Shown here: piece after piece, positions 1 to 44,536 of the stretch
Layout: each line of letters begins with the position of its first letter
Position numbering within the stretch: position 1 is the stretch's first letter
From: Clostridia bacterium
GTDB taxonomy: Bacteria; Bacillota; Clostridia; Christensenellales; Aristaeellaceae
Length of the DNA: 44,536 nucleotides
NCBI GenBank assembly: GCA_017523615.1
Contig: JAFWWK010000251.1
Location: 1 to 44,536, forward strand
Direction: 5' to 3'
Notes under the pieces: model-generated
The model's input: the letters and a program-made list of their open reading frames with translations, nothing else
Database searches by the model: none
What the model was told of the DNA's origin: nothing
Made by a program: the position numbers and the translations under genes

Positions 1-84
1 CAATTGTTCAGCAAGCTGCTCCTGCGTCAGGTTCTTCTCCTTCCGGAGCACTTTAAGGAATGCTCCGATTTTGATCTGATCCAT
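1..84 (-). CDS. XRE-family HTH regulator, N-terminal fragment
   Basis: The minus strand reads 28 codons from ATG at 84 and runs off the window start. The visible peptide, MDQIKIGAFLKVLRKEKN followed by LTQEQLAEQL, is the first helix and start of the helix-turn-helix of an XRE/Cro DNA-binding domain. A clear AAAGGAGG ribosome site sits 7 nt before the ATG. The protein probably represses its own or a neighbouring promoter, but the sensing part lies outside the window, so its target cannot be read. A 12-bp inverted repeat at 131-164 lies upstream and could be its operator (inference). Confidence 0.85.
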   Translation of the reverse strand, partial: MDQIKIGAFLKVLRKEKNLTQEQLAEQL

Positions 85-130
85 TCAGGGTTCCTCCTTT
101 CGCCGACATCATATGAAAAAGCTCATTCAT

Positions 131-164
131 TAAACACGACATAAAGCGAGAAATGCCGTGTTTA
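131..164. promoter_or_regulatory. Inverted repeat upstream of the XRE gene, possible operator
   Basis: Arms at 131-142 and 153-164 are complementary at 11 of 12 positions around a 10-nt centre; the half-site reads AAACACGACAT. It lies 47 bp upstream of the XRE start. The half-site core AAACACGACA recurs in the WYL promoter repeat at 5759. An operator is the simplest reading; a leader hairpin is also possible. Confidence 0.4.
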
Positions 165-259
165 TCAAGACCAGACACTCTTGTCTAATCACCGAAGGCA
201 TAATTTTTCAAGTACACAACCAACTTTATTTTCCGATTTTGCTTTTCATTAAGTGGCCA

Positions 260-562
260 TTATCCTTCCGTCCACATTGATGGAAGCATAAGCCGTGGAT
301 CAAAAGATATATCATCCACGGATATGAGCCAGCCGTAATATGATTGTCCTCCTACGGGGATCTCGCATGATACCCAGACAGTACCTTCTGTCAGATACTG
401 GCCCCACCCGGTTCTCTGACCATCCTGGTCAAGGCTGGTCAGTATCTGCACTTCCGTTCCTTCCGGTATCAGGCCGAGTTCATTGTCGGTGCAAGAAACA
501 GGGGACGGTTCTCTGCATTGACAGAAAAGCAAAGAAAGACCTAAAATGAATCGGCGATGCAA
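260..562 (-). pseudogene. SH3-like domain protein remnant truncated by an inserted element
   Basis: The reading frame on the minus strand is 100 codons. Residues from about 24 on look like a bacterial SH3-like domain: GTEVQILTSLDQDG, GWGQYLTEGTVWVSCEI and YYGWLISVDDI. The first 23 or so residues are not native, because positions 497-562 belong to a small mobile element whose 17-bp end is translated here as part of CREPSPV. The 5' part of the original gene, including any signal peptide, is absent. The remaining domain is probably not expressed as a functional protein. Function beyond an SH3-like fold is unknown. Confidence 0.55.
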
Positions 563-684
563 AATGCCGAGAAGCGTAAGAGCAAAGGGAGACAGCGGAA
601 TCTATCATGTGATGATTCAGGGAATCAACCAGCAAAGGATATTCGAAGATGATGCGTAAAGCTTACGGAGAACCGTCCCCTGTT
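497..684. mobile_element. 188-bp MITE-like element with 17-bp perfect inverted ends
   Basis: AACAGGGGACGGTTCTC at 497-513 is repeated exactly in inverse orientation at 668-684. Between the ends lies the first 31 codons of a RAYT-type transposase (564-659). The layout is that of an internally deleted, non-autonomous derivative of a REP-associated tyrosine transposase unit. The same 17-mer occurs alone at 24240-24256, so the family is present elsewhere in this genome. The insertion splits an SH3-like gene. The end motif is seen directly; assignment to the RAYT family rests on the internal peptide. Confidence 0.7.
564..659 (+). pseudogene. RAYT (TnpA_REP, Y1-type) transposase N-terminal fragment
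   Basis: An ATG at 564 starts MPRSVRAKGDSGIYHVM and continues with IQGINQQRIFEDDA before a stop at 657-659. This matches the conserved start of REP-associated tyrosine transposases, whose N-terminus runs MPRxxRxxS.tGIYHvmxRGIN. Full-length members are roughly 200-300 residues and carry a catalytic HUH motif and a Tyr further on, so this copy has lost all catalytic residues. It sits inside the 497-684 element. Any mobility would need a transposase from elsewhere in the genome. Confidence 0.65.
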
Positions 685-696
685 CATTTTGCTGTC

Positions 697-741
697 AAAA
701 AAGGCGCTGCTGCAGATTTCTTGCTTTTGCAGCAGCGCCTT
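697..741 (-). terminator. Strong intrinsic terminator of the RiPP operon
   Basis: A 14-bp perfect stem (701-714 with 728-741) is followed on the minus strand by a T6 run (695-702 region). It lies 55 bp after the stop of the kinase/PqqD gene and closes the minus-strand operon that starts near 3590. Confidence 0.85.
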
Positions 742-796
742 CCGTCCGGGAAGCGTTCGACTCCCCGTATTTTTTCCAAGGATCACGGGATGCCGG

Positions 797-1885
797 TCAT
801 CCCCGCTCGATGAGTTCCATCTTATCGAGCTTTTCAAGCAGCGCGTCCAGGTCCTTCGCGGCCGTATCTCCGTCCGTGTCAAACTCATTCAGCACTGCCG
901 AAAGCAGTTCGTCCCGCGAAACGTCCTTCTGCATCTTTTCCCAGATGAAGGCGGACACGCCGTTGAGCAGCACCGCGCCTTTGTAGACGCCGATATTCCT
1001 GTCCGTGGGCATGAGCATGTATTCCCCTGCCACCTTCCGCAGCACAAAACCCGGCTTAGCTTTCACGTCCGGTTCCTCCTTCAGATAACTGTTTCCGACG
1101 ATCATCCCATGCAGCCGTTCCGCGTCCTCCGGGGACCTGCCCCCGAAGGTGCGCAGCATCAGGCCGCTTCCGGCCAGGCGGAAAATGTTCTCCATCTGGA
1201 GCATGGCCGTTTCCGTATCCCACATGGGCAGGAAGCACTGCTTCACCAGCAGCCTGCGGCATTGGGAAACGCTCATTTTTTTGGCTTGAAGCTGCTCGCC
1301 CCGATACACTTCACATACCGCTTTCAGCGGAAAACGGACGCTGCGGAAGCACTGCTCCTTTCCGTCCCAGGGCACGCCGAAAAGCTCCGTGGTCTCCACA
1401 CGGATCAGCGGCCTGTCGCCGCTGATCAGCCGTGCGCCGAGGGCATCCGTCCAGGCCTTTGCCCTTGTGGATTTTCCGACGCCCGAAGGCCCCGTAAACG
1501 CATAGGCCTCCCCGTCCAGCTCCACCGCTGCGGCGTGCATGGACACAAAACCCCTGCGGATCAGGAGGCATTCCAGCGCCAGGCGCATATATCTTTCCGC
1601 CGCCCGGGCGCCGGAAGGGCTGTTTTTCCCTTTATAACGCAGCAGGGAATAGTCCCCGCTGATGAACATGCCCTCATCGTCGCCGCGCAGCCCGTGGCAG
1701 AACCACCCGTCCGGCAGTTTCCGGTGCACGATATCGCCCGATACGATCTCCTGTCCGGACGGCGCCTTTTCATCCGTCATAAGCAGTGTCACGTCGGGCT
1801 CCGACGTTTCGGCCGCAAAAGCGGCATAGGACGGCAGGGCCATTTCCGAGCGCAGGGCCACGTCGGCGATCCTGAAATCGTACAT
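797..1885 (-). CDS. HprK-like kinase fused to a PqqD/RRE domain, RiPP biosynthesis
   Basis: The 362-aa protein starts at ATG 1885, which has AAAGGAG 8 nt upstream; the frame stays open further upstream but without a ribosome site. Residues about 1-265 form an HPr-kinase-like P-loop domain: SMHAAAVELDG (His117), Walker A GPSGVGKST at 132-140, and ISGDRP (Asp157) as the metal-binding stretch. Residues about 276-361 form a PqqD-like domain, the fold used as RiPP recognition element, with FVLRKVAGEYML and GVSAFIWEKM. HprK-like kinases phosphorylate lasso peptides in some pathways, and PqqD domains bind leader peptides. Here the kinase would be brought to the 64-aa precursor encoded just upstream. 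Whether it phosphorylates the peptide is inference. It is the last gene of the operon. Confidence 0.85.
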   Translation of the reverse strand: MYDFRIADVALRSEMALPSYAAFAAETSEPDVTLLMTDEKAPSGQEIVSGDIVHRKLPDGWFCHGLRGDDEGMFISGDYSLLRYKGKNSPSGARAAERYMRLALECLLIRRGFVSMHAAAVELDGEAYAFTGPSGVGKSTRAKAWTDALGARLISGDRPLIRVETTELFGVPWDGKEQCFRSVRFPLKAVCEVYRGEQLQAKKMSVSQCRRLLVKQCFLPMWDTETAMLQMENIFRLAGSGLMLRTFGGRSPEDAERLHGMIVGNSYLKEEPDVKAKPGFVLRKVAGEYMLMPTDRNIGVYKGAVLLNGVSAFIWEKMQKDVSRDELLSAVLNEFDTDGDTAAKDLDALLEKLDKMELIERG

Positions 1886-1979
1886 GTTTCCAGCTCCTTT
1901 GGTGCGCGGCGTCTCGGCATGCTCCGTCAGCCGCGGATCAGACGCGCCGCCCGCTCTGCATGCCTGAGGACAAAGCGCC

Positions 1980-2019
1980 GGCTTTTCCAAGGACTCGCCG
2001 GTATGCCCTTGGAAAAGCC
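1980..2019 (-). promoter_or_regulatory. 13-bp perfect hairpin between precursor and kinase genes
   Basis: Positions 1980-1992 pair perfectly with 2007-2019 around a 14-nt loop. On the minus strand no T run follows, so it is not a classic terminator for the operon. It lies in the roughly 250-nt gap between the precursor stop and the kinase start. This is the position where RiPP operons often hold a processing or partial-termination signal that raises precursor mRNA over enzyme mRNA. That role is inference. On the plus strand it is followed by TTTT and could act as a weak terminator. Confidence 0.55.
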
Positions 2020-2132
2020 TTTTGTCGGATTCGGTCCGATCCGCCGCTTCCGCCGCTCGATCAGGACCGCCTTTCCCCCAGGTGTGGTGAGAAAGGGATC
2101 ATGCCGTCAGGCTGGGAATAGCTATCCCCGGA

Positions 2133-2327
2133 TCAGTAACATTTTTTGTTCTTGGGCCGGTCTGGATCCTTTTGGCAAACTGAACCATTCTCCAAGAGCC
2201 TGCCGTTTGGCATGATATTGCAGCCCTCCGCGGTGCCCTGGCTAGTTACGTAGCCGGAAGCGGTGACCACGTCTGTGTAGTTGAACTCAAGCTTTTCAGC
2301 GGTAGGGGTTTCGTAATCTCTTTTCAT
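2133..2327 (-). CDS. RiPP precursor peptide, 64 aa
   Basis: The peptide starts MKRDYETPTAEKLEFNY, then DVVTASG, a leader style common in short Clostridia precursor-like peptides (YxxPxxExxxFxxxDVVTxSG). The presumed core after Gly25 is 39 residues with three Cys (36, 51, 63), several Asn/Asp/Lys/Ser/Thr and a C-terminal KKCY. It is encoded between the radical SAM/SPASM maturase and the kinase/PqqD protein on the same strand, which is the main evidence that it is their substrate. The start is ATG 2327 with a weak GAAAGG/GGATAA ribosome site. No double-Gly cleavage site is obvious and no transporter or peptidase gene is adjacent, so processing and export would rely on proteins encoded elsewhere. 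The class of modification (thioether, C-C bond, phosphorylation) cannot be read from sequence. Confidence 0.75.
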   Translation of the reverse strand: MKRDYETPTAEKLEFNYTDVVTASGYVTSQGTAEGCNIMPNGRLLENGSVCQKDPDRPKNKKCY

Positions 2328-2370
2328 TTCTTATCCAACCTTTCATCAATAAAGCTGTATAGCAGGGCCT

Positions 2371-3531
2371 TTACGGGCCCGGGCTGTCTGTATCGCACTT
2401 TGGGGGCGGGAATGCGCCTGCCCGCACGAAGCGCTTTGTCCTTTCGCACAGGGCATGGGGCCATTCGCCCGGCTTCGCAAAAGCCGCCACACGCCCAACG
2501 CAGCTTTCGCATACATCTTCATACGCGCATCCCTCGCATGCGGAAGCGCGCGGCCAGCGGTCAACCGCCTCCCGAATAAGGCTCCAGGCTTTTGCGAATC
2601 CGGTGTCCAGCGGGTAGGCTTTGATGTCCTCCAGCTCGTTGCATGGATTCATGATCCCCTTCCAGTTCAGGTTGAACCCCGATCTGCCCCCGCCGCAAAG
2701 AAGACCGTACCGTACCGTGTCCCTGTCGCTCCCGCCTTCCTCCGGCAGCCTTTCCGCGGGACAGGTCTCCATCCTGATCCCCTTGAGCTCATTCTGGAAT
2801 CTCAAGATCCGGATGTAGAAATTGTCGTCCAGGTCCTCGGCTTCCTTCGCCCTCCCAGTTTCCTGTCTGGGCTCGGACAGAAGGTGATTGACCAACACCC
2901 TCGGGCACAGCTCCATCGCCAGGCGGATGGTGCCGAACACGTCTTCCCCCAGGGCGGGATTCGGCGTCACATTGATGTGCAGAGGCAAATCCGCCTCCCG
3001 GATCCGTCCGATATTTGCGAGCACCTTTCCAAAGGCGCGCTGTCCGGTGACCCGTTCATAGGCGTCCTCGCTGTCGCCATAAAGGGTGATGTGGATCCCC
3101 GCCGGCGGATGATCGGCAAAGTAAGCCAGCCAGTCCTCATCCAGAAGAGAGCCGTTGGTGAACAACTCCGTCTCGCAGCCGAGATTCCGGATGTGTTCAT
3201 ACACCTCTCTGAAACCGGGATAGGTCAGGCATTCGCCTCCGCTGAGCGTAGCGTGGAGCATGCCAGCCTCGCAGGCCTGGGAGATCAGGTCCTTCCACTG
3301 GGAGGGGGTGAGCAGCTTCCGGTCCATTTGATTTTCCGACAGCCGCACATAGCACATGCCGCATCGGAAATTGCACAGCGGCGTCAGCTCGAACTGGCCG
3401 TTCAGCGGGATCCCCTGTTCCCTGGCCTTCCGGCTGAGATACCGGGAGAAATCGCTGAAGCGCTGGGTTTCCCTCTGATTTCGTTCCTTCAGCGCCTGCA
3501 GGAACGCGCGGCCGTCTTGGTACTCACTCAT
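2371..3531 (-). CDS. Radical SAM/SPASM peptide maturase
   Basis: The 386-aa enzyme has the radical SAM cluster motif CNFRCGMC (Cys53, 57, 60) and a following SGGECL SAM-binding glycine stretch (98-102). It ends in a SPASM/Twitch-type region with Cys279, 297, 332, 335, 341, 344 and 362, which would hold auxiliary Fe-S clusters. This architecture is typical of enzymes that install thioether or carbon-carbon links on ribosomal peptides. ATG 3531 is chosen because GGGAG lies 7-8 nt upstream; a TTG one codon earlier is less likely. It is the first gene of the operon, directly behind promoter 3598-3626, with the precursor 43 nt downstream. The N-terminal 40 residues are charged and helical and do not look like a PqqD domain, which is instead fused to the kinase. 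Confidence 0.9.
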   Translation of the reverse strand: MSEYQDGRAFLQALKERNQRETQRFSDFSRYLSRKAREQGIPLNGQFELTPLCNFRCGMCYVRLSENQMDRKLLTPSQWKDLISQACEAGMLHATLSGGECLTYPGFREVYEHIRNLGCETELFTNGSLLDEDWLAYFADHPPAGIHITLYGDSEDAYERVTGQRAFGKVLANIGRIREADLPLHINVTPNPALGEDVFGTIRLAMELCPRVLVNHLLSEPRQETGRAKEAEDLDDNFYIRILRFQNELKGIRMETCPAERLPEEGGSDRDTVRYGLLCGGGRSGFNLNWKGIMNPCNELEDIKAYPLDTGFAKAWSLIREAVDRWPRASACEGCAYEDVCESCVGRVAAFAKPGEWPHALCERTKRFVRAGAFPPPKCDTDSPGP

Positions 3532-3597
3532 CAAATCACTCCCGTAAGGCGGGCTTTCGGATCACGGGAGCGGAATGGATCCGATGCCGCATTTTTT

Positions 3598-3626
3598 ATG
3601 TTATCTATTTTTTTCTTGTTTGTCAA
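3598..3626 (-). promoter_or_regulatory. Promoter of the RiPP operon
   Basis: On the minus strand a consensus -35 TTGACA (3626-3621) is followed after 17 nt by TAACAT (3603-3598). It lies about 70 nt upstream of the radical SAM start. The leader between holds a 7-bp inverted repeat CTCCCGT/ACGGGAG whose 3' arm overlaps the ribosome site. Confidence 0.7.
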
Positions 3627-3705
3627 CAGGCAGCAAGGCTGAATTGTCGTAAATTTACAGTATTTTTTTGTAAAAAAGCCAAATCCGAACAACAGCGCAG
3701 ACGTT

Positions 3706-3733
3706 CAAAAAGCGCCTCACGGGGAGGCGCTTT
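3706..3733 (-). terminator. Terminator of the WYL/VOC/GyrI operon
   Basis: A 10-bp stem AAAGCGCCTC/GAGGCGCTTT (3709-3718 with 3724-3733) runs into a T5 stretch on the minus strand. The stop codon of the GyrI-like gene overlaps the stem. Confidence 0.8.
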
Positions 3734-4412
3734 CAAAATATTCCACAGTATGGGATCTTCCGACCGCCGCTCGGACAGGTTTATTTTTCCTGACCGGGTG
3801 CCGTATCACCGTCTTCAGTTTTTCCGGCGCGGTTTTTCGCGCGTCGCTCAGATAGATCTCATGGTGCATGCGCTGATCCGTGATATCCGGCGTATAACCC
3901 TGTTCGTCCGCCAGGCGGTGCATGAGTTCGACCGTCGTGGGTTCGTCATCATACGGCCCGATATGCATGCACTGAACGCACAGCCCCTCGTCATAGGTGA
4001 AAAACTCCGCCTTCGAAAGATCCATCTTCTTTTTCCGGGCCGCTTCTTCTTTGGCCCAGTCAAAGTCCGTTTTTGAAACGAAATCCGGCAGGCGGATGAC
4101 GGAGATCCAATTGAACCGCTCCTTGTGCGCATAGTCAATGCCGTTGATGCCTTCCTGCCACCAGAAGCCCTCCAGCGGCGGAACGACAAAATCGAAATAC
4201 CCGTCGATCCTGCGGTCGCCCATTTTGCTCATTTTGATGGTAAAGGCGATGCCGTAAAGCAGCCCGATGGCCGCTTTATATTCGCTGTCCTCCCGGTTCG
4301 GATCGCCTTTGCCCCGGACAGCGATATAGTTCATGGACGGCACCGTTACGATGGACGGCTTGCTTTTCGGCATATAGAACTCTTTGTATTCCTTTTTGAA
4401 ATCAAATGCCAT
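3717..4412 (-). CDS. GyrI-like small-molecule-binding domain protein
   Basis: This is a 231-aa stand-alone protein of the GyrI-like/SOUL-superfamily type (MAFDFKKEYKEFYMP, YIAVRGKGDP, HIGPYDDEPTTVELMH, HHEIYLSD). Its sequence has the long-insert form often annotated as GyrI-like or YdhL-type. The family binds small hydrophobic ligands or acts as hydrolase; the substrate is unknown here. ATG 4412 has AAAGGAG 7 nt upstream. It follows the VOC gene with a 5-nt gap, so the two are translationally coupled in an operon headed by a WYL regulator. This context suggests a small-molecule or stress response. Confidence 0.8.
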   Translation of the reverse strand: MAFDFKKEYKEFYMPKSKPSIVTVPSMNYIAVRGKGDPNREDSEYKAAIGLLYGIAFTIKMSKMGDRRIDGYFDFVVPPLEGFWWQEGINGIDYAHKERFNWISVIRLPDFVSKTDFDWAKEEAARKKKMDLSKAEFFTYDEGLCVQCMHIGPYDDEPTTVELMHRLADEQGYTPDITDQRMHHEIYLSDARKTAPEKLKTVIRHPVRKNKPVRAAVGRSHTVEYFESASP

Positions 4413-4417
4413 ATCGG

Positions 4418-4810
4418 TCACTCCTTTACAAAAGAACCGATCTCGATCAGGTTTCCCTCCGGATCGGCGACGTAACATGTGCGCTGGCCCCACGGTTCCG
4501 TCGTCGGTTCCATGACTGGCACGGCTCCCGCGGCGACGACCTTCGCATAGGCGGCGTCGACTTCGGCGTAATTCTCCACACTGAGAGCGATCTCATAATG
4601 ACCGTTCACCCCGCTGCAATAGGAGAACGTCCGTCCGGTCATTTTTTCGAGATCCATTTTCCTGTAAAGCAGGAACAGCGTCCCGTCCTTTTGCAGAAAT
4701 ACATTGGACGTATCTTCGTCTTCCCGGATCTCAAATCCCAGAACATCCCGGTAAAAACGGACCATCACCGCCATATCGTCCACCATGATCCCAAATCCGT
4801 CCAGTTTCAT
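4418..4810 (-). CDS. VOC-family (glyoxalase/bleomycin-resistance-like) protein
   Basis: The 130-aa product starts MKLDGFGIMVDDMAVMVRFY and ends YVADPEGNLIEIGSF, the two beta-alpha-beta-beta-beta halves of the vicinal oxygen chelate fold. The terminal DPEGNLIEI segment carries the conserved metal-ligand Glu. Members include glyoxalase I, extradiol dioxygenases and drug-binding resistance proteins; nothing here tells which. Start ATG 4810 has GGGAGGG upstream. It begins 4 nt after the stop of the WYL regulator and stops 5 nt before the GyrI-like gene. Confidence 0.85.
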   Translation of the reverse strand: MKLDGFGIMVDDMAVMVRFYRDVLGFEIREDEDTSNVFLQKDGTLFLLYRKMDLEKMTGRTFSYCSGVNGHYEIALSVENYAEVDAAYAKVVAAGAVPVMEPTTEPWGQRTCYVADPEGNLIEIGSFVKE

Positions 4811-4814
4811 GATA

Positions 4815-5726
4815 TTATCCCTCCCTGTAAATTTGAAGAACTTCTTCCGCATTCCTGCGGATCCTGATGCGCGCCTCTTCCGGTTCCAGCACTTCGGCTT
4901 TGGCCCCGAAGGTCAGGAGCCATGAAACAAGATCATCCATGTCCGTATAATCCGCTGTAAAAAGCAGCCTGCCGTCATCCGCCTCCGTAAAGCAGTTTGG
5001 CCCGAATTCCTCGACCAGCCGCCATTTCGTATCCGGAGTGAAAAGCGCCTTCACCCTGATCCCGCCCGGGAATATTTTTTCGTTTGACATTTCCGGCAGG
5101 GGAACGTTACGACGGTCAAAGCCGCGGGCTGTCTCCGTGACGCTGTCCATGCGGTTCAGCTTGAACAGTCTGAAATCTTCTCTGGCGGTGCACCATCCCC
5201 ACACATACCAGCTTGACCACCGAAACACGAGGAAATACGGCTCGATGATCCGGCTGCTTTCCCCGGACGGCGCATAATACCTGAACTCCAGCAGATCTCT
5301 GTTTTCTATCGCGCTTTGGATCGCCTCGATCTTCGGAGCGAGAGAAGACCTGTACCAGGATGACAGGTCGATCAGCATGGAATCCTTGCCGCTGATGAAT
5401 TCAGATGATCCGGACCGAAGCTTTTCCATCAGCTGACTGTAGTACCGGCTTCCGCTCACACTGTCAAGGCTCCTGAGGCCGGCAAGGATCATCTGCATAT
5501 CCCTGGAGGTCAGGATCGTCCGGTCCATGCGGTACCCGTCCATGACGCTGATGCCTCCGCCCGGACCCTGAACGGTCCTTATCGGGATCCCGGCCTTGCA
5601 GAGCTCTTCGATATCACGGTTGATCGTCCTCCTCGAAACCTCAAACATTTCCGCCAATTCCGGAGCGGTCGTCTTCTCTTCCTGCAGTAAGATCGACAGT
5701 ATCCCGATGAGCCTTTCCGTCTTCAT
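4815..5726 (-). CDS. WYL-domain transcriptional regulator (DeoR-like HTH)
   Basis: The 303-aa protein has an N-terminal winged helix-turn-helix (TTAPELAEMFEVSRRTINRD, residues about 18-37), a central WYL domain (FRYYAPSG, SSWYVWGWC) and a C-terminal WCX-like ligand region (VKALFTPDTKWRLVEEF). WYL regulators sense small ligands or nucleic acids and control stress or defence genes. ATG 5726 is preferred because GGAG lies 9 nt upstream; an upstream open stretch has no ribosome site. It heads a tightly packed operon with the VOC and GyrI-like genes and likely controls it through the near-palindrome at 5759-5784. Confidence 0.88.
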   Translation of the reverse strand: MKTERLIGILSILLQEEKTTAPELAEMFEVSRRTINRDIEELCKAGIPIRTVQGPGGGISVMDGYRMDRTILTSRDMQMILAGLRSLDSVSGSRYYSQLMEKLRSGSSEFISGKDSMLIDLSSWYRSSLAPKIEAIQSAIENRDLLEFRYYAPSGESSRIIEPYFLVFRWSSWYVWGWCTAREDFRLFKLNRMDSVTETARGFDRRNVPLPEMSNEKIFPGGIRVKALFTPDTKWRLVEEFGPNCFTEADDGRLLFTADYTDMDDLVSWLLTFGAKAEVLEPEEARIRIRRNAEEVLQIYREG

Positions 5727-5758
5727 GCCCTCACGCTCCATACGCATTTTACAGGAAC

Positions 5759-5784
5759 AAACACGACAACAGTTTGTCATGTTT
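5759..5784 (-). promoter_or_regulatory. Near-palindrome upstream of the WYL gene, likely autoregulatory operator
   Basis: AAACACGACAA at 5759-5769 faces TTTGTCATGTTT at 5773-5784; 10 of the 11 outer pairs match. It lies 33 nt upstream of the WYL start codon. The gap 5785-6274 beyond it holds the promoter of the next gene on the plus strand; no convincing gene was seen there. Confidence 0.5.
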
Positions 5785-6017
5785 ATAATAACAGAAAAAT
5801 TCTTTTCCGGATCATGAAAACAGGAAAGCCGGACGGCCGCGATCTGCGGCGATGGGGCCGCTTCCGATCCTTTGCCGAGGAGAGCGGCAGAGAACTTCAC
5901 CGCTGTTATCCGCCCCGGATCTTAAGCTGCCGCTCCGGCCGTTCATTCACCGCACGGCGGCCGTTGAAAAACACATCCGCGGCCGCCGGTCTCCGCGGAA
6001 TGAGGCAAAAAAGCCCA

Positions 6018-6046
6018 TTGAAAAATATCTTGGTTTTGCATATACT
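6018..6046 (+). promoter_or_regulatory. Promoter of the serine hydrolase gene
   Basis: TTGAAA (6018-6023) and TATACT (6041-6046) are separated by 17 nt and preceded by T-rich sequence. The start codon is at 6275, so the leader would be about 220 nt. Apart from a heptapeptide frame at 6047, I see nothing recognisable in the leader. Confidence 0.6.
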
Positions 6047-6274
6047 ATGACAGATAACAGACGAGTGTGAGCGGGAAAAACGCCGCGGCTCATTACGTAT
6101 ACCTTCGTGCCGGACGGGCGGGTAAAGATCATGGAGGACAAACGGAGATCAGGCAGCCGGATCACAGCGGATACAAAGGCCGGGAATACTCTGCGCAGAT
6201 CCGTTCGGATAAGAATTTGCCCATTGGACCCGGGAACGGATGAAACATGACCCACTGGAAAAAGGAGCTTCAGC

Positions 6275-7402
6275 ATGAAAAAAACGGGTATGAAATTGGT
6301 GTCTGCCCTGCTCGCGGTCATTGCGATGGCATCGGGTGCCTGCGCGCAGGAGATGAGGGAGGACGGCGACAACTTTTTCGCGAGCACGGACGAAAACTAC
6401 CGCAAGGTCATCGACCGGGTGGAAAAGGCGTCCCACAATAACAGCTATACCGGCGCGGTCCTGATCGCGACCGAGGATGGGATCATCCTCTTCGGCGCTC
6501 CCGGGGTCACGACAGGGGAGGGAAAGAGCGCGGACCTGCATACGACCTACAATATCGGTTCCTGCTCGAAGGTTTTTACGGCCGTGGCCGTTTTTCAATT
6601 GATCGAAGAAGGCAGGATCTCCCCGGACGATCCCATCACCCGTTTCTTCCCGGAATACGGTGCCGGCGGGGAGATCACCGTGGGGCATCTGATGCACATG
6701 CAGTCCGGTATCGCGGATTATGTCAACGATCCGGAAAGTTTTTTTGTGAACGTCGGAGCGCAGGACATGGAAGCATTCGTCATGCGGTCTTTCAGGGATG
6801 AAGTGACGGACGGGGAATTCCTTTCAAACCTGTATGCCGCGCCGCTGGCTTTTGCCCCGGGAAGCGAGCAGAGCTACTGCAATACCAATTATCATCTGCT
6901 GGCCCTGATCATAGAACAGGTATCCGGGATGGGGTACGGTGACTATGTCCGGGAGAATATCTTCGAAAAATGCGGCATGGAACACACCACGGCCGTGATC
7001 GCGGGCAATGAGACTAGCGTCCCGAGGGTGTTCGGGGACCTCCTCGCGGCGGGGATCGTGGACGAAAACGGATACACCATGGCGCCCAGGTGGGAAAGGG
7101 GGGCCGGCGGGATCCATACCTGCCTTGCGGACCTGTGGACGTTCGACAGGGCGCTCCTGTCCGGCCAGCTTGTGGGCGAAGCCTCGCTGGAGGAGATGAC
7201 GCGCTATGATATGGGTTATGGCTGCGGACTGTACCCGTATACGAAGAACGCCTTCGGTCATTCCGGAAGGGACGGCACCTATACCACGCAGAATGTCGTC
7301 ATCGATTCGGAACAGTACGGCAAGGTCTATTTCATCGCTTCAACGCCGACGGACGCCGGCATTTACGGGATGGACGCCGTGATGCAGGCCGCGTTCTTCT
7401 AG
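6275..7402 (+). CDS. Secreted serine hydrolase, class C beta-lactamase/PBP-like
   Basis: The 375-aa protein begins with a signal peptide (MKKTGMKLVSALLAVIAMAS, GACAQ). It carries the serine beta-lactamase/DD-peptidase motifs in order: SxxK as SCSK (Ser96, Lys99), YxN as YCN (201-203) and HSG in place of KTG near residue 335. HxG in the third motif is typical of the esterase/D-peptidase branch of the family rather than true beta-lactamases, so peptidoglycan-peptide or ester hydrolysis outside the cell is likely. AAAGGAG lies 7 nt upstream of ATG 6275. It stands alone behind its own promoter. The 296-nt gap after it holds only a GGACCG/CGGTCC hairpin around 7436-7454. Confidence 0.88.
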   Translation: MKKTGMKLVSALLAVIAMASGACAQEMREDGDNFFASTDENYRKVIDRVEKASHNNSYTGAVLIATEDGIILFGAPGVTTGEGKSADLHTTYNIGSCSKVFTAVAVFQLIEEGRISPDDPITRFFPEYGAGGEITVGHLMHMQSGIADYVNDPESFFVNVGAQDMEAFVMRSFRDEVTDGEFLSNLYAAPLAFAPGSEQSYCNTNYHLLALIIEQVSGMGYGDYVRENIFEKCGMEHTTAVIAGNETSVPRVFGDLLAAGIVDENGYTMAPRWERGAGGIHTCLADLWTFDRALLSGQLVGEASLEEMTRYDMGYGCGLYPYTKNAFGHSGRDGTYTTQNVVIDSEQYGKVYFIASTPTDAGIYGMDAVMQAAFF

Positions 7403-7698
7403 CTGGGCGCGTTCTGATGTGCCTTCGGGGGAAGGGGACCGCTTTTTTCGGTCCGCGTGCATTTTGGGCCGGCGCCGGCGGAGACATGCAGCAACGGAGG
7501 GACCCTGTCTGCGAAGGGAGCGCCGCTGCGGTACGCGGCATGATGATCCCGGAAGTCCTTTTCCGGACTTTGCCCGACGGACCGCTTCCCCGGCATCGGG
7601 GCGATGTCCTCCGCGTGGGGCGATATGGACAATGGCCGGCAGTTCTGATATTATTGCCTTGAGTGTTTTCCGTGTTTTGAGGACGAGGAGGACGAAAG

Positions 7699-9017
7699 AT
7701 GAAAAGGCGGATCCTGTCGCTTACGCTGGCAGTGCTGCAGTGCCTGATAATGCTGGATTTTCCCGCCTCCGCGGAGGACCGCGTCGTGCTGATGATCGGC
7801 GACTCGACGACCCGCTCCGGCAGCCGCTTTGATCCGAATAAGGGCATGTGGCGGTATGTATCGGAAAAGGCGGGCGGGAGATCCGGTATGTATATCTGAC
7901 GCCGGAGGAATACGTCTCCGCCATGTCGAGCGGCAGCCTGCCGGACATCGTCGCCACCCAGAACGACCTTGCCACGATCCTTGAAAACGGCGTTGCGCTG
8001 AACGCGGCTCCCTACCTGGAAGAATTCGCCCCGAATCTTCTGAAGGGGGAACTTGGGGTGACGGTCGATGTGCTGAAGCAGTTCGGCAATGAAGGGGACG
8101 GATTTTTCTTCTTTCCCGCCAAGATCGGCTACAACGGCGTTGGGTTCAACAATGAAACCAGCCAGCGCGGCTATATCGTCCGCTGGGATTATTACAGCGA
8201 GCTGGGGTACCCGCCCATCAACAATGAGGAGATTATCTGAACGTGCTTTTGCAGATGCACGCAAACCACCCCTTTACGGAGGATGGCTATCCCACGTATC
8301 TGTACGGAACAAGCAACTTCTCGGGGTATGAAACTGCGTTCCGCTCCGAGCTCAGCCTGGATTATTGGGTGGCATATAAATATCAGAACAACATCTTCAC
8401 CAATGAGATCTATGACGGCTACACGGATCCCGGGCATTCCATGTGGTGGGCTAACAAGGCCTGGCACAACAAGCTTTTTAGGGCAGGCGCGGCGGACGGT
8501 TCCTATGATATAGACATCTTCACCCAGACTTCGGAACAATATTATGCCAAGTGCGCCCGCGGGCAGTATCTTGGGCTGCACAGCGTCAGGAGCGAACTGT
8601 ACAAGGAGAGCGTTAAAAAGGATCCGGAAACCCTTGCCGGATATGCCACGGTCCCGACGGCCGCCGCCAATTACTATACCAATGTATATCAGCTGCTGGG
8701 CAACGGGTCCGGTTATATGTGGTTCATTTCAGCCAATACGCAGCACATGGAAGCCGCCCTGAGGCTGTTCAACTGCATGGCTGATCCCGATATCGTTCGG
8801 GTGATGACCCTGGGCGAGCAGGGGGTGAGCTGGGACTATGACGCGGACGGCGTACCTCGGATGACCGGATACGGGCAGGAGCAGATGGACGCCTACAAGG
8901 CGGGAAACGCCGCTCCGGACAACTATTTTGTCAAGTGGGGCAGCTTCGACAAAATGCCGACCAACTGGCCGCTGCTGCGCGACAACATGAGGCATCCGGA
9001 CGGCTATCTGATCGATT
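7699..9017 (+). pseudogene. Extracellular sugar-type solute-binding protein, frameshifted remnant
   Basis: A good start (AGGAGG, ATG 7699) and signal peptide (MKRRILSLTLAVLQCL) open a family-1-like solute-binding protein. The frame breaks at about 7870 and is regained as REIRYVYLTPEEYVSAM. It breaks again at about 8230, where a single missing base separates NNEE from DYLNVLLQMHANHP. The third segment (SELSLDYWVAYKYQNNIF and on) is coherent to about 9015, then changes frame into the sensor-phosphatase gene. Two frameshifts plus a fused 3' end make it a pseudogene. Its ancestor would have fed a carbohydrate ABC transporter; no permease lies next to it. Confidence 0.75.
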
Positions 9018-10794
9018 TTGGAAACGATCTCCCGTTCCGTCACGCAGCTGGCCGATACGAATATCAATACGGTCCGGAGCATCCTGATGGACGACCGGGT
9101 GGCGTCCTATGTGAGATATGAATACGGCTCCATGGCAGCAATGCTGTGCGGAAGAATGGACTTGAGGGATTGCCTGCGGTCGGAGATCAGCCGGCACGAC
9201 AGCATCTTTGGCCTGCTTTTCATGCGGAAGGACGGGAGCCTGTTCGGCGTGCTTCCGAGCGGGAACATCTTTTATGACAGGCCGGAGGAAAACCCGCTTC
9301 CGAAGGATATGAAAACACAGATCCTGAGCGCGCCGCTGGGACGGACGGTATAGGCCGGTCCCCTCTTCCGTCGTCTATGGATTTGAAAACAGCAATACGA
9401 TAAAAACCGTCGTGATCGCGGCCTGGAAAACCGTGGATGTGCGCTATGACGAGTGCTACGCCATGATGCTGATGGATGAAGCTGTCTTTGACGGCCTGTT
9501 TGTCGTGCTGCGGGATGGGAACAGCACCTGGCACCTCTTCACTGCGGATCACGCCGAGATCTGCCATACGGGAGGGAATGCGTGCCTGGATCCGGAGGCG
9601 CTCATCAGCGAAAACAACAGCGGTAATTACCTGTACGATGAAAACGGCCGTCCCTTCTGCACGTTCTCCATGACAGTGCCCTCCACCGGCTGGGTGCTGG
9701 TCCGGGAAGTGTCCATGGAAAACCATGAGAAGGTGGCCCATGGAGTCCGAACCTCGGTGGCGATCATCGCGGGGGTGGTTTTCCTGATCGCACTGGTCAT
9801 CTATGAGCTTTGGCTGACAAGGTTCATGCGCCAGTTCCGCTCGCTGCAGAACGGGATCATCCGCATGGGGCAGGGCGATCTGGCATCCGCTGCCTTTGAA
9901 CACACCTCCATTGAGGAATTCCTGCAGATGCAGAGGGAGATCAACCGGACCCGCATTGCCCTGAGCCGGCAGATGGATACCATCCGCCGGATGGAGCGGG
10001 AGCAGATGGAACTGGAGAACCAGAAGAAAGAACGGGAACGGATGGTCCAGGAGCTGAGCATGGCCAGGGGGATCCAGCGGAACGCCCTGCCGCATATGTT
10101 CCCGCCTTTCCCGGACCGGAAGGAGATCGAGCTGTTTGCGTCCATGGATCCGGCGCGTGACGTGGGCGGCGATTTTTATGACTTCTTCTTTATCGACGAT
10201 GACCATCTGTGCCTGCTCATCGCGGACGTGAGCGGAAAGGGCATCCCGGCTGCCATGTTCATGATGGCCGCCAAACGAATACTGGAAGAAAACGCCAGAA
10301 CAGAACCCGGCGTGAGCCAGATCCTGCAAAAGACAAACGAAGCGCTCATTAAAGGCAATGAGGCAAAAATGTTCGTCACTGTCTGGCTCGGCATCCTGGA
10401 GATCTCCACCGGTATCCTGAATGCCGCAAACGCGGGGCATGAATATCCGATCATCAGGAAGAACGGCGGTCGTTTTGATCTGTACAAGGATAAACACAGT
10501 TTTGTCATCGGCGGGATAGGGGGCATGCGCTACAGGGAGTACAGCCTGCGCCTGGAGCCGGGGGACAAGATCTTCGTCTATACGGACGGCGTCCCGGAGG
10601 CCACCGCGGAGGACGGCATGATGTTCGGGATCGACCGCACGGTGGCGGCGCTGAACATCTGCGGGGAAAGCAGTCCCAAGGATATCCTGAAAACAATGCG
10701 GAGCGCGGTGGATGCCTTCGTCGGCGAGGCCGAGCAGTTTGATAATCTGACGATGATGTGCCTGGAATACAAGGGCCCGGCAGGGAAAAGCTGA
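9018..10794 (+). pseudogene. Sensor (Cache-like)-HAMP-PP2C phosphatase, broken
   Basis: The 9018-9353 frame encodes the first half of an extracytoplasmic sensor (TQLADTNINTVRSILMDDRV). It ends at TAG 9351, where a Trp codon would be expected, and a 1-nt loss near 9360 is needed to reach the next frame. The 9412-10794 frame gives 460 codons: rest of the sensor, a membrane segment (VAIIAGVVFLIALVIYEL), a HAMP/coiled coil, and a SpoIIE/RsbU-type PP2C domain (DVGGDFYDFF, LLIADVSGKGIPAAMFM, DGVPEATAEDG, EQFDNLTMMCLEY). The Asp residues that bind Mn/Mg are intact in that part. The N-terminal membrane anchor is lost through fusion with the preceding gene, and there is no ribosome site at 9412. The original role would be a partner-switch phosphatase on an anti-anti-sigma factor. 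Confidence 0.7.
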
Positions 10795-10828
10795 TCCCGG
10801 AAACAGAGAACTTTCATATTCCCGTGAC

Positions 10829-10871
10829 CCGGCCGGGAGACGATCGGCCCATTGCTTCCAGCCGGTTTTTT
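10829..10871 (+). terminator. Possible terminator after the PP2C gene
   Basis: CCGGC near 10831 can pair with GCCGG just before a T7 run around 10866-10872, with an imperfect inner stem. It lies between the convergent PP2C and GNAT genes. The stem is long and imperfect, so confidence is limited. Confidence 0.35.
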
Positions 10872-10983
10872 TCGTCTTGCAGGGCTTTCGGTCCGTCTCC
10901 TACGGTGATCCCTCATTCGCCCTGTAAAAGCCCGATGATGCGTCCGCAGGTCCGATGGGGAAAAAGGACTGCCCGGAAGAACG

Positions 10984-11502
10984 TTAAAGATGCTTTTCAA
11001 GCAGCACCAGTTCCACGCCGCTGATGCCGTTGAATACGGTGGGGACGACGGCGATCTCACTGTACCCCAGGGCGCGGTACATATTGCGGGCCGGCAGGTT
11101 CCGAGCGTTGGTATCGATTCGCAGCTCCCGGCATCCGCGCGCCAGGGCGCAGGCTTCATAGAAGGAGACGAACTGCCTGCCCAGGCCCCGGCGGGCGGCC
11201 TTTGGCGAGATGACCAGGGTGTGCAGCACACAGACCCGGTCCTCCGGCGTCTCGTGCCGCCAGGGGGCGGAACGATATTCGTCCATCTGGATATGGTTGA
11301 TGATCCCGGCCCCGAGCACGGCGCCGTTTTCCTCCAGGACAAACAGGTCACCCCGTCGAAGAGCGGCCCGGGCTGTCGCACGGGTGGGATAGATCCCACG
11401 TTTCCAGCCTGTGGTGTATATCCCTGCTTCCTCCGCCTGATGGACCTGATCATAGACGATCTCAACGGCGTCCAGGTCCGCCGCGACTGCTTTGCGGATC
11501 AT
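10984..11502 (-). CDS. GNAT-family N-acetyltransferase
   Basis: The 172-aa protein has the GNAT fold order: N-terminal MIRKAVAADLDAVEIVYDQV, motif A VLHTLVISPKAARRGLGRQF with the RxxGxG acetyl-CoA pyrophosphate loop, and motif B RNLPARNMYRALGYSE. The acceptor substrate (amine, antibiotic or protein N-terminus) is not readable. ATG 11502 is preceded by AAAGG about 10 nt upstream. It lies 33 nt after the YdcF-like gene on the same strand and is probably its operon partner. Confidence 0.88.
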   Translation of the reverse strand: MIRKAVAADLDAVEIVYDQVHQAEEAGIYTTGWKRGIYPTRATARAALRRGDLFVLEENGAVLGAGIINHIQMDEYRSAPWRHETPEDRVCVLHTLVISPKAARRGLGRQFVSFYEACALARGCRELRIDTNARNLPARNMYRALGYSEIAVVPTVFNGISGVELVLLEKHL

Positions 11503-11535
11503 TTCTACACAGCCTTTCCGCGCGATGCGAAGCGC

Positions 11536-12564
11536 TCAGAAAATGATATCCAGCACCGGGGCGATGGACAGAAGCCATCCCAGCACCAGCAGGACCGCGT
11601 GCTTCGGCTCCGTATGTACGGCAATGTATTCGCGGATCAGGGCGCTGGGCCAGTAATAAAAGGCGACGTGGCTGCCGATGCCGGTGCATTTCAGTCCGAT
11701 TTTGCGGCAGTATCTCAGTGCCCGGTAGACGTGGTAGTTGCTGGTGACGAGGGCGGTGTATTTCCTGCCTTCCCGGCTGTCGATAATCTCCTTGGAAAAC
11801 CGCAGGTTCTCCATGGTGGAGGTGGAGTGATCCTCCTTGATGATATCCTTTTCCGGGATGCCTTTTGAAAGCAGATAGCGTTCCATTGCCTCCGCTTCCG
11901 ATACCTTTTCATCCGGTCCCTGCCCGCCGGAGGGAATCAGTATGGTGGGCGACGGGTCTGAGCGGTAGATCTCGACGGCCTTGTCCAGCCGGTCCCGCAA
12001 AAGCTTTGACACCCGTTCCCCATTCAAAAGGCCCGACCCGTGGATGATCACATAATCGAAATCCTTTTTCCTTGGGATGATCTGGAGGAATACCACATAG
12101 ATCATGAAAAGAAGGAAGGATAAGGAAACGTAGATGACCGATGCGCAGAAGACCGCGCAGACCACGGGAAAGAAAGCCCGGGGGATCAGGAGGTCCTTGC
12201 CTCCGGTGCGGATATACCGGTCTAGGCCCATCCATACGATCGCTTCACCCGCCAGAATGGCAAGGCCGAAAAGAAGGGAGAGCATCTGGGAGAGGTGCCG
12301 TCCTTCCCTGCGGATAGTCACGATGCCGTTGAAGATCAAAAAGAACGGCACGATCAGGATGCCAATCAGGAAAGCGAAAGCAATGGAAAGCAGGACTGTC
12401 TCCCGGTGGTCTCCGGAAAAGCTGATGATCCAAGGAAAAAGGGAGAGAAGGGCCAGGGACAGGGCATAGCAGTTGCGGTACCTGCTCCGGTCCTTCCTGA
12501 AAAGCAGCCAGAACAAGATCCAGCAGGCGGCGGAGAATCCGCCTGTAATGACCGCGATGCTCAT
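11536..12564 (-). CDS. YdcF/SanA/ElyC-like membrane protein (DUF218)
   Basis: The 342-aa protein starts at ATG 12564 with AAAGGAG 9 nt upstream. The N-terminal 165 residues hold about five hydrophobic segments. Residues about 165-315 form the DUF218 domain: DYVIIHGSGLLNGE, LIPSGGQGPDEKVSEAEAM, KEDHSTSTMENLRFSKEII and SNYHVYRALRY. Relatives such as ElyC and SanA affect cell-envelope integrity and lipid-carrier metabolism in enterobacteria; the chemistry is not settled. A last hydrophobic segment closes the protein. The divergent clostripain gene starts 187 nt away. Confidence 0.85.
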   Translation of the reverse strand: MSIAVITGGFSAACWILFWLLFRKDRSRYRNCYALSLALLSLFPWIISFSGDHRETVLLSIAFAFLIGILIVPFFLIFNGIVTIRREGRHLSQMLSLLFGLAILAGEAIVWMGLDRYIRTGGKDLLIPRAFFPVVCAVFCASVIYVSLSFLLFMIYVVFLQIIPRKKDFDYVIIHGSGLLNGERVSKLLRDRLDKAVEIYRSDPSPTILIPSGGQGPDEKVSEAEAMERYLLSKGIPEKDIIKEDHSTSTMENLRFSKEIIDSREGRKYTALVTSNYHVYRALRYCRKIGLKCTGIGSHVAFYYWPSALIREYIAVHTEPKHAVLLVLGWLLSIAPVLDIIF

Positions 12565-12681
12565 TTGAAAACGCTCCTTTGGGTGTGATGGACAGCTTTC
12601 TCATGATTATATCAAAGACCGTTCCGGTCCACAACAGGCCGGGAGTAAAAAAAGGTGGTCAAAGCAACAATTATGGTATAT

Positions 12682-12687
12682 TATAAT
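12682..12687 (+). promoter_or_regulatory. -10 box of the clostripain-like gene
   Basis: A perfect TATAAT at 12682-12687 lies 64 nt upstream of ATG 12751. No good -35 hexamer is seen at the right spacing, so an activator or an alternative promoter element may be involved. Confidence 0.45.
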
Positions 12688-12750
12688 ACATATCAGCATC
12701 GGTCATTCCTTCGCACAAGGATGACTGTGAATAAAAAGGAGGATCTGGCC

Positions 12751-15549
12751 ATGAAACGGCTTTTCTCTCTCCTGACTGCGGCAATGCTGGTCCTGTGCAT
12801 GACCGGCGGTCTGTTTTCCGGCCCGGCCCGGGCCGATTCCCCGGACCTGGCGACGCGTACCATCCTGTTGTACGGGTGTGGATCCAACCTTGAGTCCCAA
12901 GGCGCGATGATGACATGGAACCTGTACCAGATCCTCGAGGCCGAGATCCCGGAGGATGTGAATGTCATCGTCATGACCGGCGGATCGAGGAAATGGTTCG
13001 TGGAGCCGGAGTATCTTTCCAGCGCGGAAACAATCGGCGAAAGCGGGATGAACCAGTTCTGGATCTGTTCCGGCCGCAACGCGCCCGACGCGGTCAACGG
13101 CCATGGCAGGATGACCCTGCTGACCGACGCCCCGGGCATCATGAGGCGGATGTCCATGGCGGACCCGATCGCCCTGCAGGGCTTCATCGAGTATGCCGCT
13201 TACCGCTTCCCGGCGGAGATGTACGACCTGGTCCTCTGGGACCACGGCGGCGGTCCCGTGGGCGGCTTTGCCCTGGATGAGCTGCATGCCAAAAACGTCA
13301 ACGACACCATGAGCCTTGAGCAGATCGTCACTGCAATCAAGGACAGCCCGGTAAAGCACTTCGATATCATTGATTTCGACGCCTGCCTGATGGGCAGCGT
13401 GGAGGTCGTGGCCGCCCTGGCTGACTGCGCGGATTACCTGGTCCTGTCCCCGGAAACAGAGCCCGGCTTCGGCCAGGATTACAAGACCTGGATGAACGCG
13501 CTGGCGAAAGACAGCCGTATGAACGGCTTTGAGCTCGGCAGGATCATAGTGGATGCCTTCATCGCGTTCTATGAGGGCGGCAACCCCTGGGAAGCGACGC
13601 AGGACGGCACCCTGTGCGTTGTCGATACCGCCAATTTCCGGCAGCGTCTGGCAGGCCCCGTGACCCGTTTGTTCCAGATGATGAGCGACGAGCTGACCAC
13701 CCGGAACGGGACCAGCGGCCTTTTCAGCTTCTATGACGAATACGCCGCCGCCGCGATGACCTACGCATATTATGACGAGACCCTGCTGGACCTGGGCAAT
13801 TTTGCCGACAGCCTGGGCATCTGCATGTATGAGATCGACGGCGGGGCCTTCTTCAACGGCCTGACGAACGGGTATTCGGACCTGTCGACGGAGATCAGGA
13901 CCATCCTTTCGGACTGCGACGGCTCCGGGGACGACGTGATCTACAGCGGGGCGACGCCGGAAATGAACAAGCCCACCGGCAACCGGGTCGGCATCACGCG
14001 CGGCCTTGACGGAAGGATCGTAAAGCAGGCGGAGATCGCCCCGTCCGGCCTGTCCGTCTTTTTTGTCACCAACGACCTCTATTCCAGCACGAGCTACGCC
14101 TATGCGATGTACCGGCTGTTCCAGGTCATGGAGGAAGGCGATATGAAGACCATGCTGGAGACAGCGACGGATACCGTCATCCGGTACGCGCTGGTCACAC
14201 AGTCCGGCAGGACCGTATCCGAACTGCTGGCGGAGGGCAAAACGGGCCTGACCTACCGCGACGTTGGCCGGGCGTGGAAAAAGACCGTCAGCATGGGGGA
14301 AGCGGAAGGCAATTTGCTTGCGATGCAGCTGGGAACGGACGTAAAGATCACCGGCATCGAATCATCGCTCTGGTACGCCTGCCTGTGGGATCTTGCCACG
14401 ATGCTGCTGGACGAGATCCCGGAATATGAGACGGACGACGACAACTGGCTCACTGAAATGCGCGCCGAGGAGGCCGCCGCAGAAGCTACGGAGGACGTCG
14501 CCGCGGAGGAAAGCGCCGCCGGACCGGAAGACAGCGGATACGCGGACGCCGACACCGCGGAGGAAAGCGCCGGGGGACCGGAAGCCGATGGATCGGACGC
14601 CGAGGCCTCGGAGGAAGATGAATGGGACGAAAACGCCTATTACATGCAGGAAGGCGAGGCGGAGCTGGAGGCCTGGCTGGACCCGATCATCCGCCAGCAG
14701 GAAACCGAGACCATCGCGCCGGAGACCACGACGGCCATCGTTATGGACAAGAGCGGTGACGGCGTCGCGGACACCTACCGGGTCACGGTGAACGCCCCCA
14801 TGCGGCTGATTCGGAACGTCTCCATGGATATCCGTGCCAGGGTCAAAGTGGAGCGGGACGAACTTACCGTCAGCCTGTTCGGCGACACCGTCAGCCTGGG
14901 ACTCATCCACGGTTCCCTGTCCCTTGACAGCCTGCTGGACTTTATCCTGCAGGCCGGCTCCCCGGAGGAAGGCGTCCTTTCCTTCTTCACCGCAGGGACC
15001 ACAGCGTACGACCTGCCCACCAGCGTCGACAGCTGGTACGAGCTGGTCGACAGCGAGGGCGTCGGGCACATCGTCAGCGTCGGCGATATCGGATCGCTGA
15101 ACGATACGTCCCTGAAGATCCCGGTCGTCATGCACCTGAAAGAAAAGGATGATTATGGCGATCCCATCCGCCTGTTCGCGTTCCTGGTCTACCAGGGCGG
15201 GCGCTTCACCGGCTTCATCGACGTTTCTCCGGACGGAGACATGGACGGCCGCCTGATGTCCCTGACCAACCCCAGGTTCGACGGCGCAACGGTGGAGACC
15301 TGCCAGTGCATGGTGTGGGATTTCTTCGGATACAAGTTCTATATGATGGACGCCATCAGCGCGCCGTTCACCCTGCCCGAAACGCCCTCCGCCGACCGGG
15401 GCATGGTCCTCAGGATGACGAAGGTATCCGACATTGCGGACCTGACGGATGGCAAGGTGTTTTTCAAGGGCGTCATGACCGACATGTACGGCTTTGATCA
15501 CAGCATCGAAGACGCCCTGGACGCTGCCGCGGAGGAGAACAGGCGCTGA
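12751..15549 (+). CDS. Secreted clostripain-family (C11) cysteine protease
   Basis: The 932-aa protein begins at ATG 12751 (AAGGAGG upstream) with a signal peptide ending near SGPARA. The C11 catalytic pair is clear: His165 in VLWDHGGGP and Cys212 in DFDACLMGS, with spacing like that of characterised C11 enzymes. Family members cleave after Arg/Lys and may self-process. The catalytic domain spans about residues 35-470. A Glu/Ala/Asp-rich segment at about 575-640 (DNA 14460-14640) contains two imperfect copies of AEESAxGPE and looks like a flexible linker. The C-terminal part (about 660-925) is beta-rich and unrecognised. No cell-wall sorting signal is seen, so it is probably released or held by the C-terminal region. 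Confidence 0.9.
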   Translation: MKRLFSLLTAAMLVLCMTGGLFSGPARADSPDLATRTILLYGCGSNLESQGAMMTWNLYQILEAEIPEDVNVIVMTGGSRKWFVEPEYLSSAETIGESGMNQFWICSGRNAPDAVNGHGRMTLLTDAPGIMRRMSMADPIALQGFIEYAAYRFPAEMYDLVLWDHGGGPVGGFALDELHAKNVNDTMSLEQIVTAIKDSPVKHFDIIDFDACLMGSVEVVAALADCADYLVLSPETEPGFGQDYKTWMNALAKDSRMNGFELGRIIVDAFIAFYEGGNPWEATQDGTLCVVDTANFRQRLAGPVTRLFQMMSDELTTRNGTSGLFSFYDEYAAAAMTYAYYDETLLDLGNFADSLGICMYEIDGGAFFNGLTNGYSDLSTEIRTILSDCDGSGDDVIYSGATPEMNKPTGNRVGITRGLDGRIVKQAEIAPSGLSVFFVTNDLYSSTSYAYAMYRLFQVMEEGDMKTMLETATDTVIRYALVTQSGRTVSELLAEGKTGLTYRDVGRAWKKTVSMGEAEGNLLAMQLGTDVKITGIESSLWYACLWDLATMLLDEIPEYETDDDNWLTEMRAEEAAAEATEDVAAEESAAGPEDSGYADADTAEESAGGPEADGSDAEASEEDEWDENAYYMQEGEAELEAWLDPIIRQQETETIAPETTTAIVMDKSGDGVADTYRVTVNAPMRLIRNVSMDIRARVKVERDELTVSLFGDTVSLGLIHGSLSLDSLLDFILQAGSPEEGVLSFFTAGTTAYDLPTSVDSWYELVDSEGVGHIVSVGDIGSLNDTSLKIPVVMHLKEKDDYGDPIRLFAFLVYQGGRFTGFIDVSPDGDMDGRLMSLTNPRFDGATVETCQCMVWDFFGYKFYMMDAISAPFTLPETPSADRGMVLRMTKVSDIADLTDGKVFFKGVMTDMYGFDHSIEDALDAAAEENRR

Positions 15550-15599
15550 AAAGCAGACCCATGGGACAGCCCGCGCTGCCCGGAGCATGAAACAAATAT

Positions 15600-15636
15600 A
15601 GAAGGGCCGGTTCCTGACGGGAGCCGGCTCTTCTCT
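15600..15636 (+). terminator. Terminator of the clostripain-like gene
   Basis: GAAGGGCCGGTTCC pairs with GGGAGCCGGCTCTTC around a TGAC loop and leads into TCTTGC. The stem is strong and the T tract short. It lies 51 nt after the stop codon. Confidence 0.6.
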
Positions 15637-15737
15637 TGCGCTGCCGGCAAATGCTGACGGTTTTCAAAACCGCGCGTATCTGGTATCATATCGGGGAGAC
15701 AGGTTTTATCCGACCGACGGAGAGGAATATAAAAGCG

Positions 15738-17246
15738 ATGGGGAAGAACGGAAGATTGGACGCGGAGTTCAGCATTCTGGATCCGCATGGCAGAGGCGGG
15801 GAAAAAAAGGAGCTTCCGGCATATTTCCGGGACCTGAACCTGGAGACGGTGCTGGATGAACTGGCGCTGAACTGGGGCTCGGCCGTCCGGGAACTGTTTC
15901 ATACCCTTCCGGAAACGGCGGAGGACGAAAATTACCGGCGGGCGGTTTTTGGGGACGTTAAAAAGGCATGGGTCTTCCGCGCGCTGGAGGCCTTTGTCCG
16001 GCGGATGGACGAGGCGGAGGACCTGCGGCGGGAAAAGGAAAAGGTGCCCGGCACCCTGCAGCAATCGGTCTGGCAGGTGCGGGAGGCCGAGGTCCGCTGC
16101 GCCGCCTTGGCGGAACTGATGGAGGCGCTGGACAGGGAGGAGCTGTCCTCACAGGGGCTGCTTAACTTCCGGGACATCCTGCGGGAAAAGCTCTGCAGCG
16201 CCGAGGAACGCGCGGCGCGTGAGCGGGTAAACGGGATCATGAAAAGGATCCGCGCCTTCCGCATGGTGATCACCTGCGAAAAGGACCGGATCCGGGTGGA
16301 GCCCGGGACGGCGGCGGGGGAATACGGCGCGCTGCGGGGGGAAGGGTCCGGGATCATCAAAAACCCCTTCGCCGCGACTCCCCTGCTTACGGATCTGGAA
16401 GCCGTGTGCCTTCAGGTCCTGACCAAAAAGGATCCGGGATTCTTCCGGGAGATCCGGGAGGTATCGGACAGCGTCGGGGACCGGCGGGATCCCCTGGCCG
16501 ACCGTTTCAGGAAGGAGATCGTATTCTACCTTTCATTTGAGGCCTTCCGGAGGGAGATGGAGGAAGTGGGCTTTTCCTTCGCGGTCCCGTCGGTTTCGGA
16601 CAGCTGTCCGCTTATGGCCCGGGGCCTGTACGACCTGGCCCTTGCCTGTGTTTTCCGCCGTGAGGGGAAAAAAGTGGTGGCGAACGATTTCGCTTACCGG
16701 GAGGGAGAGCGCTTTTTTGTGCTCACCGGGCCCAACCAGGGGGGCAAAACGACCTTTGCCCGCAGTTTGGGCCAGCTTGTCTATTTTGCGCGGATCGGCC
16801 TGGACGTGCCTGCGGCGGAGGCGAACGTGCCCTTCTTTAAGGATATCCAAAGCCATTTTTCCGTGGAGGAGAGCGTGGAGACCGGCAGGGGAAAGCTGAA
16901 GGAGGAGCTTGAGCGGCTGGCCCCGATGATGGAGGAGAAACGGCAGGGGACCTTTGTGGTCATCAACGAGCTTTTCACCACCGCGGCGAGCTACGACGCC
17001 CTGGTCATGGGGCGGAGGGTGCTGGAGCACTTTATCCGGCTTGGGTGCGCGGGGATATACGTCACGCACCTGAAGGAACTGGCTGCGGCCCACAAAAAAG
17101 CCGCCAGCCTGCGGGCGTCGCTTGACGAAAACCGCGTCCCCACATATATCATCCGCCGGGGGGAAGCGGAGGACGTTCCATGCGCCGAAAACAGGGTGAA
17201 AGAACACCGCCTGACCTATGAACAGCTGAAGGAGCGCTTGTCATGA
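15738..17246 (+). CDS. MutS-like P-loop ATPase, first of a pair
   Basis: This 502-aa protein has a helical, lever-like N-terminal part and a MutS-type ATPase at about 320-450: Walker A GPNQGGKTT (331-339), SVEESVETGRGKL dimer-signature region (about 375-388), Walker B VVINE (407-411) and H-loop VTHLKEL (442-448). It lacks the mismatch-recognition domain I (no FxE motif) and a MutS2 Smr nuclease domain. It therefore belongs to the poorly known short MutS-like families. The usual Walker B Asp is Asn. ATG 15738 is the best start; GGAGAGG is 12 nt upstream, rather far. Its stop overlaps the next start as ATGA, indicating coupled synthesis of two different subunits. Confidence 0.85.
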   Translation: MGKNGRLDAEFSILDPHGRGGEKKELPAYFRDLNLETVLDELALNWGSAVRELFHTLPETAEDENYRRAVFGDVKKAWVFRALEAFVRRMDEAEDLRREKEKVPGTLQQSVWQVREAEVRCAALAELMEALDREELSSQGLLNFRDILREKLCSAEERAARERVNGIMKRIRAFRMVITCEKDRIRVEPGTAAGEYGALRGEGSGIIKNPFAATPLLTDLEAVCLQVLTKKDPGFFREIREVSDSVGDRRDPLADRFRKEIVFYLSFEAFRREMEEVGFSFAVPSVSDSCPLMARGLYDLALACVFRREGKKVVANDFAYREGERFFVLTGPNQGGKTTFARSLGQLVYFARIGLDVPAAEANVPFFKDIQSHFSVEESVETGRGKLKEELERLAPMMEEKRQGTFVVINELFTTAASYDALVMGRRVLEHFIRLGCAGIYVTHLKELAAAHKKAASLRASLDENRVPTYIIRRGEAEDVPCAENRVKEHRLTYEQLKERLS

Positions 17247-18907
17247 ATGTATGCCTTTTATACAGGGATTCCGACAGTCCGGGAAACAGGGCCTATGAGG
17301 ACGCGGACAACATCATCCGGGACCTGGGGCTGAAGGCGCTTATCCAGGATTCGGCCCGTCGACTCAAAATGGACGGCGGCAAGGTCCTCAGCGTGGAGGA
17401 GGAAGACACTTTTATCGCGGATACGATGCGCAGGGTGATGATGATCCCGCTTTCGACCCGGGAGGAGGTGGAATATCGGCAGGCGGTCCTCAAGGACTGC
17501 ATCCGGCATGAGGACCTGATACGCGGCCTGTATCGTATCAGCAGCAGGACCCTTGAGGAGTGGAACATGCTGGGACGCGGGACCTATGAAAAGGCGCAGC
17601 AGGCCAATCCGGCCGTCAAACTGGCCGAGAGCATCTGCGCGCTCCGTCTGCTGTGCGATTCCCTGAGGGAGATCCGGGAGCTGACGGCGGGAGAGGACAA
17701 GGAAAGCGGGGAACCCATTTCGGAAGGGCTCGATTCCGAAGGGTTCCGCTCGTTCTTCCGGCGGCTGCGCGCGGTATTTTCCGAGGAGCGGGAGCAGGAG
17801 GCGCTTAAGGTGCTGGAGGACATCTCGTTCTACATGGACGGGGGGGACGGGGGAGGGATCCGGACGATCAAGGCGAGGATCGTCCTGGAATGCGGCCTGG
17901 AGGACGGGCTCAAATTCAGTTCCATGAAGCTCCGGGAGGTCTCCTCCGAAAGCCTCCGGTTTTTCCGCCCCGGAACCACAATGAAAAAACTGCAGGACCT
18001 CAAATATTCCCGGATACCCGATTCCTTCCCGGTGGATAGGGACCCAAGGCTCGCTGAACAGGAGAAGCAGCTGGAATTCGGGGTGGTCTCCAGCCTGGTG
18101 GGACGGGTGAAGGACTTTTTGATGCCGGAATTCCAGACGTTTTTTGACCAGCTGAAAATGCAGGCCGCTTTTTACCTGGGGGCCCTCCAATTGAAGGCCC
18201 AATTGAAGCGCTTTGACATGGACGTCTGCTTTCCCGAGGTATCGGACCGGCGGACCCTCTCCTTCCGGGACCTGAAGGAATGCGTGATGGGCCTCAGGCA
18301 GCGGGTGCATGTGATCGGGAATACCTGCGATATGGAAAATACGGACCTCTTGATCGTGACGGGGGCCAACCAGGGCGGCAAATCCACCTTCCTGCGCAGC
18401 ATAGGCATCGCCCAGGTGATGGCGCAGTGCGGGCTGCCGGTGACGGCCGGCGCATTCCGCAGCGGTTTGTTCCCCCGGATATTCGTGCACTTTACCCGGC
18501 GGGAGGACAGCTCCATGAACAGCGGACGCCTGGACGAGGAGCTGGGCCGCATGGACCGGATCGTGGACCGGATCGGGGAGGGGTCGCTGGTGCTGCTGAA
18601 CGAATCCTTTGCCACCACCACCGAAAAAGAAGGCTCCCTCATCGCCTATGACATCGTCAGGGCTTTGGGGGAGGCGGGGGTGAAGATCCTGATGGTCACG
18701 CACCTAATGTCATTCGCGAAGCGCGTGTATGATGAAAAAAAGGACGATCCAGCTTCCGGGACGGTGTTCCTGTCGGCGGAGCGGACGGCGGAGGGGATAC
18801 GCACCTTCAGGATGATCCCACACCCGCCGGAGATGACCAGCTTCGGACTGGACCTTTTTGAGGAGATCGTGGAAAAGCATTTATCCGGATCGGGAAACGC
18901 CCGATGA
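17243..18907 (+). CDS. MutS-like P-loop ATPase, second of a pair
   Basis: The 554-aa product overlaps the preceding MutS-like gene by 4 nt. Its C-terminal ATPase holds Walker A GANQGGKST (374-382), signature EDSSMNSGRLDEEL (421-434), Walker B LVLLNE (449-454) and H-loop VTHLMSF. The N-terminal 340 residues are helical, with no mismatch-binding domain. As in its neighbour, Walker B has Asn in place of Asp, so the change is shared and old. The two proteins are clearly paralogous but diverged, so a heterodimer of MutSbeta-like logic is a fair inference. The target (recombination intermediate, RNA, or other) is unknown. Terminator 18911-18947 follows directly. Confidence 0.87.
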   Translation: MNVCLLYRDSDSPGNRAYEDADNIIRDLGLKALIQDSARRLKMDGGKVLSVEEEDTFIADTMRRVMMIPLSTREEVEYRQAVLKDCIRHEDLIRGLYRISSRTLEEWNMLGRGTYEKAQQANPAVKLAESICALRLLCDSLREIRELTAGEDKESGEPISEGLDSEGFRSFFRRLRAVFSEEREQEALKVLEDISFYMDGGDGGGIRTIKARIVLECGLEDGLKFSSMKLREVSSESLRFFRPGTTMKKLQDLKYSRIPDSFPVDRDPRLAEQEKQLEFGVVSSLVGRVKDFLMPEFQTFFDQLKMQAAFYLGALQLKAQLKRFDMDVCFPEVSDRRTLSFRDLKECVMGLRQRVHVIGNTCDMENTDLLIVTGANQGGKSTFLRSIGIAQVMAQCGLPVTAGAFRSGLFPRIFVHFTRREDSSMNSGRLDEELGRMDRIVDRIGEGSLVLLNESFATTTEKEGSLIAYDIVRALGEAGVKILMVTHLMSFAKRVYDEKKDDPASGTVFLSAERTAEGIRTFRMIPHPPEMTSFGLDLFEEIVEKHLSGSGNAR

Positions 18908-18910
18908 ACA

Positions 18911-18947
18911 CGGCCCCGGAAGGTTTCCGGGGCCGCAAAACTTTTTT
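18911..18947 (+). terminator. Terminator of the MutS-like gene pair
   Basis: An 11-bp perfect stem (18911-18921 with 18925-18935) is followed by CAAAACTTTTTT. It lies 4 nt after the second MutS-like gene and overlaps the stop of the convergent gene. Confidence 0.85.
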
Positions 18948-20763
18948 ACCGGACGCTTTCGCCGCCGGGGAAGGCATAGGGGTTAAAGCCGTTCACCGCC
19001 ATCACGAACCAGGCGGTGGGGGCGATGTGGGGAGAATCGCTGTATTCCCAGTTCGTACCGTCGAAAAGCCCGAAACCGGTGGATACCTGCCCGCCGACGG
19101 CGGCCGGGAAAAGCCCGTCCTCCCTTTGGACGGCCGCGAGGGCCTGAAGGGTTTCCTCCGCCATGCCGTCCTCGCCCTTCAGGCGGTGCGCCAGGGCGGT
19201 GAAGGCGGTGCCTTCCGGCCACCAGGATCCGCTTTTGCCCGCCATACTGAAGGGATAGGCGCCTTCGGGCGTACGCATGGCGGCCGCGGTCTCCAAAGCG
19301 GCCTCATAGGGACCGAACTCTTTTCCGAGGGCCATATAGGTCCATACCTGGGCGTCCAGCACCACGTTTTCGGTATTGGGAGTCGCCCCGTCGGACAGGG
19401 TGCCGGTAAAAAACAGTCCGCGTTCCGGGGAATACATGGAGCGGATGAAGGCCATGGCGCTTTCCGCCGCCTCAAGGTATTTTCCGTCGCCGGTGCGGTC
19501 GAAAAGCCGGCGGAAGGCGGCCAGGGCGTCGATGTTGTGTTCGGTGGACTTATAGGTGAGCCGGGAGGGACTTTCGCCGTTTTTTCCCCATGCGTCAAAG
19601 CCCGCGGTGAACCCGGGATGATCGTCCCGGCAGTTTTCCAGCACCCAGTCCATCATCAGAGCCGCGGTGTTCAGGTATTTTTCGCTGCCATAAACCGCAT
19701 CGTACTGCAGGAGGGCCAGGGCCGCGTAGCAGGTGTTTCCGGTGCCCAGGCCGGTCTGCACCGGGTCCTCGTGCCATGCTCCGGTCCCCGCTTCGGCCCA
19801 TCCGGGCAGCCTTGCACCGCTCTGCCATCCCGGGAACGCCGTGATGTCCCCGGCGGCGTAGGCGTTGCGGATCTGTCCCGGCCAGTCCCGGTCGTTTTCC
19901 ACGGCGTAGACGAAGCTGTCCAGGATCATTTCCGCCCCGGCCCTTCGCCCGGCGGAGAGGAAGGCCATGGCGGCCAGGGCGTTGTCATAGGTATACGCGG
20001 TGCTGTGAAGGACGGGGTCATCCGTGACATAGGAACGGAGCATCGGATGGCACAGGCCCGAAAAATCACCTTCGAATCGGATCTCGTCCAGATAAAACAC
20101 GGTTTCTCCCTCGTCATTATCGTCCCCGGACATGACAAAGCCGAAACCGCAGGCGATGCAGGAAAGGTCCGCGTCCTCAAGACCGATGCGGTACTCAGTC
20201 CATTCCCTTTCCAGCGTCACGTCCCCCAGGGACCGCTGCGGCGCGCTGTCCGGGAAGGGCACCACCGGGGTTTCCTCGACCAGTCCGTAGCCAAGGGTGA
20301 AGAAATGGACCGTTTCGCCGCCCTTTTCTCCCCGGGCCAGGAATACCAGCTCCCTTGCCCCGGTCAGGTCCATTCCCTGTCCCGGTGCGTCGCCTTTGTT
20401 GAGCTGAGGCGCTTTGCCCTTTGCCATCCGGCCGTTCAGGAAAAGCCATCCGCCCCAGTTTCTCTCCCGGGAGATCTGTTTGAGGCGGATGCAGGTGTCC
20501 CCGCCGGCGGGGTTTTCCCGGCAGTTTTCGTCCGGGGCGCCCACCAGGGACAGATCATCCGCGCCCATGATCGCACGCTGGGTAAAATGGTTCAGGGTAT
20601 CGCCGAAATCGTGATAGACATAAACGCTGCGGCACGGCAGCGTAAGGGCTTGCTCCAGGGCGTCCAGCGCCCTGTCCGCGTTTGGCGCGAAGGGGCTGCC
20701 GGCGCCGGCAGCCGCGGGAATGAGCATAAGACAGGCCATCAGCATCGATAGACTCCGTTTCAT
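18946..20763 (-). CDS. Secreted (alpha/alpha)-barrel-like carbohydrate-active protein
   Basis: ATG 20763 gives 605 aa with a signal peptide (MKRSLSMLMACLMLIPAAAGA). Residues about 90-250 look like a beta-sandwich carbohydrate-binding region (GGWLFLNGRM, WTEYRIGLEDADLS, FYLDEIRFEGDF). Residues about 270-600 show repeated helical motifs of a six-hairpin fold: YTYDNALAAMAFL, NTCYAALALLQYDAVYG, STEHNIDALAAFRRLF, VVLDAQVWTYMALG and TAFTALAHRL. Such folds occur in glycoside hydrolases and epimerases acting on plant or microbial glycans. The exact family was not recognised, so enzymatic activity is inferred. The frame is open 25 codons further upstream, but only ATG 20763 has a purine-rich site (AAAGGCGG) before it. 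The ROK gene upstream ends with its own terminator. Confidence 0.7.
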   Translation of the reverse strand: MKRSLSMLMACLMLIPAAAGAGSPFAPNADRALDALEQALTLPCRSVYVYHDFGDTLNHFTQRAIMGADDLSLVGAPDENCRENPAGGDTCIRLKQISRERNWGGWLFLNGRMAKGKAPQLNKGDAPGQGMDLTGARELVFLARGEKGGETVHFFTLGYGLVEETPVVPFPDSAPQRSLGDVTLEREWTEYRIGLEDADLSCIACGFGFVMSGDDNDEGETVFYLDEIRFEGDFSGLCHPMLRSYVTDDPVLHSTAYTYDNALAAMAFLSAGRRAGAEMILDSFVYAVENDRDWPGQIRNAYAAGDITAFPGWQSGARLPGWAEAGTGAWHEDPVQTGLGTGNTCYAALALLQYDAVYGSEKYLNTAALMMDWVLENCRDDHPGFTAGFDAWGKNGESPSRLTYKSTEHNIDALAAFRRLFDRTGDGKYLEAAESAMAFIRSMYSPERGLFFTGTLSDGATPNTENVVLDAQVWTYMALGKEFGPYEAALETAAAMRTPEGAYPFSMAGKSGSWWPEGTAFTALAHRLKGEDGMAEETLQALAAVQREDGLFPAAVGGQVSTGFGLFDGTNWEYSDSPHIAPTAWFVMAVNGFNPYAFPGGESVR

Positions 20764-20846
20764 ATCCGTTATCCGCCTTTCGGGTCGACAGGGTGGGGGA
20801 GACAGGTCCATCGTACCTTTCCCCGGGCCGGATATCAACCGCCGGT

Positions 20847-20872
20847 GAAAAAATAACGGCGGGGACCGCCGT
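20847..20872 (-). terminator. Terminator of the ROK gene
   Basis: A 7-bp GC stem ACGGCGG/CCGCCGT (20856-20862 with 20866-20872) is followed on the minus strand by TATTTTTT. It separates the ROK transcript from the gene downstream. Confidence 0.75.
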
Positions 20873-20899
20873 GAGGCAATCCCCGCCTGTTCGCAAAGG

Positions 20900-21814
20900 T
20901 CATTTTGCCCTGAGCAGGGCGTTCATGTCTTCCACCTGGATCGGCACGCCCATCATGTCCCCGGCCAGGAAGCATCCGCCCACCGACCCGGCCAGGTTGC
21001 CCAGCATGGCGGATACGAAGACGGGCATTGGGGTATTGGGGATGGAGGGACAGTGGGTCTCCATCTCGTTCCGGACCCGGCCCAGAAGCTCTTCCCCGGC
21101 GGAGCCGATACCGCCACCCAGGACCACCATGTGCGGCCGGAAGATATGCACGATGCCGGCAAGGCCGATGCACAGCTCGTGGACGTAGTCGTCCAGGATG
21201 GCGATCATCTGGGGATTGCCCGCCCGCACCTGCCGGAAGATCTCCCGGATGGGGACGCCGGCCCGCCGGGTCATGGAGCCGGATGAAGCGTACTGCTCAA
21301 AGCAGCCACGGCCGCCGCAGGGGCAGGGGAGGCCGTCGGCATGGGTGATGAAGTGCCCGATCTCGCCGCCGGTGTTGTCAAAGCCGCGGAAGGGCTTGCC
21401 GTCCACCAGGAACGCGCCGCCGATGCCGGTGCCCAGGGAAATGTAGACCACATATTTTTCGCCCACGCAGCAGCCCACGCGGCTTTCGGCGCAGAGAGCG
21501 CCGGCCACGTCGTTGTCCGCGGCCACTGGACAGTGGAGTGTTTCCTCCATGATGGATTCAAAGGGCACCTCCATCCATTTCAGGTTGGCGGCCGTGATGG
21601 TGTGGGTGAGCCTGTTGACGGTGCCCGCGCAGGACAGCCCGACCGCGGTGATGGGGGAGCGGAACCCGGACAGCCCGGCGGCGATGTTCTCGGCCAGCTG
21701 GTAGGGATCGCCCTTGACCGATCCGATGGTGGACTGGTACACGATCCGGCCGAACTCGTTCATGATGGTGGATTTGACGGTGGTGCCGCCGATATCGATT
21801 CCTGCGAAAAACAC
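20900..21814 (-). CDS. ROK-family sugar kinase (glucokinase-like)
   Basis: The roughly 304-aa protein has the ROK ATP-binding start FFAGIDIGGTTVKS, catalytic-region AADNDVAGAL, the glycine loop SLGTGIGGAFL and the zinc motif CPCGGRGCFEQYAS. These residues are expected for ATP-dependent glucose or N-acyl-hexosamine phosphorylation in the cytoplasm. There is no N-terminal HTH, so it is an enzyme and not a NagC-type repressor. GTG 21814 fits AGGAGG 4 nt upstream; a TTG five codons earlier would place the ribosome site inside the gene. The promoter is at 21885-21913, and a short AAAGGGC/GCCCTTT hairpin sits just before the ribosome site. Confidence 0.88.
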   Translation of the reverse strand: MFFAGIDIGGTTVKSTIMNEFGRIVYQSTIGSVKGDPYQLAENIAAGLSGFRSPITAVGLSCAGTVNRLTHTITAANLKWMEVPFESIMEETLHCPVAADNDVAGALCAESRVGCCVGEKYVVYISLGTGIGGAFLVDGKPFRGFDNTGGEIGHFITHADGLPCPCGGRGCFEQYASSGSMTRRAGVPIREIFRQVRAGNPQMIAILDDYVHELCIGLAGIVHIFRPHMVVLGGGIGSAGEELLGRVRNEMETHCPSIPNTPMPVFVSAMLGNLAGSVGGCFLAGDMMGVPIQVEDMNALLRAK

Positions 21815-21884
21815 GGGGCCTCCTGACAAAGGGCCTGCGCCCTTTTTTTATATGATCGAATTGGATCGATTTGTATCACCAAAT

Positions 21885-21913
21885 AGTATAACTGTTCTTA
21901 CCGTTTATTTCAA
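21885..21913 (-). promoter_or_regulatory. Promoter of the ROK gene
   Basis: On the minus strand TTGAAA (21913-21908) and TATACT (21890-21885) are 17 nt apart. Downstream, a GATCGAATTGGATCGAT stretch (21854-21870) contains repeated GATCGA units and may be an operator. A 7-bp hairpin at about 21828-21847 precedes the ribosome site. Confidence 0.65.
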
Positions 21914-21965
21914 GAGGAAGAGTTGCATTTTCGTTACCATTTCGGACAAATATTTTTCTGCCTCA

Positions 21966-22175
21966 TCATTCGTGTTCTGCATGCGCCGCGTCGGCCCATC
22001 CCTCACCGATGATGTACGCCACAACGCTGGCCGCCGCCATGATGATCCCCGAGATCTGCGTTACCGTCTGCTCGTCCATCTTCAGCGCCACCAGGATCCC
22101 GCTCACCAGTCCCACCACGGCCATCCACAGTTTCCTGCTCGTCAGCTTGCTCTTCCAGTCGATCATGTGTTCCAT
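21966..22175 (-). CDS. Phage holin
   Basis: This 69-aa protein (MEHMIDWKSKLTSRKLW, then AVVGLVSGILVALKM and IIMAAASVVAYIIGEGWAD) has two membrane segments and an amphipathic N-terminus. This matches small phage holins found next to endolysins in Firmicutes phages. GGAGG lies 8 nt upstream of ATG 22175. It is the last gene of the minus-strand phage block. Its reading frame overlaps the 3' part of the preceding small gene. Confidence 0.75.
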   Translation of the reverse strand: MEHMIDWKSKLTSRKLWMAVVGLVSGILVALKMDEQTVTQISGIIMAAASVVAYIIGEGWADAAHAEHE

Positions 22176-22356
22176 CTTCCCTGCCTCCTTCTTCGTCCTT
22201 CCCGTGTTCCTCGTAGAATCCGTTCCTCAGCGCCTCCCTAAACGACCACAGGTACAGCCACTCCCGCGCGTCCAGTCCGCGCCTGAAACGCCAGTAAACA
22301 AACGCCCCGCCCATCACGCACCCCACCAGCATCCCCAGGATCACCCTGATATCCAT
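22003..22356 (-). CDS. Small membrane protein of the phage lysis region
   Basis: ATG 22356 follows GGAAGGAG at 4-5 nt and encodes 117 aa. Residues 1-22 form a membrane segment (MDIRVILGMLVGCVMGGAFV), then REWLYLWSFREALRNGFYEEH and a charged tail. The last 57 residues overlap the holin gene in another frame and are Gly/Asp/Glu-rich, so the C-terminus may be the result of a lost stop or frameshift. It could be an anti-holin or spanin-like partner by position, but no family is recognised. Confidence 0.45.
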   Translation of the reverse strand: MDIRVILGMLVGCVMGGAFVYWRFRRGLDAREWLYLWSFREALRNGFYEEHGKDEEGGREDGTHDRLEEQADEQETVDGRGGTGERDPGGAEDGRADGNADLGDHHGGGQRCGVHHR

Positions 22357-22440
22357 CCGTCTCCTTCCGCCGGTTAACTTGCCGGCCATTTGCCTGTAAC
22401 TTGCTGCGCCTGCGCAGCGTCCCGCGTCCTTCCGCTGCGT

Positions 22441-22770
22441 TTACGCAGCGTCCTGCGGCTCAGTCGGCAGCCTCATCATGTCATTCTTCATCGCCGTGAT
22501 CACGTCGTTCCCGCCCAGGGCGTGGTAACTCGTGTACATGTCGTTGATGATCTTCTTCTTCTCCACCGTACAAAACCCCTTGCGCCTGGCCTCCTCGCAG
22601 TCCTCCGCGATCTGCCGCATCAGCAGCGCCCTCATCCCGTTCCTCAGCGCCTCGTTCTCTTCCCGGTTTTGCTTCAGCCTTGACGCCATCCTCCTGTACA
22701 GCCACAGCAGCACCCCCGCCACGATCCCGAACGCCCATTCCACCCAATACTTAGCGATCCATTCCGGCAT
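22441..22770 (-). CDS. Small membrane-anchored phage protein, unknown function
   Basis: The 109-aa product starts MPEWIAKYWVEWAFGIVAGV with one membrane segment, then a basic helix (LYRRMASRLKQNREENEALR) and a conserved-looking segment KKIINDMYTSYHALGGNDVI. ATG 22770 has AAGG 8 nt upstream; a GTG three codons earlier would overlap the endolysin. Proteins of this shape occur beside lysis genes in gut Firmicutes phages. The gap 22357-22440 holds two small GCTGCG/CGCAGC hairpins, each followed by GTCC. Confidence 0.6.
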   Translation of the reverse strand: MPEWIAKYWVEWAFGIVAGVLLWLYRRMASRLKQNREENEALRNGMRALLMRQIAEDCEEARRKGFCTVEKKKIINDMYTSYHALGGNDVITAMKNDMMRLPTEPQDAA

Positions 22771-22771
22771 A

Positions 22772-24226
22772 TCAGTCACCTTCCCCCAGCAGCTTTTTTA
22801 AATATTCATACAGTTCCCGCACCAGGTCCTCCGGCAGCATGAACATGATCATCTTCTCCTCTTCCTTCCCTTCCGGTTTCTCTTCCGGCTTCTCCTCCTC
22901 CGGCGGCGCCTTGTCCTGTTCCGCGGCGTCCTTTTTGTTCTTCAGGCTCTGCTGCTTCTCTATCTCCTGCCACGTCACGCCGCCCACGATCCCGTCCGCC
23001 GTCAGCCCGTACGCCAATTGGAATGCCATCACCGCTTCCCTGGTCTTCGTCCCGAACTTCCCGTCCACGGTCCCCGGGTCGAAGCCCAGCCCCTTCAGGT
23101 CCTCCTGCAGTTCCCGCACCGCATCCCCGCTGCTCCCGCTCTTCAGCGTCGGCTTCATCTTCACCGCCCCCGCTTCCTTCAGTTCCTCCGCCGTGTACAG
23201 CCCCTTCGGCACCGCGTAGTGCGTCCAGGTCGTGTCGCTCACCGCGCCCCGCTTCACAATGGTCGAACAATGGATGATCATCCCGTCCCCGATGTGCAGC
23301 CCCGTGTGGCTCATCTTCCCGTCTTTATACTTGAACACGCAGCACACCGCGTTCGGCATCTTCGAGATATTCCCCTTCTCCTCCCAGTTCGCCGCCTTGT
23401 CGTACTGGCTGGTGGCCCCGGCCCCGTCCAGTTTGATCCCCGCCGCCGTCTTCAGGATGTAATGCGTGAACCCCCGGCAGTCATAACACAAATGCCCGTT
23501 CCACTTGCAGTATGTACAGTCCGGTTCCTCCCCGTCCAGCACCGGGCACGCCCCGTAGATCTTCCCCTTGTACGCCGGATTGTACCCCGCGTACTGCTTC
23601 CGGATCTTCACCGTGCACGGATCCCCCCACGCCCCGTAGACGTAAGGATCCCCCAGTTTCTCCTCCGCCAGCTTCACGCACGCTTCGGCCTTCTCATTCA
23701 GCTTCACGCCCTTCTCGTCCTTCCTCCCGGTCCTCCGGTCATAGATCGCCTGTCCCATCCTCGCCCTGGCTTCCCTGTTCTCCTTCGATTGGTTCGCCGG
23801 CTTCTCGTATCCCACCAGCACCGCGTCGCTGGCTTCCCTTACGCTCTTCGCGTTCATCAATGTGGTAAGCACCGCCCCGTACTGCTTCAGCTCCGCCCAT
23901 AAATACGCCAGCTGCATCCCCAGGTCCCCGATGGATACGCCCTGACTCTTCGCAAAGTCATACAGGTCCCGCTTGCGGCTCCAGTATGTCCACTGCGCCA
24001 GCCCGTACCCGGCCCCGTCCTGGAACATCTCCCGCGTGATCGCCCCGCAGTCCACCGCCGCCGTGTATCCTTCATCCGTCCATCCGCTCGCGTCCGCGTA
24101 CCGGTTCTCCAGGTTGTTCGGCCTCAGACCGCTCTCCGCCTGCAGGTTCCCCATCAGCCCGGCCACCCCGTACTCGTTCCCGATCCGCTCACTCAGCCAC
24201 GCCCAGATGATCTCCTCATTGCTCAC
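22772..24226 (-). CDS. Three-domain phage endolysin (tail-lysozyme, NlpC/P60, PG-binding)
   Basis: GTG 24226 with GGAGG 7 nt upstream gives 484 aa. Residues about 3-165 match the phage tail lysozyme type: IIWAWLSERIGNEYGVAGLM, GNLQAESGL with Glu31 as likely acid, and GAGYGLAQWTYWSRKRDL. Residues about 180-335 look like NlpC/P60, with DCRGFTHYIL (Cys250) and HTGLHIGDG (His307). Residues about 360-425 are a PG_binding_1 repeat (GDAVRELQEDLKGLGFDPG, DGIVGGVTW). A Glu/Lys/Pro linker and a short amphipathic helix close the protein. It would cut both glycan and peptide bonds of the wall. It lies directly behind a solo 17-bp MITE end and upstream of the membrane proteins and holin. Confidence 0.85.
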   Translation of the reverse strand: MSNEEIIWAWLSERIGNEYGVAGLMGNLQAESGLRPNNLENRYADASGWTDEGYTAAVDCGAITREMFQDGAGYGLAQWTYWSRKRDLYDFAKSQGVSIGDLGMQLAYLWAELKQYGAVLTTLMNAKSVREASDAVLVGYEKPANQSKENREARARMGQAIYDRRTGRKDEKGVKLNEKAEACVKLAEEKLGDPYVYGAWGDPCTVKIRKQYAGYNPAYKGKIYGACPVLDGEEPDCTYCKWNGHLCYDCRGFTHYILKTAAGIKLDGAGATSQYDKAANWEEKGNISKMPNAVCCVFKYKDGKMSHTGLHIGDGMIIHCSTIVKRGAVSDTTWTHYAVPKGLYTAEELKEAGAVKMKPTLKSGSSGDAVRELQEDLKGLGFDPGTVDGKFGTKTREAVMAFQLAYGLTADGIVGGVTWQEIEKQQSLKNKKDAAEQDKAPPEEEKPEEKPEGKEEEKMIMFMLPEDLVRELYEYLKKLLGEGD

Positions 24227-24239
24227 CGCATCACCTCCA

Positions 24240-24256
24240 AACAGGGGACGGTTCTC
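24240..24256 (+). repeat. Solo copy of the 17-bp MITE end
   Basis: AACAGGGGACGGTTCTC matches the left end of the 497-684 element base for base. No inverted partner was found nearby. It abuts the ribosome site of the endolysin gene. It is either a footprint of a lost element or a REP-like single unit. Confidence 0.7.
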
Positions 24257-24310
24257 CGTTCGCTCTCTCCGCCATTCCCGTCCCGCGACTATACAGCACA
24301 ACCAGCCACG

Positions 24311-24380
24311 GCCACTCCGTACGCCTTCCCCGCGCACGGGGAAGGGGGACCGCCGTCAGGCGGTGGATGAGGTTCCCCCC
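24311..24380. repeat. Dispersed palindromic repeat, copy 1
   Basis: This copy has the core GCCTTCCCC...GGGGAAGGGGGACC followed by CGCC...GGCGGTGGATGAGG and TTCCCC. The inner GGGGAAGG pairs with CCTTCCCC. It fills the gap between the fibre-like gene and the endolysin gene. Related copies lie at 25348, 25744 and 28231. Confidence 0.75.
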
Positions 24381-24391
24381 AACCCCCGCCT

Positions 24392-25294
24392 TCACACAAT
24401 ATACTTTACCAAACAGTCCTGCGCCGTCCCGCTCTGCCCGTCCGCCTTCGCCGCCACCGTGAACGTCTCCGCGGCGAACACCCGGTCCTCCGCGTCGTCG
24501 TCGAAGGTCACCGTGATCGTCACCGTCAGCGACGGCCCGTAGGTCACGTTCGTCAATCCGCCCGTCATGTCCTCCAGCGTGTCCACCGTCAGGTATCCGT
24601 ACGCCGCCACATATTCGTCCATCGACTGGTTCAGGATCGTCACCGTGTATACCTGCCCGCCGTATGCCGCGCCGCTCACCTGCACCTTCACCCCGGTCAC
24701 ATACCCCGGCGTCTCTCCCCACTTTACCCGGAACCGCACCCCGTAGCTGCAGGAATTCCCGGTCGCCGCGTTCGTATCCCGCTCAAAGTAGAAGCTCTTC
24801 CGCTCCCCGCTCACGCATGCCAGCCCGCTCCCGTCCCCGGAGAACCTCGCCGACGCGCTGCCCCCGCTCATCGGCTGGATCCAGATCAGCCCGCTCCCCG
24901 CCGGCTGGGTGTCGCTCACCACGATCCTGCTGTCCAGGAACGCCTCCAGTACCGTCCCCAGGTTCTTGCCGTTTACCGTCAGGTCCTGCGTCGTCACGCT
25001 CTTCAGGTTCATGTCCCCGTTCTCGCCGATCGTCATCACCGTGTTCCCTTCACGGTCCTTGATCATGATCCCTTCGTCCGTGATGGTCGTGGACATGGTC
25101 TTCACGTCCTTCTCGCTTGCCTTCCGGATCTTCTCCTGCAGTTCCTCCGTCATGTTCTCTTCTTCCATGTGGTACTGCCAGTACTTCAGCTGTTCGCTCA
25201 GCTGGTACAGATACTGAAAGATCCTTTTCTGCGTCTTCTCGTCCTTCAAATCTTCCTGCCCGATCTTCCCCAGTCGGTCCAGGTCAATGTTCAT
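24392..25294 (-). CDS. Phage fibre-like structural protein
   Basis: The 300-aa product has an N-terminal helical part (residues 1-70, KIGQEDLKDEKTQKRIFQYL then KYWQYHMEEENMTEELQEKI). A repeat-like collar follows (TTITDEGIMIKDREGNTVMT, IGENGDMNLKSVTTQDLTVN), and then a beta-rich C-terminal half. This is the build of phage baseplate or fibre proteins, where TI.DEGI.I.D..GN.V.tI is a common pattern. No catalytic motif is seen. The ribosome site before ATG 25294 is weak. It lies between the Prp-like protease and the endolysin, separated from each by a dispersed repeat. Confidence 0.65.
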   Translation of the reverse strand: MNIDLDRLGKIGQEDLKDEKTQKRIFQYLYQLSEQLKYWQYHMEEENMTEELQEKIRKASEKDVKTMSTTITDEGIMIKDREGNTVMTIGENGDMNLKSVTTQDLTVNGKNLGTVLEAFLDSRIVVSDTQPAGSGLIWIQPMSGGSASARFSGDGSGLACVSGERKSFYFERDTNAATGNSCSYGVRFRVKWGETPGYVTGVKVQVSGAAYGGQVYTVTILNQSMDEYVAAYGYLTVDTLEDMTGGLTNVTYGPSLTVTITVTFDDDAEDRVFAAETFTVAAKADGQSGTAQDCLVKYIV

Positions 25295-25347
25295 TTGTGC
25301 CAGGTCCGCTCACTCCCTTCTCCAATCCTCACTCCTTCAAGAAACAA

Positions 25348-25424
25348 GGAAGACCCCGTAAGCCTTCCCCTTCAGGGGAAGGTGGCAGCGCCCTCGTAAG
25401 GCGCTGACGGATGAGGTTCCCCGT
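25348..25424. repeat. Dispersed palindromic repeat, copy 2
   Basis: GGAAGACCCCGTAAGCC, CTTCCCCTTCAGGGGAAGG, then GCGCC..GGCGC and GGATGAGGTTCCCCG. Its right edge touches the stop of the Prp-like gene. Confidence 0.8.
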
Positions 25425-25729
25425 CACTCGTACCTTACATCCTTCACGCTCACGTTCTCCGGATACTTCTCCGCGATGGCCTCCAGCTCTTCCCTCGCCG
25501 CGCTCAGTACGCAGGAATACCGGAACCCGAAGCCCCACACCGCCATCGTCCCGTCTTCCTCCGTCTCCACCCGCGCGTCCTTCTTGTGCATCGCCGCCCT
25601 GGCCACCATGTCCATCACCGCCGATACCGCCGCGCACACGATGTCCTGCCCCTTCTTCCCGTGCCCCGCGTGCCCCTCGGCCCGTATCATCCCCAGGTCT
25701 TTGTCTATCCGTATCTCGATCACGTCCAT
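25424..25729 (-). CDS. Prp-family cysteine protease, phage-encoded
   Basis: The 101-aa protein carries the Prp/YsxB signature GHAGHGKKGQDIVCAAVSAV, with His20 and Cys32 at the spacing of the catalytic His-Cys pair. Host Prp removes the N-terminal extension of ribosomal protein L27 in Firmicutes, and phage capsid and scaffold proteins can be cut at a similar site. Here the gene sits directly behind the portal gene, the slot where a prohead protease is usually encoded. A role in head maturation is therefore likely (inference). ATG 25729 or GTG 25720 could be the start; the latter has better ribosome-site spacing. Confidence 0.8.
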   Translation of the reverse strand: MDVIEIRIDKDLGMIRAEGHAGHGKKGQDIVCAAVSAVMDMVARAAMHKKDARVETEEDGTMAVWGFGFRYSCVLSAAREELEAIAEKYPENVSVKDVRYE

Positions 25730-25743
25730 CACCTCACTGCATC

Positions 25744-25874
25744 AAGGAAGACTCCGTAAGCCTTCCCCCTTGGGGTTTGTCATGGGGTGTCGGCGTTAGC
25801 CGACGGGGTGTCCCATGACCTCCGCAGAGGAAGGGGGACCGCGTAGCGGTGGATGAGGTTCCCCGTTCCCCGTT
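25744..25874. repeat. Dispersed palindromic repeat, copy 3, with a nested second hairpin
   Basis: The outer frame (AAGGAAGACTCCGTAAGCC...GTAGCGGTGGATGAGG) matches copies 2 and 4. The apical part is expanded by a 41-bp palindrome running from GTCATGGGG (25779) to CCCATGAC (25819). It includes GTCGGC/GCCGAC and resembles the extra hairpin of copy 4. Confidence 0.8.
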
Positions 25875-25879
25875 ACCCC

Positions 25880-28084
25880 TCACCTCGGCACCGTCGCGTC
25901 CCTCGCCACGTTCTTCGCCCTCTCCATCATGCTCGTGTTGCTCATGATCTTCCCCAGGCTGTTCATATCCGGCGTGTCGTTCCTTACCCTGGTCCCTTCG
26001 GCCCCCGCCGGCTGCGCGTTCCCCGCCGCCACCGGCGCCGCCGGAGCCATCACCGCCTGCGCCGCCGCCGGGTCGATCAGCCCCGCCTGCGTCAGTCCCT
26101 CCAGGATCATCGTCCCGTGCTCCCGGTCCACGATCGCCGCCAGCTTCGCCGCCTCCTGCTGCAGCTTCATCAGCCTGTCGTACATCGTCCCGTTCTTTTC
26201 TATGTTGCTCAGCACTTCCTGCTTGCCCTCAAAGTCCATCATCCTCAGGCAGGCCAGGCTCACGTCCGTGTTCTGCGGGTTGAAAAACCCCAATTGGAAA
26301 AACTCCTTCGCCAGCTCGTTCTGGCTGATCCTGCTGTACGGGCTCGCCTGCTGGGCCTTCACCTCCACGTCGAAGATCGGCCGCCGGCTGTCCTCCATCC
26401 CGAACATCCCCGGCCGCGTGCTCCCCTTGATCCGGATGTTTGAAAACTCCACGAACTGATTGGTCCCGTCCGCACCCGTGATCCGGAAGGTCCTCTGCTC
26501 GGTATAGAACTGCCGTATGTTCTCCAGCACCAGATAACACACCTTCGCGAAAGCCCGATAGCTCGCCTTGATCATGTCCCGGCTCAGCTTGCTCCCGGCC
26601 TCCTGCAGCGCCGCGATGGCGCTGGCCGCCGTCACGCCGCTCTGGCTCCCGCCCGCGTTCACGTCCCGGTTCCCGCTGATCTCCTTCAGCTCGTTCACGT
26701 AGGTCGTCAGCACGTCGATGCAGTTCCCGCTCAGCCCCTGCACCAGGATCGGCCTCACGTTCTCCTCGCTCACTTCGCCGGCAACGTGCACCAGCTTATT
26801 ACTGTGGTCCTTGAACTCGTCCTCGTTGATGGTCGCGGCGTCCCTTATCCACCACCGGTTGTTCACCGTCTCCAAAGCGTTCTCGGTGATCGCGTTCTGC
26901 AGCCTGTCGATGCGGGTCTGCACCCCCATCATGATGTCCACATACCCGAAGCCCGCCGGGCTGCCCTCCACCTTGTACATCACGTCCAGCACGAACGGAT
27001 ATTTCCCGTGATCATAGATCCCCGTGTCCTTCAGCGCCGGGTCGTTCTCGGTGGCGTACAGCACCACGTCCCCGCAGAACTTGCAGAAGTGCAGGATCTC
27101 CCTGCCGTCCTGCCACTTCTTGTAGTACCAGTCGATCACGCTGCTCTTCTCCGCGGCCTCGCTGTCGCTGTCCTCGTAGGCGTACTCCGCCGTCTGGAAG
27201 TCCCGGCCCCCCAGCTTCCCTTCCAACTGCGGATACATCGCCACCAGCGTGTCGTTGTCCTCCATGTACACATAGAACAGGTTCCGGCTCTCCTGGATGT
27301 CCTCACACCGCGGCTCCCAGTAAAGGTTCAAAACGTCTACACGTTTGATGTCGATATCCCCCAGCCCGTTCAGCTTCCTGCTGTTCCAGAACACTCCGTA
27401 GCATCCCGTGCCGCTCTTCAGCTTGTACTGCCAGGTCTCGTCGTACACCTGTTCGAAGTCGTTCTGCTCCAGGATCACCGGCAGCACCTGCGTCAGGATC
27501 TCCGCGTCCATCCTGTCGTTTGCCTCCCTTGGCAAAACAGAAGGGCTCGGGAAATTGTCCATCGCGTCCGCGTGCTTGTTCGCCAGGGAATTGAAAAGCC
27601 ACCCGCTCGGCGTGTCCGTCTCCCGGATGATGTTCTTCCGGATCATCGGCATGTGCTGCATCCGCCACCACTTCTCGTTGGCCACGATGCGCTTGTCCAT
27701 GTTCGCCTTGCCGGCCCTGTACCGGTTCAGCGTCTCCCGGGCCTTGCCCAATACTTTTTTATTGATCAGCCCCTCTTCCTCGTCCTCTTCCGGAACATAC
27801 CCGGCCCGCTCCCTGGCCTGCGCTTCCGCCGGGATCTCCCCGCCGAAGCCCTGCCTGATCTCCCTTACCATCGCCGCGTCCCGGTTCGGCATGCTCCCTT
27901 CGTCTCCGGGCAGCGCCTGTCCCGCCGCCGCCCGCTGTCCCTCCAGCAGTCCGGCCAGGTCCCTCTCGCTCCCCGGCCTGAATCCCGCCTGCTTCATCAT
28001 CCCTTCCCTCTGCATCCTCTCCCGCGCCGCGCCCATTGCGTCCGCCATCCTCTCTTCCCTCGTCTTCTGTCCGCCGCCTGCCAT
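25880..28084 (-). CDS. Phage portal protein (P22-like)
   Basis: The 734-aa protein is of the size of P22-type portals. It has the expected helical and beta order: MPMIRKNIIRETDTPSGWLF, NLYWEPRCEDIQESRNLFYV, GIYDHGKYPFVLDVMYKVEG, GFGYVDIMMGVQTRIDRLQN, then SGNRDVNAGGSQSGVTAASA and a long helical stem. The N-terminal 100 residues are charged and of low complexity. The C-terminal Ala/Pro stretch (AAAQAVMAPAAPVAAGNAQP) would be the barrel or tail end. It forms the 12-fold DNA channel of the capsid. AAAGGAG precedes ATG 28084. It lies between TerL upstream and Prp downstream; the capsid and scaffold genes normally following a portal are absent. Confidence 0.85.
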   Translation of the reverse strand: MAGGGQKTREERMADAMGAARERMQREGMMKQAGFRPGSERDLAGLLEGQRAAAGQALPGDEGSMPNRDAAMVREIRQGFGGEIPAEAQARERAGYVPEEDEEEGLINKKVLGKARETLNRYRAGKANMDKRIVANEKWWRMQHMPMIRKNIIRETDTPSGWLFNSLANKHADAMDNFPSPSVLPREANDRMDAEILTQVLPVILEQNDFEQVYDETWQYKLKSGTGCYGVFWNSRKLNGLGDIDIKRVDVLNLYWEPRCEDIQESRNLFYVYMEDNDTLVAMYPQLEGKLGGRDFQTAEYAYEDSDSEAAEKSSVIDWYYKKWQDGREILHFCKFCGDVVLYATENDPALKDTGIYDHGKYPFVLDVMYKVEGSPAGFGYVDIMMGVQTRIDRLQNAITENALETVNNRWWIRDAATINEDEFKDHSNKLVHVAGEVSEENVRPILVQGLSGNCIDVLTTYVNELKEISGNRDVNAGGSQSGVTAASAIAALQEAGSKLSRDMIKASYRAFAKVCYLVLENIRQFYTEQRTFRITGADGTNQFVEFSNIRIKGSTRPGMFGMEDSRRPIFDVEVKAQQASPYSRISQNELAKEFFQLGFFNPQNTDVSLACLRMMDFEGKQEVLSNIEKNGTMYDRLMKLQQEAAKLAAIVDREHGTMILEGLTQAGLIDPAAAQAVMAPAAPVAAGNAQPAGAEGTRVRNDTPDMNSLGKIMSNTSMMERAKNVARDATVPR

Positions 28085-28109
28085 GCCTTTCTCCTTTCCG
28101 TCTCATCGC

Positions 28110-28152
28110 AACAACATCACAACAACATCACAACAACATCACAACAACATCG
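28110..28152. repeat. 11-bp tandem repeat, about four copies
   Basis: AACAACATCAC is repeated head to tail about 3.9 times, just upstream of the portal ribosome site. It would be in the mRNA leader of the portal gene. No function is evident. Confidence 0.85.
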
Positions 28153-28230
28153 AAACTTTGTGATAACGCTAAGTTACAGCCAATTCTTGAAATACAACGC
28201 CGCTTATTTTAAGTATGCTTTAAATCCTGA

Positions 28231-28402
28231 AACAAGGAAGAGGTCACGGGACACTCCGTCCTCCTTCGTCGGACACCCCGTGACAATCCCCGTAAGCCTT
28301 CCCCCCGCAGGGGGAAGGGGGACCGCGTAGCGGTGGATGAGGTTCCCCTTGCCCCGTCGTCCACCACCCCGTGACAATGGATGAGGTTCCCCGTTCCCCG
28401 TC
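28231..28402. repeat. Dispersed palindromic repeat, copy 4, composite
   Basis: A hairpin with arms GTCACGGG (28243) and CCCGTGAC (28276) leads into the core CCCCGTAAGCCTTCCCC...GTAGCGGTGGATGAGG. A further partial copy (CACCCCGTGACAATGGATGAGG split by small changes) follows. This looks like stacked insertions of two related repeat families between TerL and portal. Confidence 0.75.
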
Positions 28403-28416
28403 TCAAACAATCTTCA

Positions 28417-29898
<1,482 letters not shown>

Positions 29899-29902
<4 letters not shown>

Positions 29903-30279
29903 GCGTCCTTCGCCAAAGCGTCTTTCTGCCGGGGACGCCTGCGGGCGGCGCGCCGCCTGCGGCGGGTGCGGGCGCTTTTCCTGCGTCTTTTTTCAGTGTC
30001 GTCAAATACGCGCAGCACCTCCTCCGGGGCCGGCGCGTCGGCGTCGTAGAGGATGTTCAGCACGCAGGCCTGGGGACAGAGCCTCAAGCAGGAGGGGCTG
30101 GCGCACACGTCGCCCAGCCACCGGTCGCGTTCAGCGGCGCACCTGAAGCGCTGCACGGAATCCCGGCCGAAGGTGAGCCCTTCGCATACGATGACAGTGC
30201 CGGTATCCCGGACATAGAAGGGGCAGTAGACGCTTTCCGCGCTGCTCGCCGGGCGGTTTTTGATTTGGCTGCAGGTCAT
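29899..30279 (-). CDS. Cys-rich phage protein, unknown function
   Basis: The 126-aa protein has an N-terminal Cys-rich part (CPFYVRDTGTVIVCEGL, FRCAAERDRWLGDVCA, CLRLCPQACVLNILYD) that probably binds zinc. Its C-terminus is strongly basic (RRRKSARTRRRRRAARRRPR), suggesting DNA or RNA binding. It lies between the two terminase genes and overlaps TerL by 4 nt, so it may help packaging or select DNA. ATG 30279 has AAGGAAG about 10 nt upstream. No named family was recognised. Confidence 0.6.
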
Positions 30280-30362
30280 TTTTATTCACTTCCTTTTTTA
30301 ATGATCATGGTTTTGCTCAGGGCATCCCTTCCAGACGCCCCGGCGCTGAATATAAAGGCCGA

Positions 30363-30749
30363 TCAGCTGTCCACCTCGGGGCACTCCGTATCCTGGTTTT
30401 CCACGGGGGACAGCAGGATGATCCCCGCCGCGCTGTCCTGTGCTTCCGCCATGCGGCGCTGCCTTTCCATGTCCTGGATGTCCTTGGACGTGGGCAGGTT
30501 GTACAGTTCCCGGCGCAGCCGGTCGCACCTGGAAAGGATGTCCACAAAGGAGTCGATCTTTTTCAGGTCGTATCGTTCGTTGGTTTCCTCTCCGCCCGGA
30601 GGGTTTTTTCCGGTGCGTCCGGGACCCGACTTCAGAAGGGAATCCTCCCGGTGGGCTTCGCCCAGGTCCGTGATGGCAAGGCTCAGGAGCTTCCTGAGCT
30701 TTTTAAGGTCCCTTTCGCCCGGGGCGGGGGACGCGCGGCTTCTTGTCAA
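30363..30749 (-). CDS. Probable phage terminase small subunit
   Basis: A TTG start at 30749 is strongly supported by AAGGAGG 7 nt upstream. The 128-aa product is helical and charged (LKKLRKLLSLAITDLGEAH, YDLKKIDSFVDILSRCDRLR, LPTSKDIQDMERQRRMAEAQ). Position as first gene before TerL, size and helical make-up fit a small terminase subunit that recognises the packaging site. There is no classical HTH that I can point to, so the call rests mainly on position. It opens the phage transcript directly behind the promoter at 30781. Confidence 0.5.
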   Translation of the reverse strand: MTRSRASPAPGERDLKKLRKLLSLAITDLGEAHREDSLLKSGPGRTGKNPPGGEETNERYDLKKIDSFVDILSRCDRLRRELYNLPTSKDIQDMERQRRMAEAQDSAAGIILLSPVENQDTECPEVDS

Positions 30750-30780
30750 GGCTCACCCTCCTTTTTGATGCGTTAACGTA

Positions 30781-30800
30781 ATTATACGCGCAAATTGCGC
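30781..30800 (-). promoter_or_regulatory. Promoter and operator-like palindrome of the phage block
   Basis: On the minus strand a perfect TATAAT (30786-30781) lies 32 nt upstream of the terminase small-subunit start. A 13-bp palindrome GCGCAAATTGCGC (30788-30800) fills the spacer next to it, well placed for a repressor. A good -35 is not seen. Confidence 0.55.
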
Positions 30801-30935
30801 AAAATTCCAGCGATGCTAAAAACGGGCTAAATAACGGTAATACCGCGGTAAATTGGATTTTTAGCAGAACAATAAACGCAATAAATACGCAACATGATCA
30901 ACAAGCGCTCCTTGTATCCTCAAAAAACGAAAAAT

Positions 30936-30964
30936 AAAAAAAGCCCGCGCATGGACAGACGGGC
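30936..30964 (-). terminator. Terminator-like hairpin on the minus strand
   Basis: GCCCG (30943-30947) pairs with CGGGC (30960-30964), and the minus strand continues with T7. No minus-strand gene ends here, so it may shield the phage promoter from antisense transcription, or be a leader hairpin of the MATE gene. Confidence 0.35.
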
Positions 30965-30999
30965 CGAAGGGGAGTATGATAAAAACGGGGGGAGGATGG

Positions 31000-32400
31000 A
31001 TGGATTTGAGCAAGCAGCGCAAGGCTCCGACGGGGGATTTCAGCCGGGGGAGCGTAGGGAGCAACATCATGCAGCAGGCGCTGCCGCTTTTGGCGGCGGA
31101 AGTCGTGCACCTGATGTACAATATCGTGGACCGGATCTATATCGGCCATCTGCCGGGCGCGGACGCCATGGCGCTGACGGGCCTGGGGGTCACGTTCCCC
31201 CTGGTTGCCCTGGTGGGCGCGTTTACACGGCTGATCGGCACGGGCGGCGCGCCGCTGTTTTCCATTGCCCGCGGGGCGGGGGATACGGAACGGGCTGAGA
31301 GGCTCCAGGGCACCTCGGCCGCGTGGCTGGCGCTGCTGAGCGTGTTTGTATTTATTTTCTGCATGGCCTTCCAGCGGCCCATTTTGTTTTTGTTCGGCGC
31401 GGGGGAGAGCAGCTATGCCTATGCAGACCGTTATCTCAGGATCTACCTGTGGGGCACGGCCTTTACGATGATCGCCACCGGCATGAACGGTTTTATCAAC
31501 GCCCAAGGCCGCCCAAAGGTTGGCATGCTGACTGTGGCGCTGGGCGCGGTATTGAACCTGATACTGGATCCGCTGTTTATCTTTGTTTTCAAAATGTCCA
31601 TCGAAGGCGCGGCCCTGGCGACAGTCATCAGCCAGGGGGCGTCCTGCGCCTGGGTGCTGCTCTTCCTGTGCGGCAAAAGAGCGCTGATCCCCTTAAAGCG
31701 CGCCGACCTGCGCTTAAGGCCCAAATTGGCGGGGGAGATCTGCCGCCTGGGCGTATCCGGATTCATCATGTCGGCCACCAACTGCCTCACCCAGGCCGCC
31801 TGCAACGCGGTCCTGCAGGCCCGCGGAGGCGAAAACTGGGTGGGCGTGATGACGGTGCTCCATTCCATCCGGGAAGTGCTGAGCCTGCCGGTCAACTGCA
31901 TTTCCACAGGCGCCCAGCCCTTTATCGGCTTCAATTACGGCGCGAAGGCCGTGGAAAGGGTCAAAAAAGGGATCCGCTTCACATTTTTCGCCGGCGGCGC
32001 CAGCACCCTGGCGGCCTGGCTGTCGGTGGAGCTGTTTTCCGGGGCGTATGTGCGTCTGTTTACCGATAACGCCGCCATATTGCAGGAGGCGCCGGACGCG
32101 CTGAAGGCTTACTTTTTCGCTTTTGTGTTCATGGCGTTCCAGATGACGGGGCAGAGCACCTTCACGGCCCTTGGCAGGTCAAAGCAGGCGGTGTTCTTCT
32201 CGCTCCTGCGCAAAGCCTTCATCGTAACGCCCCTCACCTTCCTGCTGCCGTACATCATCATGCCGCCGGTCTACGGCGTGTTCTGGGCCGAGCCTGTCAG
32301 CAACGTCATCGGCGGCCTGGCCTGCTTTATCACGATGATGGTGACTGTGTACGCCAGGCTGGAGGCTTCTCCTGATCCAGACGGCGGAAGAAGATCATAA
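31000..32400 (+). CDS. MATE-family multidrug/cation exporter
   Basis: The roughly 466-aa membrane protein shows the twelve hydrophobic segments and pseudo-twofold order of MATE transporters: NIMQQALPLLAAEVVHLMYN, NIVDRIYIGHLPGADAMALT, TLNLILDPLFIFVFKMSIEG-like central stretch, and VLHSIREVLSLPVNCISTGA in the second half. It exports drugs or metabolites in exchange for Na+ or H+. The start is ATG 31000 (GGAGG 4 nt before) or a nearby TTG 31006 with better spacing; ATG 30976 has a poor ribosome site. It stands alone, divergent from the phage block and convergent with the XRE gene. Confidence 0.88.
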   Translation: MDLSKQRKAPTGDFSRGSVGSNIMQQALPLLAAEVVHLMYNIVDRIYIGHLPGADAMALTGLGVTFPLVALVGAFTRLIGTGGAPLFSIARGAGDTERAERLQGTSAAWLALLSVFVFIFCMAFQRPILFLFGAGESSYAYADRYLRIYLWGTAFTMIATGMNGFINAQGRPKVGMLTVALGAVLNLILDPLFIFVFKMSIEGAALATVISQGASCAWVLLFLCGKRALIPLKRADLRLRPKLAGEICRLGVSGFIMSATNCLTQAACNAVLQARGGENWVGVMTVLHSIREVLSLPVNCISTGAQPFIGFNYGAKAVERVKKGIRFTFFAGGASTLAAWLSVELFSGAYVRLFTDNAAILQEAPDALKAYFFAFVFMAFQMTGQSTFTALGRSKQAVFFSLLRKAFIVTPLTFLLPYIIMPPVYGVFWAEPVSNVIGGLACFITMMVTVYARLEASPDPDGGRRS

Positions 32401-32817
32401 TAGGGTATCCTTTGCGCCGCCTTCCTCCGGCGGTCGGCAGGAAGGCTGGGGAGGAAGGCGCTTCCCTTTCCGCTGAAAAGAAAAAAGCCGGGGCGCGGGC
32501 CCCGGGCAAAAGAAAAACAACGGCTGCCGGACCCCATCGGAGCGCGGCGGCCCAAAAACATGGGGGACCCCCGGGTCGTCGTAGACCAGGAGGTCCTCCA
32601 TGTGCACCTTCAGCACCCGGGCCAGGGCCAGCAGGTTATCCACCGAAGGGAGGCACTCGCCGTGCTGCCACTTGTAGATGGCCTGCGGATACTCGAACCC
32701 GAAGAAGTCCTGAAGGTCCCGGACACTCAGTCCGGCCTGGCGGCGGTGCCGCTCGATGCTACGGCCGGTTTCCGCCAGGTTAATGACCGGGTAGGTCATC
32801 ATCTTGATATCGGCCAT
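32395..32817 (-). CDS. XRE-family regulator with an aberrant C-terminal tail
   Basis: The first 80 or so of 140 residues are an XRE HTH: RSIERHRRQAGLSVRDLQDF, FGFEYPQAIYKWQHGECLPS and VDNLLALARVLKVHMEDLLV. From about residue 85 the frame turns Pro/Arg/Phe-rich and reads straight through a strong terminator hairpin (32488-32505), which is not normal for a gene. Homologues usually stop shortly after MEDLLVYDDP, so a frameshift around 32560 is likely and the protein now carries a random tail. Its promoter is at 32946-32974. It diverges from the giant RNA region and could control it through the palindrome at 33006. Confidence 0.75.
   Translation of the reverse strand: MADIKMMTYPVINLAETGRSIERHRRQAGLSVRDLQDFFGFEYPQAIYKWQHGECLPSVDNLLALARVLKVHMEDLLVYDDPGVPHVFGPPRSDGVRQPLFFFCPGPAPRLFSFQRKGKRLPPQPSCRPPEEGGAKDTLL
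32478..32506 (-). terminator. Intrinsic terminator of the XRE gene
   Basis: On the minus strand CCGGGG pairs with CCCCGG (32488-32493 with 32500-32505), followed by CTTTTTTC. It lies inside the last third of the present XRE reading frame. Confidence 0.8.
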
Positions 32818-32945
32818 TGCCTGCCATCCTTTCCTGAAGTCGGTTCGAGGGAAGGAGAAACACAGATTCCGGAAGAAACTGAAGATCAGCTCTCCGGGTC
32901 GGTCGGTATTTCGGGGCGGTTCAAGGCAGCGGTGAAACGAAAATC

Positions 32946-32974
32946 ATGTTACACCATCTTTGGCGCCAGGTCAA
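32946..32974 (-). promoter_or_regulatory. Promoter of the XRE gene
   Basis: On the minus strand TTGACC (32974-32969) and TAACAT (32951-32946) are 17 nt apart. The same -10 hexamer is used by the RiPP promoter. The leader to ATG 32817 would be about 120 nt. Confidence 0.6.
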
Positions 32975-33005
32975 GCCTTTTTTGTAAAAAGAAGCCGCGG
33001 AAAAG

Positions 33006-33022
33006 TTAAACCATTGGTTTAA
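33006..33022. promoter_or_regulatory. 17-bp palindrome upstream of the giant RNA region
   Basis: TTAAACCATTGGTTTAA is a perfect palindrome around its central base. ATGACA directly overlaps its right end (33022-33027), and TAAGCT follows 17 nt later, a modest plus-strand promoter candidate. An operator controlling the RNA or the divergent XRE gene is a reasonable inference. Confidence 0.45.
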
Positions 33023-33118
33023 TGACAATCCCCTTTGGGTGTGTTAAGCTGTGCCTGTCGCCGGGAAAACGGCGGACGCCGGGCGCCAGGGCCTGGAAGC
33101 ATCTTGACAACCGCACAG

Positions 33119-33771
33119 AAAACGAGTTCCTCCAGGCCATTCCGCAACTCAGTGCATAAGCGGGATGAAAACCGTTCTGAGAGGCGCCGGCTTTCGGCAG
33201 TGGGAGCTGCCGGAACGTCCGCATTGGGGAAAAAGGCCGGGAATACCCGGCGTGAGTGCCCTGCGGGACCCGCGCGAGCGGGCGACGGAATGCCGAAAGG
33301 CAGAAAATGCAGTGCTGTGCCGGAGGAACGCAGACCAAAGCGCAGTCTCTGTCGCCGGTCAATTGACGCCCTCCCGAAAGGAGGGAATAACCCGGAATGC
33401 CGCGGGGCGGTGCCCGCAGGAGAGCGCATAATGTGAGCAGATTATGCCTTTTCCGGGAAGACTGACAAGCCGGTTTCCAGTGAAGCCCCGAAAGGAGCGT
33501 ATAAGACGGAAGGCTGACCCGAGTAGCGGAAAATGGAATCGCTCGTCTCCCTGCACTATCGAAATTGTGAATCATCACAATCTTTGCCGGAAGAACCGTG
33601 AAAGGTGAAGGTAACCAACCCTTTTTGAGCCCGGGCGGCGAAAGCCGCGGGATACGCGGATGGGAGTCGCTGCCCATCAACCGGCCGTATTCCCTCAATG
33701 GCTGAACAGGTCTGAAGTTCCGGTCGGTACCGTGAAAGCGGGCGGAATGGCCCGGAGGAACTCGTTTTTTT
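33119..33771 (+). ncRNA. Giant structured RNA module 1 (about 650 nt)
   Basis: Positions 33119-33145 pair with 33742-33768 at 26 of 27 positions, closing a 596-nt interior, and the 3' arm runs directly into T7 (33765-33771), so the closing helix doubles as terminator. Inside are many clean hairpins. These include 33236-33251 (GCCGGG-AATA-CCCGGC), 33269-33282 (GCGA tetraloop), 33291-33302 (GAAA tetraloop), 33369-33385, 33426-33447, 33564-33581, 33636-33647 (GAAA tetraloop) and 33659-33678. No credible coding frame covers the region. Size, closing helix and GNRA-rich interior are in the style of the large ornate RNAs ROOL, GOLLD and OLE. I could not match it to a named class, and the 5' end may lie upstream, near 33055. 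The plus strand is chosen because the T tract and the downstream gene fit it. Confidence 0.75.
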
Positions 33772-33772
33772 A

Positions 33773-34523
33773 GCGGACACGGGCAGAGGGCCCATGCGAT
33801 CGCGCATGAAAAAATCGGGCTGCGGGGCAAAAAGGAAAGCCTCCCGGCAGGCGGTCGCACAGGTCCTTTCGCCGCGGCCGCTTTTGATCCAACAGCTTCC
33901 GCATCCCGGTGAAAAAATGCAGTCATGCATCCGGGACGTATCCGATGGGGTGCCGGACGGGAGGGATACCTTCCGATACCGACCTGCGCGTGGCAGCAAT
34001 GTCCCGCGCAAAGGCGAAAACGCCAATCCGGCGGGTATGGTGCGGAGGATCGGATACCGATAACGCAGGAATTCTGCCGCTGACGCAATAGACGCCTCCT
34101 GTGGAGGAAGAATCCGGCTGAGGCGAAGGAGCAGTCATCCTTCGCATACCGGAAACCCTGACCCGGGAAACAAGTCAGCCGCCGTTGAACGCGGCCTGAG
34201 AAGGGCCGCGGTATAAGGCAGAGGTTCCGTGCAAGTAGCCTTATCGGCTAATCTTTCAGGTGAACGTTGGGGGCGACAGATCCCCTCCATAATCCGCGGG
34301 AAACCGCGGGGGCAGCGCGGCGTCCGGATTGCTACCGAACGTAAGCGGGCTTACTGGTGGCGGAATAATCGGCGTACGGTTTGACGTATGGCGAAAGCCG
34401 GCGGAAACTGTTGGATCAGAAGCGGAAGTCTTTATCAGCGCCCGGCCGTATGCTGGCCTTCGATCATGAAAGGGCCTGAATACCGGCGAACGCCCGCGTC
34501 CGCGGCATTGTCTTATGTTTTTT
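33773..34523 (+). ncRNA. Giant structured RNA module 2 (about 750 nt)
   Basis: Two nested long-range helices define it. Positions 33773-33784 pair with 34492-34503 (11 of 12), and 33878-33902 pair with 34401-34425 (24 of 25 including one G-U). Internal hairpins include 33793-33808 (CATGCG-ATCG-CGCATG), 34013-34024, 34123-34145 (8-bp perfect), 34191-34209 and 34294-34309 (6 bp with GAAA loop). T6 at 34518-34523 follows the outer helix after 14 nt. It starts within 2 nt of the end of module 1, so the two are either tandem RNAs or halves of one 1.4-kb transcript. The alpha-CTD gene begins 100 nt downstream with no clear promoter of its own, so the RNA may also act as its leader. Confidence 0.72.
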
Positions 34524-34623
34524 AGGGAGAGGGGCCCCGCGGCCCGGACAGGACAGGAATCAGATTCCAGAGAACGCAAATGACGCTGCGCGCCATGCCG
34601 AAACGTTTCAGGGAGGGATGCCT

Positions 34624-35304
34624 ATGAATAAGCGCTGCACGGAACCATCCTGCCGGAAAACCTTCTCTACCCTGAATTATGGCGGACTGTGCCCCTTCTG
34701 CGGCAAAACCTATCCGAACCTGAAAAACGGCAGGAAGAAGCCTGTTCCCGAAAAGACAGCCTTTGACCGGAACGGGATTGCGCTTAAGATCAGGTCGGCA
34801 AAGGCGAGGCACAGGACCTCCGTGACCGTGCGGATCGATGAAGTGATGCAGTTCCTGAGCATGGGCGAAAAGATCAAGGCCATCAAGACGTTCCGGGACG
34901 AAATGATGAGGTTTGCGTATTTGCCCGGCCTGAAGTCGGCCAAGAAATTTATCGATTCCGTCATGGCAGGCAGTCCGATCGTTTCCTGGCGCCTGACCGG
35001 TCAAGTCCACAACGGATCAATGGAGATCGAGCCGGCCGAAACGACTCCTAAGGCAAAGCGTGCTGAAAAAAGGGAAAAGGCGGCGTCGATGGTCATGACC
35101 ATCGACGAGCTGGACCTGTCTGTCCGCGCGTATAACTGCCTGAAGCGCGCGGGCATCATGATGGTGAGGGATCTGACGGACTGCAGCGAGGAGGACCTGA
35201 AGGGAGTAAGAAACCTGGGCATGAAAAGCAGGGAGGAAATCGTCAATAAGCTTTCCGTGCTGGGATTGGGCCTGAGGTCCGGCGGGACACAAAGCGGGAA
35301 ATAA
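34624..35304 (+). CDS. Zinc-ribbon protein with RNA polymerase alpha-CTD domain
   Basis: The 226-aa protein starts at ATG 34624 (GGAGG 7 nt upstream; an ATG two codons earlier abuts the ribosome site). Residues 5-26 form a Cys4 zinc ribbon (Cys5, 10, 23, 26). The middle 100 residues are unassigned. Residues about 157-218 are an RNA polymerase alpha C-terminal domain. The residues used by E. coli alpha-CTD to bind UP-element DNA are kept: RAYNCLK (Arg168, Asn171) and NLGMKS (Gly199, Lys201, Ser202). It lacks the alpha N-terminal domain, so it is not a core subunit. It could recruit polymerase or compete with alpha-CTD at selected promoters; this is inference. Its place behind the giant RNAs is notable. 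Confidence 0.8.
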
Positions 35305-35367
35305 GGCGCCGCTGCAAGCGGTAAAGCATGTTCCGGCAAACGCAGGGCCTGAGGGAAGAGAAGCCTT

Positions 35368-35390
35368 CGCCGCCGGATGGCGGCGCGTTT
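35368..35390 (+). terminator. Hairpin after the alpha-CTD gene
   Basis: CGCCGCC (35368-35374) and GGCGGCG (35379-35385) form a perfect 7-bp stem with a GGAT loop, followed by CGTTTGT. The T tract is weak, so termination would be partial. Confidence 0.5.
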
Positions 35391-35438
35391 GTCCTAAAGT
35401 GATCCTGTCAACGGATGAAATGATGAGGAGTGATAAAA

Positions 35439-35768
35439 ATGGAAAGGCTGATCCCCTACGACAAAATGTCGAAAAAGGAAAAGAAGGCGTACAACGAAAA
35501 GCGCCGGGTGGTATGGCAGTTCAGCCCGGTGACCCGGAAAAAGGAAAGCGCGAAGGCGTACAGCCGTCAAAACGGCCGCAGAGAAACGCGGAGACGCGGG
35601 GAAGAGGGACCCGTATCTCCGTGTTTTTTTGCGTTTTATTATGCCTTTTTTGGTTCCGGAGGATCCTTGTTTCCGCTCCTGCGCTTTTTTCATCCCTCCC
35701 CGCCCAGGCCGGAATCATGCACGTATTCCTCCACGGTCCCGTCCGTCACGTTCACATACACGATATAA
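35439..35768 (+). CDS. Small basic protein, unknown function, with likely aberrant tail
   Basis: ATG 35439 with GAGGAG 8 nt upstream starts MERLIPYDKMSKKEKKAYNE, then RRVVWQFSPVTRKKESAKAY. This matches a type of short Lys/Arg-rich protein (xxLIPxxKxxKKxKKxxxxxxRxxWxxxxPVTR) seen in Clostridia, function unknown. From about residue 50 the frame runs through a strong terminator (35589-35628) and then into the 3' end of the convergent gene. The final 55 or so residues are therefore probably not native and the original stop was lost. The conserved part ends around SRQNGRRE. Confidence 0.5.
   Translation: MERLIPYDKMSKKEKKAYNEKRRVVWQFSPVTRKKESAKAYSRQNGRRETRRRGEEGPVSPCFFAFYYAFFGSGGSLFPLLRFFHPSPPRPESCTYSSTVPSVTFTYTI
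35589..35628 (+). terminator. Intrinsic terminator behind the small basic protein
   Basis: GGAGACGCGGG pairs with CCCGTATCTCC (one mismatch, one G-U) and is followed by GTGTTTTTTT. It likely ends the transcript that carries the alpha-CTD gene and the small protein. Confidence 0.75.
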
Positions 35769-36664
35769 TAGCCTTCCTTGTCCATATGGGACCTGGGCTC
35801 GCCGTTTATTGCCTGCAGGGCCGTGTAAGGCGCGTACAGCAGGTATTCCACCTTCAGGCAGGGCTTCCCGTTCACCATTACGTACCAGCTGTTCCCTTCG
35901 CTTTCGCCGCATACGGTGTACAGTTCCATCAGGCTGATCTCGGCCTCGCCGAGGCTGTAATTGGTGATGATGAATTCCCGCCCGATGGCGACCAGATCCT
36001 CCTCGGGCAGCCTTCGTGCCTCCATGGCGGCCGTTTTGTCCGCTTCCAGGCGCTCGGGCCAGGTCTCGTCCGGTTCAGAGGACGAAACATCCTCAGAGGC
36101 TCCGTGCGCTTCGGCGATGGCGGCGGCCCGGCGGAGGAACGCCTGCTTGCGCCGCGCGTCCAGGCAGTCCGAAAGCATCTCCGTCAGCTGGTCCTTCCCC
36201 CAGGCTTCCGCTTCGTAGCCGCCGGAGGTGTCCTTCCCGTCGTGGCTCCAAAGGATCTCCGCCTTTCCGTCCTTCACAAGGACGGTATAGGTGCCAAGCA
36301 CATAATTCAGGTCCCCGGCCCCGGAAAAGGTCACCCGGACCGTGCCGTCCGGCTGTTCTTCCTCCTCCCGCCCGAAGAAGGTCATCATCTCCGTCGTGAC
36401 GCCGCGTTCTTCGGCCATGGCCCGCTCGGCGATCCGGGCCGCGTTCACCCTGGGGGAGAAAAGAAGGCTTGCCGCCAGGGCCGCGGCGGAGAGCGCTGCC
36501 AGCAGGACCGCAAAGGCAATGATAACGGATATCTTTTTTTTCATGACCGGTTTTTCCTCCCGTTTGATCCGCTCCATGACCGCGCCGCGGCAGGACGGCA
36601 GGCTGTCCAGGAAGGAGAGCCGGCGGTCCATAGCGTCCCGGAGCGATGAGTTATTCGTCTTCAT
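35690..36664 (-). CDS. Anti-sigma-factor-like membrane protein
   Basis: The 324-aa protein has a short cytoplasmic N-terminus (LRDAMDRRLSFLDSLPSCRG), one membrane segment at about 43-65 (KISVIIAFAVLLAALSAAAL) and a large outer part. The outer part contains PepSY-like stretches (GTYTVLVKDGKAEILWSHDG, EGYYIVYVNVTDGTVEEYVH). ATG 36664 overlaps the sigma gene stop by 14 nt and has GAGGA 8 nt upstream. Coupling to an ECF sigma gene and this topology fit an anti-sigma factor that releases sigma on an envelope signal. No classical ZAS zinc motif is present, so the mechanism is open. Confidence 0.7.
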   Translation of the reverse strand: MKTNNSSLRDAMDRRLSFLDSLPSCRGAVMERIKREEKPVMKKKISVIIAFAVLLAALSAAALAASLLFSPRVNAARIAERAMAEERGVTTEMMTFFGREEEEQPDGTVRVTFSGAGDLNYVLGTYTVLVKDGKAEILWSHDGKDTSGGYEAEAWGKDQLTEMLSDCLDARRKQAFLRRAAAIAEAHGASEDVSSSEPDETWPERLEADKTAAMEARRLPEEDLVAIGREFIITNYSLGEAEISLMELYTVCGESEGNSWYVMVNGKPCLKVEYLLYAPYTALQAINGEPRSHMDKEGYYIVYVNVTDGTVEEYVHDSGLGGEG

Positions 36665-37157
36665 GATACCAGTCCTCCAGTTCTGTTTTGAGGATCGCTT
36701 TCGCCTTTTTCAGGCGGTAATTGACCGTCGAGCGGGGGATAAGCAGCGCCCGGGTCATCTCCGCCAGGGTCATCCCCTGATACCAGTGCATCAGGGTCAC
36801 TTCCTTCAGCCGGGGCGGCAGGGACATTACCGCCCGGGTGACGGTGTCGTCCCGTGCCTCGAAGGGCGCCGAGCCCTCCGGCAAAAGGTCCGGGGTCACT
36901 GTCCGGTCGGTGTGGCGGCGCCAGGCGCTTTTGTTCAGGTCCCTGCAGGTATTGACGGCGATGCGCGTCAGCCAGGTTTTTTCCGACGCGTCCCCGCGGA
37001 AACGGCCGCGGTTTTTCCATGCCTTGAAAAATGTTTCCTGAACGGCGTCCTGCGCCAAGGCGGCGTCGCCCAGGAGGACGAAGCACAGCCGGAGCAACGG
37101 TTTTTCCCATCGGGTGATGACGCCGTCCAGCCATTCCCGGTGCGTATCCTGTGTCAA
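36651..37157 (-). CDS. ECF-type RNA polymerase sigma factor
   Basis: A TTG start at 37157 with AAAGGAGG 7-8 nt upstream yields 168 aa. The frame is open 40 codons further upstream without a ribosome site. Region 2 is clear (LLRLCFVLLGDAALAQDAVQ, ETFFKAWKNRGRFRG), as is region 4 (LPPRLKEVTLMHWYQGMTLA, EMTRALLIPRSTVNYRLKKA). There are no regions 1 or 3, as expected for ECF sigmas. It directs transcription of its own and other genes when freed from the downstream anti-sigma protein. No matching ECF promoter was recognised upstream. Confidence 0.88.
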   Translation of the reverse strand: MTQDTHREWLDGVITRWEKPLLRLCFVLLGDAALAQDAVQETFFKAWKNRGRFRGDASEKTWLTRIAVNTCRDLNKSAWRRHTDRTVTPDLLPEGSAPFEARDDTVTRAVMSLPPRLKEVTLMHWYQGMTLAEMTRALLIPRSTVNYRLKKAKAILKTELEDWYHEDE

Positions 37158-37298
37158 ACAGCTCCCTCCTTTCAACACTTCATTAGACGACGCGGCGTTG
37201 AAAACGGGCCAAATTATTTGGCTTTTTTGTTTGTGCCGTACATCGGGGGAGAATGCCTTTTTTCCGTGTCCTTTCACCCCGGCTTTCCGTCGGTCCGC

Positions 37299-37328
37299 AA
37301 AAAAGGAGGCGCCCTGCCGGCTGCCTCC
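37299..37328 (-). terminator. Terminator of the HD-Pnk gene
   Basis: GGAGGC (37305-37310) pairs with GCCTCC (37323-37328) with further inner pairing, and the minus strand continues with T6. It lies 25 nt beyond the stop. Confidence 0.75.
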
Positions 37329-37352
37329 GAATATCCGGGCGCTGCGCCCGGT

Positions 37353-38522
37353 TCATACGCATATCCATTCAACCGCCTGCGCCTCCCGCGTTTCCGGGGG
37401 CTCCAGGCTCTGAAGCATCCTTTGGATCACATGTTCCGGCACCCTGTCGGGCCGATCGTTGTTGCGGCGCAGGTTTTCCTCCCACGACGTTTCAAGATAC
37501 ACGATCCTGACCCGGGCATGGTAACTTTCAAACAGGTCCACCTGCCCGGCGCGTTTATCGGTGAGGGAGGTGGCGTTCCATACAAAGGGCTGCTTTTGCC
37601 TCAGGAAAGCCCTGGCCTGTGCTTTTGCCGCCTGAACCGCCCGGCCCTGGTCGTCCCCGGGGCCGACCCCCATCTCCCTGCGGATGCCGTCCAGGCTCAC
37701 GGTGGGAAGGGACGGGCAGTTGGCGCGGATCCAGTGGTCCTTGCCGGTCCCCGGCAGGCCGCACATCAATATCACCTCGCCCCAGGTGTCGTCGTACAGT
37801 TCCTGGTCCTTCCACACCCTGGAGCCGGAAAACAGTGCCCGCCGGGTGTGGGCCGAGGCGAAGGGATAGGGGCCGTCCAGGCACCCTTCCTCCCGGGCCG
37901 TTTCCCGTCCCAGCTCCGCCTTTTCCATCAGCTCCGGGATATCCGGGGCGACGCGGCCCAGGGCGTCCGCCTCCGCAAGCAGGCACAGGGCGCGCAGGGT
38001 GAAGTCCGGCGCAAGTTCCCCGTCCGCGGCCATCTTCAGCGCCCGGAGAGGGCCGCCATCGTCCTCGCACAGGTGAAGCGGCGCCGTATGATACCTGATC
38101 AACAGGCATACCGCCTCCCGAAAGCGCTGCTTTTCCGTGCTTCCGCACATCCCGAAGTCCTGCCACAGCATGGCCCGCGCCATCTGCGCGCCGACCGGTC
38201 CGTGGTGGGGGGAGACCCACGCCCCGTCCCGCATCACGGTGCAGGTGATCTTGCCGATGTCGTGGAGCAGCGCCGCCAGGGCCAGCGCCCGGCGCGGCCG
38301 CTCATCCATGCAGCGGAAAGCGTCCATGCCCGCAAGGGCCTCGCACACCCTGCGGGTATGCTCCATCACATCCCCCTCGCCGTGCCAAATGGGGTCCTGG
38401 GGGGCCTTGGCCATGCGGTCAAACAGGCTCTCCAACGACGGCAGATTTTTAAGCCCCGTCCAGTCCCAGGAAAAGTCCGGTGGACAGGGAAGGCAGGAAA
38501 ACAGGGCATCCGGACCGTTCAT
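37353..38522 (-). CDS. HD-Pnk: HD phosphoesterase fused to polynucleotide 5'-kinase
   Basis: The 389-aa protein starts at ATG 38522 with GGAGG 7 nt upstream. Residues about 40-200 form an HD phosphohydrolase (DVMEHTRRV, His55; ALLHDIGKI, His87-Asp88; RYHTAPLH, His145; AEADALG, Asp186). Residues about 248-389 form a P-loop kinase with GLPGTGKD (255-262), substrate Asp in SLDGIRREM and an Arg-rich lid (NLRRNNDRPDRVP). This order matches HD-Pnk enzymes such as that of Runella, in which the HD part removes 2',3'-cyclic phosphate ends and the kinase phosphorylates 5'-OH ends. It is thus a DNA/RNA end-healing enzyme. No ligase gene is beside it here. Confidence 0.82.
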   Translation of the reverse strand: MNGPDALFSCLPCPPDFSWDWTGLKNLPSLESLFDRMAKAPQDPIWHGEGDVMEHTRRVCEALAGMDAFRCMDERPRRALALAALLHDIGKITCTVMRDGAWVSPHHGPVGAQMARAMLWQDFGMCGSTEKQRFREAVCLLIRYHTAPLHLCEDDGGPLRALKMAADGELAPDFTLRALCLLAEADALGRVAPDIPELMEKAELGRETAREEGCLDGPYPFASAHTRRALFSGSRVWKDQELYDDTWGEVILMCGLPGTGKDHWIRANCPSLPTVSLDGIRREMGVGPGDDQGRAVQAAKAQARAFLRQKQPFVWNATSLTDKRAGQVDLFESYHARVRIVYLETSWEENLRRNNDRPDRVPEHVIQRMLQSLEPPETREAQAVEWICV

Positions 38523-38663
38523 TCTTTCTCCTCCGTTCTCTTTACCGATTTTATACTATGTGCTCAGCCGCTGTCAATCGAGGGCGGAGACCAGGCCCGC
38601 GATGGCTTTTTATGTGGGATGAAGGTTATTTGCCTGTTTGCTTAAAAGCCTGGATCCAGGTCC

Positions 38664-38696
38664 TTGTAATAAAACAGGATCGATGCTATATTACAA
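38664..38696 (+). promoter_or_regulatory. Promoter of the BspA-like gene, flanked by inverted repeat
   Basis: TTGTAA (38664-38669) and TATATT (38687-38692) are 17 nt apart. TTGTAAT (38664-38670) and ATTACAA (38690-38696) are perfect inverted copies, so a regulator could bind across the promoter. The roughly 100-nt leader contains a CTTATCC/GGATAAG hairpin near 38724-38750. Confidence 0.65.
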
Positions 38697-38804
38697 TAAA
38701 AAGGAGCTCCCTGATAGACGCAGGCTTATCCGGGAGGTTTCCGGGATAAGGCGGCGGAAATGCCTGTATAGGATTTTGCATGCAAATTCAACGTTTGAGG
38801 GCTT

Positions 38805-40244
38805 ATGATGACAATCAGCAGGTTGAAGAATGATCCCTATCGCGGCAGGGCGATCCTGTTCGCTGCGCTGCTGGCGTGTTTTCTGGGCTTTGCGTCTTTG
38901 GGAAGCGCGGAAACGGATCTTACGGTCCCGGCGGGGACCCTGGTGATCGAGGACGAAGCATTCATGGGCGACACCTCGCTGACGAGGGTCGCCGCGGGGG
39001 AAGGCCTTTTGCGGATAGAAAGCAGGGCTTTCGCCGGCTGCGGCCTGAAGGAAGCGCAGCTGCCGGCATCGGTGGAATACATCGCTCCCGACACGTTCAC
39101 TGGCAACGGCGGGCTGGTCATTTCCGCGCCGAAAGGATCCTATGCGCTGCGTTGGGCTGAGGATCACGGGATCCTGTTCCAGGAGATCTCCATGCCGGCA
39201 TCGTACTTTGGATACTCGGAACTGGACGACGGAACGATCCGCATCGATGAATACATCGGTCCCGCCGGCGGGGTCGATGTTGTGATCCCCAGATATATCG
39301 ATGGGAAACCGGTGACGGAGATCGGGGGATCCGCTTTTTATGACAAGGCCGGACTTTCCGGCAGCCTGACCATCCCTTCCGGCATTAAAAGCATTGGAAA
39401 CAGCGCGTTCTCAGGCTGTGCCGGCTTCACCGGAGACCTGATCATTCCCGACGGGGTGACGGTCATTGACGATTTTGCCTTTTTCGGCTGCCGCGGTTTT
39501 AACGGCGGCCTGACGATCCCCCGCGGTGTGACAGGCATCGGGATCGCCGCTTTCTATGACTGCAGCGGCTTTACCGGCAGCCTGAATATCCCTTCCGGCG
39601 TTACTGACATCGGGAACAGCGCGTTCTCCGGCTGCAGCGGGTTCACCGGCAGCCTGTCGATCCCGGACAGCGTGACAAGCATCGGCGAATGTGCGTTTGT
39701 TGACTGCAGCGGGTTCACCGGCAGCCTGAATATCCCTGCCGGTGTGACGATCATTGCCGCCGGTTCGTTCACCAACTGCGGCGGCTTTAACGGTACTCTG
39801 ACGATCCCGGACAGCGTGAATGATATCGGTGAATGGGCTTTCGCCGGCTGCAGCGGGTTCACCGGGGACCTCACGATCCCCGGCGGTGTAACAGGCATCG
39901 GAGATTACGCTTTCTTTAACTGCAGCGGTTTTACCGGCGGCCTGGATATCCCTGGAGGTGTGGCAGTGATCGGGGACTGCGCGTTCCGGTATTGCGGCGG
40001 GTTCACAGGCAGCCTGGTGATCCCCGGCAGCGTGACGGGTATCGGAAGCTTTGCGTTCGACGGCTGTACAGGTCTGGAAAAAACAGTTGTCCCGGTCACC
40101 GGACCCGACGGGACCGTAATTATGGCGGAGCGCATCGCGGTGTACTGCCCGCGCGGCAGCTATGCCTGGTCCTGGGCGGAGAATGATGATGATCTTGAAC
40201 CGCTGGAATGGGACGGCGTATCCCGGCCCGGGAGTCCTTCCTGA
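38805..40244 (+). CDS. BspA-like leucine-rich-repeat surface protein
   Basis: The 479-aa protein has an N-terminal hydrophobic export segment (AILFAALLACFLGFASLGSA) followed by LRR_5/BspA repeats. From about residue 185 to 425 there are around ten units of 23 residues with the pattern GFxGxLxIPxxVTxIGxxAF, each ending in a Cys near the turn. Such proteins are exported and often bind host or bacterial surface ligands. No sorting signal or repeat-linked anchor is seen at the C-terminus. GAGGG precedes two adjacent ATG codons (38805 and 38808). The nearly identical DNA of the repeats invites unit gain and loss. Confidence 0.88.
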   Translation: MMTISRLKNDPYRGRAILFAALLACFLGFASLGSAETDLTVPAGTLVIEDEAFMGDTSLTRVAAGEGLLRIESRAFAGCGLKEAQLPASVEYIAPDTFTGNGGLVISAPKGSYALRWAEDHGILFQEISMPASYFGYSELDDGTIRIDEYIGPAGGVDVVIPRYIDGKPVTEIGGSAFYDKAGLSGSLTIPSGIKSIGNSAFSGCAGFTGDLIIPDGVTVIDDFAFFGCRGFNGGLTIPRGVTGIGIAAFYDCSGFTGSLNIPSGVTDIGNSAFSGCSGFTGSLSIPDSVTSIGECAFVDCSGFTGSLNIPAGVTIIAAGSFTNCGGFNGTLTIPDSVNDIGEWAFAGCSGFTGDLTIPGGVTGIGDYAFFNCSGFTGGLDIPGGVAVIGDCAFRYCGGFTGSLVIPGSVTGIGSFAFDGCTGLEKTVVPVTGPDGTVIMAERIAVYCPRGSYAWSWAENDDDLEPLEWDGVSRPGSPS

Positions 40245-40350
40245 ATCATACGCCCCGCCTCGGCGGGAACGGATGCCTGCGGCAGGGCACCGCAGAGGGG
40301 GCCTTCCGTACGCAAAAAGCATCCGCGTGCGGGGATCCGTATTTCATGCG

Positions 40351-40399
40351 AAAAAAAAAAGGCCGCGGCACGCTCCGTCATTGGGGGCGCGCCGCGGCC
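40351..40399 (-). terminator. Terminator of the arabinoside operon
   Basis: A 13-position GC-rich stem (40361-40373 with 40387-40399, one mismatch) is followed on the minus strand by T10. It lies 24 nt after the GH51 stop. Confidence 0.9.
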
Positions 40400-40422
40400 A
40401 TGGCTTTTTGTGATGTTTTTTA

Positions 40423-42078
<1,656 letters not shown>

Positions 42079-42972
42079 TCAGCCTTTTACGGCGCCAGCG
42101 GTCATGCCTTCCACGATGAACTTCTGCGCGAACAGATAGATCATGAGCAGGGGAAGGATAGCGAAGCAGGATCCGGTGATCATCAGGTCATAGTTGTTGC
42201 CGTAGGGGGACCACAGGGTATTGAGGCCGATGGGGATGGTATACTTCTTCATGTCGGAGAGGACCAGCATCGGCCACAGGAGGGCGTTCCAGGCGCCCAT
42301 GCCCGTGAGCACCGCCATGGAGGCGTAGGCCGGCTTCATGATGGGCATGATGATGCGGAAGAAGGTGCCGTATTCGGTGCAGCCGTCCACCCGGGCGGCC
42401 TCCACCAGCTCCAGGGGGACGTTGGTCAGGAACTGGCGGAAGAAGAACACGGCGCTCATGCTGATCAGGAAGGGCATCATCACGCCGGCATAGCTGTTGC
42501 GCATGCCCATGGCGTTGATCTGAGTATACATCGGGAGCATCAGGATTTCAAGGGGGACCATCATCACCAGCAGCACGCACATGAACATGACGTTCTTGCC
42601 CCTGAAATTGTATTTGGAAAAGCCGTAGGCTACCATGGAAGAAAGGAGCAGCGTCAAAACCGTCTGCAGCGCCACCACCTTCAGGCTGTTCCAGTACCAG
42701 ACGAAATAGCTGTGGGGATTGTATTCGCCGTTGCTCATGACCCCGGTGAACAGGTAGCGCCAGGCGTTCAGGTGCAGCTTTTCCGGGGTGGGGTTCAGGT
42801 TGAGGCCGCTGACGAACAGCTCCGCGCCGCCCTTGAAGGTGCCCAGCAGCAGCGCGTAAAGCGGGATGATGAACAGGATGCTGAGGATCACGAAAAAGCA
42901 GGACATGACGATCTTCCCCGCCAGGTGTTTGCGTTCATGGATCTCGATCGGGGCGTTGGCTGTTTTCTGCAT
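42079..42972 (-). CDS. Sugar ABC transporter permease, MalG type
   Basis: The 297-aa protein has six membrane segments and the EAA loop (LVELVEAARVDG-like, here LELVEAARVDGCTEYGTFFR) that docks to the shared ATPase. It begins 2 nt after the stop of the other permease and forms the heterodimeric channel with it. The cognate ATPase is not in the window; many Firmicutes use a shared MsmX-type ATPase. The 141-nt gap to the GH51 gene holds no visible terminator. Confidence 0.9.
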   Translation of the reverse strand: MQKTANAPIEIHERKHLAGKIVMSCFFVILSILFIIPLYALLLGTFKGGAELFVSGLNLNPTPEKLHLNAWRYLFTGVMSNGEYNPHSYFVWYWNSLKVVALQTVLTLLLSSMVAYGFSKYNFRGKNVMFMCVLLVMMVPLEILMLPMYTQINAMGMRNSYAGVMMPFLISMSAVFFFRQFLTNVPLELVEAARVDGCTEYGTFFRIIMPIMKPAYASMAVLTGMGAWNALLWPMLVLSDMKKYTIPIGLNTLWSPYGNNYDLMITGSCFAILPLLMIYLFAQKFIVEGMTAGAVKG

Positions 42973-42974
42973 GT

Positions 42975-44168
42975 TCAGTCCTCCTTCCTGCCGATGGTCC
43001 CGGTGATGAACAGCTGGGCCACGGTGATGATCATGGCGCCCACCAGGAGCACCAGGCCGACGGCCGAGGCGAAGCCGAACTTGTCCACCTTCTCAAAGCC
43101 GTAGCGGTACAGGTAGCCGACGATGGTCAGGCCGTAGTTCTTGGGGGAATTGTTGCCGCCGAAGATCATATAGCTTTCGGTGAACATCGCAAGGCCCGCG
43201 TAAATGGAAATGGTGAGCACATAGATGGTGGTGGGCTTGAGCAGCGGCAGGCAGATCTTTGTGAACTTCTGCACGCCGTTGGCGCCGTCGATGTCGGCCG
43301 CCTCGTAAAGCTCGTTGGGGATGGATTTGAGGCCGGCCATGTAATACAGCATGTTCATGCCGGTCCAGCGCCAGAAGCACAAAAGCACCATGGCGAACAT
43401 GGACGTTTCGGCGCCTTTGAGCCAGGTGATGGGCGGCAGGCCGAAGACGCCGCGCACCTGGTTCATCAGGGCGCCGTCAAGCTCGGAGAACATCATGCGG
43501 AAGATGATGCCGGCGACCACCACGGAGCACAGCACCGGCATGAAGGCCACGGTCTTGAACAGCTTTCCGGTCTTGGCGATCTTCATTTCCGCAAGGTAGG
43601 CCAGCAGCATGGGTACGGGGATCAGGATGGCGCATGTGAGCAGCATGTAGGTGACGGAGTTGCTCACGGCGGTGTAGAAGGTCTTGTTCTGGAACAGGTC
43701 CTGGTAGTTTTTGAACCCGATCCATTCGGTGCCGCTGCCCTTGATGCTCTGGAAGCTCATCATGATGGTGGAGATCAGGGGATAGGCGAAGAACACCAGG
43801 AAGGTGAAGATGAAGGGCGCCACGAACACATAGGGCGCGACCTTCTGGGAATACAGAAGCTGCTTGTTCAGCGCCACGAAGACCGCCGCCAGGGCAATCC
43901 CCGATACCACGATCCACAGCCTGTACCTGACGGCGCTGAACCAGAGGTTCTGCAGGAAGGAATATCCCTGCCCTTCGGCGGGCTTGCCGAAGTAATAGGC
44001 GCTCAGGTCCCCGTGGGAATCGTAGGCGCTGTCGAAACGGACCGCCTTGCCCTGCAGGGAGAACAGCCCCACCAGGCCGAGGATGACCAGGAGCGCGCCG
44101 AGGATCAGCAGCGCGGTCCCGCGGTTGTGACGGCTTGTTTTGTTCGCTGCGGCCGCCTGTGCCTGCAT
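42975..44168 (-). CDS. Sugar ABC transporter permease, MalF type
   Basis: ATG 44168, preceded by AAAGGGG, gives 397 aa. This is longer than usual because of an N-terminal part with two extra hydrophobic segments (LLILGALLVILGLVGLFSLQ and IVVSGIALAAVFVALN) around a short outer loop. The core has six segments starting VFVAPFIFTFLVFFAYPL and the EAA loop PNELYEAADIDGANGVQKF. It pairs with the MalG-type protein downstream. An upstream extension of the frame lies within the hairpin and solute-binding gene and is not used. Confidence 0.9.
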   Translation of the reverse strand: MQAQAAAANKTSRHNRGTALLILGALLVILGLVGLFSLQGKAVRFDSAYDSHGDLSAYYFGKPAEGQGYSFLQNLWFSAVRYRLWIVVSGIALAAVFVALNKQLLYSQKVAPYVFVAPFIFTFLVFFAYPLISTIMMSFQSIKGSGTEWIGFKNYQDLFQNKTFYTAVSNSVTYMLLTCAILIPVPMLLAYLAEMKIAKTGKLFKTVAFMPVLCSVVVAGIIFRMMFSELDGALMNQVRGVFGLPPITWLKGAETSMFAMVLLCFWRWTGMNMLYYMAGLKSIPNELYEAADIDGANGVQKFTKICLPLLKPTTIYVLTISIYAGLAMFTESYMIFGGNNSPKNYGLTIVGYLYRYGFEKVDKFGFASAVGLVLLVGAMIITVAQLFITGTIGRKED

Positions 44169-44255
44169 AAGAATTTTCCCCTTTCTGACCGATACCGGAT
44201 CGTTGGGTCTGAAGCGGGAACGCCCCTCGCGCGGAGCGTTCCCGCATGGATAAAC

Positions 44256-44282
44256 GGGGCTGCCGCTTTTCGCAGCAGCCCC
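44256..44282 (-). promoter_or_regulatory. Hairpin between solute-binding and permease genes
   Basis: GGGGCTGC (44256-44263) pairs with GCAGCCCC (44275-44282), extended by GC pairs around a short loop. No T run follows on the minus strand. It directly follows the binding-protein stop and would protect that mRNA 3' end, giving more binding protein than permease, as known for many ABC operons. Confidence 0.6.
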
Positions 44283-44295
44283 GGCGGGATCAGGA

Positions 44296-44536
44296 TCAGA
44301 ACAGGTCGCTCTCGATGGATTCCTGAGCGGCGTCCAGGGCTTCCTGGGTGTCGACGCCGTCCACGTACACCTCATTCCACAGCGTGGTGCCCAGATAGCT
44401 GTTGATGGTGGGGCTGATGGAGGTGGACACGACGAAGCCGATCTCGTCCTTGATCGGGATCAGGGCGTCGATGGGATAGCCGATGAAGTACTGGTTGAAC
44501 TTGTTGTCGTCGGTCTTCATGATGGAAGCGTCGTCC
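44296..44536 (-). CDS. Sugar ABC transporter solute-binding protein, C-terminal fragment
   Basis: The last 79 or so residues of the protein are visible, ending LDAAQESIESDLF; the frame is open through the window end. SISPTINSYLGTTLWNEVYV followed by DGVDTQEALDAAQ is the typical C-terminal helix pair of family-1 extracellular sugar-binding lipoproteins. It heads the arabinoside operon and would deliver arabino-oligosaccharides to the two permeases downstream. Confidence 0.85.
   Translation of the reverse strand, partial: DDASIMKTDDNKFNQYFIGYPIDALIPIKDEIGFVVSTSISPTINSYLGTTLWNEVYVDGVDTQEALDAAQESIESDLF

Follow-up and report, generated by a model that had tools for sequence, protein, structure and literature searches.

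Two distant, mutually complementary segments in a 44,536-nucleotide stretch of DNA from a Clostridia bacterium (Aristaeellaceae; contig JAFWWK010000251.1), which was analysed as a whole and is called the window here, raise the question of what they enclose and whether the enclosed element stands alone. The original prediction, made from the bare letters, described a giant, ornate RNA without a credible gene inside and listed ROOL among its candidates. The long-range match is real: positions 33119-33145 and 33742-33768, 596 nt apart, are complementary at 26 of 27 positions, which is beyond chance given that 100 random versions of the same 2 kb (first-order Markov) gave a best comparable 27-mer of 21/27. 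With one G-T pair allowed, the helix extends from 33117/33770 and contains a single mismatch (33134/33753). When the window was compared by cmscan with all 4227 Rfam families, the enclosed stretch was identified as ROOL (RF03087; 169.9 bits, curated gathering score 99.1 bits; match 33124-33760, model positions 1-574 of 574). This end-to-end match documents that the stretch 33117-33770, designated ROOL-A, is a member of a known RNA class with the long helix as its closing stem P1, and it rules out a new class. The large structured RNA had thus been foreseen correctly. Two ROOL matches were the only hits of the scan, and GOLLD, OLE, raiA and HEARO, which had been proposed for the same check, gave none over gathering.

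The closing helix also passes the suggested covariation check. In seven aligned A copies, 163 of the 168 cells of its inner 24 pairs are paired and 12 of these pairs have changed on both sides, compared with 35-52% pairing and at most four such pairs in slid controls. A protein-coding reading of ROOL-A is without support, in accordance with the presumed lack of a gene: substitutions are evenly distributed over the codon positions of the whole A copy (235/266/273), and the longest plus-strand ORF is broken in all six relatives compared (stops were counted on that strand alone). Loops of GNRA type (CGAAAG, GTGAAAGC) can be recognised by eye and are conserved, as had been anticipated for GNRA tetraloops. 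The proposal that the helix doubles as a terminator finds no support in the relatives. The run of seven T at the 3' arm exists (33765-33771), but only in the window genome; in the six other clostridial copies whose spacer is known, the arm is followed by mixed sequence (TTTACAGG, TTTGCAGG, TTTCTTAC, TTATCAGC, TTATGGCG, TTACAGAA).

The predicted extent (33119-33771) covers one RNA but is too small as a unit, since another ROOL and the gene for a protein also belong to it (Table 1). Just downstream of A, a second long-range stem of 25 positions (33878-33902 with 34401-34425) closes ROOL-B, which matches RF03087 with 212.2 bits (33881-34419, model positions 1-574 of 574; gathering 99.1) and exhibits both-side changes in 13 of the 25 pairs of its stem. 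No ROOLs other than A and B were found in the window assembly. B is framed by an outer helix, which is paired in 60/60 cells of the five genomes having it, with a both-side change in only one of its 12 pairs; it is absent in G663 and G272.

Table 1. Features of the tandem ROOL locus (positions of the window)
Feature	Position	Strand	Basis
Palindrome TTAAACC-N3-GGTTTAA, operator-like	33006..33022	.	by eye
Promoter-like ATGACA, 16 nt, TTAAGC	33022..33049	+	by eye, alignment of 8 upstream regions; weak
Conserved leader element CTTGACAAC	33103..33111	+	CTTG[A/T][A/C]A[A/G][C/T] in 8/8 aligned clostridial leaders
ROOL-A	33117..33770	+	RF03087 match; ends set by closing helix
ROOL-A closing helix, 5' arm	33119..33145	+	26/27 match, covariation
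ROOL-A J8/6, core GACUG at 33460-33464	33458..33466	+	covaries with L8 of ROOL-B
ROOL-A closing helix, 3' arm	33742..33768	+	26/27 match, covariation
Outer helix around B, 5' arm	33817..33828	+	paired in 5 genomes
ROOL-B	33878..34425	+	RF03087 match; covarying closing stem
L8 of ROOL-B, core CAGUC at 34132-34136	34130..34138	+	contact analysis with J of A
Outer helix around B, 3' arm	34534..34545	+	same helix as 33817..33828
ROOL-linked protein, 228 aa	34618..35304	+	3' of ROOL pair in 9/9 pair genomes
Terminator-like hairpin, 3' of protein gene	35368..35385	+	consensus scan; weak

The order A, B, protein gene is not peculiar to the window. ROOL is present in five of 300 genomes of the family (window genome included), all five with the A-B-protein order, an A-B spacing of 105-122 nt and a protein homologue 3' of the pair; among 396 genomes of the order, it occurs in the window genome only. 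A protein-led scan of 84,980 species genomes retrieved nine loci, eight with two tandem ROOLs just upstream. Four of these pairs were already known through ROOL, and the four new ones (G662, G663, G665, G666) were found through the protein and hence selected by it. The ninth locus is Blautia G664, where by eye a 3' remnant of ROOL-B precedes the protein; on another contig of this genome a whole A-type ROOL stands before a fragment of the protein, so that two damaged cassette pieces (L050, L096) are present. The cysteine-pattern search for the protein misses this damaged copy and is thus not exhaustive. Altogether, nine genomes harbor the pair with spacers of 28-122 nt, and all nine have the protein after it (cut by the contig end in G663); five of the nine were found free of selection by the protein. 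Judging from these sequences, the order is kept in distant Firmicutes.

The protein is no mark of pairs alone, because in G1029 (L098:1041-1918) it is located just before a single, self-matching ROOL; it accompanies ROOL, not pairs exclusively. In the family to which G665 (a Solobacterium record) belongs, 15 of 195 genomes have ROOL and a tandem occurs only in G665 itself, while G859 harbors two ROOLs on different contigs; in scans of more than 40 genomes a small number of candidates is scored per genome (2-4 where reported), and second copies can be missed. Rescanning the 15 loci of this survey with their available flanks yielded one ROOL in 14 and two in none, and L094, which had scored 180.8 bits in the survey itself, gave no match by cmscan. 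The ROOL motif retrieved 18 viral contig stretches, 16 with one ROOL each and none with two; the ROOL of L059 is identical to that of L054, and the 16 loci therefore hold 15 different ROOLs. The linked protein was not found in the single-ROOL loci (viral and G665 family), where neighbours may be missed because some stretches are short or end at the ROOL. The loci of five further weak protein matches (E 1.8e-4 to 9.5e-4) lack a ROOL. A search for the pair in the phage and plasmid collections by blastn of 33100-34450 remained without a match in both, and two exact ROOL patterns plus two protein queries recovered neither pair nor protein from viral contigs.

In five of the clostridial pairs, the likeness of A to B is 46-54%, and that of A copies, or of B copies, between genomes is 62-89%. 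In the phylogenetic tree, clostridial A joins clostridial B and Solobacterium A joins Solobacterium B, the Solobacterium ROOLs being placed next to the single viral ROOL L058. A single shared duplication of all pairs is weakly rejected by the AU test (all A as one clade p 0.012, all B as one clade p 0.035; long branches are in play). The grouping by lineage together with this weak rejection points to two duplications, or to a single one with gene conversion early on, and the Solobacterium pairs were apparently duplicated separately.

A loop and a junction connect the two RNAs. In the cryo-EM cage of ROOL, L8 of one chain pairs with J6/8 of the neighbouring chain (bridge B4), according to the available excerpts of PMC12286853. 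We took as junction the strand after P8, mapped putatively from the Rfam consensus and by eye, and L8 and junction were picked by hand after an automatic finder had failed. Of 27 single ROOLs extracted, near-copies (L065, L067, L069, L082), a copy with a cut 5' end (L061) and one like L087 (L088) were dropped; 21 served in the comparison with pairs, and the addition of L098 gave 22. In these 22, the L8 of each RNA matches its own junction, with an energy sum of -122.1 versus -77.9 (sd 7.3) for permuted combinations and none of 20000 permutations as low, and the junction mapping is borne out by this self matching.

The pairs behave differently from the singles. A homo-oligomer should have an L8 that fits the junction of an identical chain, but L8 of B with the junction of A is stronger than both A-self and B-self matching in 9/9 pairs, narrowly in G663. 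The matching strands differ in sequence: CAGUC/GACUG in the window genome, CAGUCA/UGACUG in G124, CAGUCC/GGACUG in G125, UGGUC/GACCA in G295, UCGGUC/GACCGA in G662, UCGU/ACGA in G272, CGGCG/UGCCG and GGCG/UGCC in the two Solobacterium pairs, and a poor UAGU/ACUG (-2.2 kcal/mol) in G663. Label permutation returned p 0.0008 for the seven clostridial pairs and 0.00005 for all nine, values that ignore kinship, and with five clostridial genomes being close relatives the independent events are few. In a blind Watson-Crick scan of 385,920 A-by-B window pairs, this combination alone ranks top for 4-mers (four different 4-mers, 6/7 genomes) and for 5-mers, but not for 6-mers; with G-U pairs it shares the top class with seven others, making eight. 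The reverse contact, L8 of A with the junction of B, is good only in Solobacterium (-7.5, -5.1), where loop and junction match in both directions; the clostridial pairs reach a weak -2.8 to -4.0 or so, and only -4.1 to -5.5 with a 20-nt junction; relabelling over all nine gave p 0.021. A second P8 hairpin of clostridial A, tried as an alternative partner for the reverse contact, brought no gain.

As L8 of B fits the junction of A rather than its own, A and B would be neighbours, and we infer that they assemble together. That the unit consists of two paralogous ROOLs, A and then B, which would assemble jointly, and of a small gene for their protein partner, is in our estimate about as probable as its opposite. 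Order and spacing suggest that A, B and the protein gene are most likely transcribed together; in Solobacterium, about 30-40 nt separate B from the start of the protein gene. The two RNAs would fold, each closed by its P1 stem, and then join by the crossed L8-junction contact, either in trans or inside a single A-B transcript, and, provided that the reverse contact forms as well, they would alternate around each ring. The protein may bind the RNA cage or its cargo. Cargo encapsulation, which the excerpts of PMC12286853 propose for ROOL cages, is our working guess for the role of the assembly. A bolder version, to which we give somewhat less than an even chance, is a natural heteromeric RNA cage: the duplicated ROOLs would have swapped their kissing-loop specificities, with closure possible for the mixture only, separately in at least two lineages, and together with a dedicated zinc-ribbon protein with transcription- and translation-like domains they would form a chromosomal RNA-protein compartment.

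Two other explanations are unlikely to an equal degree. A and B could remain joined in a single transcript, roughly 1.3 to 1.5 kb long, with an intramolecular contact of L8 of B and the junction of A, resulting in a cage of covalent A-B dimers. The short spacers, the lack of a conserved terminator in the A-B interval and the outer helix, which connects the spacer with the region downstream of B in five genomes, are compatible with such a molecule, but A and B each have their own long closing stem and T7 follows A in the window genome. Alternatively, A and B might build two separate homo-oligomeric cages, the tandem being a duplication for dosage or for two functions. Published ROOLs are homo-oligomeric as far as the available excerpts go (octamers, PMC12286853; a hexamer in L. 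salivarius, PMC12191101) and A-self matching is partly kept in G295 and G662 (-5.8 in both); against this speaks that B-to-A matching beats self matching in all nine pairs, whereas the single ROOLs self-match.

The genomic setting bears on a third explanation. A phage-type gene block on the minus strand (22441-30279; endolysin, Prp protease, P22-like portal, large terminase) lies 3-11 kb from the ROOL pair, and no tRNAs were found in the window. Ten neighbour proteins in six other cassette genomes comprise eight with Pfam matches, including transketolase, GDPD, methyltransferase and IspD, the latter at both Solobacterium loci, and two without (Pfam only). The cassette is hence not always located within a recognisable prophage. 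A decaying, functionless phage remnant, as might be supposed from the terminase, portal and endolysin genes at 22.4-30.3 kb and from the damaged cassette pieces in Blautia, is very improbable in view of covarying stems in both RNAs, a retained contact, eight of ten neighbour proteins in Pfam families of which none is phage-typed, and the absence of pair and protein from viral contigs by the queries used.

The favoured joint assembly of A and B would include the linked protein, whose layout is a zinc-ribbon-like N terminus (C-x4-C ... CPxCG), a middle domain and an alpha-CTD. Its four cysteines are invariant across eight aligned rows. The RNA polymerase alpha C-terminal domain (PF03118) was detected in the window protein (E 2.5e-24, 85.2 bits, threshold 23.8) and in three of eight homologues. 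The ribosomal protein L7/L12 C-terminal domain (PF00542) reached 23.8 and 22.3 bits (E 5.7e-5, 1.6e-4) in two Blautia fragments, below the cut-off of 25.9, and was missing from the matches of the window protein and of the remaining homologues in the scan; from these two fragments, the middle domain may be called weakly L7/L12-like. The alpha-CTD and this faint likeness could point to RNA polymerase or the ribosome, which we regard as a lead only. A protein profile matched 259 of the 300 family genomes, but among the matches listed (to E ~5e-19) the five ROOL genomes alone reach the N-terminal half; the others cover the alpha-CTD part, which is what RpoA would give. A small basic open frame, noted by eye, follows the protein gene from 35439.

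Compared with the homo-octameric ROOL nanocage (RF03087) in the available excerpts of PMC12286853, the locus shares the end-to-end covariance model match, the closing stem P1, the P8 hairpin with its junction, a variable linker region and a size of about 540-650 nt. It differs by two diverged tandem copies, an L8-junction specificity that crosses over from B to A, the conserved protein gene 3' of the pair and no tRNA found in the window. Proximity to tRNAs in phage or prophage is a usual, not a defining, trait of ROOL, and we know of no function described for this RNA. GOLLD RNA (RF02032) is likewise a giant, phage-linked RNA forming a cage (excerpts of PMC12286853), but the window is without a GOLLD match. 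OLE is a large RNA with a partner protein encoded by a downstream gene (excerpts of PMC5643018); here, there is no OLE match, and the alpha-CTD is the sole strong domain match of the protein. As RNAs, A and B belong to the known ROOL class, but their arrangement (tandem, cross-matched, with a conserved protein) is without a literature precedent found: the titles, abstracts and excerpts surveyed, a scope outside of which the original ROOL description falls, contained no tandem or heteromeric ROOL. According to PMC12286853, a protein partner of ROOL had yet to be identified, and the conserved neighbouring protein provides a concrete handle on ROOL. If true, the crossed loops in the duplicates would be evolutionary evidence, independent of cryo-EM, that cage contacts matter in cells, and a two-component cage would imply that RNA paralogues evolve mixed quaternary contacts like protein paralogues.

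The flanks contain candidate control elements. The leader element directly 5' of A presumably resembles boxA antitermination sites, and a boxA-like element would fit a long untranslated transcript. The promoter-like pair is weak because the consensus promoter scan does not report it. The operator-like palindrome overlies this site, and a gene for an HTH_3 regulator (32395-32817) adjoins; similar palindromes are present in G124, G125 and G664, but not in G295, G662 and G272. The hairpin behind the protein gene is weak evidence, since six such terminator-like sites were found by the consensus scan versus 4.1 expected. A Sigma-70 family (ECF-like) gene is located near the cassette on the minus strand (36651-37277). 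Finally, one viral contig (L056:972-2417) combines a ROOL with a GOLLD on one strand, separated by about 390 nt and amid tRNAs.
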